A DNA stretch of 64,000 bases from Spirochaetia bacterium (GTDB taxonomy: Bacteria; Spirochaetota; Spirochaetia; Sphaerochaetales; Sphaerochaetaceae), in contig JAKVOU010000001.1 in assembly GCA_022482625.1 (NCBI GenBank), forward strand, positions 2,280,784 to 2,344,783. Reading direction: 5' to 3'. A model generated the notes under the pieces. The model had not been told where the DNA came from, ran no database searches, and worked only from the letters and a program-made list of their open reading frames with translations. Both the position numbers and the translations under genes were made by a program. Shown here piece by piece: positions 1 to 64,000 of the stretch; the first letter of the stretch is position 1; each line of letters starts with the position of its first letter.

Positions 1-83
1 GAATCGAAGCTGAACTTCGTTATCCGGGTAGGATCAAGGTAACTATCATAAGAGAAACTCGAGTTATTGAATACGCTCGTTAG
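1..83 (+). CDS. rny: Ribonuclease Y, C-terminal end (partial)
   Basis: Only the last 26 codons are in the window, in frame from base 3 to the TAG at 81-83. The peptide runs IEAELRYPGRIKVTIIRE and ends TRVIEYAR, which matches the conserved C-terminus of RNase Y, the membrane-anchored endonuclease that starts mRNA decay. An intrinsic terminator follows at 101-136, and a YmdB-like gene comes next; rny next to ymdB is a common bacterial arrangement. Identification rests on a short but characteristic tail. Confidence 0.8.
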   Translation, partial: IEAELRYPGRIKVTIIRETRVIEYAR

Positions 84-100
84 ACAATTTTCTCGGTAGC

Positions 101-136
101 AGGGGAGGTGCCTTGAAAAGGCCCTCCCTATTGTTT
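101..136 (+). terminator. Intrinsic terminator after rny
   Basis: AGGGGAGGTGCC (101-112) pairs with GGCCCTCCCT (120-129), leaving two single-base bulges and a UUGAAAA loop, followed by ATTGTTTT. The loop contains the TTG at 113 that opens the next reading frame. The GGGGAGG that resembles an SD for that TTG is one arm of the hairpin, so the TTG is unlikely to be the real start. Confidence 0.65.
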
Positions 137-151
137 TGTAAGGAAGGAAAG

Positions 152-952
152 ATGGCGGAAGGAAACATCATAACTGCACTAGTGCTGGGCGATGTATGCG
201 GACAACCGGGCATGCGGGCTCTGTTTATGGGGCTTGGACAGCTGATGAAGGATTATCATAGTGATGTAGTCGTAGTAAATGGAGAAAATGCGGCAGCTGG
301 TTTTGGCCTTGCAGAAGAACAGAAAAGACAGCTTTTTTCCCTTGGCGTTGATGTCATTACAAGTGGCAATCACATATGGCAGCAGGAAGATCTGGTTGAA
401 TCCTTGAAGAATGATCCCTATCTTCTGCGTCCTTTGAACTATCCGCCGAAGGTACTCGGTCATGGCAGTGCCATCGTGGAGCGGAAAGGTTACAAGATAG
501 CTGTGCTGAATCTTCAGGGCCGGGTCAACATGCCTATAACAGATTGTCCTTTCCGTTGCGGTGCCGATGCTGTACGTAACCTGCAGAACACGGTCTCTGC
601 CATTCTTATAGATTTCCATGCTGAAAGTCCTGAGGAGAAAAAAGCACTGGCTTTCCATCTCGATGGAAGTGTCAGTGCCGTACTCGGAACACATACACAT
701 GTCCAAACGAATGATGAGATGATTTTGCCTAAAGGGACCGGGTTTATCACTGATCTCGGTATATGTGGGCCTAGTGAGAGCGTCATAGGTTCTGACCCTG
801 CCCTTTCTATCCAAAAACAGATGACACAGATGCCCTTGCGTACACAGATTGCAGATACTGCACCGATGATCTGCGGAGTTTGCCTTAAGATTGACGGAAG
901 CAACGGGCATACGCTCGCCATAGAACGAATCATGAGGAAGTTTACATTCTGA
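152..952 (+). CDS. ymdB: YmdB-family metallophosphoesterase
   Basis: A 266-residue protein of the TIGR00282/YmdB calcineurin-like family, cytoplasmic dinuclear-metal phosphodiesterases reported to hydrolyse 2',3'-cyclic nucleotides. Family motifs appear in order: GDVCGQPG near the N-terminus, NGENAAAG, SGNHIW, GTHTHVQTND and a late TDLGICGP. The frame is open from a TTG at 113, but that codon sits in the loop of the rny terminator. The ATG at 152 follows AAGGAAGG at good spacing and places the first beta strand (ITALVLGDV) at the usual distance. tlyA starts two bases after the stop, so the two are probably cotranscribed. Substrate is inferred from the family. Confidence 0.85.
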   Translation: MAEGNIITALVLGDVCGQPGMRALFMGLGQLMKDYHSDVVVVNGENAAAGFGLAEEQKRQLFSLGVDVITSGNHIWQQEDLVESLKNDPYLLRPLNYPPKVLGHGSAIVERKGYKIAVLNLQGRVNMPITDCPFRCGADAVRNLQNTVSAILIDFHAESPEEKKALAFHLDGSVSAVLGTHTHVQTNDEMILPKGTGFITDLGICGPSESVIGSDPALSIQKQMTQMPLRTQIADTAPMICGVCLKIDGSNGHTLAIERIMRKFTF

Positions 953-953
953 G

Positions 954-1727
954 ATGATATCCAAGAAAACACCATTGCTGAAAAAACTCTGTCAGGACTT
1001 TCCGGAATTTTCAAAAGACCGGTTGCTTGCGTATGTAGTTTGTCGAAACGTGCTAGCCAATGGTGAGCTTGTCACAGATCCAAAGGCAAAAATAGATGAA
1101 GACAGTGACATATCATTTACTTTTGACCGATATGTATCGCGTGGCGGCCTGAAACTTGAGGCTGCGCTGAGTGCTTTTGATGTTTCTGTAAAAGGTCTTG
1201 TCGTGCTTGATGCCGGTGCCTCTACAGGAGGCTTTACCGATTGTCTTTTGCAGCATGAAGCCCGTCTTGTACATAGCGTGGATGTTGGCTACAACCAGCT
1301 GGATTGGAAATTACGTGCAGACAATAGGGTCTTGGTGCATGAAAAGACAAATATAATGGCAGTGGAAGCGCTTGATCCTGTTCCTGATGCAGCTGTCTGT
1401 GATCTTTCTTTTCGATCGATCAAAGGTGCTGCCTCTCATATTCTTTCGCTCTGCAATGATACGTTCCTGTTGGGATTGATAAAGCCACAGTTCGAAGTAC
1501 CAAGATGGGAGAAAGATTTTACGGGGGTCATCCATGATCCGTCCTTGTTGCAGGAAACCATGCTTCATGTGTGGGAAAACCTACAGGAAGATGAAGTCGA
1601 CATAGTAAAGATGATCAGCAGCCCGATAAAAGGAAGGAAAGGCAACGTTGAGTTCATGGCGTTGCTGAAAAAAGGAAGCGGGCAGGATTACAGAGATTTC
1701 CTTTCACTTTATGAATCCTGCCTATAG
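954..1727 (+). CDS. tlyA: TlyA-family rRNA 2'-O-methyltransferase
   Basis: 257 residues. An N-terminal S4-like RNA-binding segment (about residues 1-60) is followed by YVSRGGLKLEAALS and the SAM-binding motif DAGASTGGFTDCLL, then VDVGYNQLDWKLR. These are hallmarks of TlyA/FtsJ-like proteins, which methylate ribose 2'-OH groups in 16S and/or 23S rRNA and are often annotated as hemolysins. The start lies two bases after the ymdB stop. The 3' end overlaps the convergent GerMN-domain gene by 19 bp. Family assignment is firm; the exact rRNA target is not visible. Confidence 0.88.
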   Translation: MISKKTPLLKKLCQDFPEFSKDRLLAYVVCRNVLANGELVTDPKAKIDEDSDISFTFDRYVSRGGLKLEAALSAFDVSVKGLVVLDAGASTGGFTDCLLQHEARLVHSVDVGYNQLDWKLRADNRVLVHEKTNIMAVEALDPVPDAAVCDLSFRSIKGAASHILSLCNDTFLLGLIKPQFEVPRWEKDFTGVIHDPSLLQETMLHVWENLQEDEVDIVKMISSPIKGRKGNVEFMALLKKGSGQDYRDFLSLYESCL

Positions 1728-2269
1728 GCTTTTCCATCAATGAGCAGTACAAAGGTATTCCCGGCTTTCAGCCCATTCGCTGTAGCCTTCAGCTGGTTGA
1801 TTGCTTTCGTCAGGTCGTTGCTGTCAAGCAGATCAGCGGAAAGATTGAGATATGTGATACCCTTTGCGACCGTTATGCCCAGCAACCTGGTCTTTTCAGG
1901 TATATAAGTCAGGGATAGGTCTTCAAGGACAGTTTTGTCTGGTCCTTTCAGAAGTACTTCGAATGTCCCGTGGTAGAGGTCATTGTTCTTGTCCAATGAC
2001 GGATGATATGCTCTCAATGTGCCGTTCAAATGGTAGAAGTAGACAGTACTGGTGAGACTGGTATTGTTTTCTTGTTTTTTACTTTCTTTTGCAATGAGCG
2101 AGGGTATATCTGCTTTGGCCATGGTTTCCTTGACCTTCGGTATGAAGACCAGAAGCTCAAGTGCCGTAATACACAGAAACAACAGCAGGAACAACAGCTT
2201 CTTTGAAAGCTGTTTTTTCCTTTTCCATTCTGTTTTATGGCGGTCGGTCTGTTCCTGTTGGTCCTGCAT
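1709..2269 (-). CDS. GerMN-domain membrane protein
   Basis: A 186-residue protein with a basic N-terminus, one hydrophobic segment (KKLLFLLLFLCITALELLVF, about residues 23-42) and a C-terminal extracytoplasmic domain of about 120 residues. That domain has the GerMN pattern: VYFYHLNGTLRAYHPSL, LLKGPDKTVLEDLSLTYIPE, INQLKATANGL. GerMN domains occur in lipoproteins and cell-wall proteins outside sporulation. The frame is open further upstream, but the ATG at 2269 is preferred: AAGGAG lies upstream (somewhat long spacing) and longer versions would run into the divergent enzyme I promoter. Ligand and role are unknown. Confidence 0.7.
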   Translation of the reverse strand: MQDQQEQTDRHKTEWKRKKQLSKKLLFLLLFLCITALELLVFIPKVKETMAKADIPSLIAKESKKQENNTSLTSTVYFYHLNGTLRAYHPSLDKNNDLYHGTFEVLLKGPDKTVLEDLSLTYIPEKTRLLGITVAKGITYLNLSADLLDSNDLTKAINQLKATANGLKAGNTFVLLIDGKAYRQDS

Positions 2270-2348
2270 GCCAGCTTGTATTCTCCTTGTCTGTATGATA
2301 TCTGGCGTTCTGCAGCCTGTCCAGTTAACTCTTTGGACTGCAAATGAC

Positions 2349-2377
2349 TTTACAATAGGCTGTTTTGACCGTACTAT
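2349..2377 (+). promoter_or_regulatory. Promoter of a leaderless enzyme I mRNA
   Basis: TTTACA (2349-2354), 17-bp spacer, TACTAT (2372-2377). The ATG at 2384 begins exactly 7 nt after the -10, where transcription should start, and the bases before it contain no SD. The same geometry recurs at 13146, 49860, 49955 and 52130. Confidence 0.6.
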
Positions 2378-2383
2378 TGTTAT

Positions 2384-4096
2384 ATGAGAATACTCAAGGG
2401 AATTGCTGCTGCAGGGGGGATAGCTTGGGGAAATGCCTTGCTTTTTCTCCATACGGTCCTGGTTGCCGACAAAGAAAAAGTCATGCCTTCACAGGTCGAG
2501 AAAGAATTGGGCCGGCTTGATACTGCAGTTGCAGATGCCTTGCAGGAGATTGAGATAATCATCAAGACTCTTCCTGCTGGTGAGCAACTTGACATCCTGG
2601 AAACCCATAAGATAATGCTTATGGATCCGCAGTATATCAGTGAAATAAAAGATGCTGTAAAGATCAGGAACCTCAATGCTGCTTGGGCTGTGGAAAGCGT
2701 TACAGCTTCCCTTGTTGCAACCTTGGAAGGCAGTGAGGACGTGCTTATCAGCGAACGGGCTGCAGACTTTACTGATGTCGGGCAACATCTGGTTGCCGAG
2801 TTGTTGGGCAAGAAACGACCCTCGCTTGGAAACCTGAATGATGATGTCATCCTTGTGGCCGATTCCCTTCTTCCATCGGAAATGCTTTCCATAGATAAGA
2901 AGCACGTAAAGGCCATAGCTCTTGATACGGGTGGTAGAACCAGCCATGTTGCTATTTTTGCACGTTCCTTTGGAATTCCCACGGTACTTGGACTGGGAAG
3001 TGCAACCCGCAAGCTGCAGAATGGCGACAAGGTCATACTTGACGGCAACAGCGGCCTGTTTTTTATCCGGCCGGAATGGCGGACCGATGAAGAATACAGG
3101 AAACGGGAAAAGGAGTGGGTGGCATACCAGAGGGAACTTTCTTCCATTGCATCACTCCCGTCTGTTTCGCCTGATGGCAGGTCCTATGTGTTGAAGGCCA
3201 ATGTCGAGACCGTAGATGAAATACCCGGGGCCATTGAAAAAGGTGCCGCTGGCATTGGCTTGTTCAGGAGTGAATCTCTCTATTTGCGGACTTCTTCTTT
3301 GCCGACTGAGGAAGAACAGTTCGTGGCTTACAAATCCGTTCTCGCAGCCATGGATGGTTTGCCTGTGACTATCCGTACTATCGATATCGGTGGAGACAAA
3401 GCTGTCACGGGGGTTGGTATTGATGAGGAAAATCCAATTTTGGGGTGGAGGGCTGTACGCTTTTGCCTTGAAAGAAAAGATATCTTCCGCGTACAGCTGA
3501 GAGCTCTTTTGCGAGCTTCTGCTTATGGCAAGTTGCATATCATGTTTCCGATGATCAGCGGTATCGACGAGCTGGACAAGGTTCTGTTTATCCTAGAGCA
3601 AGTCAAGGAAGAGTTGCGGAATTCAAAGGTTCCCTTTGATGAGAACCTTAAGGTCGGCTCAATGATAGAGGTGCCGTCTGCTGCTCTTTGTTCAGATTTC
3701 CTAGCTAGGAAAGTTGATTTCTTTTCTATTGGTACGAATGACCTGATACAATATACGATAGCGGTTGACAGAGGCAATGAAAAAATCGCCTATCTTTATC
3801 AACCGTTTCATCTGGGAGTTCTACGGCTTATCAAAATCATCATTGACAATGCCCATGCGGCCGGTATACCTGTCGGTATGTGTGGTGAAATGGCCAGTGA
3901 TCCCTTGGCTACAGTCTTGCTTGCCGGTCTAGGGCTGGATGAGTTCAGCATGAGCCCCTCGAGCCTCCTGGAAGTACGGAGGTTGCTACGTAATCATACC
4001 TATGCCGAGGCAAAGGAACTTGCAGACGGAGCCTTGAAGCTTTCTTCAGCCAGTATCATTACCAAGTATCTGAAGGATTGGATGAGCCAGCATTGA
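2384..4096 (+). CDS. ptsI: PTS enzyme I (phosphoenolpyruvate-protein phosphotransferase)
   Basis: 570 residues, the usual enzyme I length. It transfers phosphate from PEP to HPr, starting the sugar phosphotransferase cascade in the cytoplasm. Domain order is as expected: HPr-binding helical region, swivelling phosphohistidine domain with TGGRTSHVAIFAR (active His near residue 188), then the PEP-binding barrel with GIGLFRSESLY, IRTIDIGGDK, FSIGTNDLIQYT and VGMCGEMASDP. No HPr or EIIA gene is adjacent. The ATG has no SD and sits at the predicted transcription start, so this may be a leaderless mRNA. The N-terminus MRILKGIAAAGGIAWG aligns with the family start, which supports this codon. Confidence 0.92.
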   Translation: MRILKGIAAAGGIAWGNALLFLHTVLVADKEKVMPSQVEKELGRLDTAVADALQEIEIIIKTLPAGEQLDILETHKIMLMDPQYISEIKDAVKIRNLNAAWAVESVTASLVATLEGSEDVLISERAADFTDVGQHLVAELLGKKRPSLGNLNDDVILVADSLLPSEMLSIDKKHVKAIALDTGGRTSHVAIFARSFGIPTVLGLGSATRKLQNGDKVILDGNSGLFFIRPEWRTDEEYRKREKEWVAYQRELSSIASLPSVSPDGRSYVLKANVETVDEIPGAIEKGAAGIGLFRSESLYLRTSSLPTEEEQFVAYKSVLAAMDGLPVTIRTIDIGGDKAVTGVGIDEENPILGWRAVRFCLERKDIFRVQLRALLRASAYGKLHIMFPMISGIDELDKVLFILEQVKEELRNSKVPFDENLKVGSMIEVPSAALCSDFLARKVDFFSIGTNDLIQYTIAVDRGNEKIAYLYQPFHLGVLRLIKIIIDNAHAAGIPVGMCGEMASDPLATVLLAGLGLDEFSMSPSSLLEVRRLLRNHTYAEAKELADGALKLSSASIITKYLKDWMSQH

Positions 4097-4127
4097 TTTT
4101 TAGATGTCAGCGGATAATGTCATGTTC

Positions 4128-4157
4128 TTGACAGAGATACACTTGTCTGGTTATCAT
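4128..4157 (+). promoter_or_regulatory. Probable promoter of der operon
   Basis: TTGACA (4128-4133), 18-bp spacer, TATCAT (4152-4157), lying about 115 bp before the der ATG in the gap after ptsI. Confidence 0.5.
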
Positions 4158-4270
4158 CTGCAACACAAAGAAATGCCTGGATTTTATGAACAGGCTGTTC
4201 TGGACTTGTACCCTGTCAAGATAAGGAAAAGGCTTCCTTGCCTCGGACAGAGGATGTAGGGAGATACATA

Positions 4271-5818
4271 ATGATTGATGCAAAGGAAATGCAGCCAGGG
4301 ATCCAGGCCCTTCCCCTGGTAGCCATAATAGGTAGGCCGAATGTCGGCAAGTCAACCTTGTTCAACAGGTTGCTGGGTAAGCGTCTGGCCATAACGGACC
4401 CAACTCCTGGGGTTACAAGGGATCCTATACCTTCTGATTGCCTGTTGGGTGGGCATTTCATTACGTTGGTGGATAGCGGTGGCATTAAGCTGGAACAAGA
4501 AGGTTTGGACAGCCAAGTAAGTGAAAAAAGCCTTGCGCTTTTGGAAAAAAGCAATCTGATTCTTTTTTTGATGGACTGCATGGAAGTGACTGCAGAGGAT
4601 TATGTCTTGCTTGACAAGTTGCGGCCTTATACTGACAAAGTCCTGTTGGTTGTCAATAAGATTGACAGTTCAAGCAGAGAAGGCCTTATCTGGGAATACT
4701 ATGGCTTCGGTTATCAGCGTGTCGTCGGTATCAGTGCAGCCCATGGCCTAGGTGTTGACAACCTTGAGGAAATGATGCTCGGTATGCTGAATCTGGAAGA
4801 AACCAATGATATTCCTGAAAAGCCCAAGACAGTGAAGATAGCAGTTCTCGGAAAACCCAATACAGGCAAGAGTACATTGACCAACCTGCTTGTCGGCAGT
4901 GACCTTTCAATCGTCAGTGACATTGCAGGTACGACCCGAGATGTCGTACGTGGTGCTTTTACCTACAAGGGAACTGATTTTACCGTGCTGGATACTGCAG
5001 GTATAAGACGAAAGAGCAAAGTCGATGAAAGCGTAGAGTACTATTCGGTCAACAGGGCTATCAAGACGATTGAGGAAGCTGATGTCGTATTGTTGATGAT
5101 AGATGCGACCGAGGGGCTTTCTGATCAGGACAAGAAAATTGCGGCTCTGGTCGTGCGCAAGGGAAAAGGCATCATCCTTGTGCTGAACAAGATTGACAAG
5201 TTGTCAGGAATCCCAAATGAACTTGATGCGATAAAAGACAGAGTCCGTTTTCTTTTCCCTATTCTGTCCTTTGCTCCTATCTGTGCCATAAGTGCAAGGA
5301 ACGGAGATAAGATCAGCATCATGCTGGATGAAGTCTGGGCTGTATGGCGCCAGTTGAACAAGCGTATTACTACTTCTTCCATCAATGACGCATTGAAGGC
5401 TTGGGGTGAGAATTACACGCCTCCCCGAGGTGCCGAGGGGCATTACAAGGTGTTCTATGGTACGCAGGTGACCGTTACTCCAATCCGGTTTTTGTTTTTC
5501 GTAAACCGCATCAAGGGATTCCCCGATCTCTATGTAAAGTACCTTACGAACTGTGTCAGGAAGGATCTTGGCTTTTCCAAGGTTCCTGTGGGAATCAACT
5601 TGAGGGAACGCCAACGGAACAAATCTCTCAATGAAAAAGGGGAAAAACCAATCCTTTCAAAATCCAGCAAGCCTACAGCTCCTGCAAAACGTACAGGGGG
5701 ACGGGCTGTCGCAAAGGAACGGCCGAGAAAACCGGGGAACAAAGCTGCTCTAGGTAAGGCAATTGACCGAGAAAAGGCAAGACAGAAATCCAAACATTCA
5801 ATAAGGCGGAAAGGCTGA
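4271..5818 (+). CDS. der: Ribosome-assembly GTPase Der (EngA)
   Basis: 515 residues with two tandem G domains, the signature of Der, an essential factor in 50S ribosome maturation. The first domain has GRPNVGKST (near residue 22), PTPGVTRD and VVNKID; the second has GKPNTGKST, AGTTRD and VLNKID. The C-terminal KH-like domain follows (YKVFYGTQVTVTP, FVNRIKGFP). The final 70 or so residues form a Lys/Arg-rich tail longer than in many homologues. ATG 4271 has GGGAG 7 nt upstream; a TTG at 4238 is an alternative adding 11 residues. The stop TGA overlaps the next ATG (TGATG), implying translational coupling. Confidence 0.93.
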   Translation: MIDAKEMQPGIQALPLVAIIGRPNVGKSTLFNRLLGKRLAITDPTPGVTRDPIPSDCLLGGHFITLVDSGGIKLEQEGLDSQVSEKSLALLEKSNLILFLMDCMEVTAEDYVLLDKLRPYTDKVLLVVNKIDSSSREGLIWEYYGFGYQRVVGISAAHGLGVDNLEEMMLGMLNLEETNDIPEKPKTVKIAVLGKPNTGKSTLTNLLVGSDLSIVSDIAGTTRDVVRGAFTYKGTDFTVLDTAGIRRKSKVDESVEYYSVNRAIKTIEEADVVLLMIDATEGLSDQDKKIAALVVRKGKGIILVLNKIDKLSGIPNELDAIKDRVRFLFPILSFAPICAISARNGDKISIMLDEVWAVWRQLNKRITTSSINDALKAWGENYTPPRGAEGHYKVFYGTQVTVTPIRFLFFVNRIKGFPDLYVKYLTNCVRKDLGFSKVPVGINLRERQRNKSLNEKGEKPILSKSSKPTAPAKRTGGRAVAKERPRKPGNKAALGKAIDREKARQKSKHSIRRKG

Positions 5819-6522
5819 TGGGTTATCTGTCGGACAATGACATCCAGGGGGTGTGTCTTGATATCGATGGTACCTTGTATCCTCGATGGATGATGGATCT
5901 GTTCCTGGCTTTGTCTTTTTTCCCCGACCCACGGTTGGGGCTGCGGTACAATTCGGTGAGGAAACATTACCGCAGGAGTCAGGATGCAGAACCTCCCCGT
6001 ATTGCTGACCGATCTGGATTGCTTGAAAAGCAGGCCCTGCTGTTTCTTGATGGCAAGGGTGGCGAAGCCCGGATACGGCATATGACCGACAAAGTCAACC
6101 GACAATTCTATGATAGCTGGAAACATACGTTTCGTCATATACATGCATATCGTGACATGGCAGAGACGCTTGATGGAATAAGGCATCTTGGCATAAAGAT
6201 CCTTGCAATCAGTGATTTTCCCTTAGAAAACAAGCTGTCGACATTGCATATCAAGGATATTGTGGATTATGCTATCAGCAGTGAAGATACAGGTTTCCTC
6301 AAACCATCCAAGGTACCTTTCCAAAGGATATGTGCGTTGTCAGGGCTTGATCCCTCACGATGCCTGTACTGCGGAGATAGCTATGACAAGGATGTGCTGG
6401 GAGCCAAACAGGTGGGTATGTTTGCGCTGTTGTTGAAAAAAAATGCCAGGAGGGATGCCTTTCCTGCTGCAGATCTGATCTGCAGCAATTGGAAGGAAAT
6501 TTCAAGAATTCTACTGGATTAG
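5818..6522 (+). CDS. HAD-superfamily hydrolase
   Basis: 234 residues with the four HAD motifs: motif I DIDGTL near residue 16 (nucleophile and acid aspartates), motif II ISDF, motif III lysine in LKPSK, and motif IV CGDSYDKDV. An alpha-helical cap lies between motifs I and II, as in YjjG-type phosphatases. The substrate is not predictable from sequence. It is coupled to der by a one-base overlap and followed after 10 bp by the coiled-coil gene, suggesting one operon. Confidence 0.82.
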   Translation: MGYLSDNDIQGVCLDIDGTLYPRWMMDLFLALSFFPDPRLGLRYNSVRKHYRRSQDAEPPRIADRSGLLEKQALLFLDGKGGEARIRHMTDKVNRQFYDSWKHTFRHIHAYRDMAETLDGIRHLGIKILAISDFPLENKLSTLHIKDIVDYAISSEDTGFLKPSKVPFQRICALSGLDPSRCLYCGDSYDKDVLGAKQVGMFALLLKKNARRDAFPAADLICSNWKEISRILLD

Positions 6523-6532
6523 GAGGAGTAAG

Positions 6533-8062
6533 TTGGACTTTGCCATTGTCTTCCCGATTGTCTTGTTTGTCATTTCCGTCATCTTCTCTTTGATCCTTTC
6601 TTCCTCTGGAAAAAGAAATGACCGTAATTCTTCGTCTGTCAGACAGATGATGGATCATCTGAAACTGGCTGCATCATCATCAAAAGCTTCCATAAACGAT
6701 ACGGTGGCGAAAGCAGAAGAACGGATGAATGGACAGAAGTCGGAAGTCGAGATGCTTATGTCCCAGCTCGATGGCAAGCTTGCTGAACTCAAGGCTGACG
6801 GTGCACAGCTGAGGGACCTCCATGATGTGTTGACAGATTACAGGGGAAAACTGGCTCAGTTGAACAGAGCCAGCGACGAAGCACACGACTGGGCTGTGAA
6901 AGTCCATGAAGAAAGCCAGAAGCTTCAGCATCTCAGTGAATTGATAGATGCCCATGAGAAAAAGACACTTGAACTGATTGATACCAATGACAAGGCAATT
7001 GAATTGCAACGGCAGCGGCTTGCACAGTGTGAAGATGAACTGAAGGCTCATCAGGCATCGGCATTGGCACAGTTGGACCAGGCGGGGAAGGCCTGTATAG
7101 ACACAGTACAGAAAGAAACCAGTCATTTGGAACAAGAAAAAGTCGAAATCGGGCAGCTTCATGAAACCCTGGATGCCATGATGCAGCAGGAAAAGGATCT
7201 CCGTGGAAAAACCGAAGTATCAATGAAGGCTTTTTCCCAGGATTTCAAGAGTATGACAGAGAATCTGGTTGAGGAAGGAAGTGCCAGGCTTACTACGCTT
7301 GAAGACGAACTATGCAAGACCGCAGAGACACAGATCCAAGGTGTATCATCAGGTGGCGAAAAGGATGCAATCGCTCATATAAAGAGCGAAGCTGACCTTT
7401 GGTTGGAAAAGATGGATACGTATTACCAGGATATGGTTGATACCATCAAGAACTATGGCGATGAACTGAATGCCCGAAAGATGCGCTTGCTGGAAGAAGT
7501 GGAAAACATACGGACTGCTGCAGTTGAAAGTGTATCGAAGGTAGAAGAACAACTTGCACTTTCCAAAGAAAAGACCATTGAGGAAATGGAACAGTCACTG
7601 GACAAACATTATGCTGTAATTGACAAACTGGAAAGGTTGGATCACATGGCACTTGAAGCATCTGACAAGGATCTCCCTGTGCCTGGGAATGTGGTAAAAC
7701 CGAAGAATGTACATGTACCCTTTGCTCCTGAAGCCGGAAGTGGCAAAGAACAACCTTTAGGAACAGTACAACCGGATGGTCTGGATACCACGGCAGATGG
7801 ATTTCGTCAACTTTACGCTTCATATGGTAAAATGACTGCTGGATCAAAGAAGACTGCTGAGAAAGAAGGGAATGATGATTTTGCTGCCCAGTATCATCCT
7901 GGTGCTGTTTTGGAGCAGATGGTTGAGCAGGAAAAGCTTCATGCTGAGGTGAAAAAAAATCCAGAGCCAAAACCGAAGACCGGTACATATGAGGATAATG
8001 GAGTAGTCTATGAACCGATAGGAGATGAAGAAATCATCAACTTGGATGAAGATGATGAATAG
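6533..8062 (+). CDS. SpiroCoCo-type membrane-anchored coiled-coil protein
   Basis: 509 residues. One N-terminal membrane span (IVFPIVLFVISVIFSLIL, about residues 4-21) is followed by roughly 370 residues of almost continuous heptad-type sequence rich in Glu, Lys, Gln and Leu (about 45-390). The C-terminal third is acidic and low-complexity, ending in EEIINLDEDDE. This architecture fits the spirochaete-specific SpiroCoCo coiled-coil family, whose role is not established; a cytoskeletal or envelope scaffold is conceivable but unproven. The TTG start is supported by AGGAGGAG 4 nt upstream. Family naming is from memory of architecture. Confidence 0.72.
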   Translation: MDFAIVFPIVLFVISVIFSLILSSSGKRNDRNSSSVRQMMDHLKLAASSSKASINDTVAKAEERMNGQKSEVEMLMSQLDGKLAELKADGAQLRDLHDVLTDYRGKLAQLNRASDEAHDWAVKVHEESQKLQHLSELIDAHEKKTLELIDTNDKAIELQRQRLAQCEDELKAHQASALAQLDQAGKACIDTVQKETSHLEQEKVEIGQLHETLDAMMQQEKDLRGKTEVSMKAFSQDFKSMTENLVEEGSARLTTLEDELCKTAETQIQGVSSGGEKDAIAHIKSEADLWLEKMDTYYQDMVDTIKNYGDELNARKMRLLEEVENIRTAAVESVSKVEEQLALSKEKTIEEMEQSLDKHYAVIDKLERLDHMALEASDKDLPVPGNVVKPKNVHVPFAPEAGSGKEQPLGTVQPDGLDTTADGFRQLYASYGKMTAGSKKTAEKEGNDDFAAQYHPGAVLEQMVEQEKLHAEVKKNPEPKPKTGTYEDNGVVYEPIGDEEIINLDEDDE

Positions 8063-8132
8063 GGTTCTGCCTGTCCAACGGGAGGGATTTCGGTCTTTGT
8101 TTTTCCTTTTCCGTCTGTTTGCCTGTTTTTGC

Positions 8133-8162
8133 TTGACGATACGGGCTCTACCTTAGTATCTT
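8133..8162 (+). promoter_or_regulatory. Probable grpE-dnaK promoter
   Basis: TTGACG (8133-8138) precedes two -10 choices, TAGTAT (8154-8159, 15-bp spacer) or TATCTT (8157-8162, 18-bp spacer). A perfect 9-bp hairpin starts 7 nt after the latter. No CIRCE element (TTAGCACTC/GAGTGCTAA) is visible. Confidence 0.4.
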
Positions 8163-8168
8163 AATTTT

Positions 8169-8191
8169 ACATCATGGGGTTTCCATGATGT
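8169..8191 (+). repeat. Hairpin at the predicted 5' end of the grpE transcript
   Basis: ACATCATGG (8169-8177) and CCATGATGT (8183-8191) form a perfect 9-bp stem with a GGTTT loop. The following T-stretch is interrupted, so it is a poor terminator for the upstream gene. Its position right after the promoter suggests a 5'-UTR structure. Confidence 0.5.
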
Positions 8192-8257
8192 TTCTTGATC
8201 AAAAGGAAAAAATAATACCAGGACCTTTGGGATGCTGAAGGTGGGAGTCGATGTGCT

Positions 8258-8926
8258 ATGAGTGAAGATATTGAAACGAAAAAAGATGGACCCTTAGACC
8301 ATGCAGAGGTCCAGTCCAAGAACATTCCCGGCAAAGAAGCAACCGGAAAAGGCAAAGATGCCGAGGGTGTTATGGAGTCTGAGAAAGAGGATGAAGTGAA
8401 AGCTTCCAAGGCAAAGAAAAAGCAACAGAAAGAACTTGAAAAGAAAGATGCGGAAATTGCAGAACTGAAAAAGAAGATTGAAGCGTTGTCTGCAGAACTG
8501 ACTGAAAACAAGGATCATATGTTGCGTAGACAGGCTGATATGGAGAATTTCCGAAAGAGATTGGTAAAAGAGAAGGAAGAGGCTGTAAAATATGCCAATG
8601 CCCGTCTCATTGAAGACCTGTTACAGCCGTTGGATGACTTTGAGCGAGCCATCCATGCTGCGGAAGCATCAAGGGACTTTGATACCATCCATGATGGTGT
8701 AGTCATGGTAAATGACAAGATGCTTTCCATTTTGGAAAAAAACTGGGGTCTCAAGAAGATTGAATGTGTAGGACAGGAATTTGATCCGTCGAAACATGAG
8801 GCTTATTTGATGGAAGAGGACGAGAAATATCACCAGGAAACGGTAATCCAGGAACTGGGTGCCGGATATACCCTACATGACCGTGTCATTCGTCCTGCAA
8901 AAGTCAAAGTAGGGAAGCCTGTTTGA
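8258..8926 (+). CDS. grpE: Nucleotide exchange factor GrpE
   Basis: 222 residues. The first 75 or so residues are charged and low-complexity. A long dimerisation helix follows, with the GrpE core RRQADMENFRKRLVKEKEE and LIEDLLQPLDDFERAI, then the beta domain with FDPSKHEAYLMEE and the C-terminal PAKVKVGKP. GrpE releases ADP from DnaK in the cytoplasm. dnaK starts 85 bp downstream and dnaJ follows, giving grpE-dnaK-dnaJ without hrcA in the window. The SD AAGGTGGGAG lies about 12 nt before ATG. Confidence 0.94.
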   Translation: MSEDIETKKDGPLDHAEVQSKNIPGKEATGKGKDAEGVMESEKEDEVKASKAKKKQQKELEKKDAEIAELKKKIEALSAELTENKDHMLRRQADMENFRKRLVKEKEEAVKYANARLIEDLLQPLDDFERAIHAAEASRDFDTIHDGVVMVNDKMLSILEKNWGLKKIECVGQEFDPSKHEAYLMEEDEKYHQETVIQELGAGYTLHDRVIRPAKVKVGKPV

Positions 8927-9011
8927 TTGACGATAGAAAAAAACATGATTACCTTTAGTGTATTGAAAATGACAAGACTATATAGAAACAATAGATCAGG
9001 AGATAGATAGA

Positions 9012-10997
9012 ATGGGAAGGATAATTGGAATTGATTTAGGCACGACGAACAGTTGTGTTGCCGTGATGGAAGGAAATGAGCCGAAGGTGATTGCCAACTC
9101 CGAAGGGCAGAGAACTACTCCTTCCGTTGTCGGATATACAGCAAAGGGCGATCGTTTGGTAGGGCAACCCGCCAAGAACCAAATGGTAACAAACCCGGAA
9201 AACACAGTGTTTTCCATCAAGCGTTTCATGGGAAGAAAATACCGTGAAGTACCTGATGAACTTGCTATGATTCCCTACAAGGTCATTGCTGGTTCAGGCG
9301 ATGAGATCAAGGTTGATATTCGCGGCACACAATATTCTCCCCAGGAAATTTCTGCAGCCATTCTTCAGAAAATGAAGAAGACGGCTGAGGATTACCTTGG
9401 AGAACCGGTTACGGAAGCCGTCATCACTGTTCCTGCATACTTCAATGATGCCCAGAGACAGGCAACCAAGGATGCAGGTAGGATTGCTGGCTTGGAAGTC
9501 AAGAGGATCGTCAATGAACCGACGGCAGCTGCTTTGGCATATGGCTTCGGCAAGGATACTTCAAAGGAAGAAAAGATTGCTGTCTATGACTTGGGCGGCG
9601 GCACGTTTGATATTTCAATCCTTGAACTTGGAGACGGTGTCTTTGAAGTCAAGTCGACCAATGGTGATACCCACCTTGGCGGCGATAATTTTGACCAGGT
9701 TGTCATCCAGTGGATGGTTGATACCTTCAAGAAGGAAAACGGCATTGATCTCAGTACGGACAAAATGGCATTGCAGAGACTGAAGGAAGCCGCTGAGAAG
9801 GCAAAGATTGAATTGTCCAATTCGACCAATGCAGATATCAACCTGCCGTTCATTACCGCAGATGCAACAGGACCGAAGCACTTGCAGATGTCTTTGACCC
9901 GTGCCCGTTTTGAACAGATGATTGCCTCATTGGTAGAACGGACGAAGATTCCCTGCCAGAAAGCAATCAAAGATGCAGGACTTACTGCGAATGACATTGA
10001 TGAAGTCATTCTTGTCGGTGGTTCCTCCCGTATTCCCTGTGTACAGGAAACCGTGAAGGAATTGTTTGGCAAGGAACCGCACAAAGGTGTCAATCCTGAC
10101 GAAGTTGTTGCAATGGGCGCATCCATTCAGGGCGGTATCCTCGGTGGTGATGTCAAAGATGTGCTTCTGCTGGATGTCACTCCGCTTTCCCTGGGCATTG
10201 AAACCTTGGGTGGCGTATGCACGCATCTGATTGATAGGAACACGACTATTCCTACCCGTAAGTCACAGATATTCTCTACAGCTGCAGATGGACAGACTGC
10301 CGTGAGTATCCATGTGCTTCAGGGTGAAAGGGAAATGGCATCCCAGAACAGGACACTTGGTAAGTTTGACTTGGTCGGTATTCCTGCAGCTCCCCGTGGG
10401 GTTCCTCAGATTGAAGTTACATTCGATATTGATGCAAACGGTATCGTGCATGTTTCTGCAAAGGACTTGGGGACTGGAAAGGAACAGAAGATCAGGATTG
10501 AGACTTCTTCAGGACTTTCTGATTCAGAAATTGACAAGATGGTCAAGGATGCAGAGGCCCATGCCGAGGAAGACAAGAAGGAACGTGCCAAGATTGATGC
10601 GCGCAATGAAGCAGACGGATTGGTCTATTCTACTGAAAAATCGCTCAAGGAGTATGGCGACAAGGTGTCGGCAGATGAACGTGCAAAGATTCAGAGCGCT
10701 TTGGATGACTTGAAGAAAACCATTGCAAATTCGTCTGCAAGTGCCGAAGAACTCAAGTCCAAGAGTGAGGCTCTCCAGCAAGCAGCCTATAAACTTGCCG
10801 AAGAAATGTACAAGAACACTTCTGCAGGACAGCAGGGCGGTGGTGCCGCAGGCGGTGCCGGCCCTCAGCCAGGACCTCAGCAGGGTGGTGGATCTGGATC
10901 CCAAGAATCAGGAAAGGGTAATAGCAAGACCTCTGGATCTTCTTCCCATTCAGGTTCTGACGGTGTAGAAGATGCAGATTTCGAAGTTGTTGACTAA
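9012..10997 (+). CDS. dnaK: Chaperone DnaK (Hsp70)
   Basis: 661 residues. The ATPase domain starts [16 protein letters not shown] and includes [33 protein letters not shown] and [11 protein letters not shown]. The substrate-binding domain carries [15 protein letters not shown] and [16 protein letters not shown]. The C-terminus has a Gly/Gln/Ser-rich linker of about 45 residues and ends [10 protein letters not shown], the usual DnaK tail. AGGAGA precedes the ATG. A 15-bp-stem terminator lies directly downstream and separates dnaK from dnaJ, so dnaJ is expressed partly by read-through or from its own promoter. Confidence 0.98.
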
Positions 10998-11015
10998 TTC
11001 TTGAATTTTTTGAAC

Positions 11016-11056
11016 AACACATCATGCCAGGCCGCTGGTGTGATGTGTTTTCTATT
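11016..11056 (+). terminator. Strong intrinsic terminator after dnaK
   Basis: AACACATCATGCCAG (11016-11030), loop GCCG and CTGGTGTGATGTGTT (11035-11049) form a 15-bp stem with two G-U pairs, followed by TTCTATTGTT. It lies between dnaK and dnaJ. Confidence 0.8.
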
Positions 11057-11076
11057 GTTATAACTTTATAAGATAC

Positions 11077-11092
11077 GGCCATTTCAATGGCC
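11077..11092 (+). repeat. Hairpin abutting the dnaJ ribosome-binding site
   Basis: GGCCATT-TC-AATGGCC is a perfect 7-bp inverted repeat that ends two bases before the dnaJ SD (AAGGA, 11095-11099). It could affect ribosome loading on dnaJ. Confidence 0.45.
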
Positions 11093-11108
11093 TCAAGGAA
11101 TGGAAACT

Positions 11109-12227
11109 GTGGCAAAACGTGATTATTACGAAGTACTCGGTGTATCAAAGCAGGCAACGCCGGAAGAAATCAAGAAAGCCTATCGGAAACTGGCTATAGC
11201 CAATCATCCGGACAGAAACCCTGGAGACAAGGCTGCTGAGGAACGATTCAAGGAAGCCACTGAAGCCTATGAGGTCCTGAGTGATGAGAAGAAAAAAGCT
11301 ACCTATGACCAATTCGGTTTTGCCGGTATTGACGGTATGGCAGGTGGCCATGATTATTCAAATGTCTATAATGATTTCAGTGATATTTTTGGTGGTGGCG
11401 GCGGTTTCAGCGATATCTTTGAGCAATTCTTCGGAGGTGGAGGAACGAGTTCCCGCAGGAACAGCGGACCTGACGCCGGTTCATCTCTTCGCTATGACAT
11501 ATCCGTTGAACTGAAAGATGCTGTTTTTGGTACGAAAATTGAAATTTCCTATGCACGTCAGGTCTCCTGTACGACCTGTGGCGGCAGTGGAAGTGCTTCC
11601 GGCGGTACCAAGACCTGTCCATACTGCAATGGAACAGGCCAGATAAGACGGAACAGCGGTTTCTTTGCCGTATCGACGCCTTGCCCACATTGTGGCGGAA
11701 CCGGACGCGTGGTTGACCATCCTTGTCCTGCCTGCCATGGCACGGGACTGATGCGCAAGCAGCAGAAGATCAATGTGAAGATTCCTGCTGGTGTGGATGA
11801 TGGCTCCCGTATCGTTGCACGTGGCATGGGCGATGCAGGAGCCCATGGCGGACCATATGGTGACTTGTATGTCTTTGTCAACGTGAAGCCACACAAGTAT
11901 TTTGTCCGTCATGGCAATGATCTGTACGTCCAGATTCCTATTTCCTTTACTCAGGCTGCATTGGGTGCAGAGATAAACGTAGATACTATCGATGGCGGGA
12001 AGGTGAAGGTCGCAATTCCTTCCGGTACTCAGAACGGTAAGATGCTGAGGATCAGGGGAAAGGGAGTCACGGCACTCAACTCAAACGGGGCCCGTGGTGA
12101 TATGTATATCAAGATTCAGGTTGATGTTCCCAAACGGTTGGGACTGCGTGCAAAGGGCGTCATGAAAGAGTTGGCGGGTCTTCTGAACGAGACAGATTCT
12201 CCGTCTCCGGTGACCTTCGAAAACTGA
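11109..12227 (+). CDS. dnaJ: Co-chaperone DnaJ (Hsp40)
   Basis: 372 residues with the full type-I layout: J domain with HPD (residues about 32-34), Gly/Phe-rich linker ([18 protein letters not shown]), four zinc CXXCXGXG repeats ([32 protein letters not shown]) and the C-terminal peptide-binding domains. It delivers substrates to DnaK and stimulates its ATPase. The frame opens at ATG 11100, but AAGGA directly abuts that codon. The GTG at 11109 has the right spacing and gives the canonical N-terminus [12 protein letters not shown], so it is preferred. A terminator follows. Confidence 0.95.
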
Positions 12228-12247
12228 TTCTATTTTTCAAAAATCAT

Positions 12248-12280
12248 AGGGCAACGTTTGTATGACGTTGCCTTATTTTG
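12248..12280 (+). terminator. Intrinsic terminator after dnaJ
   Basis: AGGGCAACGT (12248-12257) pairs with ACGTTGCCTT (12265-12274) around the loop TTGTATG, followed by ATTTTG. Confidence 0.75.
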
Positions 12281-12290
12281 TTGTGTTATA

Positions 12291-12320
12291 TTGACATTTG
12301 TGGTATTTGTATTTTAGTGT
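12291..12320 (+). promoter_or_regulatory. Possible promoter of the rlmB-like gene
   Basis: A consensus -35 TTGACA (12291-12296) lies just after the dnaJ terminator. The -10 is weak (TAGTGT at 12315-12320, 18-bp spacer). Transcription would start about 15 bp before the ATG. Confidence 0.35.
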
Positions 12321-12341
12321 GCTATCAGGAGACGCAAGGAT

Positions 12342-13097
12342 ATGGGTGAAAAGATTTATGGACGTCATGCTATCGAAGAAGGTATCAAAGCTGCACCAGC
12401 CGGTTCGACTTTGTACCTTGCCAGAGGCATTAAGAAATATGAGGATATAGAAAGAAACGCCAGGTTTACCGGTAAGGTAGCTGTCAAGAAGATTTCCTTG
12501 AAGGAAATGGATCAGATGCTTCCAGGAGCTGACCATAGAGGTGCAGTTCTCGAGCTGGGTGGGACTAGAAAAGGTGGCGGTAGGTTCAGTTCAGCCTCAG
12601 TCACAGATTTCTGTAATAATCTCAAGGAAGGTGAGGGAGCTTTGGTCGTCGTACTGGATGAGATTACCGATCCCCATAACCTCGGAGCCATACTTAGGAG
12701 CTGTGACCAGTTTTCCGTCAGCCTTGTCATAGTTCCGCAGCGTCGCAGCGTACAGGTGAATGAGACGGTTGTGAAGGTTTCAAGCGGAGCTGCCCAATAT
12801 GTCCCGCTTGCCACAGTGACCAATCTGACCAAGGAGATCATGACCTTGAAGGACAATGGCTTTTGGATCTATGGTGCTGATATGAACGGTACACAGGCTG
12901 ATAAGACATCCTTTTCAAAACGGACTGTCTTGGTAATGGGTAGCGAAGGATCTGGATTGAACCAGCTTGTGCGCAAGAACTGTGACCAGATAGTTTCTAT
13001 TCCGATGAGCGGACATATCGATTCCCTCAATGTCAGTGTTGCGGCAGGGATCCTGTTATATGAAATCCGTCGGCAGAATCCAAAGATTTCCGGATAG
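12342..13097 (+). CDS. rlmB: SpoU-family 23S rRNA/tRNA 2'-O-ribose methyltransferase
   Basis: 251 residues. An N-terminal substrate-binding domain begins EKIYGRHAIEEGIKA, followed by the knotted SPOUT domain with LDEITDPHNLGAILRSCDQF (motif 1), MGSEGSGLNQLVRKNCD (motif 2) and IPMSGHIDSLNVSVAAGILLYE (motif 3). These match RlmB/TrmH enzymes that methylate 2'-OH of rRNA or tRNA with SAM. RlmB (G2251 of 23S rRNA in E. coli numbering) is the best guess, but TrmH-like paralogues cannot be excluded. AAGGA precedes the ATG. Confidence 0.88.
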   Translation: MGEKIYGRHAIEEGIKAAPAGSTLYLARGIKKYEDIERNARFTGKVAVKKISLKEMDQMLPGADHRGAVLELGGTRKGGGRFSSASVTDFCNNLKEGEGALVVVLDEITDPHNLGAILRSCDQFSVSLVIVPQRRSVQVNETVVKVSSGAAQYVPLATVTNLTKEIMTLKDNGFWIYGADMNGTQADKTSFSKRTVLVMGSEGSGLNQLVRKNCDQIVSIPMSGHIDSLNVSVAAGILLYEIRRQNPKISG

Positions 13098-13110
13098 ATT
13101 TTTTTCCTAG

Positions 13111-13139
13111 TTGCCCGATGACTGGTCCCGTCGTATGAT
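13111..13139 (+). promoter_or_regulatory. Promoter of a leaderless mRNA for the 561-residue orphan
   Basis: TTGCCC (13111-13116), 17-bp spacer, TATGAT (13134-13139). The ATG at 13146 lies exactly 7 nt after the -10, with no SD in between. Confidence 0.6.
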
Positions 13140-13145
13140 GTAGTT

Positions 13146-14831
13146 ATGAAAAACTTGGATGAACTCCAACATCAGCTTGACGATATTATGGCTTCGATTG
13201 ACCTTAGCCGGTTGCGGCAGAGGATGCATGCCTATGCACAGACGCTCAACGTAGAGGCGTGTGCCTGTTTGGTTGATTTTCTGTCTGGTGCTGGTAGCCC
13301 TGCAGGGCAGGAAACTGATGTAAATGTAAAGGATGCCTTGACTTTGCTGGAGGATTGCAGGACCGGCAAAGTATACCTTACGAAGAGATGGAATGAAAAA
13401 GGAGATTGGGCTGATCGTGATGATGAGTATGTAATCAAGGATGAAAATTCTGTCATACCGTTAATTAACCGTGTCATTGATACTGCCGATGTATGTGCAC
13501 AGAATCTGGATTTTGCTTCGGCACTCCAGATTTACTACGGTCTTGCAGATCTTAGCCTTACGGTCATGGATACATACAGTGGTGAGACGTCCTACGGAAT
13601 TGATGAACTGATGGATCTTGACTGCTTTGCCTCGATAGATTTTGCAGTCGTTGGCGGTAATGCTATCTATGCAGCTTACCGGCTGGATGTTTCCCCTATG
13701 CAACGGGCATCGGCCATGGCAGTCTTGGTAAGTTCCCGGCTGTGCCATTTTACTGAATATGAACTATTTCTTGCTTGTGGACATGAACGGTTTGATGGTT
13801 TGCCATCCTTTCTTCCTCATCTGTTCACAGCGTTGGCAAAGACTGGAGGAGACCAGTGTAGAAGTTGGCTTAGGGCCTGTGCTACGACTACGCTGCTCAA
13901 GGAAGGTGCCTTGCTTTATCAGGACGTGCACCCTTCGCTCTGGCGCATGTTGATGCAGAAGCTACTTGAGGAGGACGAACCGGAGGAGGCATTGACCTGT
14001 GGGGACAAGGCCCTTGCTGCACTGCCTGCCGAATTGGTTGAACGGAGCAGGGTTGCAAATCTTTGTTTTAACATTTATCTATTGTTGTCTGGATCACCGT
14101 CCGTGACTGTCGACAATGTGACTACCTTTACTTTTGTGGCCGCACCTCCCGTACCTGATGAGAAAGGCATTCTGTATCTCTTTGAACGTTTTGTCTCCTG
14201 CAGTGATGCACGCTGTTTCTTTTCTCTTTACAATGCAATGGATTCCAGTGGTCCCTACTGGAGTCGAAAGTTGCTTGCTGCCATGCAGACAATTCCAGAT
14301 ACCGGAACCGGATATGATGTTGAGGGCGAATGTACCCACAATGCTATGGAGCCACAGCTAAGGGCTATTTGTTTGTTTCTTCTTGAGCCATCCCAGGAGA
14401 CTTTTGCCACTGTTGCGGCCTTGGGAACAAGGGATGCCTATTTTGAAGGAAACCGAATATTGAATTTCTTTGTGGCTGCCTATGCGCTACAATACCATCC
14501 TGGTGGATGTGCGTTGCATCTACTTTTGCCGGAATTGCAAAACGATGAATATCCTGGGATTTTCAGTAGCCTACGCATTGGAGGAGACGAGGAGTTGGAC
14601 AAAACGATATTGCTGTGGTGCATTCGCCAGATACATAAGATTGTTTCTGCAGTGCTCGGTGACCGGCGTGTAGAGCGATATGGATATGCAGCTATATTGG
14701 TCGTGTCAATAGACCTGATACTCTATGAACGAGGACTCCGTTTTTCCCATACGCAAACGGCTCGCGAATATTATCTCAGTCACTATCCGGGATGCATAGA
14801 ATTTGTGGCGGCCCTAGATGATGCTCTGTGA
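13146..14831 (+). CDS. Conserved-looking hypothetical protein, 561 residues
   Basis: I do not recognise this protein. It is a long soluble-looking sequence with no signal peptide or clear membrane span. It is rich in Leu and Ala helical stretches in the middle and C-terminal parts (for example LMQKLLEEDEPEEALTCGDK), which hints at an alpha-solenoid or TPR-like fold, but no repeat is regular enough to call. Codon use matches the core genome, unlike the AT-rich island that begins just downstream. The start has no SD and coincides with the predicted transcription start. Its only neighbours are rlmB upstream and the island downstream, so context does not suggest a role. Confidence 0.7.
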   Translation: MKNLDELQHQLDDIMASIDLSRLRQRMHAYAQTLNVEACACLVDFLSGAGSPAGQETDVNVKDALTLLEDCRTGKVYLTKRWNEKGDWADRDDEYVIKDENSVIPLINRVIDTADVCAQNLDFASALQIYYGLADLSLTVMDTYSGETSYGIDELMDLDCFASIDFAVVGGNAIYAAYRLDVSPMQRASAMAVLVSSRLCHFTEYELFLACGHERFDGLPSFLPHLFTALAKTGGDQCRSWLRACATTTLLKEGALLYQDVHPSLWRMLMQKLLEEDEPEEALTCGDKALAALPAELVERSRVANLCFNIYLLLSGSPSVTVDNVTTFTFVAAPPVPDEKGILYLFERFVSCSDARCFFSLYNAMDSSGPYWSRKLLAAMQTIPDTGTGYDVEGECTHNAMEPQLRAICLFLLEPSQETFATVAALGTRDAYFEGNRILNFFVAAYALQYHPGGCALHLLLPELQNDEYPGIFSSLRIGGDEELDKTILLWCIRQIHKIVSAVLGDRRVERYGYAAILVVSIDLILYERGLRFSHTQTAREYYLSHYPGCIEFVAALDDAL

Positions 14832-14866
14832 TAGGTTCGAAATAATATAAAAAAATAATTTTTTTC

Positions 14867-14895
14867 TTGACGAAAAAAGGATTCGGTTGTATAAA
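14867..14895 (+). promoter_or_regulatory. Promoter of the gntR regulator
   Basis: TTGACG (14867-14872), 17-bp spacer, TATAAA (14890-14895). The predicted start near 14902 lies directly before a 14-bp operator at 14905-14918, consistent with autorepression. Confidence 0.7.
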
Positions 14896-14904
14896 ATACA
14901 TGTA

Positions 14905-14918
14905 GGTTGTCCAACAAG
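14905..14918 (+). promoter_or_regulatory. GntR/FadR-type operator O1
   Basis: GGTTGTCCAACAAG contains the dyad TTGT-CCA-ACAA typical of FadR-subfamily sites (TNGTNNNACNA). The exact reverse complement of all 14 bases recurs at 15619-15632. Confidence 0.7.
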
Positions 14919-14931
14919 TATGGAGTCCAAT

Positions 14932-15597
14932 ATGATAATAAACCATTCAAATATTATAGATCAGATTTTAGATTATTTTAAGCAACAAATAACATCAGGG
15001 ATATGGAAGGTTGGGGAAAAAATTCCTTCAGAAACAGTATTGGCGACTTCTTTAAATGTTAGCAGAACGAGTATCAGACAGGTAGTGAGTCAGCTTGTCG
15101 GTATCGGGGTGCTGAAACCTGAACAAGGAAAAGGTACATTCCTTGTGGGTACAGATCTTGATAATGCAAATGTTTTTACTGCTCAAGATTTTACTAATTT
15201 GGATCAAGTTTTAGAATTTAGGCAAATTATTGAGCCGGAAGCTTGTTTTTTATCTGTGTTGCATGGGGATAAAAATTTTATTTCTAGACTAGAAGAAAAT
15301 TATGATATGATGAGAAATAAAAAAAATGATAAATCAAAGTTTATCAAGTTGGATTTACGGTTCCATCAAATTATTTGTCAAGCTTCAGCGAATCCTTTTA
15401 TTGAAAAAACCACAAATCAGATTTTTGGGCCAATGCAAAATGGACAAGAAATTACACGAACAATTTTTGGCTGTGACGATGCATTGTTTCACCATTTGAA
15501 AATTCTTGAAGCAATAAAGAAACATGATGCAGAGGGAGCAAAACAGGCTTTGTTTGAACATTTGCAAAGTGCACGTGAGCGTATTGCAAAAAAATGA
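14932..15597 (+). CDS. GntR-family (FadR subfamily) transcriptional regulator
   Basis: 221 residues. The N-terminal winged helix (about residues 10-75) has QQITSGIWKVGEKIPSE, LNVSRTSIRQ and GVLKPEQGKGTFL. The all-helical FCD ligand domain follows (EFRQIIEPEACFLS, DLRFHQIICQASANPFIEK, HHLKILEAIKKHDAEGAKQ), whose Asp and His residues commonly hold a metal near the effector. It likely represses itself and the sugar-acid operon until a sugar acid binds. The frame is open from a TTG inside the promoter; the ATG at 14932 has GGAG 6 nt upstream and is chosen. The gene is AT-rich, like the rest of the island. Confidence 0.88.
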   Translation: MIINHSNIIDQILDYFKQQITSGIWKVGEKIPSETVLATSLNVSRTSIRQVVSQLVGIGVLKPEQGKGTFLVGTDLDNANVFTAQDFTNLDQVLEFRQIIEPEACFLSVLHGDKNFISRLEENYDMMRNKKNDKSKFIKLDLRFHQIICQASANPFIEKTTNQIFGPMQNGQEITRTIFGCDDALFHHLKILEAIKKHDAEGAKQALFEHLQSARERIAKK

Positions 15598-15618
15598 CTT
15601 CAGTTTTTATTTTAATAA

Positions 15619-15632
15619 CTTGTTGGACAACC
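15619..15632 (+). promoter_or_regulatory. GntR/FadR-type operator O2
   Basis: CTTGTTGGACAACC is the exact reverse complement of operator O1. It lies 37 bp before the ATG of the first catabolic gene, so the same regulator probably controls both units. Confidence 0.7.
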
Positions 15633-15668
15633 GACAAATATTAGACAAAGATATTAAAAGAAGGATAT

Positions 15669-16913
15669 ATGGTTAGAATAAAAAAGATAAGAACAATATT
15701 TACTGCACCGGAAGGGATCAATTTGGTAGTGGTAAAAGTTGAAACAAATCAGGCAGGGTTATATGGATTGGGGTGTGCAACGTTTGCTTATAGGCATCTT
15801 GCCATAAAAACAGTTGTTGATGAATATTTGAATCCTTTGTTAAAAGATCGTGAAGTATCAGATATAGAAGAGATTTGGCAGTTGATGCATCAGAATGCTT
15901 ATTGGCGAAATGGACCAATTGTTAATAATGCGATTTCCGGTGTGGATATGGCTCTATGGGATATTAAAGGCAAGATGGCTAACATGCCTTTGTATCAGTT
16001 GTTTGGTGGTAAATATCGTACAGGTATTCCTGTATATCGTCATGCTGACGGAAAAGATATTGAGGAATTATGCGATAATATAAATAAATATATGGAGATG
16101 GGAATAACAACAATTCGGTGTCAATGTGGAGGCTACGGTGGAGAAGATTTTGGGGTATATCCTACACATGTTCCACATGGGGCACGCTCAGGGGTCTATT
16201 TGAACGCTAAGACTTATATTCATGAGACGGTTAAGCTTTTTGAACAAATTAGAAGCAAGATTGGTTTTGGCATCAATTTAGTTCATGATGTACATGAAAG
16301 AATAACTCCAACAGATGCTATAACCTTAGCAAAAAGGTTGGAACCGTTTGAACTTTTCTTCTTGGAAGATCCAGTTCCTTTAGAACAGCTTGATTGGTTG
16401 AAACGTTTTAGGTCACAGACTTCAATACCAGTTGCAGAGGGAGAACTATTTAATCATCCAGATGAATGGAAAACTTTGATAGTAGAGCACTTGATAGATT
16501 TCATCCGGGTCCATATCAGTCAGATCGGAGGAATTACACCGGCTCGAAAATTACAAATTTTTGCTGAGCAATTTGGTGTCCGTACTGCTTGGCATGGCCC
16601 TGGGGACATGTCGCCGATTGCACATGCTGCAAATATACATCTTGATTTATCTGCTTCAAATTTTGGAGTTCAGGAATGGTCCGGGATTGAACCACCAAAT
16701 TCGGTGATTCAAACATTGAGGAAAAATGACGGAGCTTTGCTTCAGGTATTTTCTGGGTTACCCGAATTTGACAATGGTTTTGTCTATCCTAATGATAAGC
16801 CGGGACTTGGCGTAGATATTGATGAAAAACAGGCAGCTAAGTTTCCTTGTGAAAACACAGTTACAACTTGGACACAAACTAGAAATAGTGATGGGTCGCT
16901 TCAAAAGCCTTAA
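15669..16913 (+). CDS. RspA/ManD-like enolase-superfamily sugar-acid dehydratase
   Basis: 414 residues, usual for the mannonate dehydratase subgroup. The N-terminal capping domain includes QNAYWRNGPIVNNAISGVDM and ALWDIKGKMANMPLYQLFGG. The barrel carries the metal and base motifs HDVHERITP (Asp ligand plus His two residues on), FFLEDPVPLEQ and PVAEGELFNH, then AWHGPGDMSPIAHAA. Such enzymes dehydrate D-mannonate and/or D-gluconate to 2-keto-3-deoxygluconate. GAAGGA lies upstream of the ATG, and operator O2 lies before it. With the Zn-dehydrogenase and SDR of this cluster it could complete an L-idonate or L-gulonate route (inference). Substrate preference cannot be read from sequence alone. Confidence 0.82.
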   Translation: MVRIKKIRTIFTAPEGINLVVVKVETNQAGLYGLGCATFAYRHLAIKTVVDEYLNPLLKDREVSDIEEIWQLMHQNAYWRNGPIVNNAISGVDMALWDIKGKMANMPLYQLFGGKYRTGIPVYRHADGKDIEELCDNINKYMEMGITTIRCQCGGYGGEDFGVYPTHVPHGARSGVYLNAKTYIHETVKLFEQIRSKIGFGINLVHDVHERITPTDAITLAKRLEPFELFFLEDPVPLEQLDWLKRFRSQTSIPVAEGELFNHPDEWKTLIVEHLIDFIRVHISQIGGITPARKLQIFAEQFGVRTAWHGPGDMSPIAHAANIHLDLSASNFGVQEWSGIEPPNSVIQTLRKNDGALLQVFSGLPEFDNGFVYPNDKPGLGVDIDEKQAAKFPCENTVTTWTQTRNSDGSLQKP

Positions 16914-16947
16914 ATAAAAGAAAGAAAGATTAAAAGGAGGCAATGGT

Positions 16948-17712
16948 GTGCAATATTATAAAAAGTCAGATGCTGTTCGCCAAAACAAAAAAGGAATTGG
17001 ATTGAGATGGCTTGGACAGGCTGGGTTTCTTTTGACAGATCTTGAAGGTGAAACGATTGGTATTGATTTATATCTTTCAGATTTGGCGGAGAGAAAGGAT
17101 GGTAATAAACGTTTGACGCCAAGTGTTGTTTCTTCCAAGGAATTAAACTTGGTAGGATTACTTGCAACGCATGAACACACAGATCATCTGGATTTGGATT
17201 CCTTATCGGATTTGTTGCAGCCTGATGTGCCTTTGATCTGTAATAGTCAGTCTTATGTGTTATGCAAAAAACTTGGATTTCCGATGGATAATATTCATTC
17301 TCTTGAAAAAGGAGAATCAATACAGGTAAGAGATTTTTTTATTCAAGCGGTCTATGCACATCATGGTGATCTTTCCCCGACAGCCATTGGATTTCTAATA
17401 TCAGTTTGTGGCTTGTTATTCTATTTTACCGGCGATACAAGTTTTGAATCTAAACAAATGGAATATGCCATCGGACAGTCGATTGATGTATTAATTCTTC
17501 CAATAAATGGAGAATTTGGAAATATGAATGAAAGGGATGCGGCAAGATTTGCCTTTGCAGTTCAGCCGAATTTAACTATACCCTGCCATTTCTGGACTTT
17601 CGCACGACATCGTGGGAACCCTTATGATTTTGAACTTGCAATGAAGCAAGTTGCACCTTGTTGCCAGACCTATGTCATGTCTCAGGGTGAGGAAATAATT
17701 ATTGCAATTTGA
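16948..17712 (+). CDS. UlaG-like metallo-beta-lactamase-fold hydrolase
   Basis: 254 residues with the MBL metal motif THEHTDHLD (HxHxDH, near residue 75), a downstream YAHHGDLSP, FTGDTSFE and IPCHFWTF near the end. The fold and length resemble UlaG, the L-ascorbate-6-phosphate lactonase. In this cluster it may open a sugar lactone before dehydration or dehydrogenation. GTG at 16948 is the start: AAAAGGAGG ends 7 nt upstream, and the nearby ATG is out of frame. It sits 34 bp after the dehydratase and 16 bp before the binding-protein gene. Confidence 0.78.
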   Translation: MQYYKKSDAVRQNKKGIGLRWLGQAGFLLTDLEGETIGIDLYLSDLAERKDGNKRLTPSVVSSKELNLVGLLATHEHTDHLDLDSLSDLLQPDVPLICNSQSYVLCKKLGFPMDNIHSLEKGESIQVRDFFIQAVYAHHGDLSPTAIGFLISVCGLLFYFTGDTSFESKQMEYAIGQSIDVLILPINGEFGNMNERDAARFAFAVQPNLTIPCHFWTFARHRGNPYDFELAMKQVAPCCQTYVMSQGEEIIIAI

Positions 17713-17728
17713 ATAAAAGGAGAAAAAT

Positions 17729-18835
17729 ATGAAGAAAATTCTTTGTATTGCAATGTGTCTGTTTGCTACTGGAGTGATATTTACTTCTTGTAGCAAATCA
17801 TCAGAGAAAAGTTCTGCTTCCGCTGCTGTGGCAACAACTGCACAGCCGGTAAAGGAAAAGAAATTTAAAATTGCAGTTTCAAATGCCTATATGGGAAATG
17901 ACTGGCGACAATTGATGATCAAAAGCTTAAAAGTTGCGGCAAGCAAGGAACCTTACCGTGATCAGGTAGACTTAAAAATTGTGAATAGTGAAAATTCTGC
18001 TGAAGCCCAGTCTTCTGCTATCGATGCGATGATTGAACAAGGGTATGATGCTATCTTGATTGATGCGTCATCTTCTACAGCTTTAATTCCTGCTATAAAA
18101 AGAGCATTGGCAAGCGGAATTACAGTTGTGACGTTTGACTCAGTGGTCCATACCGATGGTGTATATACTGTTCAGACTGATTTTGTTTCAATGGTTCAGG
18201 CTTGGGCAAAATATCTTTGTACGAAATGTGGAGAAGGAGCAAAAATTGCTGTTGATACAGGTATGCCTGGTTCTACAAACGGTAATACGATTTATGAAGC
18301 GGCTATGAAGGTATTTGATGAATATAACATGAAGGTTGTTGCTGAATATGCCTCACAATATGCAGATGGTATTTGTCAAGAACAGCTGTCTAGTGTTTTG
18401 GCGGCAAATCCGGATCTTGATGGTATCTTTTGTCAGGCTTATACAGAATCTTGTTATTCTGCACTTACCCAGGCAGGGATGAAACTGATTCCGTGTGCTA
18501 CTTTTGATACTAATCTTGGTATGGTAACTGCGGAAAAAAATAACATGGATGTAATTATTGGGAATAATGGCCCTGGGATCGGTGTTATTGCAATGGATAT
18601 TGCTCTACGGGTACTAAAGGGTGAGACCGTGGAAAAGGATACTTATCTTTCTGCTGGTTTATTTGTCAATGAAAAAGATAAGGATATTGATGTTGGGATG
18701 CCGACTCAAGTTATCAAAGAAGGTGTCAATTGTTGGAAGGATAAGGCAGATGGTTTGGATTGGCCTTTGTTCCCGTCAACTTTCTCAAAAGTTCAGATAT
18801 CAGCAGATGACATTTCAGACTTTAATGCTAATTAG
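17729..18835 (+). CDS. Ribose-type ABC transporter sugar-binding lipoprotein
   Basis: 368 residues. A lipoprotein signal ends in the lipobox FTSC (Cys at residue 21), followed by a Ser/Ala-rich linker and a type-I periplasmic binding fold (KFKIAVSNAYMGNDWRQ, QGYDAILIDASSSTALIP, DGIFCQAYTESC). This is the RbsB/peripla_BP_4 class that serves ribose-type importers. The ATPase and two permeases follow, so it is the uptake receptor for the sugar acid or lactone of the cluster. AAGGAG precedes the ATG. Confidence 0.88.
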   Translation: MKKILCIAMCLFATGVIFTSCSKSSEKSSASAAVATTAQPVKEKKFKIAVSNAYMGNDWRQLMIKSLKVAASKEPYRDQVDLKIVNSENSAEAQSSAIDAMIEQGYDAILIDASSSTALIPAIKRALASGITVVTFDSVVHTDGVYTVQTDFVSMVQAWAKYLCTKCGEGAKIAVDTGMPGSTNGNTIYEAAMKVFDEYNMKVVAEYASQYADGICQEQLSSVLAANPDLDGIFCQAYTESCYSALTQAGMKLIPCATFDTNLGMVTAEKNNMDVIIGNNGPGIGVIAMDIALRVLKGETVEKDTYLSAGLFVNEKDKDIDVGMPTQVIKEGVNCWKDKADGLDWPLFPSTFSKVQISADDISDFNAN

Positions 18836-18852
18836 GGTAATTGGGGGACAGT

Positions 18853-19413
18853 GTGGCTGATCTAGAACTTATCGGTATTTCGAAACTGTTTGGCGGGCAA
18901 TATGCTCTCAAGGATGTTTCAATGTCGTGTAACCGTGGAGAAGTTCGTGCACTGTTAGGCGAAAATGGAGCCGGCAAAAGTACTTTGCTCAAAGTACTTG
19001 CCGGTGCTTATAGTGCCGATAGTGGATCGATACATATTTTTGGGAAGGTGGCAAAAATTTCTTCTCCGAAAGATGCCATGAAATATGGTATAGGCTGTGT
19101 ATATCAAGAACTTTCATTTATTCCTGACCTAACGGTTGCACAGAATATTTTTATTGGAAGATATCCTCGGACAAAAAGTGGTAGGATTGATCGGAAAAAA
19201 CTTTATTCTTGGACAAGAGAACTTTTAAAGGAATATGAGATAGATACGATTGACCCAGAAACAAAAGTTGGTTCTTTATCTTTGTCCAAGAAACAAATGA
19301 TAGAAGAGGTTTTTGCAAAACTCGAAACTGATGGGTCAGTGTGCATAAATATGCAGTTTTCTCAGCAGGATTCCCGGCCTGTGCCCGGAAGGGAAAGAAA
19401 GGGGAGAAACTGA
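18853..19413 (+). pseudogene. Ribose-type ABC ATPase, N-terminal fragment (IS-interrupted)
   Basis: The first 151 genuine residues of an RbsA-like ATPase, with Walker A GENGAGKST, Q-loop YQELSFIPDLTVAQN and the start of the signature region LSLSKKQMIE. The reading frame then runs into the insertion sequence at 19306 and stops at 19411-19413 after 36 foreign codons. The matching C-terminal part resumes in frame at 20931. A GTG at 18853 (GGGGGA upstream) gives MADLELIGISK and is preferred over the TTG at 18841. Joining 18853-19305 to 20931-21989 gives 503 residues, the normal length of this family. Confidence 0.9.
19302..19305 (+). repeat. Target-site duplication, left copy (AGAA)
   Basis: AGAA directly before the left terminal repeat. 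The second copy is at 20927-20930, and removing one copy plus the element restores the ATPase frame. Confidence 0.85.
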
Positions 19414-19541
19414 GGGGAAGGCTGCACCGGCATGCCATGGTGCCGGGAGGACAGCCCCGCCCCGTACGGCAAAGGACAGGTGTACCGTCATCTTTTTCTT
19501 GAAAAACAATTCTTTTTAGGGTATGAAAAAAGGCTCGCTTT

Positions 19542-19550
19542 TGATATACT
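19542..19550 (+). promoter_or_regulatory. Extended -10 promoter of the transposase
   Basis: TGATATACT is a TGn extended -10 with TATACT at 19545-19550, about 35 bp before the transposase ATG. No good -35 is seen. The rest of 19324-19584 is non-coding IS sequence. Confidence 0.45.
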
Positions 19551-19584
19551 TTGATTGTAAAAAAGAATAAAAGGAGCCTTTACC

Positions 19585-20724
19585 ATGGATAGTACACCGA
19601 ACCGCCTTTCACTGCAACCCCTCCTCTTCGACCGGCAGGACCTGTGCGGCTGCTTCTTCCTTGAGCCCACCCCGAAGGAGGTGGAGTTCCTGCGCTACTG
19701 GCAGGCACTGGTTGCCCTGGTCCCCACGCGGCTTTCACGGCCTGCGGGAGGGCGTACCGGGCGCAGGGGCTACAGCCTGATGGACATACTGGCGGTGCGT
19801 GCGGTGCTGCTCTTCTTCCGCCTGGACACCGTCACGGCTGCGGTTGCCCTGCTGCAGTCGAGCCCGAACCTGAGGACGGTGACACAGCTGGGGCGGGTAC
19901 CCAGCCCGTCGTCGGTGAGCAGGCGGACGTCACGGCTGCTGGAGGAGATGGACTTCCGGGGGATCCATGACCGGCTGTGCAGGCAGTTCTATGCAGGCAG
20001 GACGGTGTGCCACCTGAGCCTTGACAGCACGCCCGTGGATGCACGGGAGAAGCCTGCGGTGAGGGCGAAGCGGCAGAAGGGCCGGAGGGGCCGCCCGAAG
20101 GCCGGCAGCGCAGAGGAGAAGGCGGTGCAGGAAAGGAAGGGGCAGGAGGCACGCCTGGTGCAGCTGCGCGACAGCGGGGACCCCCATGCCTACCTGGCCA
20201 CGCTGGAACAGCGGTGCACGGTCACGGGGAAGCGGAACAGCAGGGGGCACATGCAGTGGCGCGTGGGCTACAAGGTACACCTGGCAGTGGACGACAGCGG
20301 CATCCCGGTGGCCAGTGCGGTGACGGGGGCGTGCGTGCATGACACGCAGCCGGCGATCCCCCTGCTGCGCATCGCCGCAGGGCGGTGCACCTGGCTGTAT
20401 GCCCTCATGGACGGTGGCTACAGCAGCGGGGCGATCAGGGACAGGGTGCTTGCCATGGGCAGGGTGCCGCTCATCGACTTCAAGGCCGACCGCAACGGGG
20501 CCAAGGAGGAGATGGACCCTGCGGGACGCGCCAGGTACCGGGCACGGACCACGGTGGAGCGTACCAACAGCGAGCTGAAGGAGTGTTTCCTGCCGAAGGC
20601 GCTGTACGGCCGGGGGCCGAGGGCACGTTTCGACCTGCGGCTTGCGGTGCTGCTGCTGACCGTCAAGCGGATGGGCAAGGTGCTGGAAGCACGGCAGCAG
20701 GCGGCAAGGAAGAAGAGCGCATAG
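19585..20724 (+). CDS. DDE transposase of the insertion sequence
   Basis: 379 residues. The RNase H-like catalytic core is visible as LSLDSTPVDA (first Asp), YALMDGGYSSGAI (second Asp) and RARTTVERTNSELK (Glu), with MQWRVGYKVHLAVDDSG between the first two. The N-terminal quarter contains a helix-rich, probably DNA-binding segment (SVSRRTSRLLEEMD). The C-terminus is basic. The frame is intact and preceded by AAGGAG, so the element may still be active. Codon use is strongly GC-biased and unlike all neighbours. Confidence 0.9.
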   Translation: MDSTPNRLSLQPLLFDRQDLCGCFFLEPTPKEVEFLRYWQALVALVPTRLSRPAGGRTGRRGYSLMDILAVRAVLLFFRLDTVTAAVALLQSSPNLRTVTQLGRVPSPSSVSRRTSRLLEEMDFRGIHDRLCRQFYAGRTVCHLSLDSTPVDAREKPAVRAKRQKGRRGRPKAGSAEEKAVQERKGQEARLVQLRDSGDPHAYLATLEQRCTVTGKRNSRGHMQWRVGYKVHLAVDDSGIPVASAVTGACVHDTQPAIPLLRIAAGRCTWLYALMDGGYSSGAIRDRVLAMGRVPLIDFKADRNGAKEEMDPAGRARYRARTTVERTNSELKECFLPKALYGRGPRARFDLRLAVLLLTVKRMGKVLEARQQAARKKSA

Positions 20725-20926
20725 CAGGAAGGAATGGAAATGATGGCAGAGTGCAGGCACCCGGGAGGGCGTCCGTCCTGCGTGTGCGCGCAGGCCTGCG
20801 GCAGGCCATGAAGGCTACGTGATGCGGCCGGTTTCCATCCCCTGCAGCTGTCAGGCATGGCTTCTGCATGGATATGCATCATCCGTGAATATTTATTCAG
20901 GCATTCGTGAGTTTTGCAAAAACCTC

Positions 20927-20930
20927 AGAA
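20927..20930 (+). repeat. Target-site duplication, right copy (AGAA)
   Basis: AGAA directly after the right terminal repeat, matching 19302-19305. Confidence 0.85.
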
Positions 20931-21989
20931 ATCATTAAAATATTATCTAAAGACCCTGAGATTGTTATTTTAGATGAAGCAACGTCAGCCTTAGCTGAAA
21001 ACAGAGTAAAATGGTTACTTTGCTTAGCTCGTAAACTGGCAAATAAAGGTAAGATAGTCATTTTTATTTCTCATCGAATGTCGGAAATTACAGATTGTTG
21101 CGATAATATTACAATTCTTCGTAATGGGGTTGTTTCGGGAAATTTGCCTATCAATAAAGATCTTGATTTGGATGAGGTAGTTTCCCTTATGCTTGGAAGG
21201 AAGCTGGAGAACTATTATCCCAAAATTGAATGCCATACCCAGCAATCACAATTGTTAGAATTGCATGATGTGCACTATCGGTCATTATTAAATCACATTG
21301 ATTTTGTGTTGCACCATGGAGAAGTATTGGGGCTTGGTGGCTTGGCTGGACAGGGGCAAGCTGAATTATTACTTGGACTTTATGGTATCTGTCGATTGGA
21401 AGGGCAAGTAAGATTAAACAGGAAGGCTATTTCAATAAATTCTCCAAAGGAAGCTATATCACATCAAATTGCTTTAATTCCAGAAGAACGGGGCATTCAA
21501 GGACTTTTCTTGAGACTTGGTATTGATTTTAATATTTCAATTCCTTCTGTTGATAGTCTATCAAAATTTGGAGTTGTTGATGAATTGAAAGAAGAGCAAC
21601 TTGTAGACAGATATATGAAGGCTCTTAGTATTAAAGCGCAAGGTAGGAAGAGTGCAGTACAGGAATTATCAGGGGGCAATCAGCAAAAGGTAGTTATGGC
21701 AAAAATTATGTCATGTAACCCTGAGTTGTATTTGATGCATGATATAACACGAGGTGTTGATGTCGGAACAAAAAGAGAAATGTTCAATATTGTAAGGAAG
21801 CTTGCATTGGAGGGCTGTGGGATTTTATATTTTTCGACAGATGTGGATGAATTGGTTCATGTTTGTGATCGTGTGCTTGTCATGCAAGATGGCTATGTAA
21901 GAGCAAATCTTGAAGGCAACGAGATTACGAAAGAAAATATTATCGGGGCATCGATAGGAGTATATAAATCAGGGGCAAAAAATGAATAA
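20931..21989 (+). pseudogene. Ribose-type ABC ATPase, C-terminal fragment (IS-interrupted)
   Basis: 352 codons resume exactly where the left fragment ends: IIKILSKDPEIVILDEATSA (Walker B of the first cassette), FISHRMSE (H-loop), then the second, degenerate cassette with GLGGLAGQGQAELLLGLYG, IPEERGIQGLF and LSGGNQQKVVMAK. No start codon with an SD lies at the new 5' end, so this half is probably untranslated or poorly made. It overlaps the first permease gene by 8 bp, as in intact ribose-type operons. Confidence 0.9.
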
Positions 21990-22959
21990 TTGTATCGATA
22001 AAATAAAACAATTCCTATCTGAGAATTGGATTTTGCTTATTCCATATATTATGCTCTTTATTATTGTTTTTACCATGGGCATACTTAATGCCAATACGCT
22101 GAGTATTCGATATCTTGCAAATAAAATTGATGCTTCTTTTGTATTGATTCTTGTTGCGGTAGGACAGACATTTGTCTTGCTTACTGGTGGTTTTGATCTT
22201 TCCGTCGGAGGGATTATTTGTATTGTTAATTGTCTGGCTGCAACGCAAATGAATGGAAGTCTTGTTTCTATCTTATTTTGGTCCGTTGCTGGGTTGATTC
22301 TTGGCATAGCTATTGGCATGTTAAATGGTTTCATTATTGAAAAAACAGGATTACAACCTTTTATCGTAACTTTGGCAACACAATCCATATGCATGGGAGT
22401 TTCTCTCTTGATTCTTAAGGTCGATGGAGGAAATGTACCGACGGATTTTGTAAATGCGTTATTAACAAGAGTTGCTGGTATACCGATTTCAGCATTCATT
22501 TTGCTGGCATTGGTTCTTTGGTGGCTGTATTTTAAGCATACTCAAATTTGTACAAATATTTATGCGATAGGTAGTAATAAAAAATCAGCGGAACTCAACG
22601 GTGTTCCTGTATTGAAAACAATGGTATTCTCTTATGCCCTTTCAGGTGGTTTTGCTGCAGTTGCCGGATTGTTCAGGACTGTTGTTGCAGCTTCTGGTTC
22701 TCCGACAGCCGGAGGGGATTATGTAATGATTTCCATTTCAGCCGCTGTGATTGGTGGTACAGCATTGACAGGCGGCATAGGTGGTGTTTTAGGGACTATA
22801 ATTGGTGCGTTTGTGCTGCGCTATATTTCTGATTTATTGGTGTTTATGTATGTTTCTTCCTATTGGTCTTCGTTGGTTCAGGGTGTACTCCTGATTTTAG
22901 CTGTAGCTTTGAGTGCTTATGGCACCATTCGCACAAAGCGTAAAGAAGGGATAAGTTGA
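21982..22959 (+). CDS. Ribose-type ABC transporter permease 1
   Basis: 325 residues, mostly hydrophobic, with about eight to ten predicted spans. It has the RbsC-family signatures GQTFVLLTGGFDLSVGGI, LNGFIIEKTGLQPFIVTLAT, AIGSNKKSAELNGVPV and ISISAAVIGGTALTGGIGGV. It starts inside the end of the ATPase fragment (ATGAATAA). Downstream of the IS its expression may depend on read-through or promoters in the element. Confidence 0.88.
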   Translation: MNNCIDKIKQFLSENWILLIPYIMLFIIVFTMGILNANTLSIRYLANKIDASFVLILVAVGQTFVLLTGGFDLSVGGIICIVNCLAATQMNGSLVSILFWSVAGLILGIAIGMLNGFIIEKTGLQPFIVTLATQSICMGVSLLILKVDGGNVPTDFVNALLTRVAGIPISAFILLALVLWWLYFKHTQICTNIYAIGSNKKSAELNGVPVLKTMVFSYALSGGFAAVAGLFRTVVAASGSPTAGGDYVMISISAAVIGGTALTGGIGGVLGTIIGAFVLRYISDLLVFMYVSSYWSSLVQGVLLILAVALSAYGTIRTKRKEGIS

Positions 22960-23898
22960 ATGATTTTAAATAAAATTAGGGAAAACTCATCGATTGTTGT
23001 TACATTCTTGATTGCTTTTGTGTTATTTGGCATTGTTTCAATTGCAAAACATGGATATGCAGATATCGCAAATATAAAAGTTTTATCAATATCTATTGCA
23101 ATTTTAGGATTGACAGCTCTAGGACAGACCTTTCCAATATTGACTGGAGGTATGGATTTATCAATTCCATGGACTTTTTGCATCGGTGGTTATTTATGTG
23201 CAGCCGTATCCCAAGGCACGAATGGGAATCTGATTTTTGCAGTTCCTTTGGTTTTGCTTGTTGGACTTTTAATGGGACTTTTCAACGGATATGGTATTGC
23301 TTATGTCGGTATTGCTCCTGTCATAATGACTATGGCTTCTAATATTATTTTTCAAGGATTGTTGCTAGGCATAACAGGTGGAACTCCTGGTGGGAAGATA
23401 CCCTCATTGATTAAACATATTTCGACAGGAAGTATAGGTCCTGTCAGTATGTTGTTTATCTTATGGATTTTAATATCATTACTTGCTTGGTTTACATTGA
23501 GCAAAAAAATTTACGGGCGAAAAATTTATGCGGTTGGAAACAGTGAAACCTGTAGTTTGTTTTCCGGTATCAATGTCAAGATGGTTAAAGTATCTGCTTA
23601 TGCATTATGCAGTATGATGTCCGCATTGGCAGGAATGCTTTATGCAGGTAAAGTAAGCCAATTGTATCTAGGGATGGGAGATGCGTATCAGATGTCCTCA
23701 ATATCTGCCGTAGCAATTGGCGGTATATCGCTTGTCGGTGGTAGCGGAAGCTATGTGGGGGCAATGGCTGGTTGTTTTGTCATTGTTATTTTGGATGGCC
23801 TTTTGACTGCTCTGAATTTTTCTCAGGGTATTCAAAAGATAATATATGGCATTGTGTTGTTCACGGCCGTATATATTTCTTCCAAGCGTCAGAAATAA
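22960..23898 (+). CDS. Ribose-type ABC transporter permease 2
   Basis: 312 residues with the same RbsC-like pattern: GQTFPILTGGMDLSIPWTFC, YGIAYVGIAPVIMTMAS, AVGNSETCSLFSGINV, SSISAVAIGGISLVGGSGSY. The start abuts the stop of permease 1 (TGA then ATG), so the two are translationally coupled. Two different permeases imply a heterodimeric membrane part. Confidence 0.88.
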   Translation: MILNKIRENSSIVVTFLIAFVLFGIVSIAKHGYADIANIKVLSISIAILGLTALGQTFPILTGGMDLSIPWTFCIGGYLCAAVSQGTNGNLIFAVPLVLLVGLLMGLFNGYGIAYVGIAPVIMTMASNIIFQGLLLGITGGTPGGKIPSLIKHISTGSIGPVSMLFILWILISLLAWFTLSKKIYGRKIYAVGNSETCSLFSGINVKMVKVSAYALCSMMSALAGMLYAGKVSQLYLGMGDAYQMSSISAVAIGGISLVGGSGSYVGAMAGCFVIVILDGLLTALNFSQGIQKIIYGIVLFTAVYISSKRQK

Positions 23899-23987
23899 GT
23901 ATCGCACAAATATAATCACTACTTGTTCTGTTATCTGAATTAGTAAAATTATTTCCTGCATTTTAGCGGGTTATATAGGAGTGTCGT

Positions 23988-25013
23988 ATGAAAGAAGTAA
24001 TTATTACGCAACCACATGAATTTGAGGTACGTGAGGTTCCTGTTCCTGAATTGGAACAAGAAACAGATGTCTTGATAGAAATGAAAGCTGCTGGGGTCTG
24101 TGGGAGCGATCATCATATTTTTCAGGGATCTAATCCTTGTTCTTCCTATCCTCGGATTCCAGGCCATGAAAATGCTGGTATAATTGCAAAGATTGGATCA
24201 GCTGTAAAAAATGTCAAAGTAGGTGATCATGTTATAATTGATTTGCTTTCTGCGTGTGGAACGTGTTATCAATGCAAGATTGGACGAAGAAATGTTTGTG
24301 AAAATGTTCAGGTGCGTGGTTCTGGTGTCGATGGCGGTTGGCGGGAATATTTTACTGCACCTGCAAAAGAAGTCTATAAAATAGATGATGCGGTTAACTG
24401 GACTGATGCTGCTCTTGTAGAGCCCTATGCTATAGGTGCTCATTGTACTTCCCGAGGCCGTGTCGTTGAGAATGATGTGGTATTTATTTTGGGAATGGGA
24501 ACCATTGGTTCGATTATCTTGCAGACGTGTAAGGCAAAAGGATGCAAAACTGTAATTTGTGCAGATATTGATCAACTTTCTTTAGACCGTGCAGTGGAGT
24601 ATGGTGCTGATTATATAATCAATACGAAAAAAGAAAATTTAATAGCCAGAATACAAGAAATTACAAATAGGAAAGGTGTCACTATTGCTTTTGATGCTGC
24701 TTGTTTCCCTGGTTCACTTACGTTGTGTCTTCAACCAGGGATTATCTGCAATGCAGGAAGAATGGTCCCTATGGGGTTTAGTACCAGTAAAGAGGGAATA
24801 ACCCAGGCTATGATAAACCAAAGAGAGCTTGATATTATTGGTTCTCGAATGTCCGAATTCCAATTTGAACCAACTATCAAAAGAATGGAAAACAAGGAAT
24901 TTAATACAAAGGGGATTGCAACGAAAATTATTCCTTTCAATGAAATAGAAAAAGTTTTTGACTTCATTGAGCATCCTACTGCGGATTCAAAAAAAATGGT
25001 TATTGTATTCTGA
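23988..25013 (+). CDS. Zn-dependent alcohol dehydrogenase (sugar-acid type)
   Basis: 341 residues of the medium-chain dehydrogenase family. Catalytic zinc ligands lie in GVCGSDHHIF and GHENAG. The structural-zinc loop has CGTCYQCKIGRRNVC. The Rossmann part contains ILGMGTIGSIILQTCKAKG, and LVEPYAIGAHC precedes it. The pattern resembles L-galactonate, L-gulonate, L-idonate and RspB-type 5-dehydrogenases. In this cluster it plausibly oxidises C5 of an L-sugar acid to a 5-keto acid that the next gene (SDR) reduces; this is inference. AGGAG precedes the ATG. Confidence 0.82.
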   Translation: MKEVIITQPHEFEVREVPVPELEQETDVLIEMKAAGVCGSDHHIFQGSNPCSSYPRIPGHENAGIIAKIGSAVKNVKVGDHVIIDLLSACGTCYQCKIGRRNVCENVQVRGSGVDGGWREYFTAPAKEVYKIDDAVNWTDAALVEPYAIGAHCTSRGRVVENDVVFILGMGTIGSIILQTCKAKGCKTVICADIDQLSLDRAVEYGADYIINTKKENLIARIQEITNRKGVTIAFDAACFPGSLTLCLQPGIICNAGRMVPMGFSTSKEGITQAMINQRELDIIGSRMSEFQFEPTIKRMENKEFNTKGIATKIIPFNEIEKVFDFIEHPTADSKKMVIVF

Positions 25014-25032
25014 TTGATGAGGAGATATATAG

Positions 25033-25806
25033 ATGAAATTTGATTATGCAAAAGAATTTAGTGTTGCTGGAAAATGTTGTATTGTAACAGGTGGAGCACA
25101 AGGTCTTTCAAGAGGAATGGCTGAAGGTTTATTGGAAAATGGAGCCCGAGTCGTGTTGATGGATATTCAAGAAGACAAATTGAAACAGGTGGTTGAATCC
25201 TATAATGATATGGGATATCAGGCTTATGGTGTCAGTGGAAATTTGAGTGATAGAAAGGATATCGATCGTATGTTCACAAAAGCGATGGAATATCTTGGCG
25301 GGCGATTGGATGTCCTTATTCCTGCTGCAGGTATTCAGCGTCGTCATTTACCTGAAGAGTTCCCGATGGACGAATGGGATCTTGTGATTAATATTAACTT
25401 GAACCATGTATTTATTATGTGTCAAAAAGCTTTAAAAGTGATGTTAACGCAGCCTGAAGGCGGAAAAATTATCAATATTGGTTCTATGGTTTCTTGGTTT
25501 GGAGGAACTACGGTTCCTGCATATACAGCAGCGAAAGGTGCTGTGACGCAACTTACTAAAAGTTTGGCAGTTGATTGTGCTGGACGTAACATTAATATTA
25601 ATGCACTGGCTCCTGGCTATATGGATACTGAGATGTGTGCAAATATGAGTCAATCAAGAAAAGATGAATGTACGCTTAGAATTCCTGCAGGTCGTTGGGG
25701 TACACCTGAGGATATGAAAGGTCCTGTACTTTTCTTGGCTTCCCATGCTTCAGATTATCTTAATGGTGCAATCATTCCAGTAGATGGAGCTTACCTTGTA
25801 AAATAA
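25033..25806 (+). CDS. Short-chain dehydrogenase (KduD/gluconate 5-dehydrogenase type)
   Basis: 257 residues. NAD(P)-binding TGGAQGLSRGMAEGL, the catalytic set around IGSMVSW and YTAAKGAV (Tyr-x-x-x-Lys), and the KduD-like stretches AAGIQRRHLPEEFP and RIPAGRWGTPEDM are all present. Relatives include 2-keto-3-deoxygluconate 5-dehydrogenase (KduD) and 5-ketogluconate reductase (IdnO). It lies 19 bp after the Zn-dehydrogenase. It is the last gene of the island, followed by a bidirectional terminator. Confidence 0.85.
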   Translation: MKFDYAKEFSVAGKCCIVTGGAQGLSRGMAEGLLENGARVVLMDIQEDKLKQVVESYNDMGYQAYGVSGNLSDRKDIDRMFTKAMEYLGGRLDVLIPAAGIQRRHLPEEFPMDEWDLVININLNHVFIMCQKALKVMLTQPEGGKIINIGSMVSWFGGTTVPAYTAAKGAVTQLTKSLAVDCAGRNININALAPGYMDTEMCANMSQSRKDECTLRIPAGRWGTPEDMKGPVLFLASHASDYLNGAIIPVDGAYLVK

Positions 25807-25827
25807 TAATTTTGTATGCAACGTAAT

Positions 25828-25869
25828 AAAAAACAACCCTTGTGAATTTAAAGACAAAGGTTGTTTTTT
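25828..25869 (+). terminator. Bidirectional intrinsic terminator
   Basis: AAAAAACAACC (25828-25838) pairs with GGTTGTTTTTT (25859-25869), with an inner TTGT/ACAA pairing. Oligo-U follows the stem on both strands, so it ends the island operon and the convergent purD-like gene. Confidence 0.85.
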
Positions 25870-25901
25870 ATACCATACATCATGATTTTTATAAGGTGTC
25901 A

Positions 25902-27161
25902 CTACCTTCCGAAGAAATGATCTCCGATATCTTCCCTATACCAGCTTCCTTCAAAGGAAATATTGTCAATGAACCTGTAAGCCTGGCGGTTGGCATTGAG
26001 AATATTGTTTGCCCTGCCTACCACAGTGACACAACGTCCGCCTGTAGTAACTAGCTGACATCCCTTCTTTGCTACACATCCAAAGAAAAAGAGCGGGAAA
26101 TCTGCAAAGGTGTTGAGTAACATCGGAGATGGAATCGGTTTCAATGGCTTGTTGATAATCGGACCCTGCGGATATCCTTGGCTGGCAACGACGACTGCCG
26201 TACAGCTGTCATCGGAAACTTTCAAGGTAATTTTGTCTAGCGTCTGATTGTCCATTGCCTGGCAGATTTCTGCGATATCGGTATTGATCAGCGGAATTAT
26301 CGATTGCGCGGCAGGATCATTGAACCGTACATGGAAATCAACCAATACCGGCCCTTTTTCCGTATTGATCAAGGAAAGTGTAAAGACTCCTTTATAGATA
26401 AGATGTTCTTCAATCAATCCTGTGACAAACGGATTGACGATCTTTTTCTTTATTTGATCTATTATTTTTTCACCTACCGGTACTGGGCTGATTGCGCCCA
26501 TGCCACCTGTAGGGGTGCCATGCCAACCGGTCTTTGCGTATTCACTGCAGAGCGGAAGCATCAGATAATGCTTTCCATCAAGCATCAGGGTAACTGTCAG
26601 AGGCAGACCCGACAAATGGTCCTCAATGATGATCGGTGAATTTTTCAGCAGACTTGATGAAAAAGCAAGCAGAGCATCTTTGTCTTCACTATCAATCATG
26701 ACACGGCTCGGAGCCTGCATGTTGCTTTTTATGACATAGCATTTACTCGGGTGGTTGTTGAGGAAAGTCCGTAATTCAGCTTCTTGTTTGAAGAAAAGAT
26801 AGTTCGGGATGGGAATGCCATGCCGTTCGGCAAAATCTCTGCTGAACTGCCTGTCGTTTTCCAAAGGAAGGGCTTCTGCGGTCGCTCCGTACACAGTAAT
26901 ACCGTTTTGTTTTAGTTTTTCAACGACTCCCGTATAGAGAGGACCTTCCGTTCCGATGAAAACAGTATCAATCTGATGGACTCTGCAGGCCCTGATGACA
27001 CTTTGTGGAGACTGCGGGTCAACATAGCTCAGGTTGATTGCTATAGACTCTGTCCCTACGTTACCTGGAGCTGCATAAAGGCCGCTGATCAGCTTGCTGT
27101 TTGAAAACCACCAGGTCAATGCATGGTCCTTGGCTCCGGAGCCAAGAATTAATACTCTCAT
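25902..27161 (-). CDS. PurD-like ATP-grasp protein with degenerate active site
   Basis: 419 residues, the length of phosphoribosylamine-glycine ligase. Alignment runs end to end: MRVLILGSGAKDHAL, AAPGNVGTESIA, FIGTEGPLYTGVV, PTGGMGAISPVP, VDFHVRFNDPAAQ and VTTGGRCVTVVG. Several ATP-grasp landmarks are altered. The family's KADGLAAGKGV loop reads KSNMQAPSRV, EGEEAS reads LSGLPLT, and the Glu of RFGDPET is Ala. It may be a paralogue without ligase activity, or act on another substrate. AGGGAGAG lies before the ATG. No other pur gene is adjacent. Confidence 0.75.
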   Translation of the reverse strand: MRVLILGSGAKDHALTWWFSNSKLISGLYAAPGNVGTESIAINLSYVDPQSPQSVIRACRVHQIDTVFIGTEGPLYTGVVEKLKQNGITVYGATAEALPLENDRQFSRDFAERHGIPIPNYLFFKQEAELRTFLNNHPSKCYVIKSNMQAPSRVMIDSEDKDALLAFSSSLLKNSPIIIEDHLSGLPLTVTLMLDGKHYLMLPLCSEYAKTGWHGTPTGGMGAISPVPVGEKIIDQIKKKIVNPFVTGLIEEHLIYKGVFTLSLINTEKGPVLVDFHVRFNDPAAQSIIPLINTDIAEICQAMDNQTLDKITLKVSDDSCTAVVVASQGYPQGPIINKPLKPIPSPMLLNTFADFPLFFFGCVAKKGCQLVTTGGRCVTVVGRANNILNANRQAYRFIDNISFEGSWYREDIGDHFFGR

Positions 27162-27209
27162 CAGTTTCTCTCCCTGTTTGATTTAAGGTATCATTTGTAC
27201 AGGATACGG

Positions 27210-28205
27210 TCAACACAATGGCTCCAAGGCATGTATATACTCTTGTTCAGTCTTGCATGTCATGAGCTGTTTTTTCAAAGCTGTTCCTCCTGGAATTCCT
27301 TTGAGATAAGCACAGCAATGTTTTCGCATTTCCCGCGTCGCTACGTTTTCCCCATAGTATTTGATCATCAGGTTCAATTGCCTGAGTATGAGTTCTTTCC
27401 TTTCGCTGTTTGAAAGGGGTTGAGGCGGAAGGCCTTCTGTCAGGAGTGCCTGTGTCTGGCTGAAAATGCTTGGATTGCCTATGGCTCCCCGGGCAAACAT
27501 GATGCCGTCTACATCGGTAGCAACAAACATCCGTCCTGCGTCTTGGGGAGAAAACAAGTCACCTGAGCCTATTACGGGTACCTGGGGAAAATGCTCATGG
27601 GTCCATGCAGCAAGTTTTTCCAATCTGTCCCAATGTGCAACGGGCGCATAACCTTGGGACCTGGTCCTGGCATGCATGGTCAGCATGGCTGCTCCATTGT
27701 CCAAGGCAATCTTTGCGAATTCCATGTAATTTTCGCTTTCACTGTCCCAGCCGGTCCTGAACTTTACACTTACAGGGCGGCCACTGTGCTTTGCAAGATA
27801 ATTGACCAGCTTGCCCATGGTTCCGGGATTTTTCATCAGAGCACTTCCTGCCCCTGTCTTGATGACTTTCGGTACAGGACAGCCGCAGTTGAGGTCGATG
27901 ATGGTTGGGTTTGCTTCAAGCAGAGGGACAAGTCCACGTTCCAAGGAATCAAGTTCTCCTGTAAATATCTGTATGATGAACTGCTCTTCCTCAGGGGCCC
28001 TTTCCATCAGCATGCAGGTCTTTGCGTTTCTTCTTGCTATTCCTTCACTGCTGACCATTTCTGATACGGTGATACTGGCCCCGTGCTCAAGACATAGCAT
28101 CCGGAAGGGTTTGTCTGTGTAACCTGCCATCGGGGCGAGGATGAGATTCCCTTTTATCGATATACCTTGTACGCTCAGATCATGATAGTAGCTTTTTTCC
28201 TGCAT
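27210..28205 (-). CDS. dusB: tRNA-dihydrouridine synthase (DusB type)
   Basis: 331 residues. FMN-barrel motifs: LILAPMAGYTDKPFR at the N-terminus, ASITVSEMVSSEGI, IDLNCGCPVPKVIKTGAGSALMK (catalytic Cys), VSVKFRTGWDS, MLTMHARTRSQGY, VIGSGDLFSPQDA and DGIMFARGAIGNP. It reduces uridines in tRNA using flavin. The frame opens at a TTG at 28268, but that base triplet lies inside the -35 element of the promoter at 28240-28268, so the ATG at 28205 is chosen (AAGGAA upstream with long spacing). Confidence 0.88.
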   Translation of the reverse strand: MQEKSYYHDLSVQGISIKGNLILAPMAGYTDKPFRMLCLEHGASITVSEMVSSEGIARRNAKTCMLMERAPEEEQFIIQIFTGELDSLERGLVPLLEANPTIIDLNCGCPVPKVIKTGAGSALMKNPGTMGKLVNYLAKHSGRPVSVKFRTGWDSESENYMEFAKIALDNGAAMLTMHARTRSQGYAPVAHWDRLEKLAAWTHEHFPQVPVIGSGDLFSPQDAGRMFVATDVDGIMFARGAIGNPSIFSQTQALLTEGLPPQPLSNSERKELILRQLNLMIKYYGENVATREMRKHCCAYLKGIPGGTALKKQLMTCKTEQEYIHALEPLC

Positions 28206-28239
28206 ATGGTTTTCAGTCGGTTCCTTATGATGTATGATG

Positions 28240-28268
28240 AGTATAGTGATTTTCTTCTTGCTGGACAA
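28240..28268 (-). promoter_or_regulatory. dusB promoter
   Basis: On the minus strand TTGTCC (28268-28263), 17-bp spacer, TATACT (28245-28240). It fixes the dusB start at 28205. Confidence 0.55.
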
Positions 28269-28355
28269 GGATGTTTGACTTTCCTTGTGATGCGTGATAC
28301 AGTAATCAACAATCTAATTATTATTTTTCAGCCAAACAGATAGGGCGATTAAAGA

Positions 28356-29555
28356 GTGAAGAACAATACACATAGAAAAGAGCAGGGATCTGGTCGGAAT
28401 GACCTTGATTCTCCATCAGAAGGATATATTTTCCTTGTCAGGAATCCTGCATCAAATGAATCAGGCATCTGTGCCTGGAATGAGATGATAGCAAATGGTA
28501 CCCTTGTGGTTTTCGAGACAAGATATGGCCTTGACCTCGGTGTCGTCGTTGCAGATGCTTCTCATCTGAGGCGCAAGTATGTTCCGGGGAACCGCAACGT
28601 CTGTGGTTGTCTTTGCCCTGGGATGAATATTGGAACAGAGAAGAAAGACAATGGTCAGCCACCTGTTGCCGACGAGAGTGTCCAGGAATCTGATACCGTA
28701 GCAGACGAAGTTTCCGTAAGTGCTCCGGAAGACGAACAGACAGTTGCAACGGTGCAAAATCCAACCGATGCCGACGTGGATGAAAATGAAGTCATCTTCA
28801 GTGCTGATGAGGAAGAGAATTCCATTCCGACTGAGTCGGAACAGATGAATCGTCCGGTAAAGGTCAGTATTCCTGATGATATGTCCTGGTTGGAAAGGAT
28901 TGCAACCAGGGATGACCTCAACAGGTATCGGCAGCTTTCCCGTCGTGAGGATGACGCGATGCGCGTATGCAGGGAAAAGATAGCGAAGCATGGACTCAAT
29001 ATGAAATTGGTTACAGCACATTTCCTGTTGCTGGAGCCTAAAGTCGTATTTTTCTTTACTGCCGATGTTCGTGTTGATTTCCGTGAATTGGTCAAGGACC
29101 TTGTTTCGGTTTTCAAGATAAGGATAGAACTGCGGCAGATAGGTGTCAGGGATGAAAGCCGTGTATTGGGCGGCCTTGCGGTCTGTGGCCGGGATTTCTG
29201 TTGCCATGGGGTTACTGACAAACTTTCTCCGGTATCAATCAAGATGGCGAAGGAACAGAACCTTTCACTTAATTCAATGAAGATATCGGGGCCTTGCGGC
29301 AGGTTGCTCTGTTGCCTTGCCTATGAACAGGATTTCTATGTCGAAGAAAAGAAGAACTATCCTCCTGAGGGTAGCCGCATCAAAGTCGGTCATGACCTTA
29401 TGAAAGTTTCTGAGGTGAATATCCTGTCCCATAAGATTACTTTGGTAGGGCCTGAGGGACGCGTCATGTATATTGATGGAAGTAAGACATATTTCAACCA
29501 AAGTGCGAATCATTGGATGATAGAAAAGGAGTATCTGGAAGAACTTTTATCGTAG
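28356..29555 (+). CDS. ricT: PSP1-domain protein (RicT/YaaT-like)
   Basis: 399 residues. The N-terminal part (about 20-85) and the C-terminal PSP1 core are separated by an acidic, variable insert (about 90-165). The core includes RREDDAMRVCREKIAKHGL, FTADVRVDFRELVKDL, RIELRQIGVRDES, CGRDFCCHG and SGPCGRLLCCLAYE. The conserved cysteines are those that in RicT help bind an iron-sulfur cluster within the RicAFT complex, which tunes RNase Y activity. rny itself ends at base 83. The GTG start has only a weak SD. Function in spirochaetes is inferred. Confidence 0.8.
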   Translation: MKNNTHRKEQGSGRNDLDSPSEGYIFLVRNPASNESGICAWNEMIANGTLVVFETRYGLDLGVVVADASHLRRKYVPGNRNVCGCLCPGMNIGTEKKDNGQPPVADESVQESDTVADEVSVSAPEDEQTVATVQNPTDADVDENEVIFSADEEENSIPTESEQMNRPVKVSIPDDMSWLERIATRDDLNRYRQLSRREDDAMRVCREKIAKHGLNMKLVTAHFLLLEPKVVFFFTADVRVDFRELVKDLVSVFKIRIELRQIGVRDESRVLGGLAVCGRDFCCHGVTDKLSPVSIKMAKEQNLSLNSMKISGPCGRLLCCLAYEQDFYVEEKKNYPPEGSRIKVGHDLMKVSEVNILSHKITLVGPEGRVMYIDGSKTYFNQSANHWMIEKEYLEELLS

Positions 29556-29702
29556 GGGAGAACGTGTTTTTTTAAAGGTGTTTTTAACTCTCTGTAAAAA
29601 AATACGTAATTTCTGTTGGAAAAATAAAGTACGGTATTGACTGATGAAAATGTCTGTGATAGTTTAGTAATCCGTCAGCTTGCGCCGACTCATTTTATTA
29701 AA

Positions 29703-29711
29703 TGATATAAT
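29703..29711 (+). promoter_or_regulatory. Extended -10 promoter of rpsT
   Basis: TGATATAAT has the TGn motif plus a perfect TATAAT (29706-29711), giving a leader of about 38 nt before the GTG. A TTGACT at 29638 may mark a second, upstream promoter. Confidence 0.6.
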
Positions 29712-29755
29712 TTTATATTTAGCAAAGCATAAGTAATATTATTTGGAGGTATTAC

Positions 29756-30019
29756 GTGTCTAACAACAATTCCGCTAAGAAAAGAGAAAGGCAGAACGAA
29801 GTTCGTCGCCAGAGGAACCACGCAGTAAAAAGCGAGGTCCGTACCTCAGTCAAGAAATTCGAAAAGGCCCTGGCTGACAATGATAAGACTGCCGCGGAAG
29901 CACAGATGGCTGTTTGCTTCAAGCTCTTGGACTCTGCTACCAGCAAAGGTGTGATGCCCCGCAACACTACCAGCCGGAAAAAGTCAAGGATATATCACGC
30001 TTTCAGCAAGCTCGCATAG
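29756..30019 (+). CDS. rpsT: 30S ribosomal protein S20
   Basis: 87 residues, highly basic, with NSAKKRERQNEVRRQRNHAV, RTSVKKFEKAL and the C-terminal GVMPRNTTSRKKSRI, the S20 pattern. It binds 16S rRNA early in small-subunit assembly. GTG start with TTGGAGG 8 nt upstream. The HU gene follows after 73 bp, which contain a short CCTTGG/CCAAGG hairpin without a U-tract. Confidence 0.95.
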   Translation: MSNNNSAKKRERQNEVRRQRNHAVKSEVRTSVKKFEKALADNDKTAAEAQMAVCFKLLDSATSKGVMPRNTTSRKKSRIYHAFSKLA

Positions 30020-30071
30020 ATCCGTTGATTTAGGCTTTTACCCTTGGTAGTAATTCCAAGGAACCCTATTC

Positions 30072-30080
30072 TGATATAAT
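30072..30080 (+). promoter_or_regulatory. Extended -10 element before the HU gene
   Basis: TGATATAAT, identical to the element before rpsT. If used, transcription would start near 30087, just downstream of the SD AAGGAG (30081-30086), so only read-through mRNA would carry the SD. Confidence 0.45.
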
Positions 30081-30092
30081 AAGGAGAAATCC

Positions 30093-30446
30093 ATGGCAAA
30101 CGTAGAAAAATTAACAAAGGCTACCATCATTGAAAATCTCTACAATAAGATGAGGGAGAGATGCCCTGATACTGAGATTTCACGGACTGAGATTCACATG
30201 ATCGTCGATGAATTCTTCGAAGAAGTCAAAGATGGTCTCAAGAGAGATCAAGTAATTGAATTGCGTGGATTCGGTACTTTCGAGGTGCATACCAGAAAGC
30301 AGAGAGAACGTGCACACAATCCTAAGACCGGTGCTCCTGTTACTGTCGATACTCACGGAGTTGCTTTTTTCCGTCCCGGTAGGGAACTGAAGGAAAAGGT
30401 CTGGAACCTTCGCGGTGAGGGCGACCAGGCAGATGATGAAGAATAG
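30093..30446 (+). CDS. HU/IHF-family DNA-binding protein
   Basis: 117 residues. Family motifs: LTKATIIENLYNKM, VDEFFEEVKDGLKRDQVIEL, RGFGTFEVHTRKQRERAHNP (DNA-intercalating arm) and VAFFRPGRELKEKVW. It is a nucleoid protein that bends DNA. The C-terminus has an acidic extension of about 20 residues, longer than E. coli HU. AAGGAG precedes the ATG. Confidence 0.93.
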   Translation: MANVEKLTKATIIENLYNKMRERCPDTEISRTEIHMIVDEFFEEVKDGLKRDQVIELRGFGTFEVHTRKQRERAHNPKTGAPVTVDTHGVAFFRPGRELKEKVWNLRGEGDQADDEE

Positions 30447-30475
30447 AACCTTCATTGTTAATGGAGAATTGATCA

Positions 30476-32143
30476 TTGATTGATTTGTATGCCGACAGGA
30501 ACCTCAGGACTATATGTTCTGAGGTCCTGCTACTTCTGTGCTCAGCCTTTATATTTGCGCTTGCTTTCCCTAGCTTCCTGAATTTCAATGGATTCAGTCC
30601 CTTGGCATTCGTAGCGCTGATACCGATGTTCAGTGTCATCCATCTGACAAGCTGGAAACTGACGCCTTTGTATGGGTTCCTCTGGGGATTTGTCTTCTAT
30701 CTGATATTCAACTATTGGCTGGCGACATTTCATCCTTTGGCTATCATAATCGCGCCTTTTATCAAGGCTGTTGAGCTGCTGTTGCTTTTCCCTTGTCTCA
30801 AGGCTGCAGACAGATGGTTGGGCAAGCGCCGTTATCTGGCCATGTCCATCATCTACGTTGCCTATACCTATCTTTCCCAGGATTGGTTTGCGGGGTACCC
30901 TTATGGGATGCTAGGATATGCTCCCTATGACTTGCTGCCGTTTATACAGATAGTTTCCGTCACCGGAGTATGGGGGGTAAATTTACTGATGGTATTGCCC
31001 CAGATATGGGTCGGTATCTATTTGGGAGATTATATCAGTGGGAAAAATCGTGGAAGTTTCAGAGACTATTGTACCGGTTATAAGGCTGATATCATCATTT
31101 TCCTTGGTATCATTGCTGCGGTACTCGTCTTTGGTTTCCAGCAGATGCATGTGTGGGAACAGAAAAAACCTGACCGGACGTGGAAAGTAGCTACGGTACA
31201 GCATAGTGCTGACTCATGGAAAGGTGGGTATACCACTTACAAACGGAATTTCAACAATCTGCGGATGTATAGCCTTGAAGCACTTCAGGGACACCCTGAT
31301 ATCATCATCTGGAGTGAGACGGCTTTCGTACCAAGTGTAGCGTGGCATGAAAAGTATCCCAGTGATCCTGAAACCAGTGCTCTTGTCGAAGAGTTCGTCA
31401 AATTCGGCAAGCAGCTTCCGGTCCCCTTGGTAACAGGTAATCCTGACGGGGTCCTTGATGATCCTAATAAACCTGCTGTTGCCGCGGACGGCAGTTGGAA
31501 TAGAAAAGACTATAATTCCGTCATTTTCTTTGAAGACGGGAAAATCAAGAATACATATAGGAAACAGCATTTGGTTCCATTTACAGAGTATTTCCCGTAT
31601 GGCAAGATCTTTCCCCGTTTTTATCATCTGCTGCAAAAAATGGGTTACCATTGGTGGCTTGAGGCAAAAGATCCTGTCGTGTTCTCGACTGCTGATGGTG
31701 TCAAGTTTTCTACGCCTATCTGTTTTGAGGACGTATTCGGGGAACTGTCTGCACAATTTGTCAGGAACGGTGCGAATGTCATTATGAATATGACGAATGA
31801 CGGATGGTCCAAGTCAGCAATTGCTGAACAGCAGCATGCAGCCATTGCTGTCTATCGCAGCATCGAGAACCGTAAGGCGACGATCAGGGGTACAAACAGC
31901 GGTATTACCTGTCTTATTGATCCTGTAGGTCATATCATTGATCCTATGGAGCCTTTCAAGGCGGGCTGGCATATTTATAAGGTACCGGTGTATGAAAGCA
32001 GTACGAATGGTATGACGTTCTTTACGGAGCATGACAACTGGCTTGCCAAGCTTTGCGTGTGGGCTTCAGTATATATTCTTGCCTTTGCTGCTGTTCTGCA
32101 GATAGCCAAGCGGGTCAGTCAGAAGAAGGCCAGTCATGACTAG
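30476..32143 (+). CDS. lnt: Apolipoprotein N-acyltransferase
   Basis: 555 residues. Six or so N-terminal membrane spans (for example LLLLCSAFIFALAFPSFL and LYGFLWGFVFYLIFNYWL) precede a nitrilase-fold domain with the catalytic triad: Glu in IWSETAFVP, Lys in YRKQHLVPFTEYFPYG, Cys in STPICFEDVFG. A C-terminal membrane segment follows. It adds the third acyl chain to lipoproteins on the periplasmic face of the inner membrane. The TTG start has GGAG 9 nt upstream. The 3' end overlaps the cinA-like gene by 8 bp. Confidence 0.93.
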   Translation: MIDLYADRNLRTICSEVLLLLCSAFIFALAFPSFLNFNGFSPLAFVALIPMFSVIHLTSWKLTPLYGFLWGFVFYLIFNYWLATFHPLAIIIAPFIKAVELLLLFPCLKAADRWLGKRRYLAMSIIYVAYTYLSQDWFAGYPYGMLGYAPYDLLPFIQIVSVTGVWGVNLLMVLPQIWVGIYLGDYISGKNRGSFRDYCTGYKADIIIFLGIIAAVLVFGFQQMHVWEQKKPDRTWKVATVQHSADSWKGGYTTYKRNFNNLRMYSLEALQGHPDIIIWSETAFVPSVAWHEKYPSDPETSALVEEFVKFGKQLPVPLVTGNPDGVLDDPNKPAVAADGSWNRKDYNSVIFFEDGKIKNTYRKQHLVPFTEYFPYGKIFPRFYHLLQKMGYHWWLEAKDPVVFSTADGVKFSTPICFEDVFGELSAQFVRNGANVIMNMTNDGWSKSAIAEQQHAAIAVYRSIENRKATIRGTNSGITCLIDPVGHIIDPMEPFKAGWHIYKVPVYESSTNGMTFFTEHDNWLAKLCVWASVYILAFAAVLQIAKRVSQKKASHD

Positions 32144-33239
32144 GCCAATCTGTTCCCTTTGTATGGTTTCCGGTAATCTTTCTGCAGAGGGGGTTGTTTC
32201 TTCTTTGGAGAAAGAATTTGACATCCGGGTCAATCGGTTGCTGTGCATCCGTAACATTGAAGACCTGATGCCTGTACTGGAAGATTTTGCGACTGGAAGC
32301 AGCCTGATGATAGTCAGCGGAGAGCTTTCTTCCGAATCAGTGGCTTGTATAAAGTCCATGTTACAACCGGTCCTTTCTTTTTGTGATGATTTTTGTGGTA
32401 GAGCTATTGGGTTCCATGCTTTCTTTGGGACAACAGCTCTTGCTGTCCTTCCTCAGGTTTCTTTGATGGAATTGCTTCCGTCATGGCTGGAAGATGCCGT
32501 AGGAGCTTTGGATGTCAGGGAAACATATATGGTACATCTGATTGGTATGGAACGGTTGACAGCGCTCTGTAGCAAGTATCAGGAGGGTGGTGTCCGTTGG
32601 TCTTTGCGACATCAGGGAGAAGCGATTGCTTTGTCTCTTTTCGGTGCTGACAAGATAGCATGTTCCTTGTTTGGACAAAGGATTTCTTCCTTGTTGGGTG
32701 CCGAATTGGTAATTCCTGGTACGAGGGATGCCTTGACGATATTGGAGGATGCACTGCTTGCTTCCGGAGAGACGATATGTTGTGCTGAGAGTTGTACAGG
32801 CGGGCTCTGTGCCAAGTTGCTTACTGACCGACCGGGTAGCTCTGCATACTTCATCGGCGGTGCGGCTACCTATGCGCTTCAGGCAAAAATGACTATGTTA
32901 GGGGTAAAAGCCAAGACTTTGGCTGTCTATACTGCTGTATCTTCCCAGACTGCAAGGGAAATGGCACAGGGGGTACGGGCTGTACTGAAGACCGATTGGG
33001 CTTTTGCAACCACAGGTATAGCCGGTCCTGGCGGTGGAAGTGAAAAAGATCCCGTGGGAACGGTATGGTTCGGTTTTGCCTCTGAAAAATATACACCTCA
33101 GGCTGTATGTCTGCATTTCTTAGATGAAGGAAGAGCCGGCATCAGGCAAAAAGCAGCCATGGCTGCTATGGTTCTTGCCGGTTGCTACCGAAAGGGGAAG
33201 AGCTTGCTTGACATAGCCTCGCGGTGGCAATATATTTAG
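32136..33239 (+). CDS. cinA: CinA-family protein with degenerate N-terminal domain
   Basis: 367 residues. The C-terminal half (about 200-367) is a clear nicotinamide-nucleotide amidase domain: ILEDALLASGETICCAESCT (catalytic Ser), GGLCAKLLTDRPGSSAYFIG and TTGIAGPGGGSEKDPVGTVW. It recycles NMN in NAD metabolism. The N-terminal half occupies the place of the CinA MoCF-like domain but lacks its usual GxELLxG and GGLGPTxDD motifs, so it has diverged. The start lies inside the end of lnt, so it is translationally coupled. Confidence 0.82.
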   Translation: MTRPICSLCMVSGNLSAEGVVSSLEKEFDIRVNRLLCIRNIEDLMPVLEDFATGSSLMIVSGELSSESVACIKSMLQPVLSFCDDFCGRAIGFHAFFGTTALAVLPQVSLMELLPSWLEDAVGALDVRETYMVHLIGMERLTALCSKYQEGGVRWSLRHQGEAIALSLFGADKIACSLFGQRISSLLGAELVIPGTRDALTILEDALLASGETICCAESCTGGLCAKLLTDRPGSSAYFIGGAATYALQAKMTMLGVKAKTLAVYTAVSSQTAREMAQGVRAVLKTDWAFATTGIAGPGGGSEKDPVGTVWFGFASEKYTPQAVCLHFLDEGRAGIRQKAAMAAMVLAGCYRKGKSLLDIASRWQYI

Positions 33240-33442
33240 TGTGTAGACGGAACCAGGGGGTATGTCCTGTCTGCTTTCCTTTCATTCACTATCATTTTTT
33301 TTGTTATATTTTCGGGCAGGCCTTGGGTCACGGATTATATACTGAGATTGCCTGACTGTCCAATAATTTCTTTTTTTTCAAGTTGATGTTGGCCTTGCTG
33401 TTTAGCATGGTGGCCGAAAACAACTGATGGAGTTGATTATCT

Positions 33443-35524
33443 ATGCCAGAACTATTTGATGAAGAGGGCGTGTCTGCAAAAGAGACAGAGGCAGAAGCAC
33501 GCACTGATGCTGCCTCATCGACCAAGAAAACCGTAAGACGTAAGGTCAGTACAGCAAAGAAAACGACGAGGACACGTCGTTCTGCTGTCAAATCCAAAGT
33601 GGAGAAGGAATCGGAAGGTTCCAACAGCAACCAATTGGATCTTGGTTTCTTGGATGATACTGCAGAGGCGGAACCTAAGAAGACTGTCAAGCCTACGGCT
33701 GCCAGAAGACGGACTACACGGAAGAAAATTTCAAAAGTTGCTGTTCCTGAACCAGAGATGAAACAACCTGTTGCTGTACCTGTTGCTACGGCACCTGTAG
33801 CTGATGAAAAGCAAAAGGAACCTGCAGAAGTGTCTGCTCCGGTTTCTGCGGTACCTCCTGCACGGACTGCTACCGGACGGCAATCGTCGCAACCTGTAGT
33901 TCCTGCTTCTTCCCCTGTGGAAGGAAACAAGACCGATCAGAGAAAAAGGCTGCCGACTTCGGTCGCTGAGGAAAACAAGACGGTCAGGAAAGGAGATGAA
34001 GAACAAAGGTCTTACCCTGACAAGTATGTTTCTTCTGAAAACCGCTTACCACAGAGACCACAGCAACGTCCGAACAATTCATTGGGAAGCAACAACAACA
34101 GACGGAACAACAACAATATCCGTTCTAACCGTAACAATTCCCATCCCAATAACCGTAACAACAGAAACAATCGCCACAGCCGCTATGAAGAAAGGATTGA
34201 AGAAGTAGACATTGAACAGAATCCCGATGCTCCTAAGCTGTTGCTTAATACCTATGCTGAAATGAGTCTTGCGAAAGTGAGGGAAGAGGGCGTTGCCAGA
34301 GGTATTGATCCTGTGGAAATCCTTGACTATGACAAGCAACAGGTGCTTACCGAAGTACTGAGGCAACATGCAGCAGCCAAGGGTATCATCATGGTGTACG
34401 GAACCTTGGAAGTCCTCAATGATGGATATGGCTTTCTTCGTAGTGCAATGAACAGCTATCTTTCCGGTGCTGAAGATATCTACGTTTCCGCGAATCTTAT
34501 CAAATCCAATGCGCTGAAGACCGGCGATGTAGTGGAAGGACAGGTGAAGACTCCTCATGACAATGAAAAGTTCTTCGGTCTGTACAAGGTACTCAAGGTC
34601 AATGGTGAAGATCCCATAAAAGCAAAGACACGGCCTTCCTTTGACAGTCTCACACCGATATTCCCTGATGAGAGACTGAAGCTGGAGACGACATCGGAGG
34701 ATCTTTCCTGCCGTTTCATTGATATGTTCTGCCCGATCGGCAAGGGGCAGCGTTCTCTTATAGTTGCACCTCCCCGTACCGGCAAGACCGTGCTGATGCA
34801 GAAGATTGCAAATGCCATCAGTACAAACAGCCCTTCGGTAGAGCTGATCGTATTGCTTGTGGACGAACGTCCTGAGGAAGTCACTGACATGCGGCGCAGC
34901 GTCAAGGGAGAAGTCGTTGCTTCTACTTTTGATGAACAGGCATCCCGGCATGTCCAAGTGGCAGAGATGGTCATTGAAAAGGCCAAGCGGATGGTTGAAT
35001 ATGGCAAGGATGTCGTGATTCTTCTCGATTCCATTACCCGTCTTGCAAGGGCATATAACCAGACTTCTCCTGCAAGCGGCAAGATTTTGAGCGGCGGTGT
35101 TGATTCCAATGCCCTTCACAAACCCAAGCGTTTCTTCGGCGCTGCCAGGAATATGGAAGGTGGCGGAAGCCTTACCATCATAGCAACTGCCCTGATTGAG
35201 ACCGGGTCGAGGATGGATGAAGTTATCTTTGAGGAATTCAAAGGGACAGGAAACAATGAAATCGTCCTTGACCGTCGTCTTTCAGATAGAAGGATATTCC
35301 CTTCGATCAATGTCAAGAAATCCGGAACCAGGAGGGATGATCTGTTGTTGCCACCTGAAGAAGCTGGTAAGATCTGGATTTGCAGAAATGCAATAAATGA
35401 CCTTGATGAAGTAGAACAGACACCTTTCCTTATTGACAAGATGCGTAAAGCTGTAAATAATGAAACGTTCCTGAAGATGATGAATACTCAGGACAACAGC
35501 AAGGTAGTGCTGGGATCATACTAG
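33443..35524 (+). CDS. rho: Transcription termination factor Rho with long disordered N-domain
   Basis: 693 residues, well above the 420 or so of E. coli Rho. Residues 1-250 are low-complexity: a Lys/Arg/Ala/Thr segment like histone H1, a Pro/Val/Ala segment, then an Asn/Arg-rich patch (about 210-245). The core has the primary RNA site ([16 protein letters not shown]), Walker A (APPRTGKT), [30 protein letters not shown] and the C-terminal GTRRDDLLL. It is a hexameric RNA translocase that ends transcription. The SD GGAG lies 11 nt before the ATG. Extended Rho proteins occur in other phyla; the role here is unknown. Confidence 0.95.
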
Positions 35525-35530
35525 AAATTT

Positions 35531-35564
35531 ATCTGCTGTCAAGGCTATGACCGTATCAGCAGAT
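35531..35564 (+). repeat. Hairpin between rho and rpmE
   Basis: ATCTGCTG (35531-35538) and CAGCAGAT (35557-35564) form an 8-bp stem without a U-tract. It may be an mRNA-stabilising or regulatory structure ahead of rpmE. Confidence 0.4.
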
Positions 35565-35588
35565 TGATATATTGTCTGGAGGCAAACC

Positions 35589-35789
35589 ATGAAAGACGGA
35601 ATTCATCCGAAATACGAATTGCAGGAAATTCATTGCTCATGCGGCAATGTCATTAAGACCAAGACTACAGGAAAGAACATCCAGGTAGAAATTTGTTCTG
35701 CTTGTCATCCGTTCTATACTGGCAACCAGAAGCTTGTGGATACGACAGGACGTGTCGAACGTTTCAAGAAGAGATACGGATTGAAGTAG
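35589..35789 (+). CDS. rpmE: 50S ribosomal protein L31 (zinc-binding form)
   Basis: 66 residues: [38 protein letters not shown] and [12 protein letters not shown]. The CxC and CxxC cysteines mark the zinc-containing C+ form; C-minus paralogues replace it under zinc starvation in some bacteria. CTGGAGG lies 6 nt before the ATG. An intrinsic terminator follows. Confidence 0.96.
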
Positions 35790-35813
35790 CCTGGCTTGTC
35801 TGCGATGTATATG

Positions 35814-35844
35814 CCATCGGGTATTTTCCCGGTGGTTTTTTTTT
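35814..35844 (+). terminator. Intrinsic terminator after rpmE
   Basis: CCATCGGG (35814-35821), loop TATTTT, CCCGGTGG (35828-35835) and nine T residues. Confidence 0.85.
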
Positions 35845-35855
35845 GCTGTTTGTAT

Positions 35856-35884
35856 TTGACATTGCTAACTTTTGGGTGTATATT
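35856..35884 (+). promoter_or_regulatory. Peroxiredoxin promoter
   Basis: TTGACA (35856-35861), 17-bp spacer, TATATT (35879-35884). The predicted start lies within the palindrome that follows directly. Confidence 0.75.
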
Positions 35885-35903
35885 ATTGATATCGGATATC
35901 AAT
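35885..35903 (+). promoter_or_regulatory. Perfect 9-1-9 palindrome, candidate operator
   Basis: ATTGATATC-G-GATATCAAT abuts the -10 box and covers the transcription start of the peroxiredoxin gene, the position of a repressor site. The half-sites do not clearly match PerR, Fur or OxyR consensus. Confidence 0.65.
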
Positions 35904-35925
35904 AGTGATAATAAGGAGAAAACAT

Positions 35926-36588
35926 ATGGAAGAATTCAAACAAGTACAATTAGGTGACAGGTTTCCTTCGTTGCAAGTCAAAACGACACAGGGAGTGAGG
36001 AACCTTCCTGATGATTATGCAGGTAAGTGGCTTGTACTTTTCAGCCATCCCGGAGACTTTACTCCTGTATGCACGACAGAGTTCGTTGCATTCGGACAGA
36101 AGGCTGAAGAGTTCAAAAAACTTAATGCTGAATTACTGGGGCTGTCCGTTGACCAGGTATTTGCACATATCAAATGGATTGAGTGGATAAAAGAGAACCT
36201 GGATGTAGAGATTCCGTTTCCTGTCATCGGTGATGAGCAGGGAAGGACGGCACGGAGACTTGGCATGCTGCATGAGCAGAAGGGGACAAATACCGTCAGG
36301 GCAGTCTACATCGTAGATGGCAAGGGTATTGTCCGTCTGACCATGTTCTATCCTCAGGAAGTAGGAAGGAATGTGGATGAGATTCTCAGGGCTCTCAAGG
36401 CTCTGCAGGTTTCAGATAGCCAAAAAGTTGCATGTCCTGAAAATTTCCCTCATAACCAGTTGTTGGGTGATGATGTTGCCTTGGTTTCTCCTCCCTCCAC
36501 AGAGCAGGAGATTGCCAGGAGAAAAGCTCATCCGGAGGATGGTGTTTCTTGCAAGGACTGGTGGTTCTGCTACAAGAAACTTAAGTAA
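35926..36588 (+). CDS. Peroxiredoxin (Prx6/AhpC-TSA type)
   Basis: 220 residues. The peroxidatic Cys lies in [13 protein letters not shown] (about residue 48), Arg and Thr partners are present, and the C-terminal arm carries two further cysteines in [14 protein letters not shown], as in archaeal-type Prx6 enzymes that use a resolving Cys near the C-terminus. It reduces hydrogen peroxide and organic peroxides in the cytoplasm. The frame opens at 35905, but the ATG at 35926 has AAGGAG and is chosen. It is monocistronic: own promoter, candidate operator, and terminator downstream. Confidence 0.9.
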
Positions 36589-36609
36589 CCCATCTTTTTC
36601 AAAATCACC

Positions 36610-36646
36610 AAGGTCCCTTTCATTTTTTGGAAGGAACCTTTTTTTT
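36610..36646 (+). terminator. Intrinsic terminator after peroxiredoxin gene
   Basis: AAGGT-C-CCTTTC (36610-36621) pairs with GGAAGG-A-ACCTT (36629-36640) with one mismatch, followed by six T residues. Confidence 0.75.
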
Positions 36647-36782
36647 GCCTGCGAAGAATGATTCATCAGTGTGATATCAAATTCTTTATATGGGCATTTT
36701 TTGCATTTTCTGTTTCTCTTTTGATGTATGGGGATACTGAAGACTGTTTTTGATTGACAAAATGGAAAAACGATGCAAAAAT

Positions 36783-36809
36783 CAATTAATTGAAAAAATC
36801 AACTAATTG
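36783..36809 (+). promoter_or_regulatory. Tandem CAAYTAATTG sites, candidate ROK operator
   Basis: CAATTAATTG (36783-36792) and CAACTAATTG (36800-36809) lie 17 bp apart, just before the first gene of an operon that encodes a ROK repressor. TTGACA at 36754-36759 is a likely -35, but no good -10 was found 17 bp on. The AT-rich dyads resemble the style of XylR/ROK sites. Confidence 0.5.
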
Positions 36810-36818
36810 GAGTTGTCG

Positions 36819-37946
36819 ATGTCATGTCTCCTGTTTATACCGACATATTGGAGTACTGAAGAACTTCAGAGCTGGAAAACTTTTGACCATCCGTTTCCGA
36901 TTACCGAAGACGGTACTCTCTGCAGGACATTGGCGAACCTGCGTGATATAGGTTATGCAGATCCGATTCTTTTGCTACCAGTTCCCAGTCATCCGAAGAT
37001 CGTGGACAAGGTACTTGGACTGAGCAACGGGTATGATTTGGATCTGACGGTCTTTACATCAGATGACCTTGATAGTCTGCGGCTTTCTTTTGACAAGGCC
37101 GGAGCAAAGGAAGATGGTGCCTTGTTGCTTGACAGTACTACTTATGGTGGGGTACGCAACATTGGCCTTGCCTATGCGGGGATGCATGGTTTTGATCAGA
37201 TTATCATGATTGATGATGATGAATGCATTGCGCCTGACTATCAGCAGAAGGCTCTGCGATATTTGGGAGAAGAAAAGGACGGACAGCAAGTCTTGGGCAA
37301 GACTGGTTGTGTCGTTGATGGGCAAGGTAGGAAAATCTATGACGGACAGGCTGCCGACTGGCTGGCCCAGTGGCCCAAGGATGCTCTGTTCAACAAGGAA
37401 GTGGGCAGTTTCCTTGACGCACCTGAATCTTTGTCCTTATGCACGTTGGGTTTCGGCGGCAATATGGTGATTGATCGAAGACTTTTTACCAAGGTCCCAT
37501 TCGATCCTTTGGGAACCAGGGGAGAAGATGATGATTACTTGTTGAATTGCAGATACTGTGGACATGATTTTTTCTTTGACAAGGATTTGCTGCTGACGCA
37601 TCTGCCGCCTGCCCGTTCAGGGAATTACTGGAGCAGGCAACGGCAGGATATTATCAGGTTTCTCTATACGAGGGAAAAACTTCGGGCTTTTGGGACATCC
37701 CGGGAGGTGATAGGAGAATTCCAACGGTATTTTACCGATGACGACTTGGAAAGGAAAGCTGTTTGTTCGAGTATAGATGCAGCGACCCATTTCCTTGAAG
37801 TAAGCAGGGAAGAAACATTGGGCTTTTTGGAAAATGCAAAGACAGCAGTTTCCTATGATCGGAAGAAACTTGCACAGAATGCCGGTCGGTACAAGAGAAT
37901 GATCGGCTGCTGGCAGAAAGCAATGGATATGATAGCGAGGTACTAA
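36819..37946 (+). CDS. GT-A-fold glycosyltransferase-like protein
   Basis: 375 residues. LLFIPTYWSTEEL at the N-terminus and FDQIIMIDDDECIAPDYQQ (about residues 131-149) suggest a nucleotide-sugar-binding GT-A domain with an acidic DDD metal motif. A later GTRGEDDDYLLNCRYCGHDF resembles the acceptor/ED motif. The C-terminal 100 residues are helical. I cannot assign a donor or acceptor. ATG 36819 has GGAG 6 nt upstream. The ROK gene begins one base after its stop, and a sugar ABC transporter follows, so it probably acts on sugars handled by that system, perhaps as a phosphorylase-like or synthase enzyme (inference). Confidence 0.6.
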   Translation: MSCLLFIPTYWSTEELQSWKTFDHPFPITEDGTLCRTLANLRDIGYADPILLLPVPSHPKIVDKVLGLSNGYDLDLTVFTSDDLDSLRLSFDKAGAKEDGALLLDSTTYGGVRNIGLAYAGMHGFDQIIMIDDDECIAPDYQQKALRYLGEEKDGQQVLGKTGCVVDGQGRKIYDGQAADWLAQWPKDALFNKEVGSFLDAPESLSLCTLGFGGNMVIDRRLFTKVPFDPLGTRGEDDDYLLNCRYCGHDFFFDKDLLLTHLPPARSGNYWSRQRQDIIRFLYTREKLRAFGTSREVIGEFQRYFTDDDLERKAVCSSIDAATHFLEVSREETLGFLENAKTAVSYDRKKLAQNAGRYKRMIGCWQKAMDMIARY

Positions 37947-39047
37947 TTGGGCAAGATACGTAATTCTACCAGAATCTGCCGTTCCTTATGGCAACATCCT
38001 CGGGACAGCAGAGCTGATTTGGCAAAAAGGCTGAAGATTGACAAATCAACCATCACCTATGAGATTGCACGTCTTATAGATGAAGGTGTCATCGTGGAAT
38101 TACCGAAAGATACCGTACCGGGAAGTGGCAGGAATCCCATACCTTTGGAACTGAGCAGGGAATATGGCTGTGTGCTGGGTATTTCAATCCAAAACGGTTC
38201 CTGTGCGCTGGCAGAAGTCAATCTGGCAGGAGAAGTCCTTTATACGCAGCAGATTGACATGCAGGTGACGAAAGACAATCTGATTTCTACTATCGTAGGG
38301 CTATATGACCGTTTTATATCATTGCGCAAGCCTCAGCAGTCCCGATGCCTTGGTGTCGGTATCGGCGTAGGGGGATTGATCAGCAAGAATACTGATGCAA
38401 TCTGTTATTCGGTTCCTCTGGGAGTTACTGAAAGCTTTGCATTTGTTTCACAGATAAGCAAGAGTATCTCTGTTCCTGTAACGCTGGAAAACAATGCCAA
38501 CTGTTGTGCTTGGGCTAGGTTGTCTTTTCCGCCTATTTGCACGGAACGGAACTTCATTACCATATTGATTGAGTTCCAACAGGCACTGCTTGACCATCCG
38601 AAGTATGGCGGGGTAGGTATTGGCCTTGGTTTGGTTCTGAACGGTAAGCTGTACCAAGGTGAACATTCATTTGCAGGTGAATTCAGAAGTGCGTTCTGCC
38701 GTTATGGTATCGGAGACGGACAGCTTTCCATCCCAAGGGACAAGTTGGCGCATATCTTGGAGGATGAGGCAATCCTTGAATCCTTTACCGAGGAGCTTGC
38801 GTCGAATATGGCTATGCTGGTCAATACGCTTGACGTCGGTGAAGTGTTTGTCAGGAGTGATATGGATAAGGAAGGGAAGTTGTTCTGCAGTGCATTGCGC
38901 AGGGCTATCGATGTAAACTGGCTGTTTCCTGTGAAAAAGGAAGTGTCCATCAGCTTTACATCGCTTGGGCCTGTTTCCGTAGCTTATGGAGCGACCGGAC
39001 ATCTTGTAACTGAGCTTTTTGAAAAAGGGACCATACCTTTGGAATAA
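37947..39047 (+). CDS. ROK-family transcriptional repressor
   Basis: 366 residues. N-terminal winged helix (RADLAKRLKIDKSTITYEIA and RLIDEGVIVELP) followed by the ROK sugar-kinase-like domain: LGVGIGVGGLIS, VTLENNANCCAWARL, GVGIGLGLVLNGKLYQGEH and FAGEFRS. The zinc-binding cysteine set of ROK proteins is not clearly preserved. Absence of kinase acidic residues fits a regulator of the XylR/NagC kind. TTG start, one base after the glycosyltransferase-like gene's stop. It likely represses this operon through the tandem sites at 36783-36809. Confidence 0.83.
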   Translation: MGKIRNSTRICRSLWQHPRDSRADLAKRLKIDKSTITYEIARLIDEGVIVELPKDTVPGSGRNPIPLELSREYGCVLGISIQNGSCALAEVNLAGEVLYTQQIDMQVTKDNLISTIVGLYDRFISLRKPQQSRCLGVGIGVGGLISKNTDAICYSVPLGVTESFAFVSQISKSISVPVTLENNANCCAWARLSFPPICTERNFITILIEFQQALLDHPKYGGVGIGLGLVLNGKLYQGEHSFAGEFRSAFCRYGIGDGQLSIPRDKLAHILEDEAILESFTEELASNMAMLVNTLDVGEVFVRSDMDKEGKLFCSALRRAIDVNWLFPVKKEVSISFTSLGPVSVAYGATGHLVTELFEKGTIPLE

Positions 39048-39083
39048 TGACGTATGCTATCAATTACATGTAAGGAGATAAAC

Positions 39084-40451
39084 ATGAAAAAATCAAAACT
39101 ATCGTTGGTTTTGCTGTTGGTATCTCTTGTATCAGTAGGGCTTTTTGCCAATGGTACTGGGGAGACGGAAACAGAAGGTACTGGAACTGCTGCTGCAGCA
39201 ACTGATGCGAATGCAGTGACGTTGAATATCCTTGACTACAGTGACGCAACGGCTCCTGGCTATGAGAAGACGAAGGCGGTCTGGCAGAAATTCGACGATG
39301 AAAATCCTGGAATTGTTCTTAAGAAAGAAGACTTGACCAATGAAGCCTTCCATCAGAAGATGGCAGCTTATGTTGCTGCAGGAACTATTCCTGATGTCAT
39401 GTACATGTATCCTTCAGGGCGTTCTGCAGTGCTTCATGAAAAGCATTTGGTGAAAGATCTTGCTCCCCTGTTGGGACCTGATTTCCTGTCCCATTTCCTT
39501 CCGAGTGTAACTGATCCCACTGATCAGACCAGCGGCTATCTTGCTGAGCTGCCTCAGTCGATCTGCTATTCAAGCGTCATGTACGTCAACACAAAGCTTC
39601 TCAAGGACAATGGACTTGCTGTTCCGACTACTTATGCAGAACTGAGGGCTATGGTACCCCGTCTCAAGGCAAAGGGCATCCAGACCGTGCTTATGGCAAA
39701 CAAGGACGACTGGGTAATGCAGTCCTGTCTGTTCTCTACCATTGCCGGACGATTCGTCGACAAGCAGTGGGTCAATGATGCAAAGCAGGGCAAGGTAAAG
39801 TTTACTGACCCGCAGTTCGTCAAGGCCCTTGATTTTGTCAAACAGCTTTATGATGACGGTGTCATTTCAAAAAGTACTCTCCAGCTTGCTTATGGCGAGG
39901 CTCCGGGATTGTTCGCTTCAGGCAAGGCTGCCATTCTTATCGACGGTGACTGGAAACAGAGCTCCTTTGTTACAGACCAGACGACAGGACAGGCTTTGAT
40001 CAGTCCTGAAGATCAGAAGAATAACATTGAACTGAAGGCTTTCCCGGCTATTCCAGGTGAAAAGTATCCTGGTGTTGTTTCTTCTACCCTTGGTTGCGGC
40101 TATGGCATTTCAGCTGCTATTCCTGCTGGTTCTGCCAAGGAAAAAGCTGCGGTTGAACTGCTCAAGTACATTTATTCCGAACCTGTACAGAAACATTATC
40201 TTGAAAGAGGCCGTTATATTACCTCAAGGATCGGTGTGACCAGTGACAAGCTTGATCCGCTTACCCTCAAGATGATGGATTACTATTCGACCATCAAGAA
40301 TACCAGCTATGTCTTTGATTCTGCCTTGGATCCGAGTGTCTATACTGTAATGAACAAAGTATTACAGGAGATTGGTCTCGGTACGAAGACTCCACAGCAG
40401 GCGGCTCAGGAAATTCAGGCAGCAATGGATGCTTACCTTGCTTCAAAATAA
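39084..40451 (+). CDS. Family-1 extracellular sugar-binding protein
   Basis: 455 residues. Signal peptide of about 23 residues ending LFA before NGTGETETEG, a short Thr/Glu/Ala linker, then the MalE/SBP_bac_1 fold (VWQKFDDENPGIVLKKEDLT, GTIPDVMYMYPSGRS, FASGKAAILIDGDWK). It is the receptor of the MalFG-type importer encoded next. The ATG at 39084 follows AAGGAG; the frame is open from 39054. A hairpin with U-tract directly downstream probably keeps binding-protein mRNA more abundant than that of the permeases. Confidence 0.9.
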   Translation: MKKSKLSLVLLLVSLVSVGLFANGTGETETEGTGTAAAATDANAVTLNILDYSDATAPGYEKTKAVWQKFDDENPGIVLKKEDLTNEAFHQKMAAYVAAGTIPDVMYMYPSGRSAVLHEKHLVKDLAPLLGPDFLSHFLPSVTDPTDQTSGYLAELPQSICYSSVMYVNTKLLKDNGLAVPTTYAELRAMVPRLKAKGIQTVLMANKDDWVMQSCLFSTIAGRFVDKQWVNDAKQGKVKFTDPQFVKALDFVKQLYDDGVISKSTLQLAYGEAPGLFASGKAAILIDGDWKQSSFVTDQTTGQALISPEDQKNNIELKAFPAIPGEKYPGVVSSTLGCGYGISAAIPAGSAKEKAAVELLKYIYSEPVQKHYLERGRYITSRIGVTSDKLDPLTLKMMDYYSTIKNTSYVFDSALDPSVYTVMNKVLQEIGLGTKTPQQAAQEIQAAMDAYLASK

Positions 40452-40464
40452 GCCTGAAACTTCA

Positions 40465-40501
40465 TCCGACAGGGCTTTTGCCCTGTTCGGATTGATTTTT
40501 T
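40465..40501 (+). terminator. Intercistronic attenuator between binding-protein and permease genes
   Basis: TCCGACAGGGC (40465-40475), loop TTTT, GCCCTGTTCGGA (40480-40491, one bulged T), then TTGATTTTTT. It likely allows partial read-through. Confidence 0.75.
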
Positions 40502-40514
40502 GAAGGGAATATTC

Positions 40515-41650
40515 ATGAATACAAGCAACAACGTAAAAAAAAAGCCTATTATTGGATGGTACTTCCGTCTTTCATAATCTATTTGTTCGTAATGGCTTTT
40601 CCGATTTTTCTTTCCTTTGTACTTTCCATCAGTAATTTCAACGGAGGAAAGATTTTTGCCGGAGGGGGATGGAAGCTTACAGGGGGACAGCAATACATCA
40701 GACTTTTCTCTGATCCTTACTTCTGGCATGCATTCAAGAACAATATATTGATTGTCCTTGTCTCCGTCTTAGGCCAATTGCCTTTGGGACTTTTCTTGGC
40801 TTATCTGATTTATAGGAAGATTGTGAGGGGAGGAGATTTCTGGCAGGGAATCCTTTATGTCCCGGCTATTATTTCTGTCATTGTCATAGGAATCATGTGG
40901 AATCTTATCTTTTCTCCATATGGTCCCTTGTCTGCGGTAATCAACAAGTATTATTCGCTGACATTCCATGCCAAGGTTTCCCAAGTGGTAGCAGCTTCCG
41001 TTACGTCTGACGGTCATCTGCACCTTACCGATGTCCTTGTCAACAAACTCATTGCCCTTAATCCCTCCGGTGCTGCCGGAGTTTTTCCTGCACCTGTTGC
41101 AGGAGGTCTGAAGGATTTCCTTGCTTCTACCTCTGGAGAAACGATAAAGGAGATCGAACAGGATTTGACTAATCTGCTTGCACCTGTGTGGAGTGCGGAT
41201 TTTCTCAGCAATCCTAAGACTGCAATGATTCCCATACTGTTTGTCATCCTTTGGTGCTGGACCGGTATGTATATGATACTGTTCCTTGCAAATATGCAGA
41301 AAATTGATCCTCAGACCATTGAATCGGCCCAGATTGACGGGGCCAAGGAAAAAAGTATCCTTGTCCATATTATTCTTCCTGAGCTTTCCGGCGTCATAAT
41401 GAATGCTGCAATCCTTTGTATTTCCGGTTCTCTCAATTCCTTTGCACTTATCTATGCGATGACAGGAGGAGGGCCTGCCCGGATGACTCAGGTGCTGTCA
41501 ATCTATATGTATGAAAAAGCTTTCATGGGCACTCCTGATTATCCACTTGCGAATGCCATTTCTATGATGATGGTGCTTTTCAGTCTTATATTGATCATCC
41601 TGACAAAGAAAGTGCAGAAGTATTTTGAAGGAGGTTCAGATGAAATCTAA
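40515..41650 (+). CDS. MalF-type ABC permease, 5' end frameshifted at an A9 tract
   Basis: The permease body (frame of ATG 40556) has about seven membrane spans and the EAA loop ESAQIDGAKEKSILVHIILP. The only ATG with an SD (AAGGG, then 7 nt) is at 40515. It is in another frame and stops at 40575-40577 unless a -1 shift occurs at A AAA AAG (40538-40544). With the shift the start reads MNTSNNVKKKAYYWMVLPSF, a natural MalF-like N-terminus. Between spans a periplasmic insert of about 90 residues (FHAKVSQVV to WSADFLSNPK) is larger than usual. Alternatives are an unsupported start at 40556 or a sequencing indel. It partners the MalG-type permease. Confidence 0.85.
40538..40544 (+). other. Candidate -1 slippery heptamer A AAA AAG
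   Basis: In the frame of ATG 40515 the codons read GTA AAA AAA AAG, so A AAA AAG is in the phase used by dnaX-type frameshifting. A -1 slip joins the SD-supported start to the permease frame. The full tract is nine A residues (40535-40543), which could also cause polymerase slippage. Confidence 0.5.
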
Positions 41651-42554
41651 TTATAGGCAAGAAAAAGGCATCGGTGCAGCATTGTGGAGATTTTTTGCTT
41701 ATTTAATCATGATTATCTTTGCTTTGCTTGCAATAGTACCTCTGGTTTGGCTGGTAATCAGTTCCTTCAAGACAACGGTAGATTTCCAAGCCGATATGCT
41801 CGGGCTTCCCAAGCACTTCTATCCTTTGAATTATCCGCAGGCATGGCGTATAGGTGACTTTGGTATTTTGTTTGGCAATTCAGTGTTCTATACGGTGTTT
41901 TCTGTAGGTATAGCCACTTTTCTGTCTCTTCTGTCAGGTTTTGGTTTTTCAAAACTTGCACGGAAGTCATCAAAACCGATTTATTCCTTGTTTGTCCTAG
42001 GAATACTGTTGACTACGCAGACATTGATGGTACCTATCTTTCTCCAGGTTACCCAGCTTGATACGTTGATCGGGGGAGGGCTTGCAAAGATAGGTCTGTG
42101 CAACGTCAACCAATTCCATCTGTTTTATGATACCAAGTTCGGTGTCCTGTTGGTGTACATTGGTTCCTTGTTGCCTATCGGTGTGTATCTGTGCACGGAA
42201 TTTGAGAAAAGTATTCCGACCTCTCTTGTTGAAGCTGCCTTGCTTGATGGTGCCGGTTATCTGCAGATATTCATCTATGTCTTCATACCCATGTGCGTGC
42301 CGATCATCGTAACATTAGGACTGCTCAATATTCCGACGATTTGGAATGAATTTGCACTGATCAACATCATGGTTTCGAAACTGTCGCTCCAATCGTTGCC
42401 GCTTGGTATCTATAAGTTCTCAGGGACCCTTGCTTCTGATTACGGCAAGGAATTTGCTGCCTTGGTCATCGGATTGTTGCCGATGCTTATATTCTATCTG
42501 ATATTCCGCAAGCAAATTACCAAGAGTGTTGCAAGCGGAGCTATCAAAGGGTGA
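41640..42554 (+). CDS. MalG-type ABC permease
   Basis: 304 residues with six spans (for example AYLIMIIFALLAIVPLVWLV near the N-terminus) and the EAA loop VEAALLDGAGYLQIFIYVFI. It ends FRKQITKSVASGAIKG, a typical MalG-class C-terminus. ATG 41640 has AAGGAGG and lies 11 bp inside the end of the partner permease gene, indicating coupling. No ATPase is encoded here, so a shared MsmK/UgpC-type ATPase elsewhere is expected. Confidence 0.9.
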   Translation: MKSNYRQEKGIGAALWRFFAYLIMIIFALLAIVPLVWLVISSFKTTVDFQADMLGLPKHFYPLNYPQAWRIGDFGILFGNSVFYTVFSVGIATFLSLLSGFGFSKLARKSSKPIYSLFVLGILLTTQTLMVPIFLQVTQLDTLIGGGLAKIGLCNVNQFHLFYDTKFGVLLVYIGSLLPIGVYLCTEFEKSIPTSLVEAALLDGAGYLQIFIYVFIPMCVPIIVTLGLLNIPTIWNEFALINIMVSKLSLQSLPLGIYKFSGTLASDYGKEFAALVIGLLPMLIFYLIFRKQITKSVASGAIKG

Positions 42555-42645
42555 TGTTTTTGTTTTTTTCCTATGGCATTGTCCAGATGCCGTATGTATG
42601 CTATCATATCCATGCTTGAAGTTTTTCAGTCAGGGCGGAGGTAGC

Positions 42646-43953
42646 ATGGGTATGCGGGCACTGAGAACAGGATTTGTACTGGTTGGGAGCCTGTTGCTTA
42701 CTTCCTGTGCTACTGTGTGGCAATCTGACCATACCCAGCAATTTTTTGAATCCGGTGATTATGCAATGGCTTTGGTTTCCTATCAGGACACAAAAGATCG
42801 GGTTGTATCCAGTTACGGCAAACTGGTCTATAGCCTTGACGAGGGAAGCCTTGCCCATGCCGCCGGCAGCTGGGATGTCTCAAATGAAGCTTTTTCGACG
42901 GCCCAGGATGAAATCGAAACCAATTATACCCGAAGTATCAGCGGAGATATTGCTTCTTATCTGGTAACGGATGCAACAAGGACCTATGACGGATATGACT
43001 GGGAGAATGTCTTTCTTAATATTTTCATGGGGCTCAACTATTATGGCAAAGGTGAAACCGATGAGGCATTGGTGGAAATGCGACGTGCCATTGAGAAACA
43101 GACCTATCTTCAGCAGAAATATCCGCAGATGGAATCGAACATGGTCTCTGAAGCAAAGGACAGCAATCTCCCACAGGTCCGGAAATATACTAATTACCAT
43201 TTTGTCTCGAGCCGATTGACCCAGTATCTTTCCTTGCTTTTTTCTTATGAAGGCAAGGACTATGATACATTTGACTATGCCCTTGGTCAGTTGCATTTCA
43301 ATGTAGGGGGAAAAAATTCTTTTCCATACTACCTGAAAGGATTGCCTGACCGCCCTGAAGAAGATGTCTCAATGCTGAACATAGTTGCTTTCAGTGGCTT
43401 GGCACCTGTTTTGGGACAGACGACCATACGGTATAAGATTCAGGATGGCCATTATGATAGCAAGCATGTATGGCACCCGGCAAAGTATGCTTCTTCCAAT
43501 TTTGCTGATATTCGCAAGCGGGGTTCTGCTGTCACTGAGGTTGAAGTACTGGTCGATGGACAGCCTGTCAAGGTTCCTCTTTTCGAGGATATTGAGGGTA
43601 TTGCCCTTTCCAGCCTTGAACCTGCGGTCGATGCCCAGAACCTTAGGATCGTTGCTCGGAAAATCATCCGTACAGTAGGAAATTCCTTGGCAGAAGATCG
43701 TGATGACAACCTGGGAAACTGGTTGTCTTTCGGATTTCAGCTGCTGGATCTGACTGACCATGCAGATCTTCGCTGTTCCCATTATTTTCCCGCAGCAGCC
43801 TATGTCGCAAGTGTACCTGTTACGCCTGGAAAGCATGAAGTATGCATCAATTACTACACAGGAAACGGGCATCTGGGTTATACACGGACTTACCATGATG
43901 TGGTCGTTACATCGGGAAAAGCAAACCTGATAGAAGTGCTTAGTTCCCTTTGA
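42646..43953 (+). CDS. Conserved lipoprotein (COG3014-like)
   Basis: 435 residues. The lipobox LLTSC puts the lipidated Cys near residue 19. The N-terminal half contains TPR-like helices (YGKGETDEALVEMRRAIEKQ), and a beta-rich C-terminal half follows (VTEVEVLVDGQPVKVPL, HEVCINYYTGNGHLGYTRTY). The pattern recalls COG3014 proteins of unknown function found in Gram-negatives. ATG 42646 has GGCGGAGG upstream; the longer open frame lacks a good start and overlaps the permease. It is monocistronic; the next gene has its own promoter. Confidence 0.72.
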   Translation: MGMRALRTGFVLVGSLLLTSCATVWQSDHTQQFFESGDYAMALVSYQDTKDRVVSSYGKLVYSLDEGSLAHAAGSWDVSNEAFSTAQDEIETNYTRSISGDIASYLVTDATRTYDGYDWENVFLNIFMGLNYYGKGETDEALVEMRRAIEKQTYLQQKYPQMESNMVSEAKDSNLPQVRKYTNYHFVSSRLTQYLSLLFSYEGKDYDTFDYALGQLHFNVGGKNSFPYYLKGLPDRPEEDVSMLNIVAFSGLAPVLGQTTIRYKIQDGHYDSKHVWHPAKYASSNFADIRKRGSAVTEVEVLVDGQPVKVPLFEDIEGIALSSLEPAVDAQNLRIVARKIIRTVGNSLAEDRDDNLGNWLSFGFQLLDLTDHADLRCSHYFPAAAYVASVPVTPGKHEVCINYYTGNGHLGYTRTYHDVVVTSGKANLIEVLSSL

Positions 43954-43968
43954 GTGAGAAAGTTTTAG

Positions 43969-43997
43969 TTGCATTATCAACATACATGGCTTAAAAT
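43969..43997 (+). promoter_or_regulatory. Promoter of the galactokinase-like/surE operon
   Basis: TTGCAT (43969-43974), 17-bp spacer, TAAAAT (43992-43997). Confidence 0.65.
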
Positions 43998-44014
43998 GCA
44001 AGGAAAGGGAAGCA

Positions 44015-45181
44015 ATGTTGAAGACGATTGAAAGCATCCATAGAAAGATATATGAAGCAGACAAGCCTGAAGTCATTGCCAGGGCCCCGATTATTTGTAC
44101 ATTGCTCGGAGCATTTGCCGAAGCCTGTCAGGGTTACTCGATGCTCTGCTGCAGCAGCAAGAAAGTGCAGGTAGCCATCAGCAGAAGACCTGACAACAAT
44201 ATTCGGTTGTATCGCATCCAAGGAAATGAAAAAAAACGCTTTACCCTTGGTTCATTGAGATATCGCAAGGAAGACCGATGGGCCAATTATGTCAAAGGTA
44301 TCATTGCTGTCCTGACAAATGAGGGATATGTCTTCACTGGCATGAACATTACGATTGAGGGTGATGTATTTGGGCTCTATGAATCCGCTCTCAGCAGTAC
44401 GCTTGCTGTTGCAACTATTCTGGCGTTGGACAGGCTGTATGATTTCAAACTTCAGACGGCTACCCTATTGCGTGTTGTATTTCAGGCAAATACAGTATTC
44501 AATGATGAGATATGCAGGATCGGAGACCTGATGGCTATGCTCAATGGGAAAGAAGGGCAGGTCATGATTTTGGACCAGCAGCACTTTACCTATCGCTATC
44601 TCCCTTTTTGTTTTGATGGGCAGCAGACTTCGGCAACGGCTTTTCTGATCAACAGCAAAGTATCCCAGGCTGCAATCAGATCTGAATACAGGCTGGCGCG
44701 CAAATGTGCCTGTGAGTCAATTTCCAGCTTGTGGAAGCAATACAAGGATATCCCCAAGAGAGATATTCCCGAGAAGGATATCACTTCCCGTGTAATTGCC
44801 TTGCCTGAGGAATATAGACATGCCTGTGTTTTTGTTCTTAGGGAATCGCGCTTTGTCATGGAAGCTTCGGAACAACTTGAACAAAAAGATGTGGTACAGT
44901 ATGGTAGGACAATGAACAAGGTCCAGGTCGACCTCCGTGACAGACTTGAAGTGACTTGTCCTGAAGTTGATTGGCTTACTAAGCGCGCCGGTGAAGTTTC
45001 GGGATGCTATGGTGCAAGTTTGGTTTTTGATGGCAATGGCGGGACAATCATGATTGTCATTGAGGAAGGTATGTTGCCTGAGTATGAAGAAAAAATTGAG
45101 GAGTATGGACATATCTTCGGTTTTTCTCCTGTGTTGGAACGCTTTGTTCCACAGGAAGGTGCGAAGGTCGTGTTTCCCTGA
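44015..45181 (+). CDS. Degenerate galactokinase-like GHMP protein
   Basis: 388 residues, the length of galactokinase and with the same overall order, but each GHMP motif is eroded. The galactose-binding GRxNLIGEHTDY motif reads APIICTLLGAFAEACQG. The ATP-binding GLSSSAA motif reads GLYESALSSTLA. The third motif is VSGCYGASLVFDGNGGTIMI, closer to the family GGxGxxGA. The catalytic Asp region (GIMDQ) reads RIGDLMAML. It is probably not an active sugar kinase and may be a regulator or sugar sensor, as Gal3 is in yeast. AAGGAAAGGGA precedes the ATG. surE follows after 3 bp. Confidence 0.68.
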   Translation: MLKTIESIHRKIYEADKPEVIARAPIICTLLGAFAEACQGYSMLCCSSKKVQVAISRRPDNNIRLYRIQGNEKKRFTLGSLRYRKEDRWANYVKGIIAVLTNEGYVFTGMNITIEGDVFGLYESALSSTLAVATILALDRLYDFKLQTATLLRVVFQANTVFNDEICRIGDLMAMLNGKEGQVMILDQQHFTYRYLPFCFDGQQTSATAFLINSKVSQAAIRSEYRLARKCACESISSLWKQYKDIPKRDIPEKDITSRVIALPEEYRHACVFVLRESRFVMEASEQLEQKDVVQYGRTMNKVQVDLRDRLEVTCPEVDWLTKRAGEVSGCYGASLVFDGNGGTIMIVIEEGMLPEYEEKIEEYGHIFGFSPVLERFVPQEGAKVVFP

Positions 45182-45184
45182 TAT

Positions 45185-45943
45185 ATGAAGATATTGCTTT
45201 CAAATGATGATGGTTATGACAGTGAAGGGCTGCTTGTCTTGGAAAAGGTGCTCATGGAAGATGGACACCAGGTCAGTGTATGTGCCCCATCTACCCAGCG
45301 CAGTGCCTCAAGCCATTCCATAACACTTTTTTCTGACATCAAGGTAAAGGAGTATGCGCCGTCCCATTACCGTTGTTCAGGGACTCCTGCAGATTGTCTT
45401 TTCTGTGGTTTTGGAAGCAACGTGCTTTCTCCTTCTGACTATGACCTTGTCATCAGCGGCATAAACAAGGGTTACAATCTTTCTTCTGACATGTTGTATT
45501 CAGGGACGGTAGGCGTAGCCCAGGAAGCCGCTATCTGGGGAATCAAATCCATTGCCATTTCCTGTTTCGATGATTTGAGCGGTACGTTTCCCTTTGAATT
45601 TTCTGCAAGGTTTCTCCTTGCACATCTGGAATCCTTTGTTTCCGTATGCAACAGGTGGACTTTCGTCAATATCAATGTACCGGCCAATCCAGATGGCTCC
45701 TGGAAAGTCGCAGACTTAGGTTTCCTCAATTATGGGGATGCATTTACCTGCGGGGAAGAAGAGGGTTCCTATAGGATCATAGGCGGTAAGACTCCTGTTG
45801 TAAGTGCACGGGACGGCAACTTTCCCGTTGATCTTGAGCTTGTCAAGGCTTCGGCTATTTCAGTAAGTGCAGTCCGTGTGTTGCCTACCGTCGATGCTGG
45901 CCTGCAGCAGAGGCTTCAGCAACTTTCTTCACAGGAGAGCTGA
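45185..45943 (+). CDS. surE: 5'/3'-nucleotidase SurE
   Basis: 252 residues with the SurE metal motif MKILLSNDDGYDSEGL, then CAPSTQRSASSHSITL, CSGTPADCLFCG and VISGINKGYNLSSDMLYSGTV (Asn ligand). It dephosphorylates nucleoside monophosphates and is linked to stress survival. It begins 3 bp after the galactokinase-like gene, and its TGA overlaps the ATG of the cysteine-cluster gene (TGATG), so the three are one operon. Confidence 0.93.
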   Translation: MKILLSNDDGYDSEGLLVLEKVLMEDGHQVSVCAPSTQRSASSHSITLFSDIKVKEYAPSHYRCSGTPADCLFCGFGSNVLSPSDYDLVISGINKGYNLSSDMLYSGTVGVAQEAAIWGIKSIAISCFDDLSGTFPFEFSARFLLAHLESFVSVCNRWTFVNINVPANPDGSWKVADLGFLNYGDAFTCGEEEGSYRIIGGKTPVVSARDGNFPVDLELVKASAISVSAVRVLPTVDAGLQQRLQQLSSQES

Positions 45944-46284
45944 TGATGGCATGGGATGACAAATGCAGGAGATGTGGTCTGTGCTGTCATGAGAAGATCC
46001 TTTATGAGGGAGAGCTTGTCATTGACCTTGATGCTCCCTGTCGCTTCTATGATTCCCAAACGAACTGCTGCAGCGTGTATAAGGATCGTTTTGTTTCCTG
46101 TGCTGAATGTCATAAGGTTACCGTATTGCGGGCTATGTTTGCTGCTTACCTTCCTGAATCCTGTGGCTATGTGCAATGGGCCAGATCACGGCATATCCGT
46201 TTTGCCAGGCGAATGGAACTTCGTCTGATTCACAGCAGGCATCCTGCAGCTGCAGATCTTCCTTATCTTGAATATTTCTTGTAA
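45943..46284 (+). CDS. YkgJ-family cysteine-cluster protein
   Basis: 113 residues. KCRRCGLCCHEKI (CxxCGxCC) near residue 6, then LDAPCRFYDSQTNCCSVYKDR and FVSCAECHKV give the eight-cysteine pattern of the YkgJ/CxxCxxCC family, probably binding zinc or an Fe-S cluster. Translationally coupled to surE. The biochemical role is unknown; nearness to iscS-iscU is suggestive but not proof of an Fe-S link. Confidence 0.75.
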   Translation: MMAWDDKCRRCGLCCHEKILYEGELVIDLDAPCRFYDSQTNCCSVYKDRFVSCAECHKVTVLRAMFAAYLPESCGYVQWARSRHIRFARRMELRLIHSRHPAAADLPYLEYFL

Positions 46285-46357
46285 TAGGCTGCTACCCTAT
46301 TGACGGTATGGGAAAAAATTGTTACCAATTCATATAAGAATGAAGGGAATTAAAGAT

Positions 46358-47524
46358 ATGAACAGACGATCAGTATATATGGACAATAATGCAACGACAC
46401 AGATGGCCCCGGAAGTGTGGCAGGCTATGGTGGCTGCCAAGGATTTGTATGGCAATGCTTCCAGCATGCATGGTTTCGGGAGGGTCGCTGCACATGCAGT
46501 ATCCAAGGCAAGGGAGCAGGTTGCAACCTTGTTGGACTGTGCTCCAGAAGCAATCTATTTTACCAGTGGGGCTACAGAGTCCAACAATATGGTATTTAAC
46601 ATAGCCAGGACCTTGATTGATGAAGGTAGTCGCAGAAACAGGATTGTAACTACAAAGATTGAACACCCGGCTACGATTGAAACGGTCAAGTATCTCAAAG
46701 GGCTTGGTTATAAGATAGATGAACTGAGCGTAGATGCTACGGGGCTTGTTGACCTTGGTGAGGTCAAGGCCGCCATGGGGGATGATGTGCTGCTGGTCAG
46801 TGTCATGACAGGAAACAATGAGACCGGTACTATCCAGCCAGTCCGTGAGATTTCGGAACTGGCCCATGGCTGCGGAGCGTTGATGCATACTGATGCCACG
46901 CAGGCAATCGGGAAAATTCCTGTTGATTTCAAAGGCTGGCACATCGATTATCTCAGTCTTTCTGCCCATAAGTTCTATGGACCGAAAGGAATAGGAGTCT
47001 TGGCCTGTGCAAAGGGAGCTCCTCTGTTCCCATTGCTTCATGGGGGACATCAGGAAGGTGGTTATCGGCCTGGGACTTACAATAACCAAGCTATCGTCGG
47101 ACTTGGCGTGGCGGCAGAGCTGGCTCGTAGAAATCTTGGAGATGAACAGCAGCGCCTTTGGCAGATGAGGGAAGCCCTACGAAAGGGTCTTGTAGCGGCA
47201 ATTCCTGATGTGGTAGTCAACGGCAACAATGAACATTGCCTGCCGGGAACGCTCAACATGTCCTTTCCTCGTGCCGAAGGGGAATCAATCCTTCTTTACC
47301 TGGATTTGGAGGGAATTGCAGTTTCTACCGGTTCAGCCTGTGCTACTGGTAGCCTGAAACCATCCTATGTGCTCCTTGCAGGAGGTCTGGATGTGGAACT
47401 GGCCCATGGTTCCATCAGGTTCAGCCTCGGTAGATACAATACCATGGACGATGTAACATATGTCGTAGAAAAACTTCCTCCTATCATCGAAAGGATAAGG
47501 ATGATGAGTACGAGACAGCAGTAG
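46358..47524 (+). CDS. iscS: Cysteine desulfurase (IscS/NifS)
   Basis: 388 residues. PLP enzyme motifs: VYMDNNATTQMAPEV, FTSGATESNNMVF, VMTGNNETGTIQPV, HTDATQAIGKIPVDF, DYLSLSAHKFYGPKGIGVL (PLP lysine) and the loop with catalytic Cys in STGSACATGS. It supplies sulfur for Fe-S clusters and other thio-compounds. ATG 46358 follows AAGGGA; upstream in-frame codons lack support. A TTGACG at 46300 may be part of its promoter. The scaffold gene starts 19 bp later. Confidence 0.94.
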   Translation: MNRRSVYMDNNATTQMAPEVWQAMVAAKDLYGNASSMHGFGRVAAHAVSKAREQVATLLDCAPEAIYFTSGATESNNMVFNIARTLIDEGSRRNRIVTTKIEHPATIETVKYLKGLGYKIDELSVDATGLVDLGEVKAAMGDDVLLVSVMTGNNETGTIQPVREISELAHGCGALMHTDATQAIGKIPVDFKGWHIDYLSLSAHKFYGPKGIGVLACAKGAPLFPLLHGGHQEGGYRPGTYNNQAIVGLGVAAELARRNLGDEQQRLWQMREALRKGLVAAIPDVVVNGNNEHCLPGTLNMSFPRAEGESILLYLDLEGIAVSTGSACATGSLKPSYVLLAGGLDVELAHGSIRFSLGRYNTMDDVTYVVEKLPPIIERIRMMSTRQQ

Positions 47525-47543
47525 TGCAAAGGAAAAGGATACA

Positions 47544-48170
47544 ATGTCAGATAGCTTTATGAACGATTGGGTATATACGGATATCGTCAAGGATCATTTC
47601 ATGAATCCTCGTAACATTTGGAAAAGGGAAGAACACTTTGAACCGGATGGTGTGGGGGAAGTGGGTTCCCTTGCCTGCGGAGACCAGATGCGTATAGGCA
47701 TCCAGGTCAAGGATGACAAGATCGTAAAGCTCCGTTGGCTGACCTATGGCTGTGCTTCTGCGATAGCCAGTACATCGATGATGAGTGAAATGGCAACTGG
47801 CATGAGCCTTGGGGAAGCCTATCGGATAACTCCTGATATGGTGACGAAGGCTTTGGGTGGACTTCCTGAGCACAAGTTCCATTGTTCTGTGCTCGGTGAC
47901 AAGGCCCTGAGAGCAGCCATCGATGACTACCTTGCAAAGCAGGGTAGGGAAAATACCCTGAAGACTTCTGTGGCTAGGGTAATGTGTGAATGTAAGAATG
48001 TTACTGACCAAGCCATTGAAACCTTGGTTGCAAGCGGCAAAGTCCGCACCCTGAAAGAACTGCAGGATCTGACCGGCTATGGGACCGGCTGCGGCAAGTG
48101 CAAGCAGAAGATAGCTGATTACTTCTATGAGATGATGCATGTGCATGGCAAGGAAGTAGCGGAAGAGTAG
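47544..48170 (+). CDS. iscU: Fe-S scaffold NifU/IscU with BFD-like [2Fe-2S] domain
   Basis: 208 residues. The N-terminal IscU fold begins YTDIVKDHFMNPRNIW and keeps the three ligand cysteines (SLACGDQM, LTYGCASAIAS, FHCSVLGDKAL). It is fused to a bacterioferritin-associated-ferredoxin-like domain with MCECKNVTD and TGYGTGCGKCKQK. The C-terminal NifU Nfu-domain is absent. It assembles clusters on sulfur from the adjacent IscS. The stop lies 6 bp from the end of the convergent nucleoside kinase gene. Confidence 0.9.
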   Translation: MSDSFMNDWVYTDIVKDHFMNPRNIWKREEHFEPDGVGEVGSLACGDQMRIGIQVKDDKIVKLRWLTYGCASAIASTSMMSEMATGMSLGEAYRITPDMVTKALGGLPEHKFHCSVLGDKALRAAIDDYLAKQGRENTLKTSVARVMCECKNVTDQAIETLVASGKVRTLKELQDLTGYGTGCGKCKQKIADYFYEMMHVHGKEVAEE

Positions 48171-48176
48171 GTCTCG

Positions 48177-49860
48177 TCAGGTTACGTTGAATTCACTTCC
48201 GCCTATGAACTCCCTGATAAGCGAATCGGCTGGGACCAGGTTTTCCGGAATCGGATGCACGATATTGAGGAAGGCAATGAGTCTGCGGGAGATTGCATAG
48301 GCCTGTGAATCTTCTGGCTTTACGGTTTTCAACAGAGGCATTGCCAACGGGCGGAGTACACCTATTTCATAGTCAAGGGCTGAATTCAGCATGGTATCTG
48401 CCTGGTTCTGATAGGGGAATATATGCTTGTTTTCCCCTGCCTGTACGCTGTCCCACATGGTCAGTGTCTTATATGCTGAGGTCTTTCTTGTCCGATAATC
48501 CCTGACGATTCGTCTGAGGATCCGATTATCCGTTGTACTGATCCTGTTATGGTCGTCAATGTTGAGCTGGGTCAGTGCAGAGATATAGATCTTGAATATC
48601 TTTTCTTTTTCAAGAGGTGGCACAAGGGCTGGGTTGAGCCCGTGTATACCCTCGATGATCAATATGGTATCCTTGTCCATCCTGACAGGAGGATTTGGGT
48701 ACATTCTTGTGGCTGTCGGAAAATCAAATGACGGAATCTTTACTTTTTCCCCTTCATAGAGGTTCTCAAGATCGCTGCGGAACTGCGCTACATCCAATGC
48801 TTCCAGACTTTCAAAATCTTTCTTACCGTCTGATCCCACAGGAATTTCTGCTGCGGGTCTGTAATAGTCGTCCAATGTTATCTTGATCGGTTTCTTGCCT
48901 GCCTAGACGTAATTGGATACCTAATTTATAGGCAAAGGTCGTTTTGCCTGAGGAAGAAGGTCCTGCAATGAATATGGCCTTTACTTGTTCACGTGCAAGG
49001 ATCTTGTCTGCAATCTGGGATATTTTTTTTTGCTGGAGTGTTTCTGCAAGCCTTATGTAATCAGTTATCTTTCCTTCAATGCACAGATTATTGAGCTTGC
49101 CAAGGGATCTCATGTCCAGCATATTGTTCCATTTCCTATATTCGCTGAAGACTGAGAACAGCAGAGGATTGTCCTTGAATTCCTGGAGCTGGGTAAAATC
49201 ACTCGATCTGGGATAGCGGAGCAACATACCGCATTTCTTATAAGGTTGGAGCTTCCATAGGCTGAGTATTCCGGTTCTGTCTACCAGAGGCTCGTACCCT
49301 AGGTCCATGAAATCTTCCAGCTTGTAAAGTGCAACTACCGGTTCATTCTGAAATTTCAGCAGTTGGACCGTTTCCATTGCTTCTCGGTGTAAGAAATATT
49401 CCATGGCTTTTTTATATGGAGCCCTACAGAAATCAATCGGTAGATTCTTGTCAGCTATTTTTTGCATCGTTTGGGAAAGCCTTTCGATGTCTTCTTCCGC
49501 AACGCTATCTGTCTTGTCATAGTAGAAGAAATAACCATCTCCCAGGCTATGGCTGATCAGTAGCTTCCGATCCGGAAAGACAAGTTGTGAGGCATAGCAG
49601 AGCAAGAAGCAGATGCTATGCCTATAGGTCCTTTTTCCAAGACTGGAGAAAAGTGGAATAGCCTTGATTTCAGCGTCATTGACCAGATGGTAGGACAGAG
49701 GTACTACCTCATCGTTGACACTGGCAGCAACAATGGGATTCTCGAGGTACGTCTTGTTCAAGTTGACTGACAGTCCTTCCAGTGTTTCTCTGACAGTGTT
49801 GCCGATTACTGTAGCATATGTGCTGTTTTCATATGTGATATTGATAGTTTTGCCTTGCAT
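48177..49860 (-). pseudogene. Uridine-kinase-like nucleoside kinase, frameshifted
   Basis: Two overlapping minus-strand frames form one protein of about 560 residues. The first (from ATG 49860) has a TGS-like N-domain, a ThrRS/AlaRS-like segment with SHSLGDGYFFYYD, and Walker A AGPSSSGKTTFAYKLGIQLR. The second supplies the rest of the kinase: DDYYRPAAEIPVG, LIIEGIHGLNPAL and RRIVRDYRTR. Removing one base of the CC at 48902-48903 gives the family-like junction IQLRLAGKKPIKITLDDYY. There is no slippery sequence, so this is a mutation or sequencing indel. The ATG is predicted leaderless. Confidence 0.82.
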
Positions 49861-49866
49861 ACATCA

Positions 49867-49895
49867 AGTATAGGCTTGGTTTTCCAGAACTGCAA
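49867..49895 (-). promoter_or_regulatory. Leaderless promoter of the nucleoside kinase gene
   Basis: Minus strand: TTGCAG (49895-49890), 17-bp spacer, TATACT (49872-49867). The ATG starts at 49860, 7 nt after the -10; no SD is present. Confidence 0.6.
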
Positions 49896-49919
49896 GTTTT
49901 GGTTTGTGTTGTATTGTTG

Positions 49920-49948
49920 TTGACTAGGCATGCATGTACCTGTACAGT
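49920..49948 (+). promoter_or_regulatory. Leaderless promoter of the AOR-like gene
   Basis: TTGACT (49920-49925), 17-bp spacer, TACAGT (49943-49948). The ATG starts at 49955, 7 nt after the -10; no SD is present. It is divergent from the promoter at 49867-49895. Confidence 0.6.
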
Positions 49949-49954
49949 TGAAGC

Positions 49955-51628
49955 ATGTTAGGAAAGCATACCAAGGGATATCCATACAGGCAGAGATTTG
50001 TCCTTGTCGTTGATCTTTCGAATGATACCTTTTCCAGAGTCGAGCTGGACCCAGAGGTTGCAAAGGCTCAGTTTGGGGGCAGAGGACTGGCGACTTGGCT
50101 ATGGAAAGAATACAGTGATTTGAAGAAATTGGACAAGGATAGCTTCTACAGTGGCAATGCCATTGCCATTTGTCTGGGAGCCGGCAGTGACTTGGGTTTG
50201 GATCAGTGCAAGGGAGCCTGCTGTGTCACGCTGTCCATGCAGACACACCATCTTTCTATCTGTCCTTTCCAGTCGGCATCCCTTGCCTATGCACTTTCCG
50301 GTGCAGGTTATTGTGGCGTGGTTCTGAAAAACAGGGCAAGGCGGCTTACCCGTGTGTCAGTGACACCTTCAGGAGTCGGCTTTACCATAGATGATGAAAT
50401 GCATCTTATGATGAATGAAGAAGTTGCACGCCGGTGTCAGGAAGTTTCCTGTGTCATTTCAATCGGTCCGGCCGGAGAGAGAGGGGTTCCTTTTGCTTCC
50501 CTTGCGGTAAATGGAAAGAATTTTGGTCGTGGTGGCATAGGTGCTGTCTTTGGTAACAAGAATCTCAAGTTGCTCAGTCTCGATGCCGATGAACAGATCA
50601 GGCCAATGTATTTTGACCATAAGGCTGATGAGCTTGACAAAATCCTTCAGATGGTTCCTGTGGAAAGAGATAATTTGCTTCAGGTCGCTGACAGGAAAGG
50701 TTGGGCTGCCGTAGAGGGATTTACCTATCGGCGTAATCCGAGGATGTGGGGCTTGGGGGGCATGCCGTTGACGAAGGATGCTCCTGTTGCATGGGAAGTC
50801 GCTTTGGCTTTGGGTGCCAATCTTGGAATCTACGATTGGCATAAAGTTGCAGTACTGGAAAACGCCTGTTGTTCTTATGGACTTGATCCTATCTCTACAG
50901 GTGGTATATTGGCTTGGATTGCTGGGGCTGAGTCAAAGGGTTTGATAGACTTGAACCAATGCAATGAAACAGACAAGGTCAAGCTTTTTGCTGATATTAT
51001 CAAAGGTATAGGCTTGGGCAAAGGCTGTGGTAGCCGCTTTTCGCAGCCGTTAACGGTACTTTGTGCTGAATTCGGAAATAAGGAAGGCGATTTTTCATCA
51101 TATGGAGAAGAATTGATGCCCTTTGATCTGAGAGGATTGCCATGCTATGCCTTATCCGTGGCAATGGGCGATGACACCTTGGTACCATGGGAACTTTTCT
51201 CTACGGTCCATGGTGATGATACTGCCCGGTTGCTATTGCTTTCACAGAGTCTCCGACGATTGACAGAAAGTTTGGGGATGGAATGGAACCAACTGCTTCG
51301 CATCCTTGCCAAGCACTATCCTGGCAAAGGGCATCTGAAGAGGAACCGTCTATTGCAGGGACTTGCCCTTTGCTGCAGCTGCTGTGAAGGCTATGAATGG
51401 TCCATTGCAGATCTTCTTGCCTTCGGGCAACGTATCCTTCTCCAGGAATTTGAGCTGATGCAATCCTTAAGCGGTGGTTTCAAGCCATCGAATGATTCGA
51501 TTCCCCAATATTTTCAAGTCGAAGGGGAAAGTGCATGCAAAGATGGCAAGCTTGTACATCTGGGAGGAGTACTGGACGAGTATCTTTTCCTTTTGAAGCA
51601 TATTACCGTCCTGCCATGGGCAAGGTGA
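49955..51628 (+). CDS. Aldehyde:ferredoxin oxidoreductase homologue lacking Fe-S ligands
   Basis: 557 residues, slightly shorter than typical AOR. The N-domain has FGGRGLATWLWKEY and GRGGIGAVFGNKNLKLL, and later CCSYGLDPISTGGILAW and WSIADLLAFGQRILLQEFEL align with AOR. At the place of the CxxCxxxC cluster motif the sequence reads RRNPRMWGLGGMPL, and the later ligand Cys (SLGLC in the family) is Met in SLGM. An unusual ALCCSCCEG lies nearer the C-terminus. A tungstopterin site without its [4Fe-4S] cluster would be atypical, so this is probably not a standard AOR. It overlaps the convergent phosphoesterase gene by 26 bp. Confidence 0.75.
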   Translation: MLGKHTKGYPYRQRFVLVVDLSNDTFSRVELDPEVAKAQFGGRGLATWLWKEYSDLKKLDKDSFYSGNAIAICLGAGSDLGLDQCKGACCVTLSMQTHHLSICPFQSASLAYALSGAGYCGVVLKNRARRLTRVSVTPSGVGFTIDDEMHLMMNEEVARRCQEVSCVISIGPAGERGVPFASLAVNGKNFGRGGIGAVFGNKNLKLLSLDADEQIRPMYFDHKADELDKILQMVPVERDNLLQVADRKGWAAVEGFTYRRNPRMWGLGGMPLTKDAPVAWEVALALGANLGIYDWHKVAVLENACCSYGLDPISTGGILAWIAGAESKGLIDLNQCNETDKVKLFADIIKGIGLGKGCGSRFSQPLTVLCAEFGNKEGDFSSYGEELMPFDLRGLPCYALSVAMGDDTLVPWELFSTVHGDDTARLLLLSQSLRRLTESLGMEWNQLLRILAKHYPGKGHLKRNRLLQGLALCCSCCEGYEWSIADLLAFGQRILLQEFELMQSLSGGFKPSNDSIPQYFQVEGESACKDGKLVHLGGVLDEYLFLLKHITVLPWAR

Positions 51629-52130
51629 GCGTAGATATGTTGCCTCCGTACAATTCCCTGAGGGCCAATTCCTGCTCATTCATGACAATATAAGAGGCAC
51701 CGCACTTACCGCGGGGATATGCCAGGCTGCCAGGGTTTGCATTGATGATCCCCTTCCCGTCGATGAAGAGCTGTTCCCTGTGGGTATGTCCACTGAAGAA
51801 GACGTCTCCGGGTTTCAGATGGATGGGAAGGTCCGATGGCCTTCTGTAGTGGTGTCCATGGGTAAGGATGACGAGCCTACCTGCAAATGTAAGGGAATTG
51901 AGCAGAGGCGGCACAGGGATACCTGCTATTGCATAATCATAGCCACTGTCGCAATTGCCTCTGACCAATGTAAGCTGACTGATGTGCTGTTTCAGTAATT
52001 TTTCGAAGTCTTCACTGTCAGGGCAGAAATCTCCAAGGACAAGTATGGGATTGTTTCCGGCTTTTCGTACGAAATCCCTGAAACTGTAGAAATCTCCATG
52101 GACGTCTGAGCAGATATATAAGCTTTGCAT
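51603..52130 (-). CDS. YfcE/MJ0936-type metallophosphoesterase
   Basis: 175 residues with the metal-binding series SDVHGDF, LGDFCPDS, VRGNCDSG, LTHGHHY and FSGHTHREQL, and the family-typical NPGSLAYPRG. Such enzymes are cytoplasmic phosphodiesterases of broad specificity. No SD precedes the ATG; a promoter places transcription start at the A of ATG, so the mRNA is predicted leaderless. Confidence 0.9.
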   Translation of the reverse strand: MQSLYICSDVHGDFYSFRDFVRKAGNNPILVLGDFCPDSEDFEKLLKQHISQLTLVRGNCDSGYDYAIAGIPVPPLLNSLTFAGRLVILTHGHHYRRPSDLPIHLKPGDVFFSGHTHREQLFIDGKGIINANPGSLAYPRGKCGASYIVMNEQELALRELYGGNISTLTLPMAGR

Positions 52131-52136
52131 GACTTG

Positions 52137-52165
52137 AGTGTAGCACTGACATCACATCGCGTGAA
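52137..52165 (-). promoter_or_regulatory. Leaderless promoter of the YfcE-like gene
   Basis: Minus strand: TTCACG (52165-52160), 17-bp spacer, TACACT (52142-52137). The ATG begins at 52130, 7 nt after the -10; no SD is present. Confidence 0.55.
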
Positions 52166-52301
52166 GCAGGACCAGGATTCTTTTCCAAACTGTAGCAATG
52201 AATATCCTTGTTTTGCTTATTAAGTACTTTTGCTTTCATTCCTGAAGGTATTGCTGTATCATATACTAAGATTCATTGAGAAAATATGGGGAAACATTGC
52301 T

Positions 52302-53555
52302 ATGAATGTAGATGAAAATTCCAGTTTCCTAGGCAGGAAAATGAACACTATGGTGAAGATTTTCCGAGTCTCCGTCAACCATTTCATGGTAGACAATTCC
52401 TTTGTGACTGCATCGGGAATGGTCTATATTACTCTGACTGCCTTGATTCCTGCACTCACGGTATTCGTGACATTCTTCGGGGCCTTGGGAGTCCTTGAAC
52501 CTTTCCAGAAGATGCTGATGGTCAGCCTCAATGAATTTTTCGGCAGTGATGTGAGCAAACAGTTCTTTGATGCAGTCTCCGGATATACTTCCAATGCCAT
52601 GAGCCTTGGTATCGTCGGCCTGGTATCGTTCATCATTACCATGGTACTTCTGATCAACAGGGTCTGGTATGTGATCAACTCGGTTTTCCGTACGTCCATT
52701 GACAGGAACCTTTTTCAGAGATTTGGAAATTTCCTGTCATTCCTGATCGTTTCGATACTGATCCTTGCGGCAATCATCAGCATTGAATCTTCGCTTTCCC
52801 AGAAATATGTTCAAGTCATGGGCAGGCAGATGGTCTCAGGCCCGTTCCTGTACCTGAAGCAGATTACTCCGTTTTTTTTGATTTGGGTCGGTTTGTTCCT
52901 GATGATTGAATTCATCCCGAATACGAAAGTTGAGTTTTCTGCTGCAGCCATAGGAGCCCTTGTCGGCAGTATAGTCTGTGTATGTGCCAACAGTATTTTT
53001 CTGAATCTGACCTCGTACATGGTGAATATGTCCATCATCTATGGTTCCTTTGCTGCCATTTTCCTTTTTATAGTCTGGTGCTATATGCTTTGGGTCATCA
53101 TTCTTTTTTCCGTTGAGCTTGCATATGTCTATCAGTTCAGACCTGATTTGGAAAACAGCACCGGTATTCAGAATACTCCTGCCAGATTCCTTTCTGATGG
53201 TGTCAACATCATGATGCTCATCGGGTATAACTTCAAGGAAGGCAAAGGTGCAACACGGACCAGGGAAATCAATGAACGTCTGGCAATCCCGGACAGGAAG
53301 CTGTTCGGTTATTTGAATTTTCTTGTCTCCCTTGGTTTCATTATGCCGACGAACAGCGGCAAGACCACGTATATCCCTGCCAGGCCTCTGGAAGACCTAA
53401 AGGTCAAGGAAATGGTAGAGGGCTTGTATGGACTGGATACGATGAGCTTTGATGACAAAGGCACAGCCGGTGAGGCTATTGCCGTACAGATACATGGGCA
53501 CGGTGTTGCTTCGCTTGGAACCCTGACGATTGACAACCTGCTGCAAAGAGTATAG
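52302..53555 (+). CDS. YihY/virulence factor BrkB-family membrane protein
   Basis: 417 residues. Six or so spans in the first 290 residues, including ITLTALIPALTVFVTFFGAL, VGLVSFIITMVLLINRVWYV and IIYGSFAAIFLFIVWCYMLW, match the YihY (formerly ribonuclease BN) family. A cytoplasmic C-terminal domain of about 120 residues resembles a winged helix (REINERLAIPDRKLFGYLNF), as in some family members. Function is not established. The ATG at 52302 follows GGGGAAA; TATACT near 52252 may be its -10. Confidence 0.82.
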   Translation: MNVDENSSFLGRKMNTMVKIFRVSVNHFMVDNSFVTASGMVYITLTALIPALTVFVTFFGALGVLEPFQKMLMVSLNEFFGSDVSKQFFDAVSGYTSNAMSLGIVGLVSFIITMVLLINRVWYVINSVFRTSIDRNLFQRFGNFLSFLIVSILILAAIISIESSLSQKYVQVMGRQMVSGPFLYLKQITPFFLIWVGLFLMIEFIPNTKVEFSAAAIGALVGSIVCVCANSIFLNLTSYMVNMSIIYGSFAAIFLFIVWCYMLWVIILFSVELAYVYQFRPDLENSTGIQNTPARFLSDGVNIMMLIGYNFKEGKGATRTREINERLAIPDRKLFGYLNFLVSLGFIMPTNSGKTTYIPARPLEDLKVKEMVEGLYGLDTMSFDDKGTAGEAIAVQIHGHGVASLGTLTIDNLLQRV

Positions 53556-53587
53556 GAAAGAGAAAAGATTAAGGGGAGAACTGACCT

Positions 53588-54052
53588 ATGGTAGTTGATG
53601 CAAAAGCTCTGAGAGAAATCGGTAACCTCGACTGGAATACGGTCCCGGTTATAACCAGCGGCGTATCCAAGGGAAGTCATTTCAGGGCTGGCAAGTTCGA
53701 ATTCAGGCTTCTTAGGAATCCGCTGACACAATCGGATGATGCTCTTATCGATGTCGTCTATTCAATGGTAGTCCTGTTGGAAGATAGACTGGTGCTGTTT
53801 GCTGACATAGAAAGAGATAACCTGAGGGAGCTTGCCTTTTCATTGGGCTGTAGCCCGAAAACCCTGCAGGAAGAGTATGGAACACATACGTATTTCGGAC
53901 CATTGCGGGCTGTTGTCTACAGTGCCGATGAAAAAGAAGAACAGGAAGCCTACAATGGTACACTTGAGGTCCAGGATGTGAGGGTATACCTTGCTGATTT
54001 GCTGATGGATACCCTTGATTGCTTAGATGAAATGGTACCCATGGCTGACTGA
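53588..54052 (+). CDS. Hypothetical protein, 154 residues
   Basis: I do not recognise this protein. It is acidic and soluble-looking, with an N-terminal NLDWNTVPVITSG, a central hydrophobic strand pattern (DVVYSMVVLLEDRLVLFADI) and an acidic C-terminus. AAGGGGAG precedes the ATG, and it lies 32 bp after the YihY-like gene, so the two may share an mRNA. Confidence 0.65.
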   Translation: MVVDAKALREIGNLDWNTVPVITSGVSKGSHFRAGKFEFRLLRNPLTQSDDALIDVVYSMVVLLEDRLVLFADIERDNLRELAFSLGCSPKTLQEEYGTHTYFGPLRAVVYSADEKEEQEAYNGTLEVQDVRVYLADLLMDTLDCLDEMVPMAD

Positions 54053-54064
54053 TTATAAAATCAT

Positions 54065-54093
54065 TTGAATCTGCAGACAAAGTGTGGTACTAT
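54065..54093 (+). promoter_or_regulatory. Promoter of a candidate small RNA
   Basis: TTGAAT (54065-54070), 17-bp spacer, TACTAT (54088-54093), inside a convergent intergenic region. It points at no convincing open frame and is followed about 100 bp later by a strong terminator. Confidence 0.5.
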
Positions 54094-54099
54094 CGGAGT

Positions 54100-54230
54100 A
54101 AGGCATTATTCCATTCAATGGGTCCTGAGGTGTTGTGGCCGTCAGTTTTTGTCTGGCTTTGAAATCTGTCGGTTTCTTTCCCCAGGCCCTTGATGACAAC
54201 CTCCTTTCGCTGATGGAGGTTGTCTTTTTA
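54100..54230 (+). ncRNA. Candidate small RNA, about 130 nt
   Basis: Between a promoter (54065-54093) and a perfect terminator (54195-54230) lies about 95 nt of non-coding sequence. GGGTCCTGAGG (near 54120) can pair with CCCCAGGCCC (near 54181) with small bulges, closing a large internal loop. The only open frame crosses the terminator and is the antisense shadow of the minus-strand gene. It matches no RNA family I recognise. Confidence 0.4.
54195..54230 (+). terminator. Intrinsic terminator in the convergent gap
   Basis: GACAACCTCC (54195-54204), 10-nt loop, GGAGGTTGTC (54215-54224), then TTTTTA. The U-tract serves the plus strand only. Confidence 0.85.
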
Positions 54231-55319
54231 TATTTTTTTACCCGCCCATTCCCTCAGGACGAGTACATCTCCTTCGTTGCTGTCGTTGATGGCTTGGTCA
54301 ATCATGGCATTCAATTCCCTTACATTGCCAGGATAGTTGTAGTTTTTTAAAAATTCCATAGTCTTTTCATTAAATGGCCTTTGATCCTTTTTGTCCTTGT
54401 GAAAAGCAATCAGTTCATTCAGATCTTCCATATGTTCTCTCAATGGGGGTATATGAACCTGTGCACCTATTATCCTGAAATAGAAGTCCTTCCTTATCAT
54501 TCCTTTGGCTACAAGTTTTTGCAGATCCTTGTTGGATGCGGTAATGAGCCTGAAGGTGGATTTTCTTTTTTGAGTTTCGCCTAACCTGAAATATTCGCCG
54601 TTGTCAAGGACCCGCAAGAGTATGCTTTGCATTTTTAGGCTGAGGTCTTCTACTTCATCCAGAAACAATATGCCACCGTCGACTGCTTCCAACAAACCAC
54701 TATAATAAAGACCAGCACCGGTAAAGGCACCTTTCTTATGGCCGAACAGATGATCTTGTCCTAAGTCCATGTTGAGAGTTGAACTGTTGACGCTCCTGAA
54801 AGGTTTTCCTTTTTTTATTGATTCTTCTGCAATGGCTTGGGCCGCCAGTTCCTTTCCTGAGCCTGTTTCTCCTATGATATGCACCTTGATATCACTTTTT
54901 GACAGTCGATGGAGCTCGGCACGTATATCCTGCATTTGTTTGCTTGAGCCAACCAATAGGTCATAGTAAGAAACTGCCTGGGTATGATTGGAATTTGTCT
55001 CAGGGGGTTGTCCCTGTCCCCAGATTGGCTGTCTGCTAAGAAATTGCAAAGGGATCTCACCTGCAAGTCTTTTTTGCCCATCCAATTCCGTCATGCTTAT
55101 GATAGGTACTGTAATTCCTGCTTGTTTGATCAATTGTTCAGTATAAGGCTTTTCTTTTTGTTTTTCTGAATCTACAAAAACGCAATCAACTTGGCCTGAA
55201 CGTTTGATATACGAAATCAGTGTCCTGAGGATTGAAAAGCTTTTTACCTTCAGTGTCGGATTCATTTGTGAAATCTGTTTTCCTAAGTTGCAATTCGCTG
55301 TAAGCAAAGCAATGTCCAT
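54228..55319 (-). CDS. Sigma-54-dependent activator without DNA-binding domain
   Basis: 363 residues. The N-terminal 110 or so residues look like a degenerate receiver (VDCVFVDSEKQ has an Asp, but the acidic pair at the start is missing). The AAA+ domain (about 120-345) has Walker A GETGSGKE, the sigma-54 contact loop GAFTGA, Walker B GGILFLDEVEDL and the arginine region RKDFYFRI. The protein ends VLVLREWAGKKI straight after NYPGNVRELN, so the usual Fis-type helix-turn-helix is absent. It likely activates sigma-54 polymerase from solution. AAGGAAGG precedes the ATG. Confidence 0.88.
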   Translation of the reverse strand: MDIALLTANCNLGKQISQMNPTLKVKSFSILRTLISYIKRSGQVDCVFVDSEKQKEKPYTEQLIKQAGITVPIISMTELDGQKRLAGEIPLQFLSRQPIWGQGQPPETNSNHTQAVSYYDLLVGSSKQMQDIRAELHRLSKSDIKVHIIGETGSGKELAAQAIAEESIKKGKPFRSVNSSTLNMDLGQDHLFGHKKGAFTGAGLYYSGLLEAVDGGILFLDEVEDLSLKMQSILLRVLDNGEYFRLGETQKRKSTFRLITASNKDLQKLVAKGMIRKDFYFRIIGAQVHIPPLREHMEDLNELIAFHKDKKDQRPFNEKTMEFLKNYNYPGNVRELNAMIDQAINDSNEGDVLVLREWAGKKI

Positions 55320-55599
55320 GTGAGTAACCTTCCTTATTGTTATTAGTGAATGAACGTATTTTGGCCTGCTTATACAAAACCAGCAAGGGAAACATTATAT
55401 TTCGATGTGACAAAGAATCTGTTGTGTATATTTATATTTTTTGCAAGGGAAGACAATTTTGGAAAAATTCATGGATAGGTACCGAATCTTTTATATTTAG
55501 ACATAATTCATACATAATTGAAATCCTATGGTATCAAAAAAATTTAAAATTTTTTCTGTGTGGCAAAATTCGTGACAAATGGTAACATTTGATAAGTTA
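55320..55599. other. AT-rich intergenic region
   Basis: 280 bp between two minus-strand genes, with no supported gene. It holds an A/T-only inverted repeat near 55530-55556 that could weakly terminate the NUDIX transcript, and no recognisable -24/-12 sigma-54 promoter. Confidence 0.4.
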
Positions 55600-56166
55600 T
55601 TATTTCTGTGCTACTACCATGCGCTGTCGAAAATAGGTTTCCAAGGCTATCCGTGCAGAAGGAAATGCAAGTGGAATGGCTTCTATGGCTTCAAAGGTGT
55701 CTATCGGACATAGCCTGTAACCTTTGATTTCATCAGCTTCTTCTGGTCGAAGGGATGAAATAAAATCGGATTTCCCGACATCAACATTAGCACTGAAGAA
55801 CATATCACAGGTAATATATGTGATATCCTTATATTCATATGTATTGGGGGCACTGGTCAGATAATGCAGGTTTTGTGGTATCAAAGATACTTCTTCCCTA
55901 CATTCCCGAATCGCAGCTTGTTCGGCACTTTCTCCTGGATCGACGAATCCTCCCGGCAAGGCAAGATAGCCCTTGCGGGGATTCCTTCCTCTGGTGACCA
56001 GCAGTACCTGTTCTTTGCCTTGCTTCTGAAAGGTAAGGATCAAGGCTACGGCGGCAGCCACATTGTTGTAAAGAGTCAGTCCGCAAGCACTGCAGACCCA
56101 TTTTTTGTTGTCTTTGTAAGACAGCATCTGTTTTCCGCAATCTGGGCAAAAAGTCAAGTTTTTCAT
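55600..56166 (-). CDS. NUDIX hydrolase with N-terminal zinc ribbon
   Basis: 188 residues. An N-terminal zinc ribbon (FCPDCGKQM and WVCSACG) leads into the NUDIX fold with GGFVDPGESAEQAAIRECRE followed by EV, which fits the box GX5EX7REUXEEXGU except for Ser at the final Gly. The ribbon plus NUDIX layout recalls NudC-type NAD/NADH pyrophosphatases, but the protein is shorter and lacks their SQPWPFPxS motif. Start chosen at ATG 56166 because the ribbon begins there; the longer frame overlaps the symporter gene. The SD is weak. Confidence 0.82.
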   Translation of the reverse strand: MKNLTFCPDCGKQMLSYKDNKKWVCSACGLTLYNNVAAAVALILTFQKQGKEQVLLVTRGRNPRKGYLALPGGFVDPGESAEQAAIRECREEVSLIPQNLHYLTSAPNTYEYKDITYITCDMFFSANVDVGKSDFISSLRPEEADEIKGYRLCPIDTFEAIEAIPLAFPSARIALETYFRQRMVVAQK

Positions 56167-56299
56167 GACTTTGATGATAATCCAATGTACAGGCAATGGA
56201 AAGCAGGGGAATCTCGTGTTGTCTGGGGAAAAAATATCCGGACAACGGCAAGTACCGTTGTACCGGAATTTCATTTCAATATGAAAAGGATCTTTTTCT

Positions 56300-57745
56300 T
56301 CAGTCTTCTTCAGGAGCCAGTTCCAAGGTCTCTGTCTTTGGTGGCATGGCATAGGAGAATATGATGAAGAGGATCAAGGAGAAAACCAGGGCAGGAATGA
56401 TGTCATTCAGACCTGGAATGCTTGGGATGAACTTATACTCCATCATGAAGAACAGTATGCTGCCTCCGATGATTGAAGCACTGCATCCAGCATTTGAAGC
56501 CTTTTTCCAATAGAGTCCCAGTACATATGGGAAGAATGTTCCTGCAGCTCTCAGGGTGAAGGAAAAAGCAAGCAACGTGATGATATTGCTTGCAACATCT
56601 GCAACGACAAAGGCAAAGATACCGATGATGACCATGGTAATCTTGGTAACGATCATGATTTCCTTTTGACTTGCCTTCTTTCTGAAGAATATATGATAGA
56701 TGTCATTGGAAAACATTGATCCTGCACCCAGCAGATCGGAATCTGCACTGCTCATCGTTGCACTGATGATACCGGCAAAGAGTATGCCGCATACAAGTGC
56801 AGGCATGCTGGTGATAGCCAAGGCCGGCAATGCATAACGGGTATTGTGGGCCAATGCATCTTCTACAGAAGCACCAAGCATTCCTTGGTTGTTGAGGGAA
56901 AGCATTGCCAGGCCAAGGATGACAGGGATGAAAGCGAAGACAAAGTTGATGATTGCAGCGATGATGGAGCCTTGTTTTGCAACTTTGCCGTTCCTGGCTG
57001 CATAATATCGTGAAACAGCTTCCTGCCCGATGACAAACGTAGCGATGTACATGATGACGTAGCCTATGATCTGGCCCCAGCCTCCGATACCTTTTGTCAA
57101 GCTGAAGTGGTCTGCAGGGATAGTCTGCCGTATGGCAGTCCAGCCTCCGCAGAGTTTCAGTGCAAACGGAATAGCTATGCTCATACCTATTACGATAAGA
57201 AATACCTGTATGAAATCAGTAAGGGTGACTGACCATAGTCCTCCCATGATGGCATATACGGTGATGACGATGGTAACTATTGCCAGTGCTGTGGTCTTAT
57301 TGAGTCCCAGCATGACTTCGATGATTGAGGCTGAAGCTTTGAACTGGGCTGCCGTGAGTCCTATGAGTGCAAGGATCATGATGATGGCACAGAAAGTACC
57401 TGAAGCCTTGTCATATCGGCGTCTGAAGTATTCGGGGACTGTCTTGACTTCTGCCTGCCGGATATGGGGGGCGATGAAAGAAAGAATGACAAAGGCAATG
57501 CCCATTGCGATGATATACCAGGCAGCACTGGCACCCCAACTACCATAGGAATTTGCAACGACTCCCAGTGAGGATCCTCCGCCGATTTCAGTTGCTGCCA
57601 ATGTTCCGGCCATAAGGAATGGTCCCAGCCTTCTGCCGGCAATCATAAAATCAGTATTCGTACTGATTTTCTTTGAAGAATAGAAACCAATTCCCAACAT
57701 TGCAAGCATGTAGATTATTACGATGGAAATAATCATCATGTTCAT
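56300..57745 (-). CDS. Sodium:solute symporter (SSF family)
   Basis: 481 residues with about 13 spans. SSF features: NTDFMIAGRRLGPFLMAGTL, ATEIGGGSSLG at span 2, VPEYFRRRYDK, GGLWSVTLTDFIQ, and GIISATMSSADSDLLGAGSM in span 8-9 (the Na2-site Ser pair). It imports an organic solute with sodium. Substrate is not predictable; sialic acid, proline, pantothenate and sugar carriers share this fold. AAGGAG precedes the ATG. Confidence 0.9.
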   Translation of the reverse strand: MNMMIISIVIIYMLAMLGIGFYSSKKISTNTDFMIAGRRLGPFLMAGTLAATEIGGGSSLGVVANSYGSWGASAAWYIIAMGIAFVILSFIAPHIRQAEVKTVPEYFRRRYDKASGTFCAIIMILALIGLTAAQFKASASIIEVMLGLNKTTALAIVTIVITVYAIMGGLWSVTLTDFIQVFLIVIGMSIAIPFALKLCGGWTAIRQTIPADHFSLTKGIGGWGQIIGYVIMYIATFVIGQEAVSRYYAARNGKVAKQGSIIAAIINFVFAFIPVILGLAMLSLNNQGMLGASVEDALAHNTRYALPALAITSMPALVCGILFAGIISATMSSADSDLLGAGSMFSNDIYHIFFRKKASQKEIMIVTKITMVIIGIFAFVVADVASNIITLLAFSFTLRAAGTFFPYVLGLYWKKASNAGCSASIIGGSILFFMMEYKFIPSIPGLNDIIPALVFSLILFIIFSYAMPPKTETLELAPEED

Positions 57746-57779
57746 TTTCTTTTGCTCTCCTTAGTTATTTTGATAGAGA

Positions 57780-57810
57780 AGTATACCACACAAATTTGAT
57801 ATCAGGTCAA
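57780..57810 (-). promoter_or_regulatory. Symporter promoter
   Basis: Minus strand: TTGACC (57810-57805) and an extended -10 TGGTATACT with TATACT at 57785-57780. The 19-bp spacer is long and contains the palindrome TGATATCA. Confidence 0.5.
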
Positions 57811-57925
57811 GAATATTTCATATATGTATCACAATCTTGTTGTCTTGTGCTTAGTATGTAAACTGCAATTGATTGGTATTAGACTTCCCATACATAACCA
57901 GGGTGAATGCTTGAATTAAAAGAAA

Positions 57926-57954
57926 TTTACAATTTGCTGTTCCTCCTCTATACT
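57926..57954 (+). promoter_or_regulatory. Promoter of the sensing cassette
   Basis: TTTACA (57926-57931), 17-bp spacer, TATACT (57949-57954), 20 bp before the first ATG. Confidence 0.7.
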
Positions 57955-57974
57955 TGGCAGATAAGGAGGATATG

Positions 57975-58934
57975 ATGAAACATGATATGGTCAAAGTCAT
58001 CGCCTCCTGTATTGCTGTCGTGCTTATGCTTGTCTTCTTCAATCAGTTCATAAAGAAGGAACAGGCTGAAATGGAGGAGCATGTTACCTTCGGTGCAACC
58101 TATATGTCGATGGACAATCCTTTCTTTGAGGAACTGAATTCTTCCATGCAGGAGATAATCGAAGCAAACGGTGACAGGCTCATTGCCCGTAACCCTGCCC
58201 AGAACCAGGAGAAGCAGAACCAGCAGATCTATGATATGCTGGCCCAAGGCATAGATCTGCTGTTCATCAATCCCGTAGATTGGAAAGGAGTGATGCCTGC
58301 TTTGGTTGCCTGCAGGAATGCAGGGATCCCTGTGGTCAATGTCGATACCAATGTATTCGATACTTCCTATGTCGATTCCATAATTCTTTCCGACAACTAT
58401 CTGGCAGGTGTCCAGATTGCCAATGATGTCATTTCGAAAAGGGACAGTGGGCGGATTGTCATCCTTTCCCACGACAGTATCTTTTCGACGTATGAAAGAG
58501 TCAGAGGCTTTGAAGAGACGATTGCAAAATCCCATAAGGATTTCAAGGTCGTATATAAGACAACGACAGTCGTTACTTTGGAAGCTTCCATGGATGCCAT
58601 GCTGAAGTTCCTTGATTATAAGATTCCGTTTGACATAGTCCTGGGTGGCAATGACCCTACGGCTCTGGGAGCACTGGCGGCTATGCAGAAGACAAACATA
58701 GGGCTTGATAAGCTTATCTATGGCATCGATGGTTCTCCGTTGGGCAAAGCAATGGTCAAGCAGGGCTACATGGATGGGACCAGTGCACAGTTTCCCATTG
58801 AGATAGGGGAGAAATCCGCACATATTGCCTATGAGATATTGGCAGGCAAGGAAGTTCCCAAGCAGATTCTCATACCTGTCAAGCTCATTACTTCTGACAA
58901 TGTCGATGATTTTGATATATCGGGGTGGCAGTGA
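57975..58934 (+). CDS. Membrane-anchored sugar-binding sensor protein
   Basis: 319 residues. A single uncleaved-looking N-terminal span (KVIASCIAVVLMLVFFNQFI) tethers a type-I periplasmic binding domain (YMSMDNPFFEELNSSMQEII, AQGIDLLFINPVDWKG, GGNDPTALGALAAMQK, ending FDISGWQ). No lipobox is seen. It closely resembles the soluble binding protein at 62322 in these segments. Being coupled (TGATG) to a histidine kinase, it probably presents the sugar to the kinase, as XylFII does to LytS. AAGGAGG lies 5 nt before ATG 57975. Confidence 0.83.
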   Translation: MKHDMVKVIASCIAVVLMLVFFNQFIKKEQAEMEEHVTFGATYMSMDNPFFEELNSSMQEIIEANGDRLIARNPAQNQEKQNQQIYDMLAQGIDLLFINPVDWKGVMPALVACRNAGIPVVNVDTNVFDTSYVDSIILSDNYLAGVQIANDVISKRDSGRIVILSHDSIFSTYERVRGFEETIAKSHKDFKVVYKTTTVVTLEASMDAMLKFLDYKIPFDIVLGGNDPTALGALAAMQKTNIGLDKLIYGIDGSPLGKAMVKQGYMDGTSAQFPIEIGEKSAHIAYEILAGKEVPKQILIPVKLITSDNVDDFDISGWQ

Positions 58935-60244
58935 TGAATGTAAGCAACCTCAGACAAATCAAATATCTGCTTCTGTTGATAAACATACTTGCAGTCATGT
59001 TCATTGCCATTGTCATACGGAATACGACACAGTATATCTGCATGCTTGGTGCTGCCAGCTCCTTTCTGTTTGAAGTGAAGGCAATACCCATGAATCCAAA
59101 CGGCAATTATTTCCTTGTCTTTGCCTTGTCTGCTGTATTGCTGTTTAATTTCCTGCTCAGGCAATTTGTCATTCCTTCCGAAACTGATAAGATTACGGTG
59201 ACCTTGTTGCTGGATTCTGCTGCGACGATATTGCTTATGGTCTTTGAAGATTTCAATTACAATGGTATTATCCTATGGATCATAGCTAATTTTGTCTACT
59301 ATGTGAATTCTCCGAAGAAGTTCCTGGCAATCGGCATCGGCATTGCAGGGTATATCTTTTCAAACTATGGCTTGCTGTCCATCTATACACCGCTCTTTTC
59401 AATTGAAAAATATTTCGTAGTCTATCAATCATTTACCAGGACATTGCTTTTTATTCTCTATTATTCCCTTTCTGCCTTGAACCTGATCGTCTTCATCATT
59501 TTCTGCATCCTGGTAATTCAGGAACAGGAAGGTATCATAGAAGAAGTAAACCATCTGTATTCGCAGCTCAGTGATGCCAACAAAGAGCTGAAGAAACTGG
59601 CGGACATCAAGGAAAAGATGGGTGAGACCAGAGAGAGAAATAGGATTGCCAGGGAAATCCATGATACCATAGGCCATTCCCTTATGTCGATTTCCATTGG
59701 TATTGATGCAGCTTTGACATTGATTGACAATAATCCTTCCCAGGCAAAAAGGCAGTTGCAGACAGTGTCGACAGTTGCAAGGGAAGGTATTGCCGATATA
59801 AGAAGGTCGGTAAGTGCTCTGCGGCCTGATACCTTGGGATCCCATAGGCTGAGCCAACAGATAAGCCATCTGGTGGATAAGACTGTCAATGCAACAGGTA
59901 TCGTGATTCACTATACCTGTGAGGAAAAACTGGAATTTGAGAATGATGAGGAAAATGCCATTTTCAGGGTGGTGCAGGAAAGCCTGACGAATGCAATCAA
60001 GCATGGTCATGCGACTGTCGTGGATATTACATTGGAAAAAAAGGATGGGAATCTGCTTATCTTGGTCAGGGACAATGGTTGTGGCTGTCAGCATATGGTT
60101 CCGGGATTCGGTACTGCGCATATGAAAGAGCGCATTGAGATGCTTGATGGAAGTATTGAGTTTGTTTCTGACGACGGTTTTGCAGTAAAGGCCATCATTC
60201 CCATAAGGGTGGAGGGAGGTAATGATAAAAGTATTGATAGCTGA
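58934..60244 (+). CDS. Histidine kinase (NarL/HisKA_3 type)
   Basis: 436 residues. Six or so N-terminal spans with only short outside loops (about 1-205), a coiled linker (EVNHLYSQLSDANKELKKL), the HisKA_3 dimerisation box EIHDTIGHSLMSISIG with the phospho-His, then the HATPase with FRVVQESLTNAIKHGHA and VRDNGCGC. The lack of a large sensor domain fits sensing through the tethered binding protein encoded just upstream. It overlaps that gene by one base and the response regulator gene by 23 bp. Confidence 0.9.
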   Translation: MNVSNLRQIKYLLLLINILAVMFIAIVIRNTTQYICMLGAASSFLFEVKAIPMNPNGNYFLVFALSAVLLFNFLLRQFVIPSETDKITVTLLLDSAATILLMVFEDFNYNGIILWIIANFVYYVNSPKKFLAIGIGIAGYIFSNYGLLSIYTPLFSIEKYFVVYQSFTRTLLFILYYSLSALNLIVFIIFCILVIQEQEGIIEEVNHLYSQLSDANKELKKLADIKEKMGETRERNRIAREIHDTIGHSLMSISIGIDAALTLIDNNPSQAKRQLQTVSTVAREGIADIRRSVSALRPDTLGSHRLSQQISHLVDKTVNATGIVIHYTCEEKLEFENDEENAIFRVVQESLTNAIKHGHATVVDITLEKKDGNLLILVRDNGCGCQHMVPGFGTAHMKERIEMLDGSIEFVSDDGFAVKAIIPIRVEGGNDKSIDS

Positions 60245-60899
60245 TGATCAGCAGCTGATTCGTGAAAGTCTGAAAATTGTCTTGCAACAGACCGAGACTA
60301 TTGAAGTGACAGACAGCGTAGGGAACGGATATCAGGTAATCCAGAGCGTGAAGGAAAAGAAACCTGATGTCATTCTGATGGATATACGGATGCCGAACTT
60401 GGACGGTGTCCAATGTACCAGGCAGATAAAGGAACAGTATCCTCAGATCAAGATCATTATCCTGACGACTTTCGATGATGATGAATATGTCTATGATGCC
60501 CTGCGTTATGGAGCCAGTGGCTACCTGCTCAAAGGAGTATCCATGGATGAGCTGATAAATGCCATTCGGATCGTCCATGAAGGGCAGGCTATGATCAATC
60601 CTGACATACAGGCGAAGGTCGTACGTCTTTTTTCTGAGTTGGCCAATCTAGGGGAGAATATCAGCCAGAGCATCATCATCGACAAAGCAGATGTCAGTAC
60701 GTTGTCTTCATCTGACTGGAAGGTGATACGTGAAGTTGAAAAAGGCCTTTCAAACAAAGAAATAGCTGAAAAACTGTTTCTTTCGGAAGGAACTGTCAGA
60801 AATTACATTTCCAATATCCTGACGAAGCTTGAACTGCGCGACAGGACCCAGCTTGCAATCTGGGCAATTGAAAACAAGTTGCTGAAACCGAAGCCATGA
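60222..60899 (+). CDS. NarL-family response regulator
   Basis: 225 residues. Receiver domain with IADDQQLIRESL, phospho-Asp in VILMDIRMPNLDG and the conserved Lys in GYLLKG. The C-terminal LuxR-type helix-turn-helix has LSSSDWKVIREVEKGLSNKE and FLSEGTVRNYISNILTKL. It probably controls this cassette or the downstream transporter. Its stop overlaps the next ATG (ATGA). Confidence 0.93.
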   Translation: MIKVLIADDQQLIRESLKIVLQQTETIEVTDSVGNGYQVIQSVKEKKPDVILMDIRMPNLDGVQCTRQIKEQYPQIKIIILTTFDDDEYVYDALRYGASGYLLKGVSMDELINAIRIVHEGQAMINPDIQAKVVRLFSELANLGENISQSIIIDKADVSTLSSSDWKVIREVEKGLSNKEIAEKLFLSEGTVRNYISNILTKLELRDRTQLAIWAIENKLLKPKP

Positions 60900-62221
60900 A
60901 AATTAAAAATTCATTCCTGCTGGTTGCCGTCCTTGTCGCTTCATTGCTTTCAATCTGTCTGTATGCATTGCTGTCCTATACCCGCCAGACGCAAGGTAAG
61001 GATATCGTACTTGAGCTGGGTGTCTTCGCAGGTCCTTATTGGGATGTCACTGATGAAGACTACTATAAGTTGGTTGACAAGGCCATTGAAAAATTTGAAC
61101 AGAACAATCCTGGTGTACACGTTCATTATGAGTCCGGTGTCAGGATGATTGATTACAGCGAATGGCTGAGTGAAAGGATTCTGAAAGGTGAGACTCCCGA
61201 TGTCATGATTATTCCCAGCCGCGATTTCAACATGCTCATTTCCTTGAAGGTACTCAGGAACCTAGGAGACTTGATCAGCAGTGATCCGGAAATAAATGCT
61301 GGAAGTTTCTTTCCGTTCGGTTACAGTTCAGGGTCTATGAACGGGCGCCAATATGCACTTCCGTTTGAGGTAAACCCGAAGCTGATGGCTGTAAACAAGA
61401 CCTTGCTGCAGCGTGAGGGGTATGATGTACCTTCCTTGGACTGGAAATGGAATGATTTCTATGACCTTTGCTACCATCTGACAAGGGATTTGGATGGAGA
61501 TGGGCAGAAGGATATCTTCGGTGTCTGTAATTACAAATGGACCGATGCCGTGTATTCCAACGGAGCCAGGCTTTTTGACAGGGATGGCAGCAAGGCTTAT
61601 TTCAATGATGCCGGTGTCATCGAAGCTGTCAAGTTCATGCAACGTCTGAATGACCTGAACAATGACATCAAGTTGACCAAGGATGACTTTGACATGGGAA
61701 AAGTTGCTTTTATGCCTCTTACCTTTGCAGAGTATAAGACGTATACGACATATCCTTACAAAATCGAAAAATATATGGATCTGAACTGGAGTTTCATTAC
61801 TTTGCCTGCCGGACCATCAGGGGACAATGTATCGGTAGCGGATTCCCTGCTGATGGGTATCAGCAGCAATTCCAGCCATGAACAGTTGGCCTATCGCCTT
61901 CTCAAGACATTTACTGCTGATTCCGAGATACAGCTGGACATCTACAATTATGGGCATGGTGCCTCAGCCCTGAAAGAAGCTGCCAGTTCTCCGCAGGTGG
62001 AAAAGATCATGCAGGACAAGATGGCCGAGAATGACATGAACTATGACAGCAACCTGATCATACAGGTCCTGGATAACAGCATGTTCTGCCCGGTCTTCAG
62101 CAAGTATGATGAATTGATGGCCCTTGCCAACAATACCATAGAACATATCATTTCGGAAGATGAAAACGCAGAAAGTTCCTTGCGTAAGTTCCAGAGGGAT
62201 ATCCTGAAACTCATTGAATGA
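60896..62221 (+). CDS. Family-1 sugar-binding protein, membrane-anchored, in the sensor operon
   Basis: 441 residues. N-terminal span FLLVAVLVASLLSICLYALL with no obvious cleavage site or lipobox, then a MalE-type fold (FEQNNPGVHVHYESGV, PFEVNPKLMAVNKTLLQREG, MPLTFAEYKTYTTYP). No MalFG permeases accompany it, and its gene overlaps the regulator gene by 4 bp. It belongs to a different binding-protein family from its neighbours, so it may feed a second signal to the kinase rather than serve transport. That is inference from gene order. Confidence 0.82.
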   Translation: MKIKNSFLLVAVLVASLLSICLYALLSYTRQTQGKDIVLELGVFAGPYWDVTDEDYYKLVDKAIEKFEQNNPGVHVHYESGVRMIDYSEWLSERILKGETPDVMIIPSRDFNMLISLKVLRNLGDLISSDPEINAGSFFPFGYSSGSMNGRQYALPFEVNPKLMAVNKTLLQREGYDVPSLDWKWNDFYDLCYHLTRDLDGDGQKDIFGVCNYKWTDAVYSNGARLFDRDGSKAYFNDAGVIEAVKFMQRLNDLNNDIKLTKDDFDMGKVAFMPLTFAEYKTYTTYPYKIEKYMDLNWSFITLPAGPSGDNVSVADSLLMGISSNSSHEQLAYRLLKTFTADSEIQLDIYNYGHGASALKEAASSPQVEKIMQDKMAENDMNYDSNLIIQVLDNSMFCPVFSKYDELMALANNTIEHIISEDENAESSLRKFQRDILKLIE

Positions 62222-62263
62222 CAATATTACATTTGTCATGGTCCAACTGATTACATTTGCCAA

Positions 62264-62291
62264 TTGCGTTTTCATATTTCTCCTTCATAAT
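62264..62291 (+). promoter_or_regulatory. Possible promoter of the ribose-type transporter genes
   Basis: TTGCGT (62264-62269), 16-bp spacer, CATAAT (62286-62291), in the 100-bp gap between the sensor genes and the soluble binding protein. It would be the natural target of the response regulator. Confidence 0.4.
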
Positions 62292-62321
62292 CGGATGTAT
62301 CAAGAAAAAAAGGAGAAGCAT

Positions 62322-63278
62322 ATGAAAAAATTCGTATGTGCATTGATGATTGCATCCCTTGCAATCGGCTCAGTATTTGCCCAAGGTTCCTCAGAACCCC
62401 AGGCTTCTTCCTCAGGCGAGACACATTATAAGTTTGGTTTTACCTGCATGGATCAGTCAAATCCTTTCTTTGTCATTATTGAGAAGACCATCAGGGATGA
62501 GGTCGAGGCGAGAGGAGACGAATTGATTTCTGTCGATCCTGCAAATGATGTGACAAGACAGATCCAGCAGATCGAGGATGTCGTGGCCCAGAACATCGAC
62601 GGTATGTTCCTTAATCCTGCAGAAGCAGAAGGAATCATTCCTGGATTGGACATGCTCAAGAATGCCGGTGTTCCCATTGTCAATTTCGATACGGAAGTAG
62701 CCGATATGAGCTACGTAACCACCTATACCGGTTCAGATAACTACCATGCCGGTTATGTCTGTGGCGAAGATATGGTAAAGAAGTGCCCCAATGGCGGTGA
62801 TATCATCGTATTGGATTCCCCGACCATGAATTCTGTCGTTGACAGGACCAACGGTTTCATGGATGCCATCAAGGGACATAATTTCAATATCGTGGCACAG
62901 CAGGATGCAAAGGGCAACCTTGAAAAAGCAATGAACATCGCAGAGGACCTGCTCCAGGCCCATCCTGATGTAGTTGCGATCTTCGGCGGCAATGACCCGA
63001 CGGCTCTTGGAGCCTTGGCTGCAGCAAACGCAGCAGATATCAAGAACTGCAAGATCTATGGTGTTGATGGTTCGCCTGATATCAAAAAAGAACTTGCAAG
63101 CGGACATACGCTCATTGAAGGTACCGGTGCCCAGTCTCCGGTTTCCATTGCAAAGACTTCCGTCGATCTGATGTATAAAATCATGGCAGGAGAAAAGGTC
63201 GATGCCAGATATCCTGTACCTACGTTCCTTATCACTGCAGACAATGTCGCCAAGTATGGCGTTGATGGTTGGCAGTAG
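62322..63278 (+). CDS. Ribose-type ABC sugar-binding protein (soluble)
   Basis: 318 residues. Signal peptide of about 20 residues ending SVFA before QGSSEPQASSS, then a peripla_BP_4 fold (CMDQSNPFFVIIEKTIRDEV, QNIDGMFLNPAEAEGI, GGNDPTALGALAAANAAD, ending VDGWQ). It is a paralogue of the anchored sensor protein at 57975 and precedes the RbsA-like ATPase, so it is the transport receptor. ATG 62322 follows AAGGAGAAG. The ligand is probably a monosaccharide or polyol. Confidence 0.9.
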   Translation: MKKFVCALMIASLAIGSVFAQGSSEPQASSSGETHYKFGFTCMDQSNPFFVIIEKTIRDEVEARGDELISVDPANDVTRQIQQIEDVVAQNIDGMFLNPAEAEGIIPGLDMLKNAGVPIVNFDTEVADMSYVTTYTGSDNYHAGYVCGEDMVKKCPNGGDIIVLDSPTMNSVVDRTNGFMDAIKGHNFNIVAQQDAKGNLEKAMNIAEDLLQAHPDVVAIFGGNDPTALGALAAANAADIKNCKIYGVDGSPDIKKELASGHTLIEGTGAQSPVSIAKTSVDLMYKIMAGEKVDARYPVPTFLITADNVAKYGVDGWQ

Positions 63279-63304
63279 GCTTGATGATCTGATGAACTGA
63301 AAGT

Positions 63305-63334
63305 TGATGAAAGTGCCGTGAGGCACTTTCATCA
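63305..63334 (+). repeat. Intercistronic stem-loop
   Basis: TGATGAAAGTGCC, loop GTGA, GGCACTTTCATCA: a perfect 13-bp stem without a U-tract between the binding-protein and ATPase genes. It probably stabilises the upstream mRNA segment. Confidence 0.65.
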
Positions 63335-63353
63335 TGTACAAGGAAACAACGTA

Positions 63354-64000
63354 ATGAATGATTGTTTGCTACGGATGGTAGATATTCACAAGAGATTCCC
63401 CGGTGTCTATGCACTGAGGGCAATTGACTTTGAGCTGGAAGCCGGTGAAGTCCATGCATTGCTCGGAGAAAACGGTGCAGGCAAATCGACCCTTATCAAG
63501 GTTTTGGGCGGAATCTACAAGAAAGATGAAGGGAAAATATACATAGATGGCAAGGAAGTGGAGATCAATGATGTCCATGATGCCCATAGGAACGGTATAG
63601 CAATCATCCACCAGGAATTGGTACTGGTCCCATACATGACGGTTGCCGAAAATATTTTTCTCGGACGGGAACCGATGAAAGGCCGTTTTGTCAACAAATT
63701 CAAGATGAACCGTGATACCAAGAAATTGCTTCTGGATTATAACCTTGATTTTGAACCGACAGAATTGATAGTCAACCTTTCCATTGCCCAACAGCAGATG
63801 GTTGAGATTGTCAAGGCCATTTCCTATAACTCGAGGATACTGGTCATGGATGAACCGACATCCTCGATTTCAGATAAGGAAGTGACCTTTCTGTTCTCCA
63901 TCATGAGGACTCTTGTCAAGAAGGGAATCGGTATAATCTACATTTCCCACAAGATGAGTGAGCTGGGAGAAATCTGTGACCGGGTCACGGTACTTCGGGA
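63354..64000 (+). CDS. Ribose-type ABC ATPase (RbsA-like, partial)
   Basis: 215 codons before the window ends. RFPGVYALRAIDFELEAGEV, Walker A GENGAGKST, Q-loop HQELVLVPYMTVAENIFLG, signature LSIAQQQMVEIVKAIS, Walker B RILVMDEPTSSIS and ISHKMSELGEICD are present. Members carry two fused cassettes of about 500 residues, so just under half is visible. AGGAAA lies upstream. It energises the importer whose binding protein precedes it. It is also a possible, untested donor of ATPase function to the IS-broken transporter at 18853-23898. Confidence 0.93.
   Translation, partial: MNDCLLRMVDIHKRFPGVYALRAIDFELEAGEVHALLGENGAGKSTLIKVLGGIYKKDEGKIYIDGKEVEINDVHDAHRNGIAIIHQELVLVPYMTVAENIFLGREPMKGRFVNKFKMNRDTKKLLLDYNLDFEPTELIVNLSIAQQQMVEIVKAISYNSRILVMDEPTSSISDKEVTFLFSIMRTLVKKGIGIIYISHKMSELGEICDRVTVLR

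Follow-up and report, generated by a model that had tools for sequence, protein, structure and literature searches.

Promoters ending next to the start codon and predicted leaderless genes in a Sphaerochaetaceae genome

The 64,000-nucleotide stretch of DNA analyzed here (the window) carries six genes with a promoter-like pair of boxes directly in front of the ATG (Table 1). Five of these, all lacking a Shine-Dalgarno (SD) sequence, had been predicted to share one geometry, namely a −35 hexamer, a 17-bp spacer, a −10 hexamer, exactly 6 nt, and the ATG, and direct reading agrees for all five, as it does for the NUDIX gene at 56166, cited as a weaker case, in which the −10 box lies one base further away (8 nt from the ATG). 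The absence of an SD holds as well, the longest SD match in the cited genes being 3 to 4 nt, those at 52130 and 56166 included. The base before the ATG is a pyrimidine in 6/6 window genes by direct reading. Two of the genes are divergent within 94 bp, as originally described, and in this intergenic stretch (49861-49954) the two promoters point away from each other, their −35 boxes lying 24 bp apart.

Table 1. Genes and promoter elements of the window
Feature	Position	Strand	Basis
PTS enzyme I (ptsI), 570 aa, predicted leaderless	2384..4096	+	Pfam PEP-utilisers N, mobile, and C domains
ptsI promoter	−35 TTTACA 2349-2354, 17 bp, −10 TACTAT 2372-2377, tgttat, ATG 2384	+	sequence
561-aa protein, predicted leaderless	13146..14831	+	no match in Pfam and NCBIfam scans
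13146 promoter	−35 TTGCCC 13111-13116, 17 bp, −10 TATGAT 13134-13139, gtagtt, ATG 13146	+	sequence
Uridine-kinase-like protein, N-terminal part, 345 aa, predicted leaderless	48823..49860	-	frame broken near residue 321
Kinase promoter	−35 TTGCAG 49890-49895, 17 bp, −10 TATACT 49867-49872, tgatgt, ATG 49860	-	sequence
Aldehyde-ferredoxin-oxidoreductase-like (AOR-like) protein, 557 aa, predicted leaderless	49955..51628	+	Pfam AFOR_N, AFOR_C
AOR-like promoter	−35 TTGACT 49920-49925, 17 bp, −10 TACAGT 49943-49948, tgaagc, ATG 49955	+	sequence
Metallophosphoesterase (YfcE-like), 175 aa, predicted leaderless	51603..52130	-	Pfam Metallophos_2
Metallophosphoesterase promoter	−35 TTCACG 52160-52165, 17 bp, −10 TACACT 52137-52142, caagtc, ATG 52130	-	sequence
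Zn-ribbon NUDIX hydrolase, 188 aa, leaderless status uncertain	55600..56166	-	Pfam NUDIX
NUDIX promoter, weaker	−35 TTTCCA 56197-56202, 17 bp, −10 TATCAT 56174-56179, caaagtc (7 nt), ATG 56166	-	sequence

With respect to the gene products, alignment places the ptsI start at 2384 in agreement with the starts of its orthologues. The uridine-kinase-like gene (48177-49860, minus strand) is frameshifted directly after its Walker-A motif, and the rest of the gene (48177-48875) has a Pfam PRK match; relatives have a single frame of ~565 aa, and the frameshift may reflect a true pseudogene or a sequencing error. The AOR-like protein shows just ~36% identity even to same-genus relatives and may be a diverged, non-canonical AOR, and its use as a query against the genome contigs (genome_contigs) returned no relatives. 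The kinase/AOR/metallophosphoesterase neighborhood is retained in G001, G002, G003, and G005.

The genome measures 3.47 Mb and yields five 16S rRNA matches. The 3' end of the 16S rRNA reads GGATCACCTCCTTTCT, with an intact anti-SD, indicating that leaderless-type genes are exceptions in an SD-using genome. The closest PtsI relatives are those of Spirochaetaceae bacterium 5_8_m_bin3 (66%) and Pleomorphochaeta sp. (64%), followed by Sphaerochaetaceae bacteria, which makes the genome a probable representative of the Sphaerochaetaceae. An archaeal origin, leaderless genes being usual in archaea, is excluded by bacterial-type DnaK, Rho, and PtsI together with the bacterial anti-SD end of the 16S rRNA; an archaeal SSU Rfam search was uninformative, since the model also matches bacterial sequences.

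The check proposed with the original prediction, a genome-wide comparison with shuffled upstream sequences, was run on about half of the genome (a discovery set of 1.2 Mb and a held-out set of a further 0.4 Mb, 1.6 Mb in total) and revealed strong enrichment of the geometry in SD-less genes. Open reading frames were called by in-frame hexamer score, with the upstream-most acceptable ATG taken as the start and the −10 box ignored. Genes and starts come from this simple, purpose-made caller, so that single genes may have a wrong start (seen at L030 and L043), and the 52130 site is absent from its list. With the window included, TANNNT ends 7 nt before the ATG in 22/125 SD-less genes versus ~2.5 per other position, the SD-less class being fuzzy in that 4-nt "SD" matches include chance ones. 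The same spike is found in the discovery set without the window (18/113 versus a background of 2.0), in the held-out set (6/41 versus 1.1), and in G005, from another genus of the same family (10/46 versus 0.72). Over the 1.6 Mb, window excluded, 24/154 SD-less genes carry the box at 7 nt, against 3.5 ± 1.8 expected and a maximum of 8 in 200 dinucleotide shuffles. Regions of Escherichia coli K-12 put through the identical pipeline gave 0/167, and internal in-frame ATGs, used as a control, 85/8373 (1.0%). The gene-level signal is weak in G023 and G025 (200 kb each).

When both boxes are scored as a strong composite promoter, the −10 ends at 7 nt in 34 and at 8 nt in 15 of the 723 ORFs with >40 nt of free upstream sequence (window excluded), and at each of the neighboring positions (3-6 and 9-14 nt) in only 0-4 of them. 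The claim that the −10 box ends exactly 7 nt before the ATG thus describes the main genome peak, but 8 nt is also a real, second peak (~40% of the first). The excess at 7-8 nt over neighboring positions amounts to 58.5/1071 genes, or 5.5%, which is probably an undercount because TANNNT was the sole motif scored; the value is 7.8% when only genes with >40 nt free upstream are counted.

The box behaves as part of a promoter. In SD-less genes with the box, the sequence at exactly 17 bp upstream averages 3.3/6 matches to TTGACA, versus 1.0-1.9 at other spacings, and TTG occupies this −35 position in 54% of box genes versus 2% of genes without the box. Among 24 unique genes picked by −10 position alone, with duplicates removed, T, T, and G stand at −35, −34, and −33 in 21, 20, and 15, respectively. 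Sigma-70 start points usually combine a −1 pyrimidine with a +1 purine. A pyrimidine precedes the ATG in 37/40 box genes (T 18, C 19, A 3, G 0) versus 216/360 (60%) SD genes (P = 2e-5). These genes combine a TTGACA-like −35 at 16-18 bp from a TATAAT-like −10 with a −1 pyrimidine and a +1 purine, as expected of sigma-70-type promoters. The locked −35 and the −1 pyrimidine indicate that the box is best read as a promoter from which transcription would start on the A of the ATG.

The box is also tied to the mode of translation. It is found in only 6/360 genes with an SD of ≥5 nt versus 24/154 SD-less genes (Fisher's exact test, P = 7e-9). By start codon, it lies at 7 nt in 48/696 ATG, 0/215 GTG, and 8/465 TTG starts, with backgrounds of 21, 5, and 11, so that GTG starts show no spike and TTG starts remain at background level. 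A comparison of early-codon composition between predicted leaderless and SD genes brought out nothing notable.

Taken together, the cited genes and the genome-wide set are most probably leaderless genes (probability about 0.9), as judged from sequence patterns. In this reading, an ordinary promoter of the sigma-70 type (TTGACA-like, 17 bp, TATACT-like) ends 6-7 nt before the ATG, RNA polymerase would begin with the A of the start codon or the base just before it, and the predicted mRNA would have neither a 5' untranslated region nor an SD. The ribosome would then recognize the 5'-terminal AUG, presumably by 70S-type initiation, which is established for leaderless mRNAs elsewhere.

Genes can carry several promoters, and the cited ones might be secondary to others further upstream that yield the main, leadered transcripts. 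We consider this improbable: the cited genes lack the SD that a longer leader would need, the 94-bp intergenic stretch is filled by its two promoters and the 24 bp between them, and the enrichment is located in SD-less genes. It is very improbable that the box is a real promoter but the ribosome uses a later start codon of the frame, one preceded by an SD, the cited first codons then being untranslated leader. Start codons were set by rule here and some automated starts are plainly wrong, but the cited ATGs agree with alignments of the N termini (PtsI MRILKGIAA..., metallophosphoesterase M..L.ICSDVHG, NUDIX MKNLTFCPDCG), and the spike is ATG-specific, whereas a downstream start would predict no phasing to these ATGs. 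A role of the AT-rich box in translation (S1 or an A/U-rich enhancer), or its origin in plain composition, is hardly credible, since, although A/U-rich stretches do precede starts in SD-poor bacteria (PMC5397173), neither shuffles nor neighboring positions reproduce the box, and both the 17-bp lock to a −35 motif and the pyrimidine at −1 speak against these readings.

The leaderless reading was said to cover diverse enzymes, and the 40 candidates scanned against Pfam do cover varied products, with no product class prominent by eye. These include RNase H, an HhH-GPD glycosylase, tRNA and rRNA methyltransferases, and an HflX-type GTPase, as well as signal peptidase, rhomboid, S41 peptidase, carbohydrate kinase, and transporters, and regulators of the LacI, TetR, MarR, and Crp types. 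The occurrence of predicted leaderless mRNAs in diverse genes, about 5.5% of this genome's genes, is supported.

Outside the window, we observe that a multi-copy IS1595-family transposase (L196:4662-5762, minus strand; L328-L336) has a leaderless-type promoter of its own (TTGAAG-17-TATACT-caacat-ATG), which sits just within the terminal repeat of the element in the copies read, one copy having TACACT. Such a promoter could keep host read-through transcripts untranslated. Two near-alike 481-aa genes (L212:10313-11758 and L213:12953-14398), the former with a Pfam PRiA4_ORF3 match, both have the leaderless-type promoter TTGACA-16-TATGAT/TATGCT-accttc-ATG.

The promoters were also compared across relatives. 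At ptsI, a near-leaderless promoter, with a predicted leader of 0-4 nt, is found in 19/19 loci (L066-L084; 18 orthologues and the window's own), each with a TTGACA/TTTACA-like and a TATAGT/TATGAT-like box separated by 17-18 bp, the second of which ends 7-11 nt ahead of the start codon (a GTG in one of the 19). The orthologues come from the same genus and, beyond it, from further families of the class and are 42-66% identical to the window protein. For the kinase, the −10 box stands at 7-8 nt in six genomes (G001, G002, G003, G005, G007, and G010), and other relatives have SD-like starts. Metallophosphoesterase orthologues in G004 and G008 keep the geometry of 17 bp and 6 nt. The 13146 protein has a homologue in only 1 of 20 relatives (G002, 25% identity), and there the gene is preceded by TTGCCA-17-TACACT, 7 nt before the ATG. 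AOR-like orthologues in G001 and G003 have a TATAAT ending 11 nt before the ATG (predicted 4-nt leader), and both same-genus NUDIX orthologues have an SD-like stretch in place of the box. Exact spacing thus drifts across relatives, but the near-leaderless placement at ptsI is deeply conserved. Between this genome and G005, 2/49 orthologue pairs are positive in both (P = 0.14), which is in the expected direction in a small sample. At the class level, TTGAC-N18-TANNNT-N6-ATG has 399 matches in 31 genomes, 23 of them in this genome. The controls gave 68 (N3 spacing decoy), 66 (GTG in place of ATG), and 28 (reversed pattern). All are whole-genome counts, at gene starts or not, summed over genomes.

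Leaderless genes, a minority route to protein synthesis, are already known, also in Spirochaetes, and the present case is of the same kind and well supported. Leaderless transcripts are far commoner in Mycobacterium tuberculosis, where they also use GTG starts, whereas the signal here is confined to ATG. For that species, transcripts beginning at the start codon have been described (PMC3898074, PMC4633059). Zheng et al. (2011) defined TA-led genes by a TANNNT ~12 bp upstream of the start and no SD, took them as leaderless, and reported them in 6/18 Spirochaetes genomes, with a mean of 3.9% (1.8-6.9%), against averages of 19-39% in Actinobacteria and Deinococcus-Thermus (PMC3160421). Our set is alike in the placement of TANNNT, the absence of an SD, and the leaderless reading, having a −10 with a predicted start on the start codon and an excess over dinucleotide shuffles; it differs in coming from a Sphaerochaetaceae-like genome, where the signal serves ~5.5% of genes, depends on an ATG start, is excluded from SD genes, and goes with a −35 at 17 bp and a pyrimidine at −1. 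The original suggestion that leaderless mRNAs are frequent in this lineage is borne out as enrichment, but at a level well under those averages. In Deinococcus-Thermus, an ORF-adjacent TANNNT −10 drives leaderless expression of about one-third of genes, with the spacing required and the −35 helpful but not required (PMC12340547). The ORF-adjacent −10 is common to both, and in the present genome it usually comes with a −35 at a constant distance of 17 bp. In Leptospira interrogans, which belongs to the same phylum in the wide sense and to another class, a 2017 dRNA-seq study identified ~440 mRNAs with a leader of <10 nt, half of them <2 nt (PMC5243855); leaders were measured there and are predicted here. 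Among the papers searched, we found none joining leaderless genes with Sphaerochaeta, and, judged by titles and abstracts, none of relevance that combined leaderless with ptsI or with transposase. What sets the present case apart is its regular −35, its confinement to ATG, and the deep conservation at ptsI.

These results put predicted leaderless expression at ~5.5% of genes and describe its strict anatomy in a lineage for which we found no earlier report. They are of practical use for better start-site annotation, because SD-based callers can miss such starts. The leaderless-type signal extends across the class, and ptsI, whose product is the gateway enzyme of sugar uptake, heads the list of candidates. 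We put forward, as an unlikely idea, that near-leaderless expression of ptsI is kept across families because it ties PTS levels to ribosome states or growth phases favoring 5'-terminal AUGs. If this were true, the leaderless set would be a translation-level regulon and not a by-product of compact promoters.
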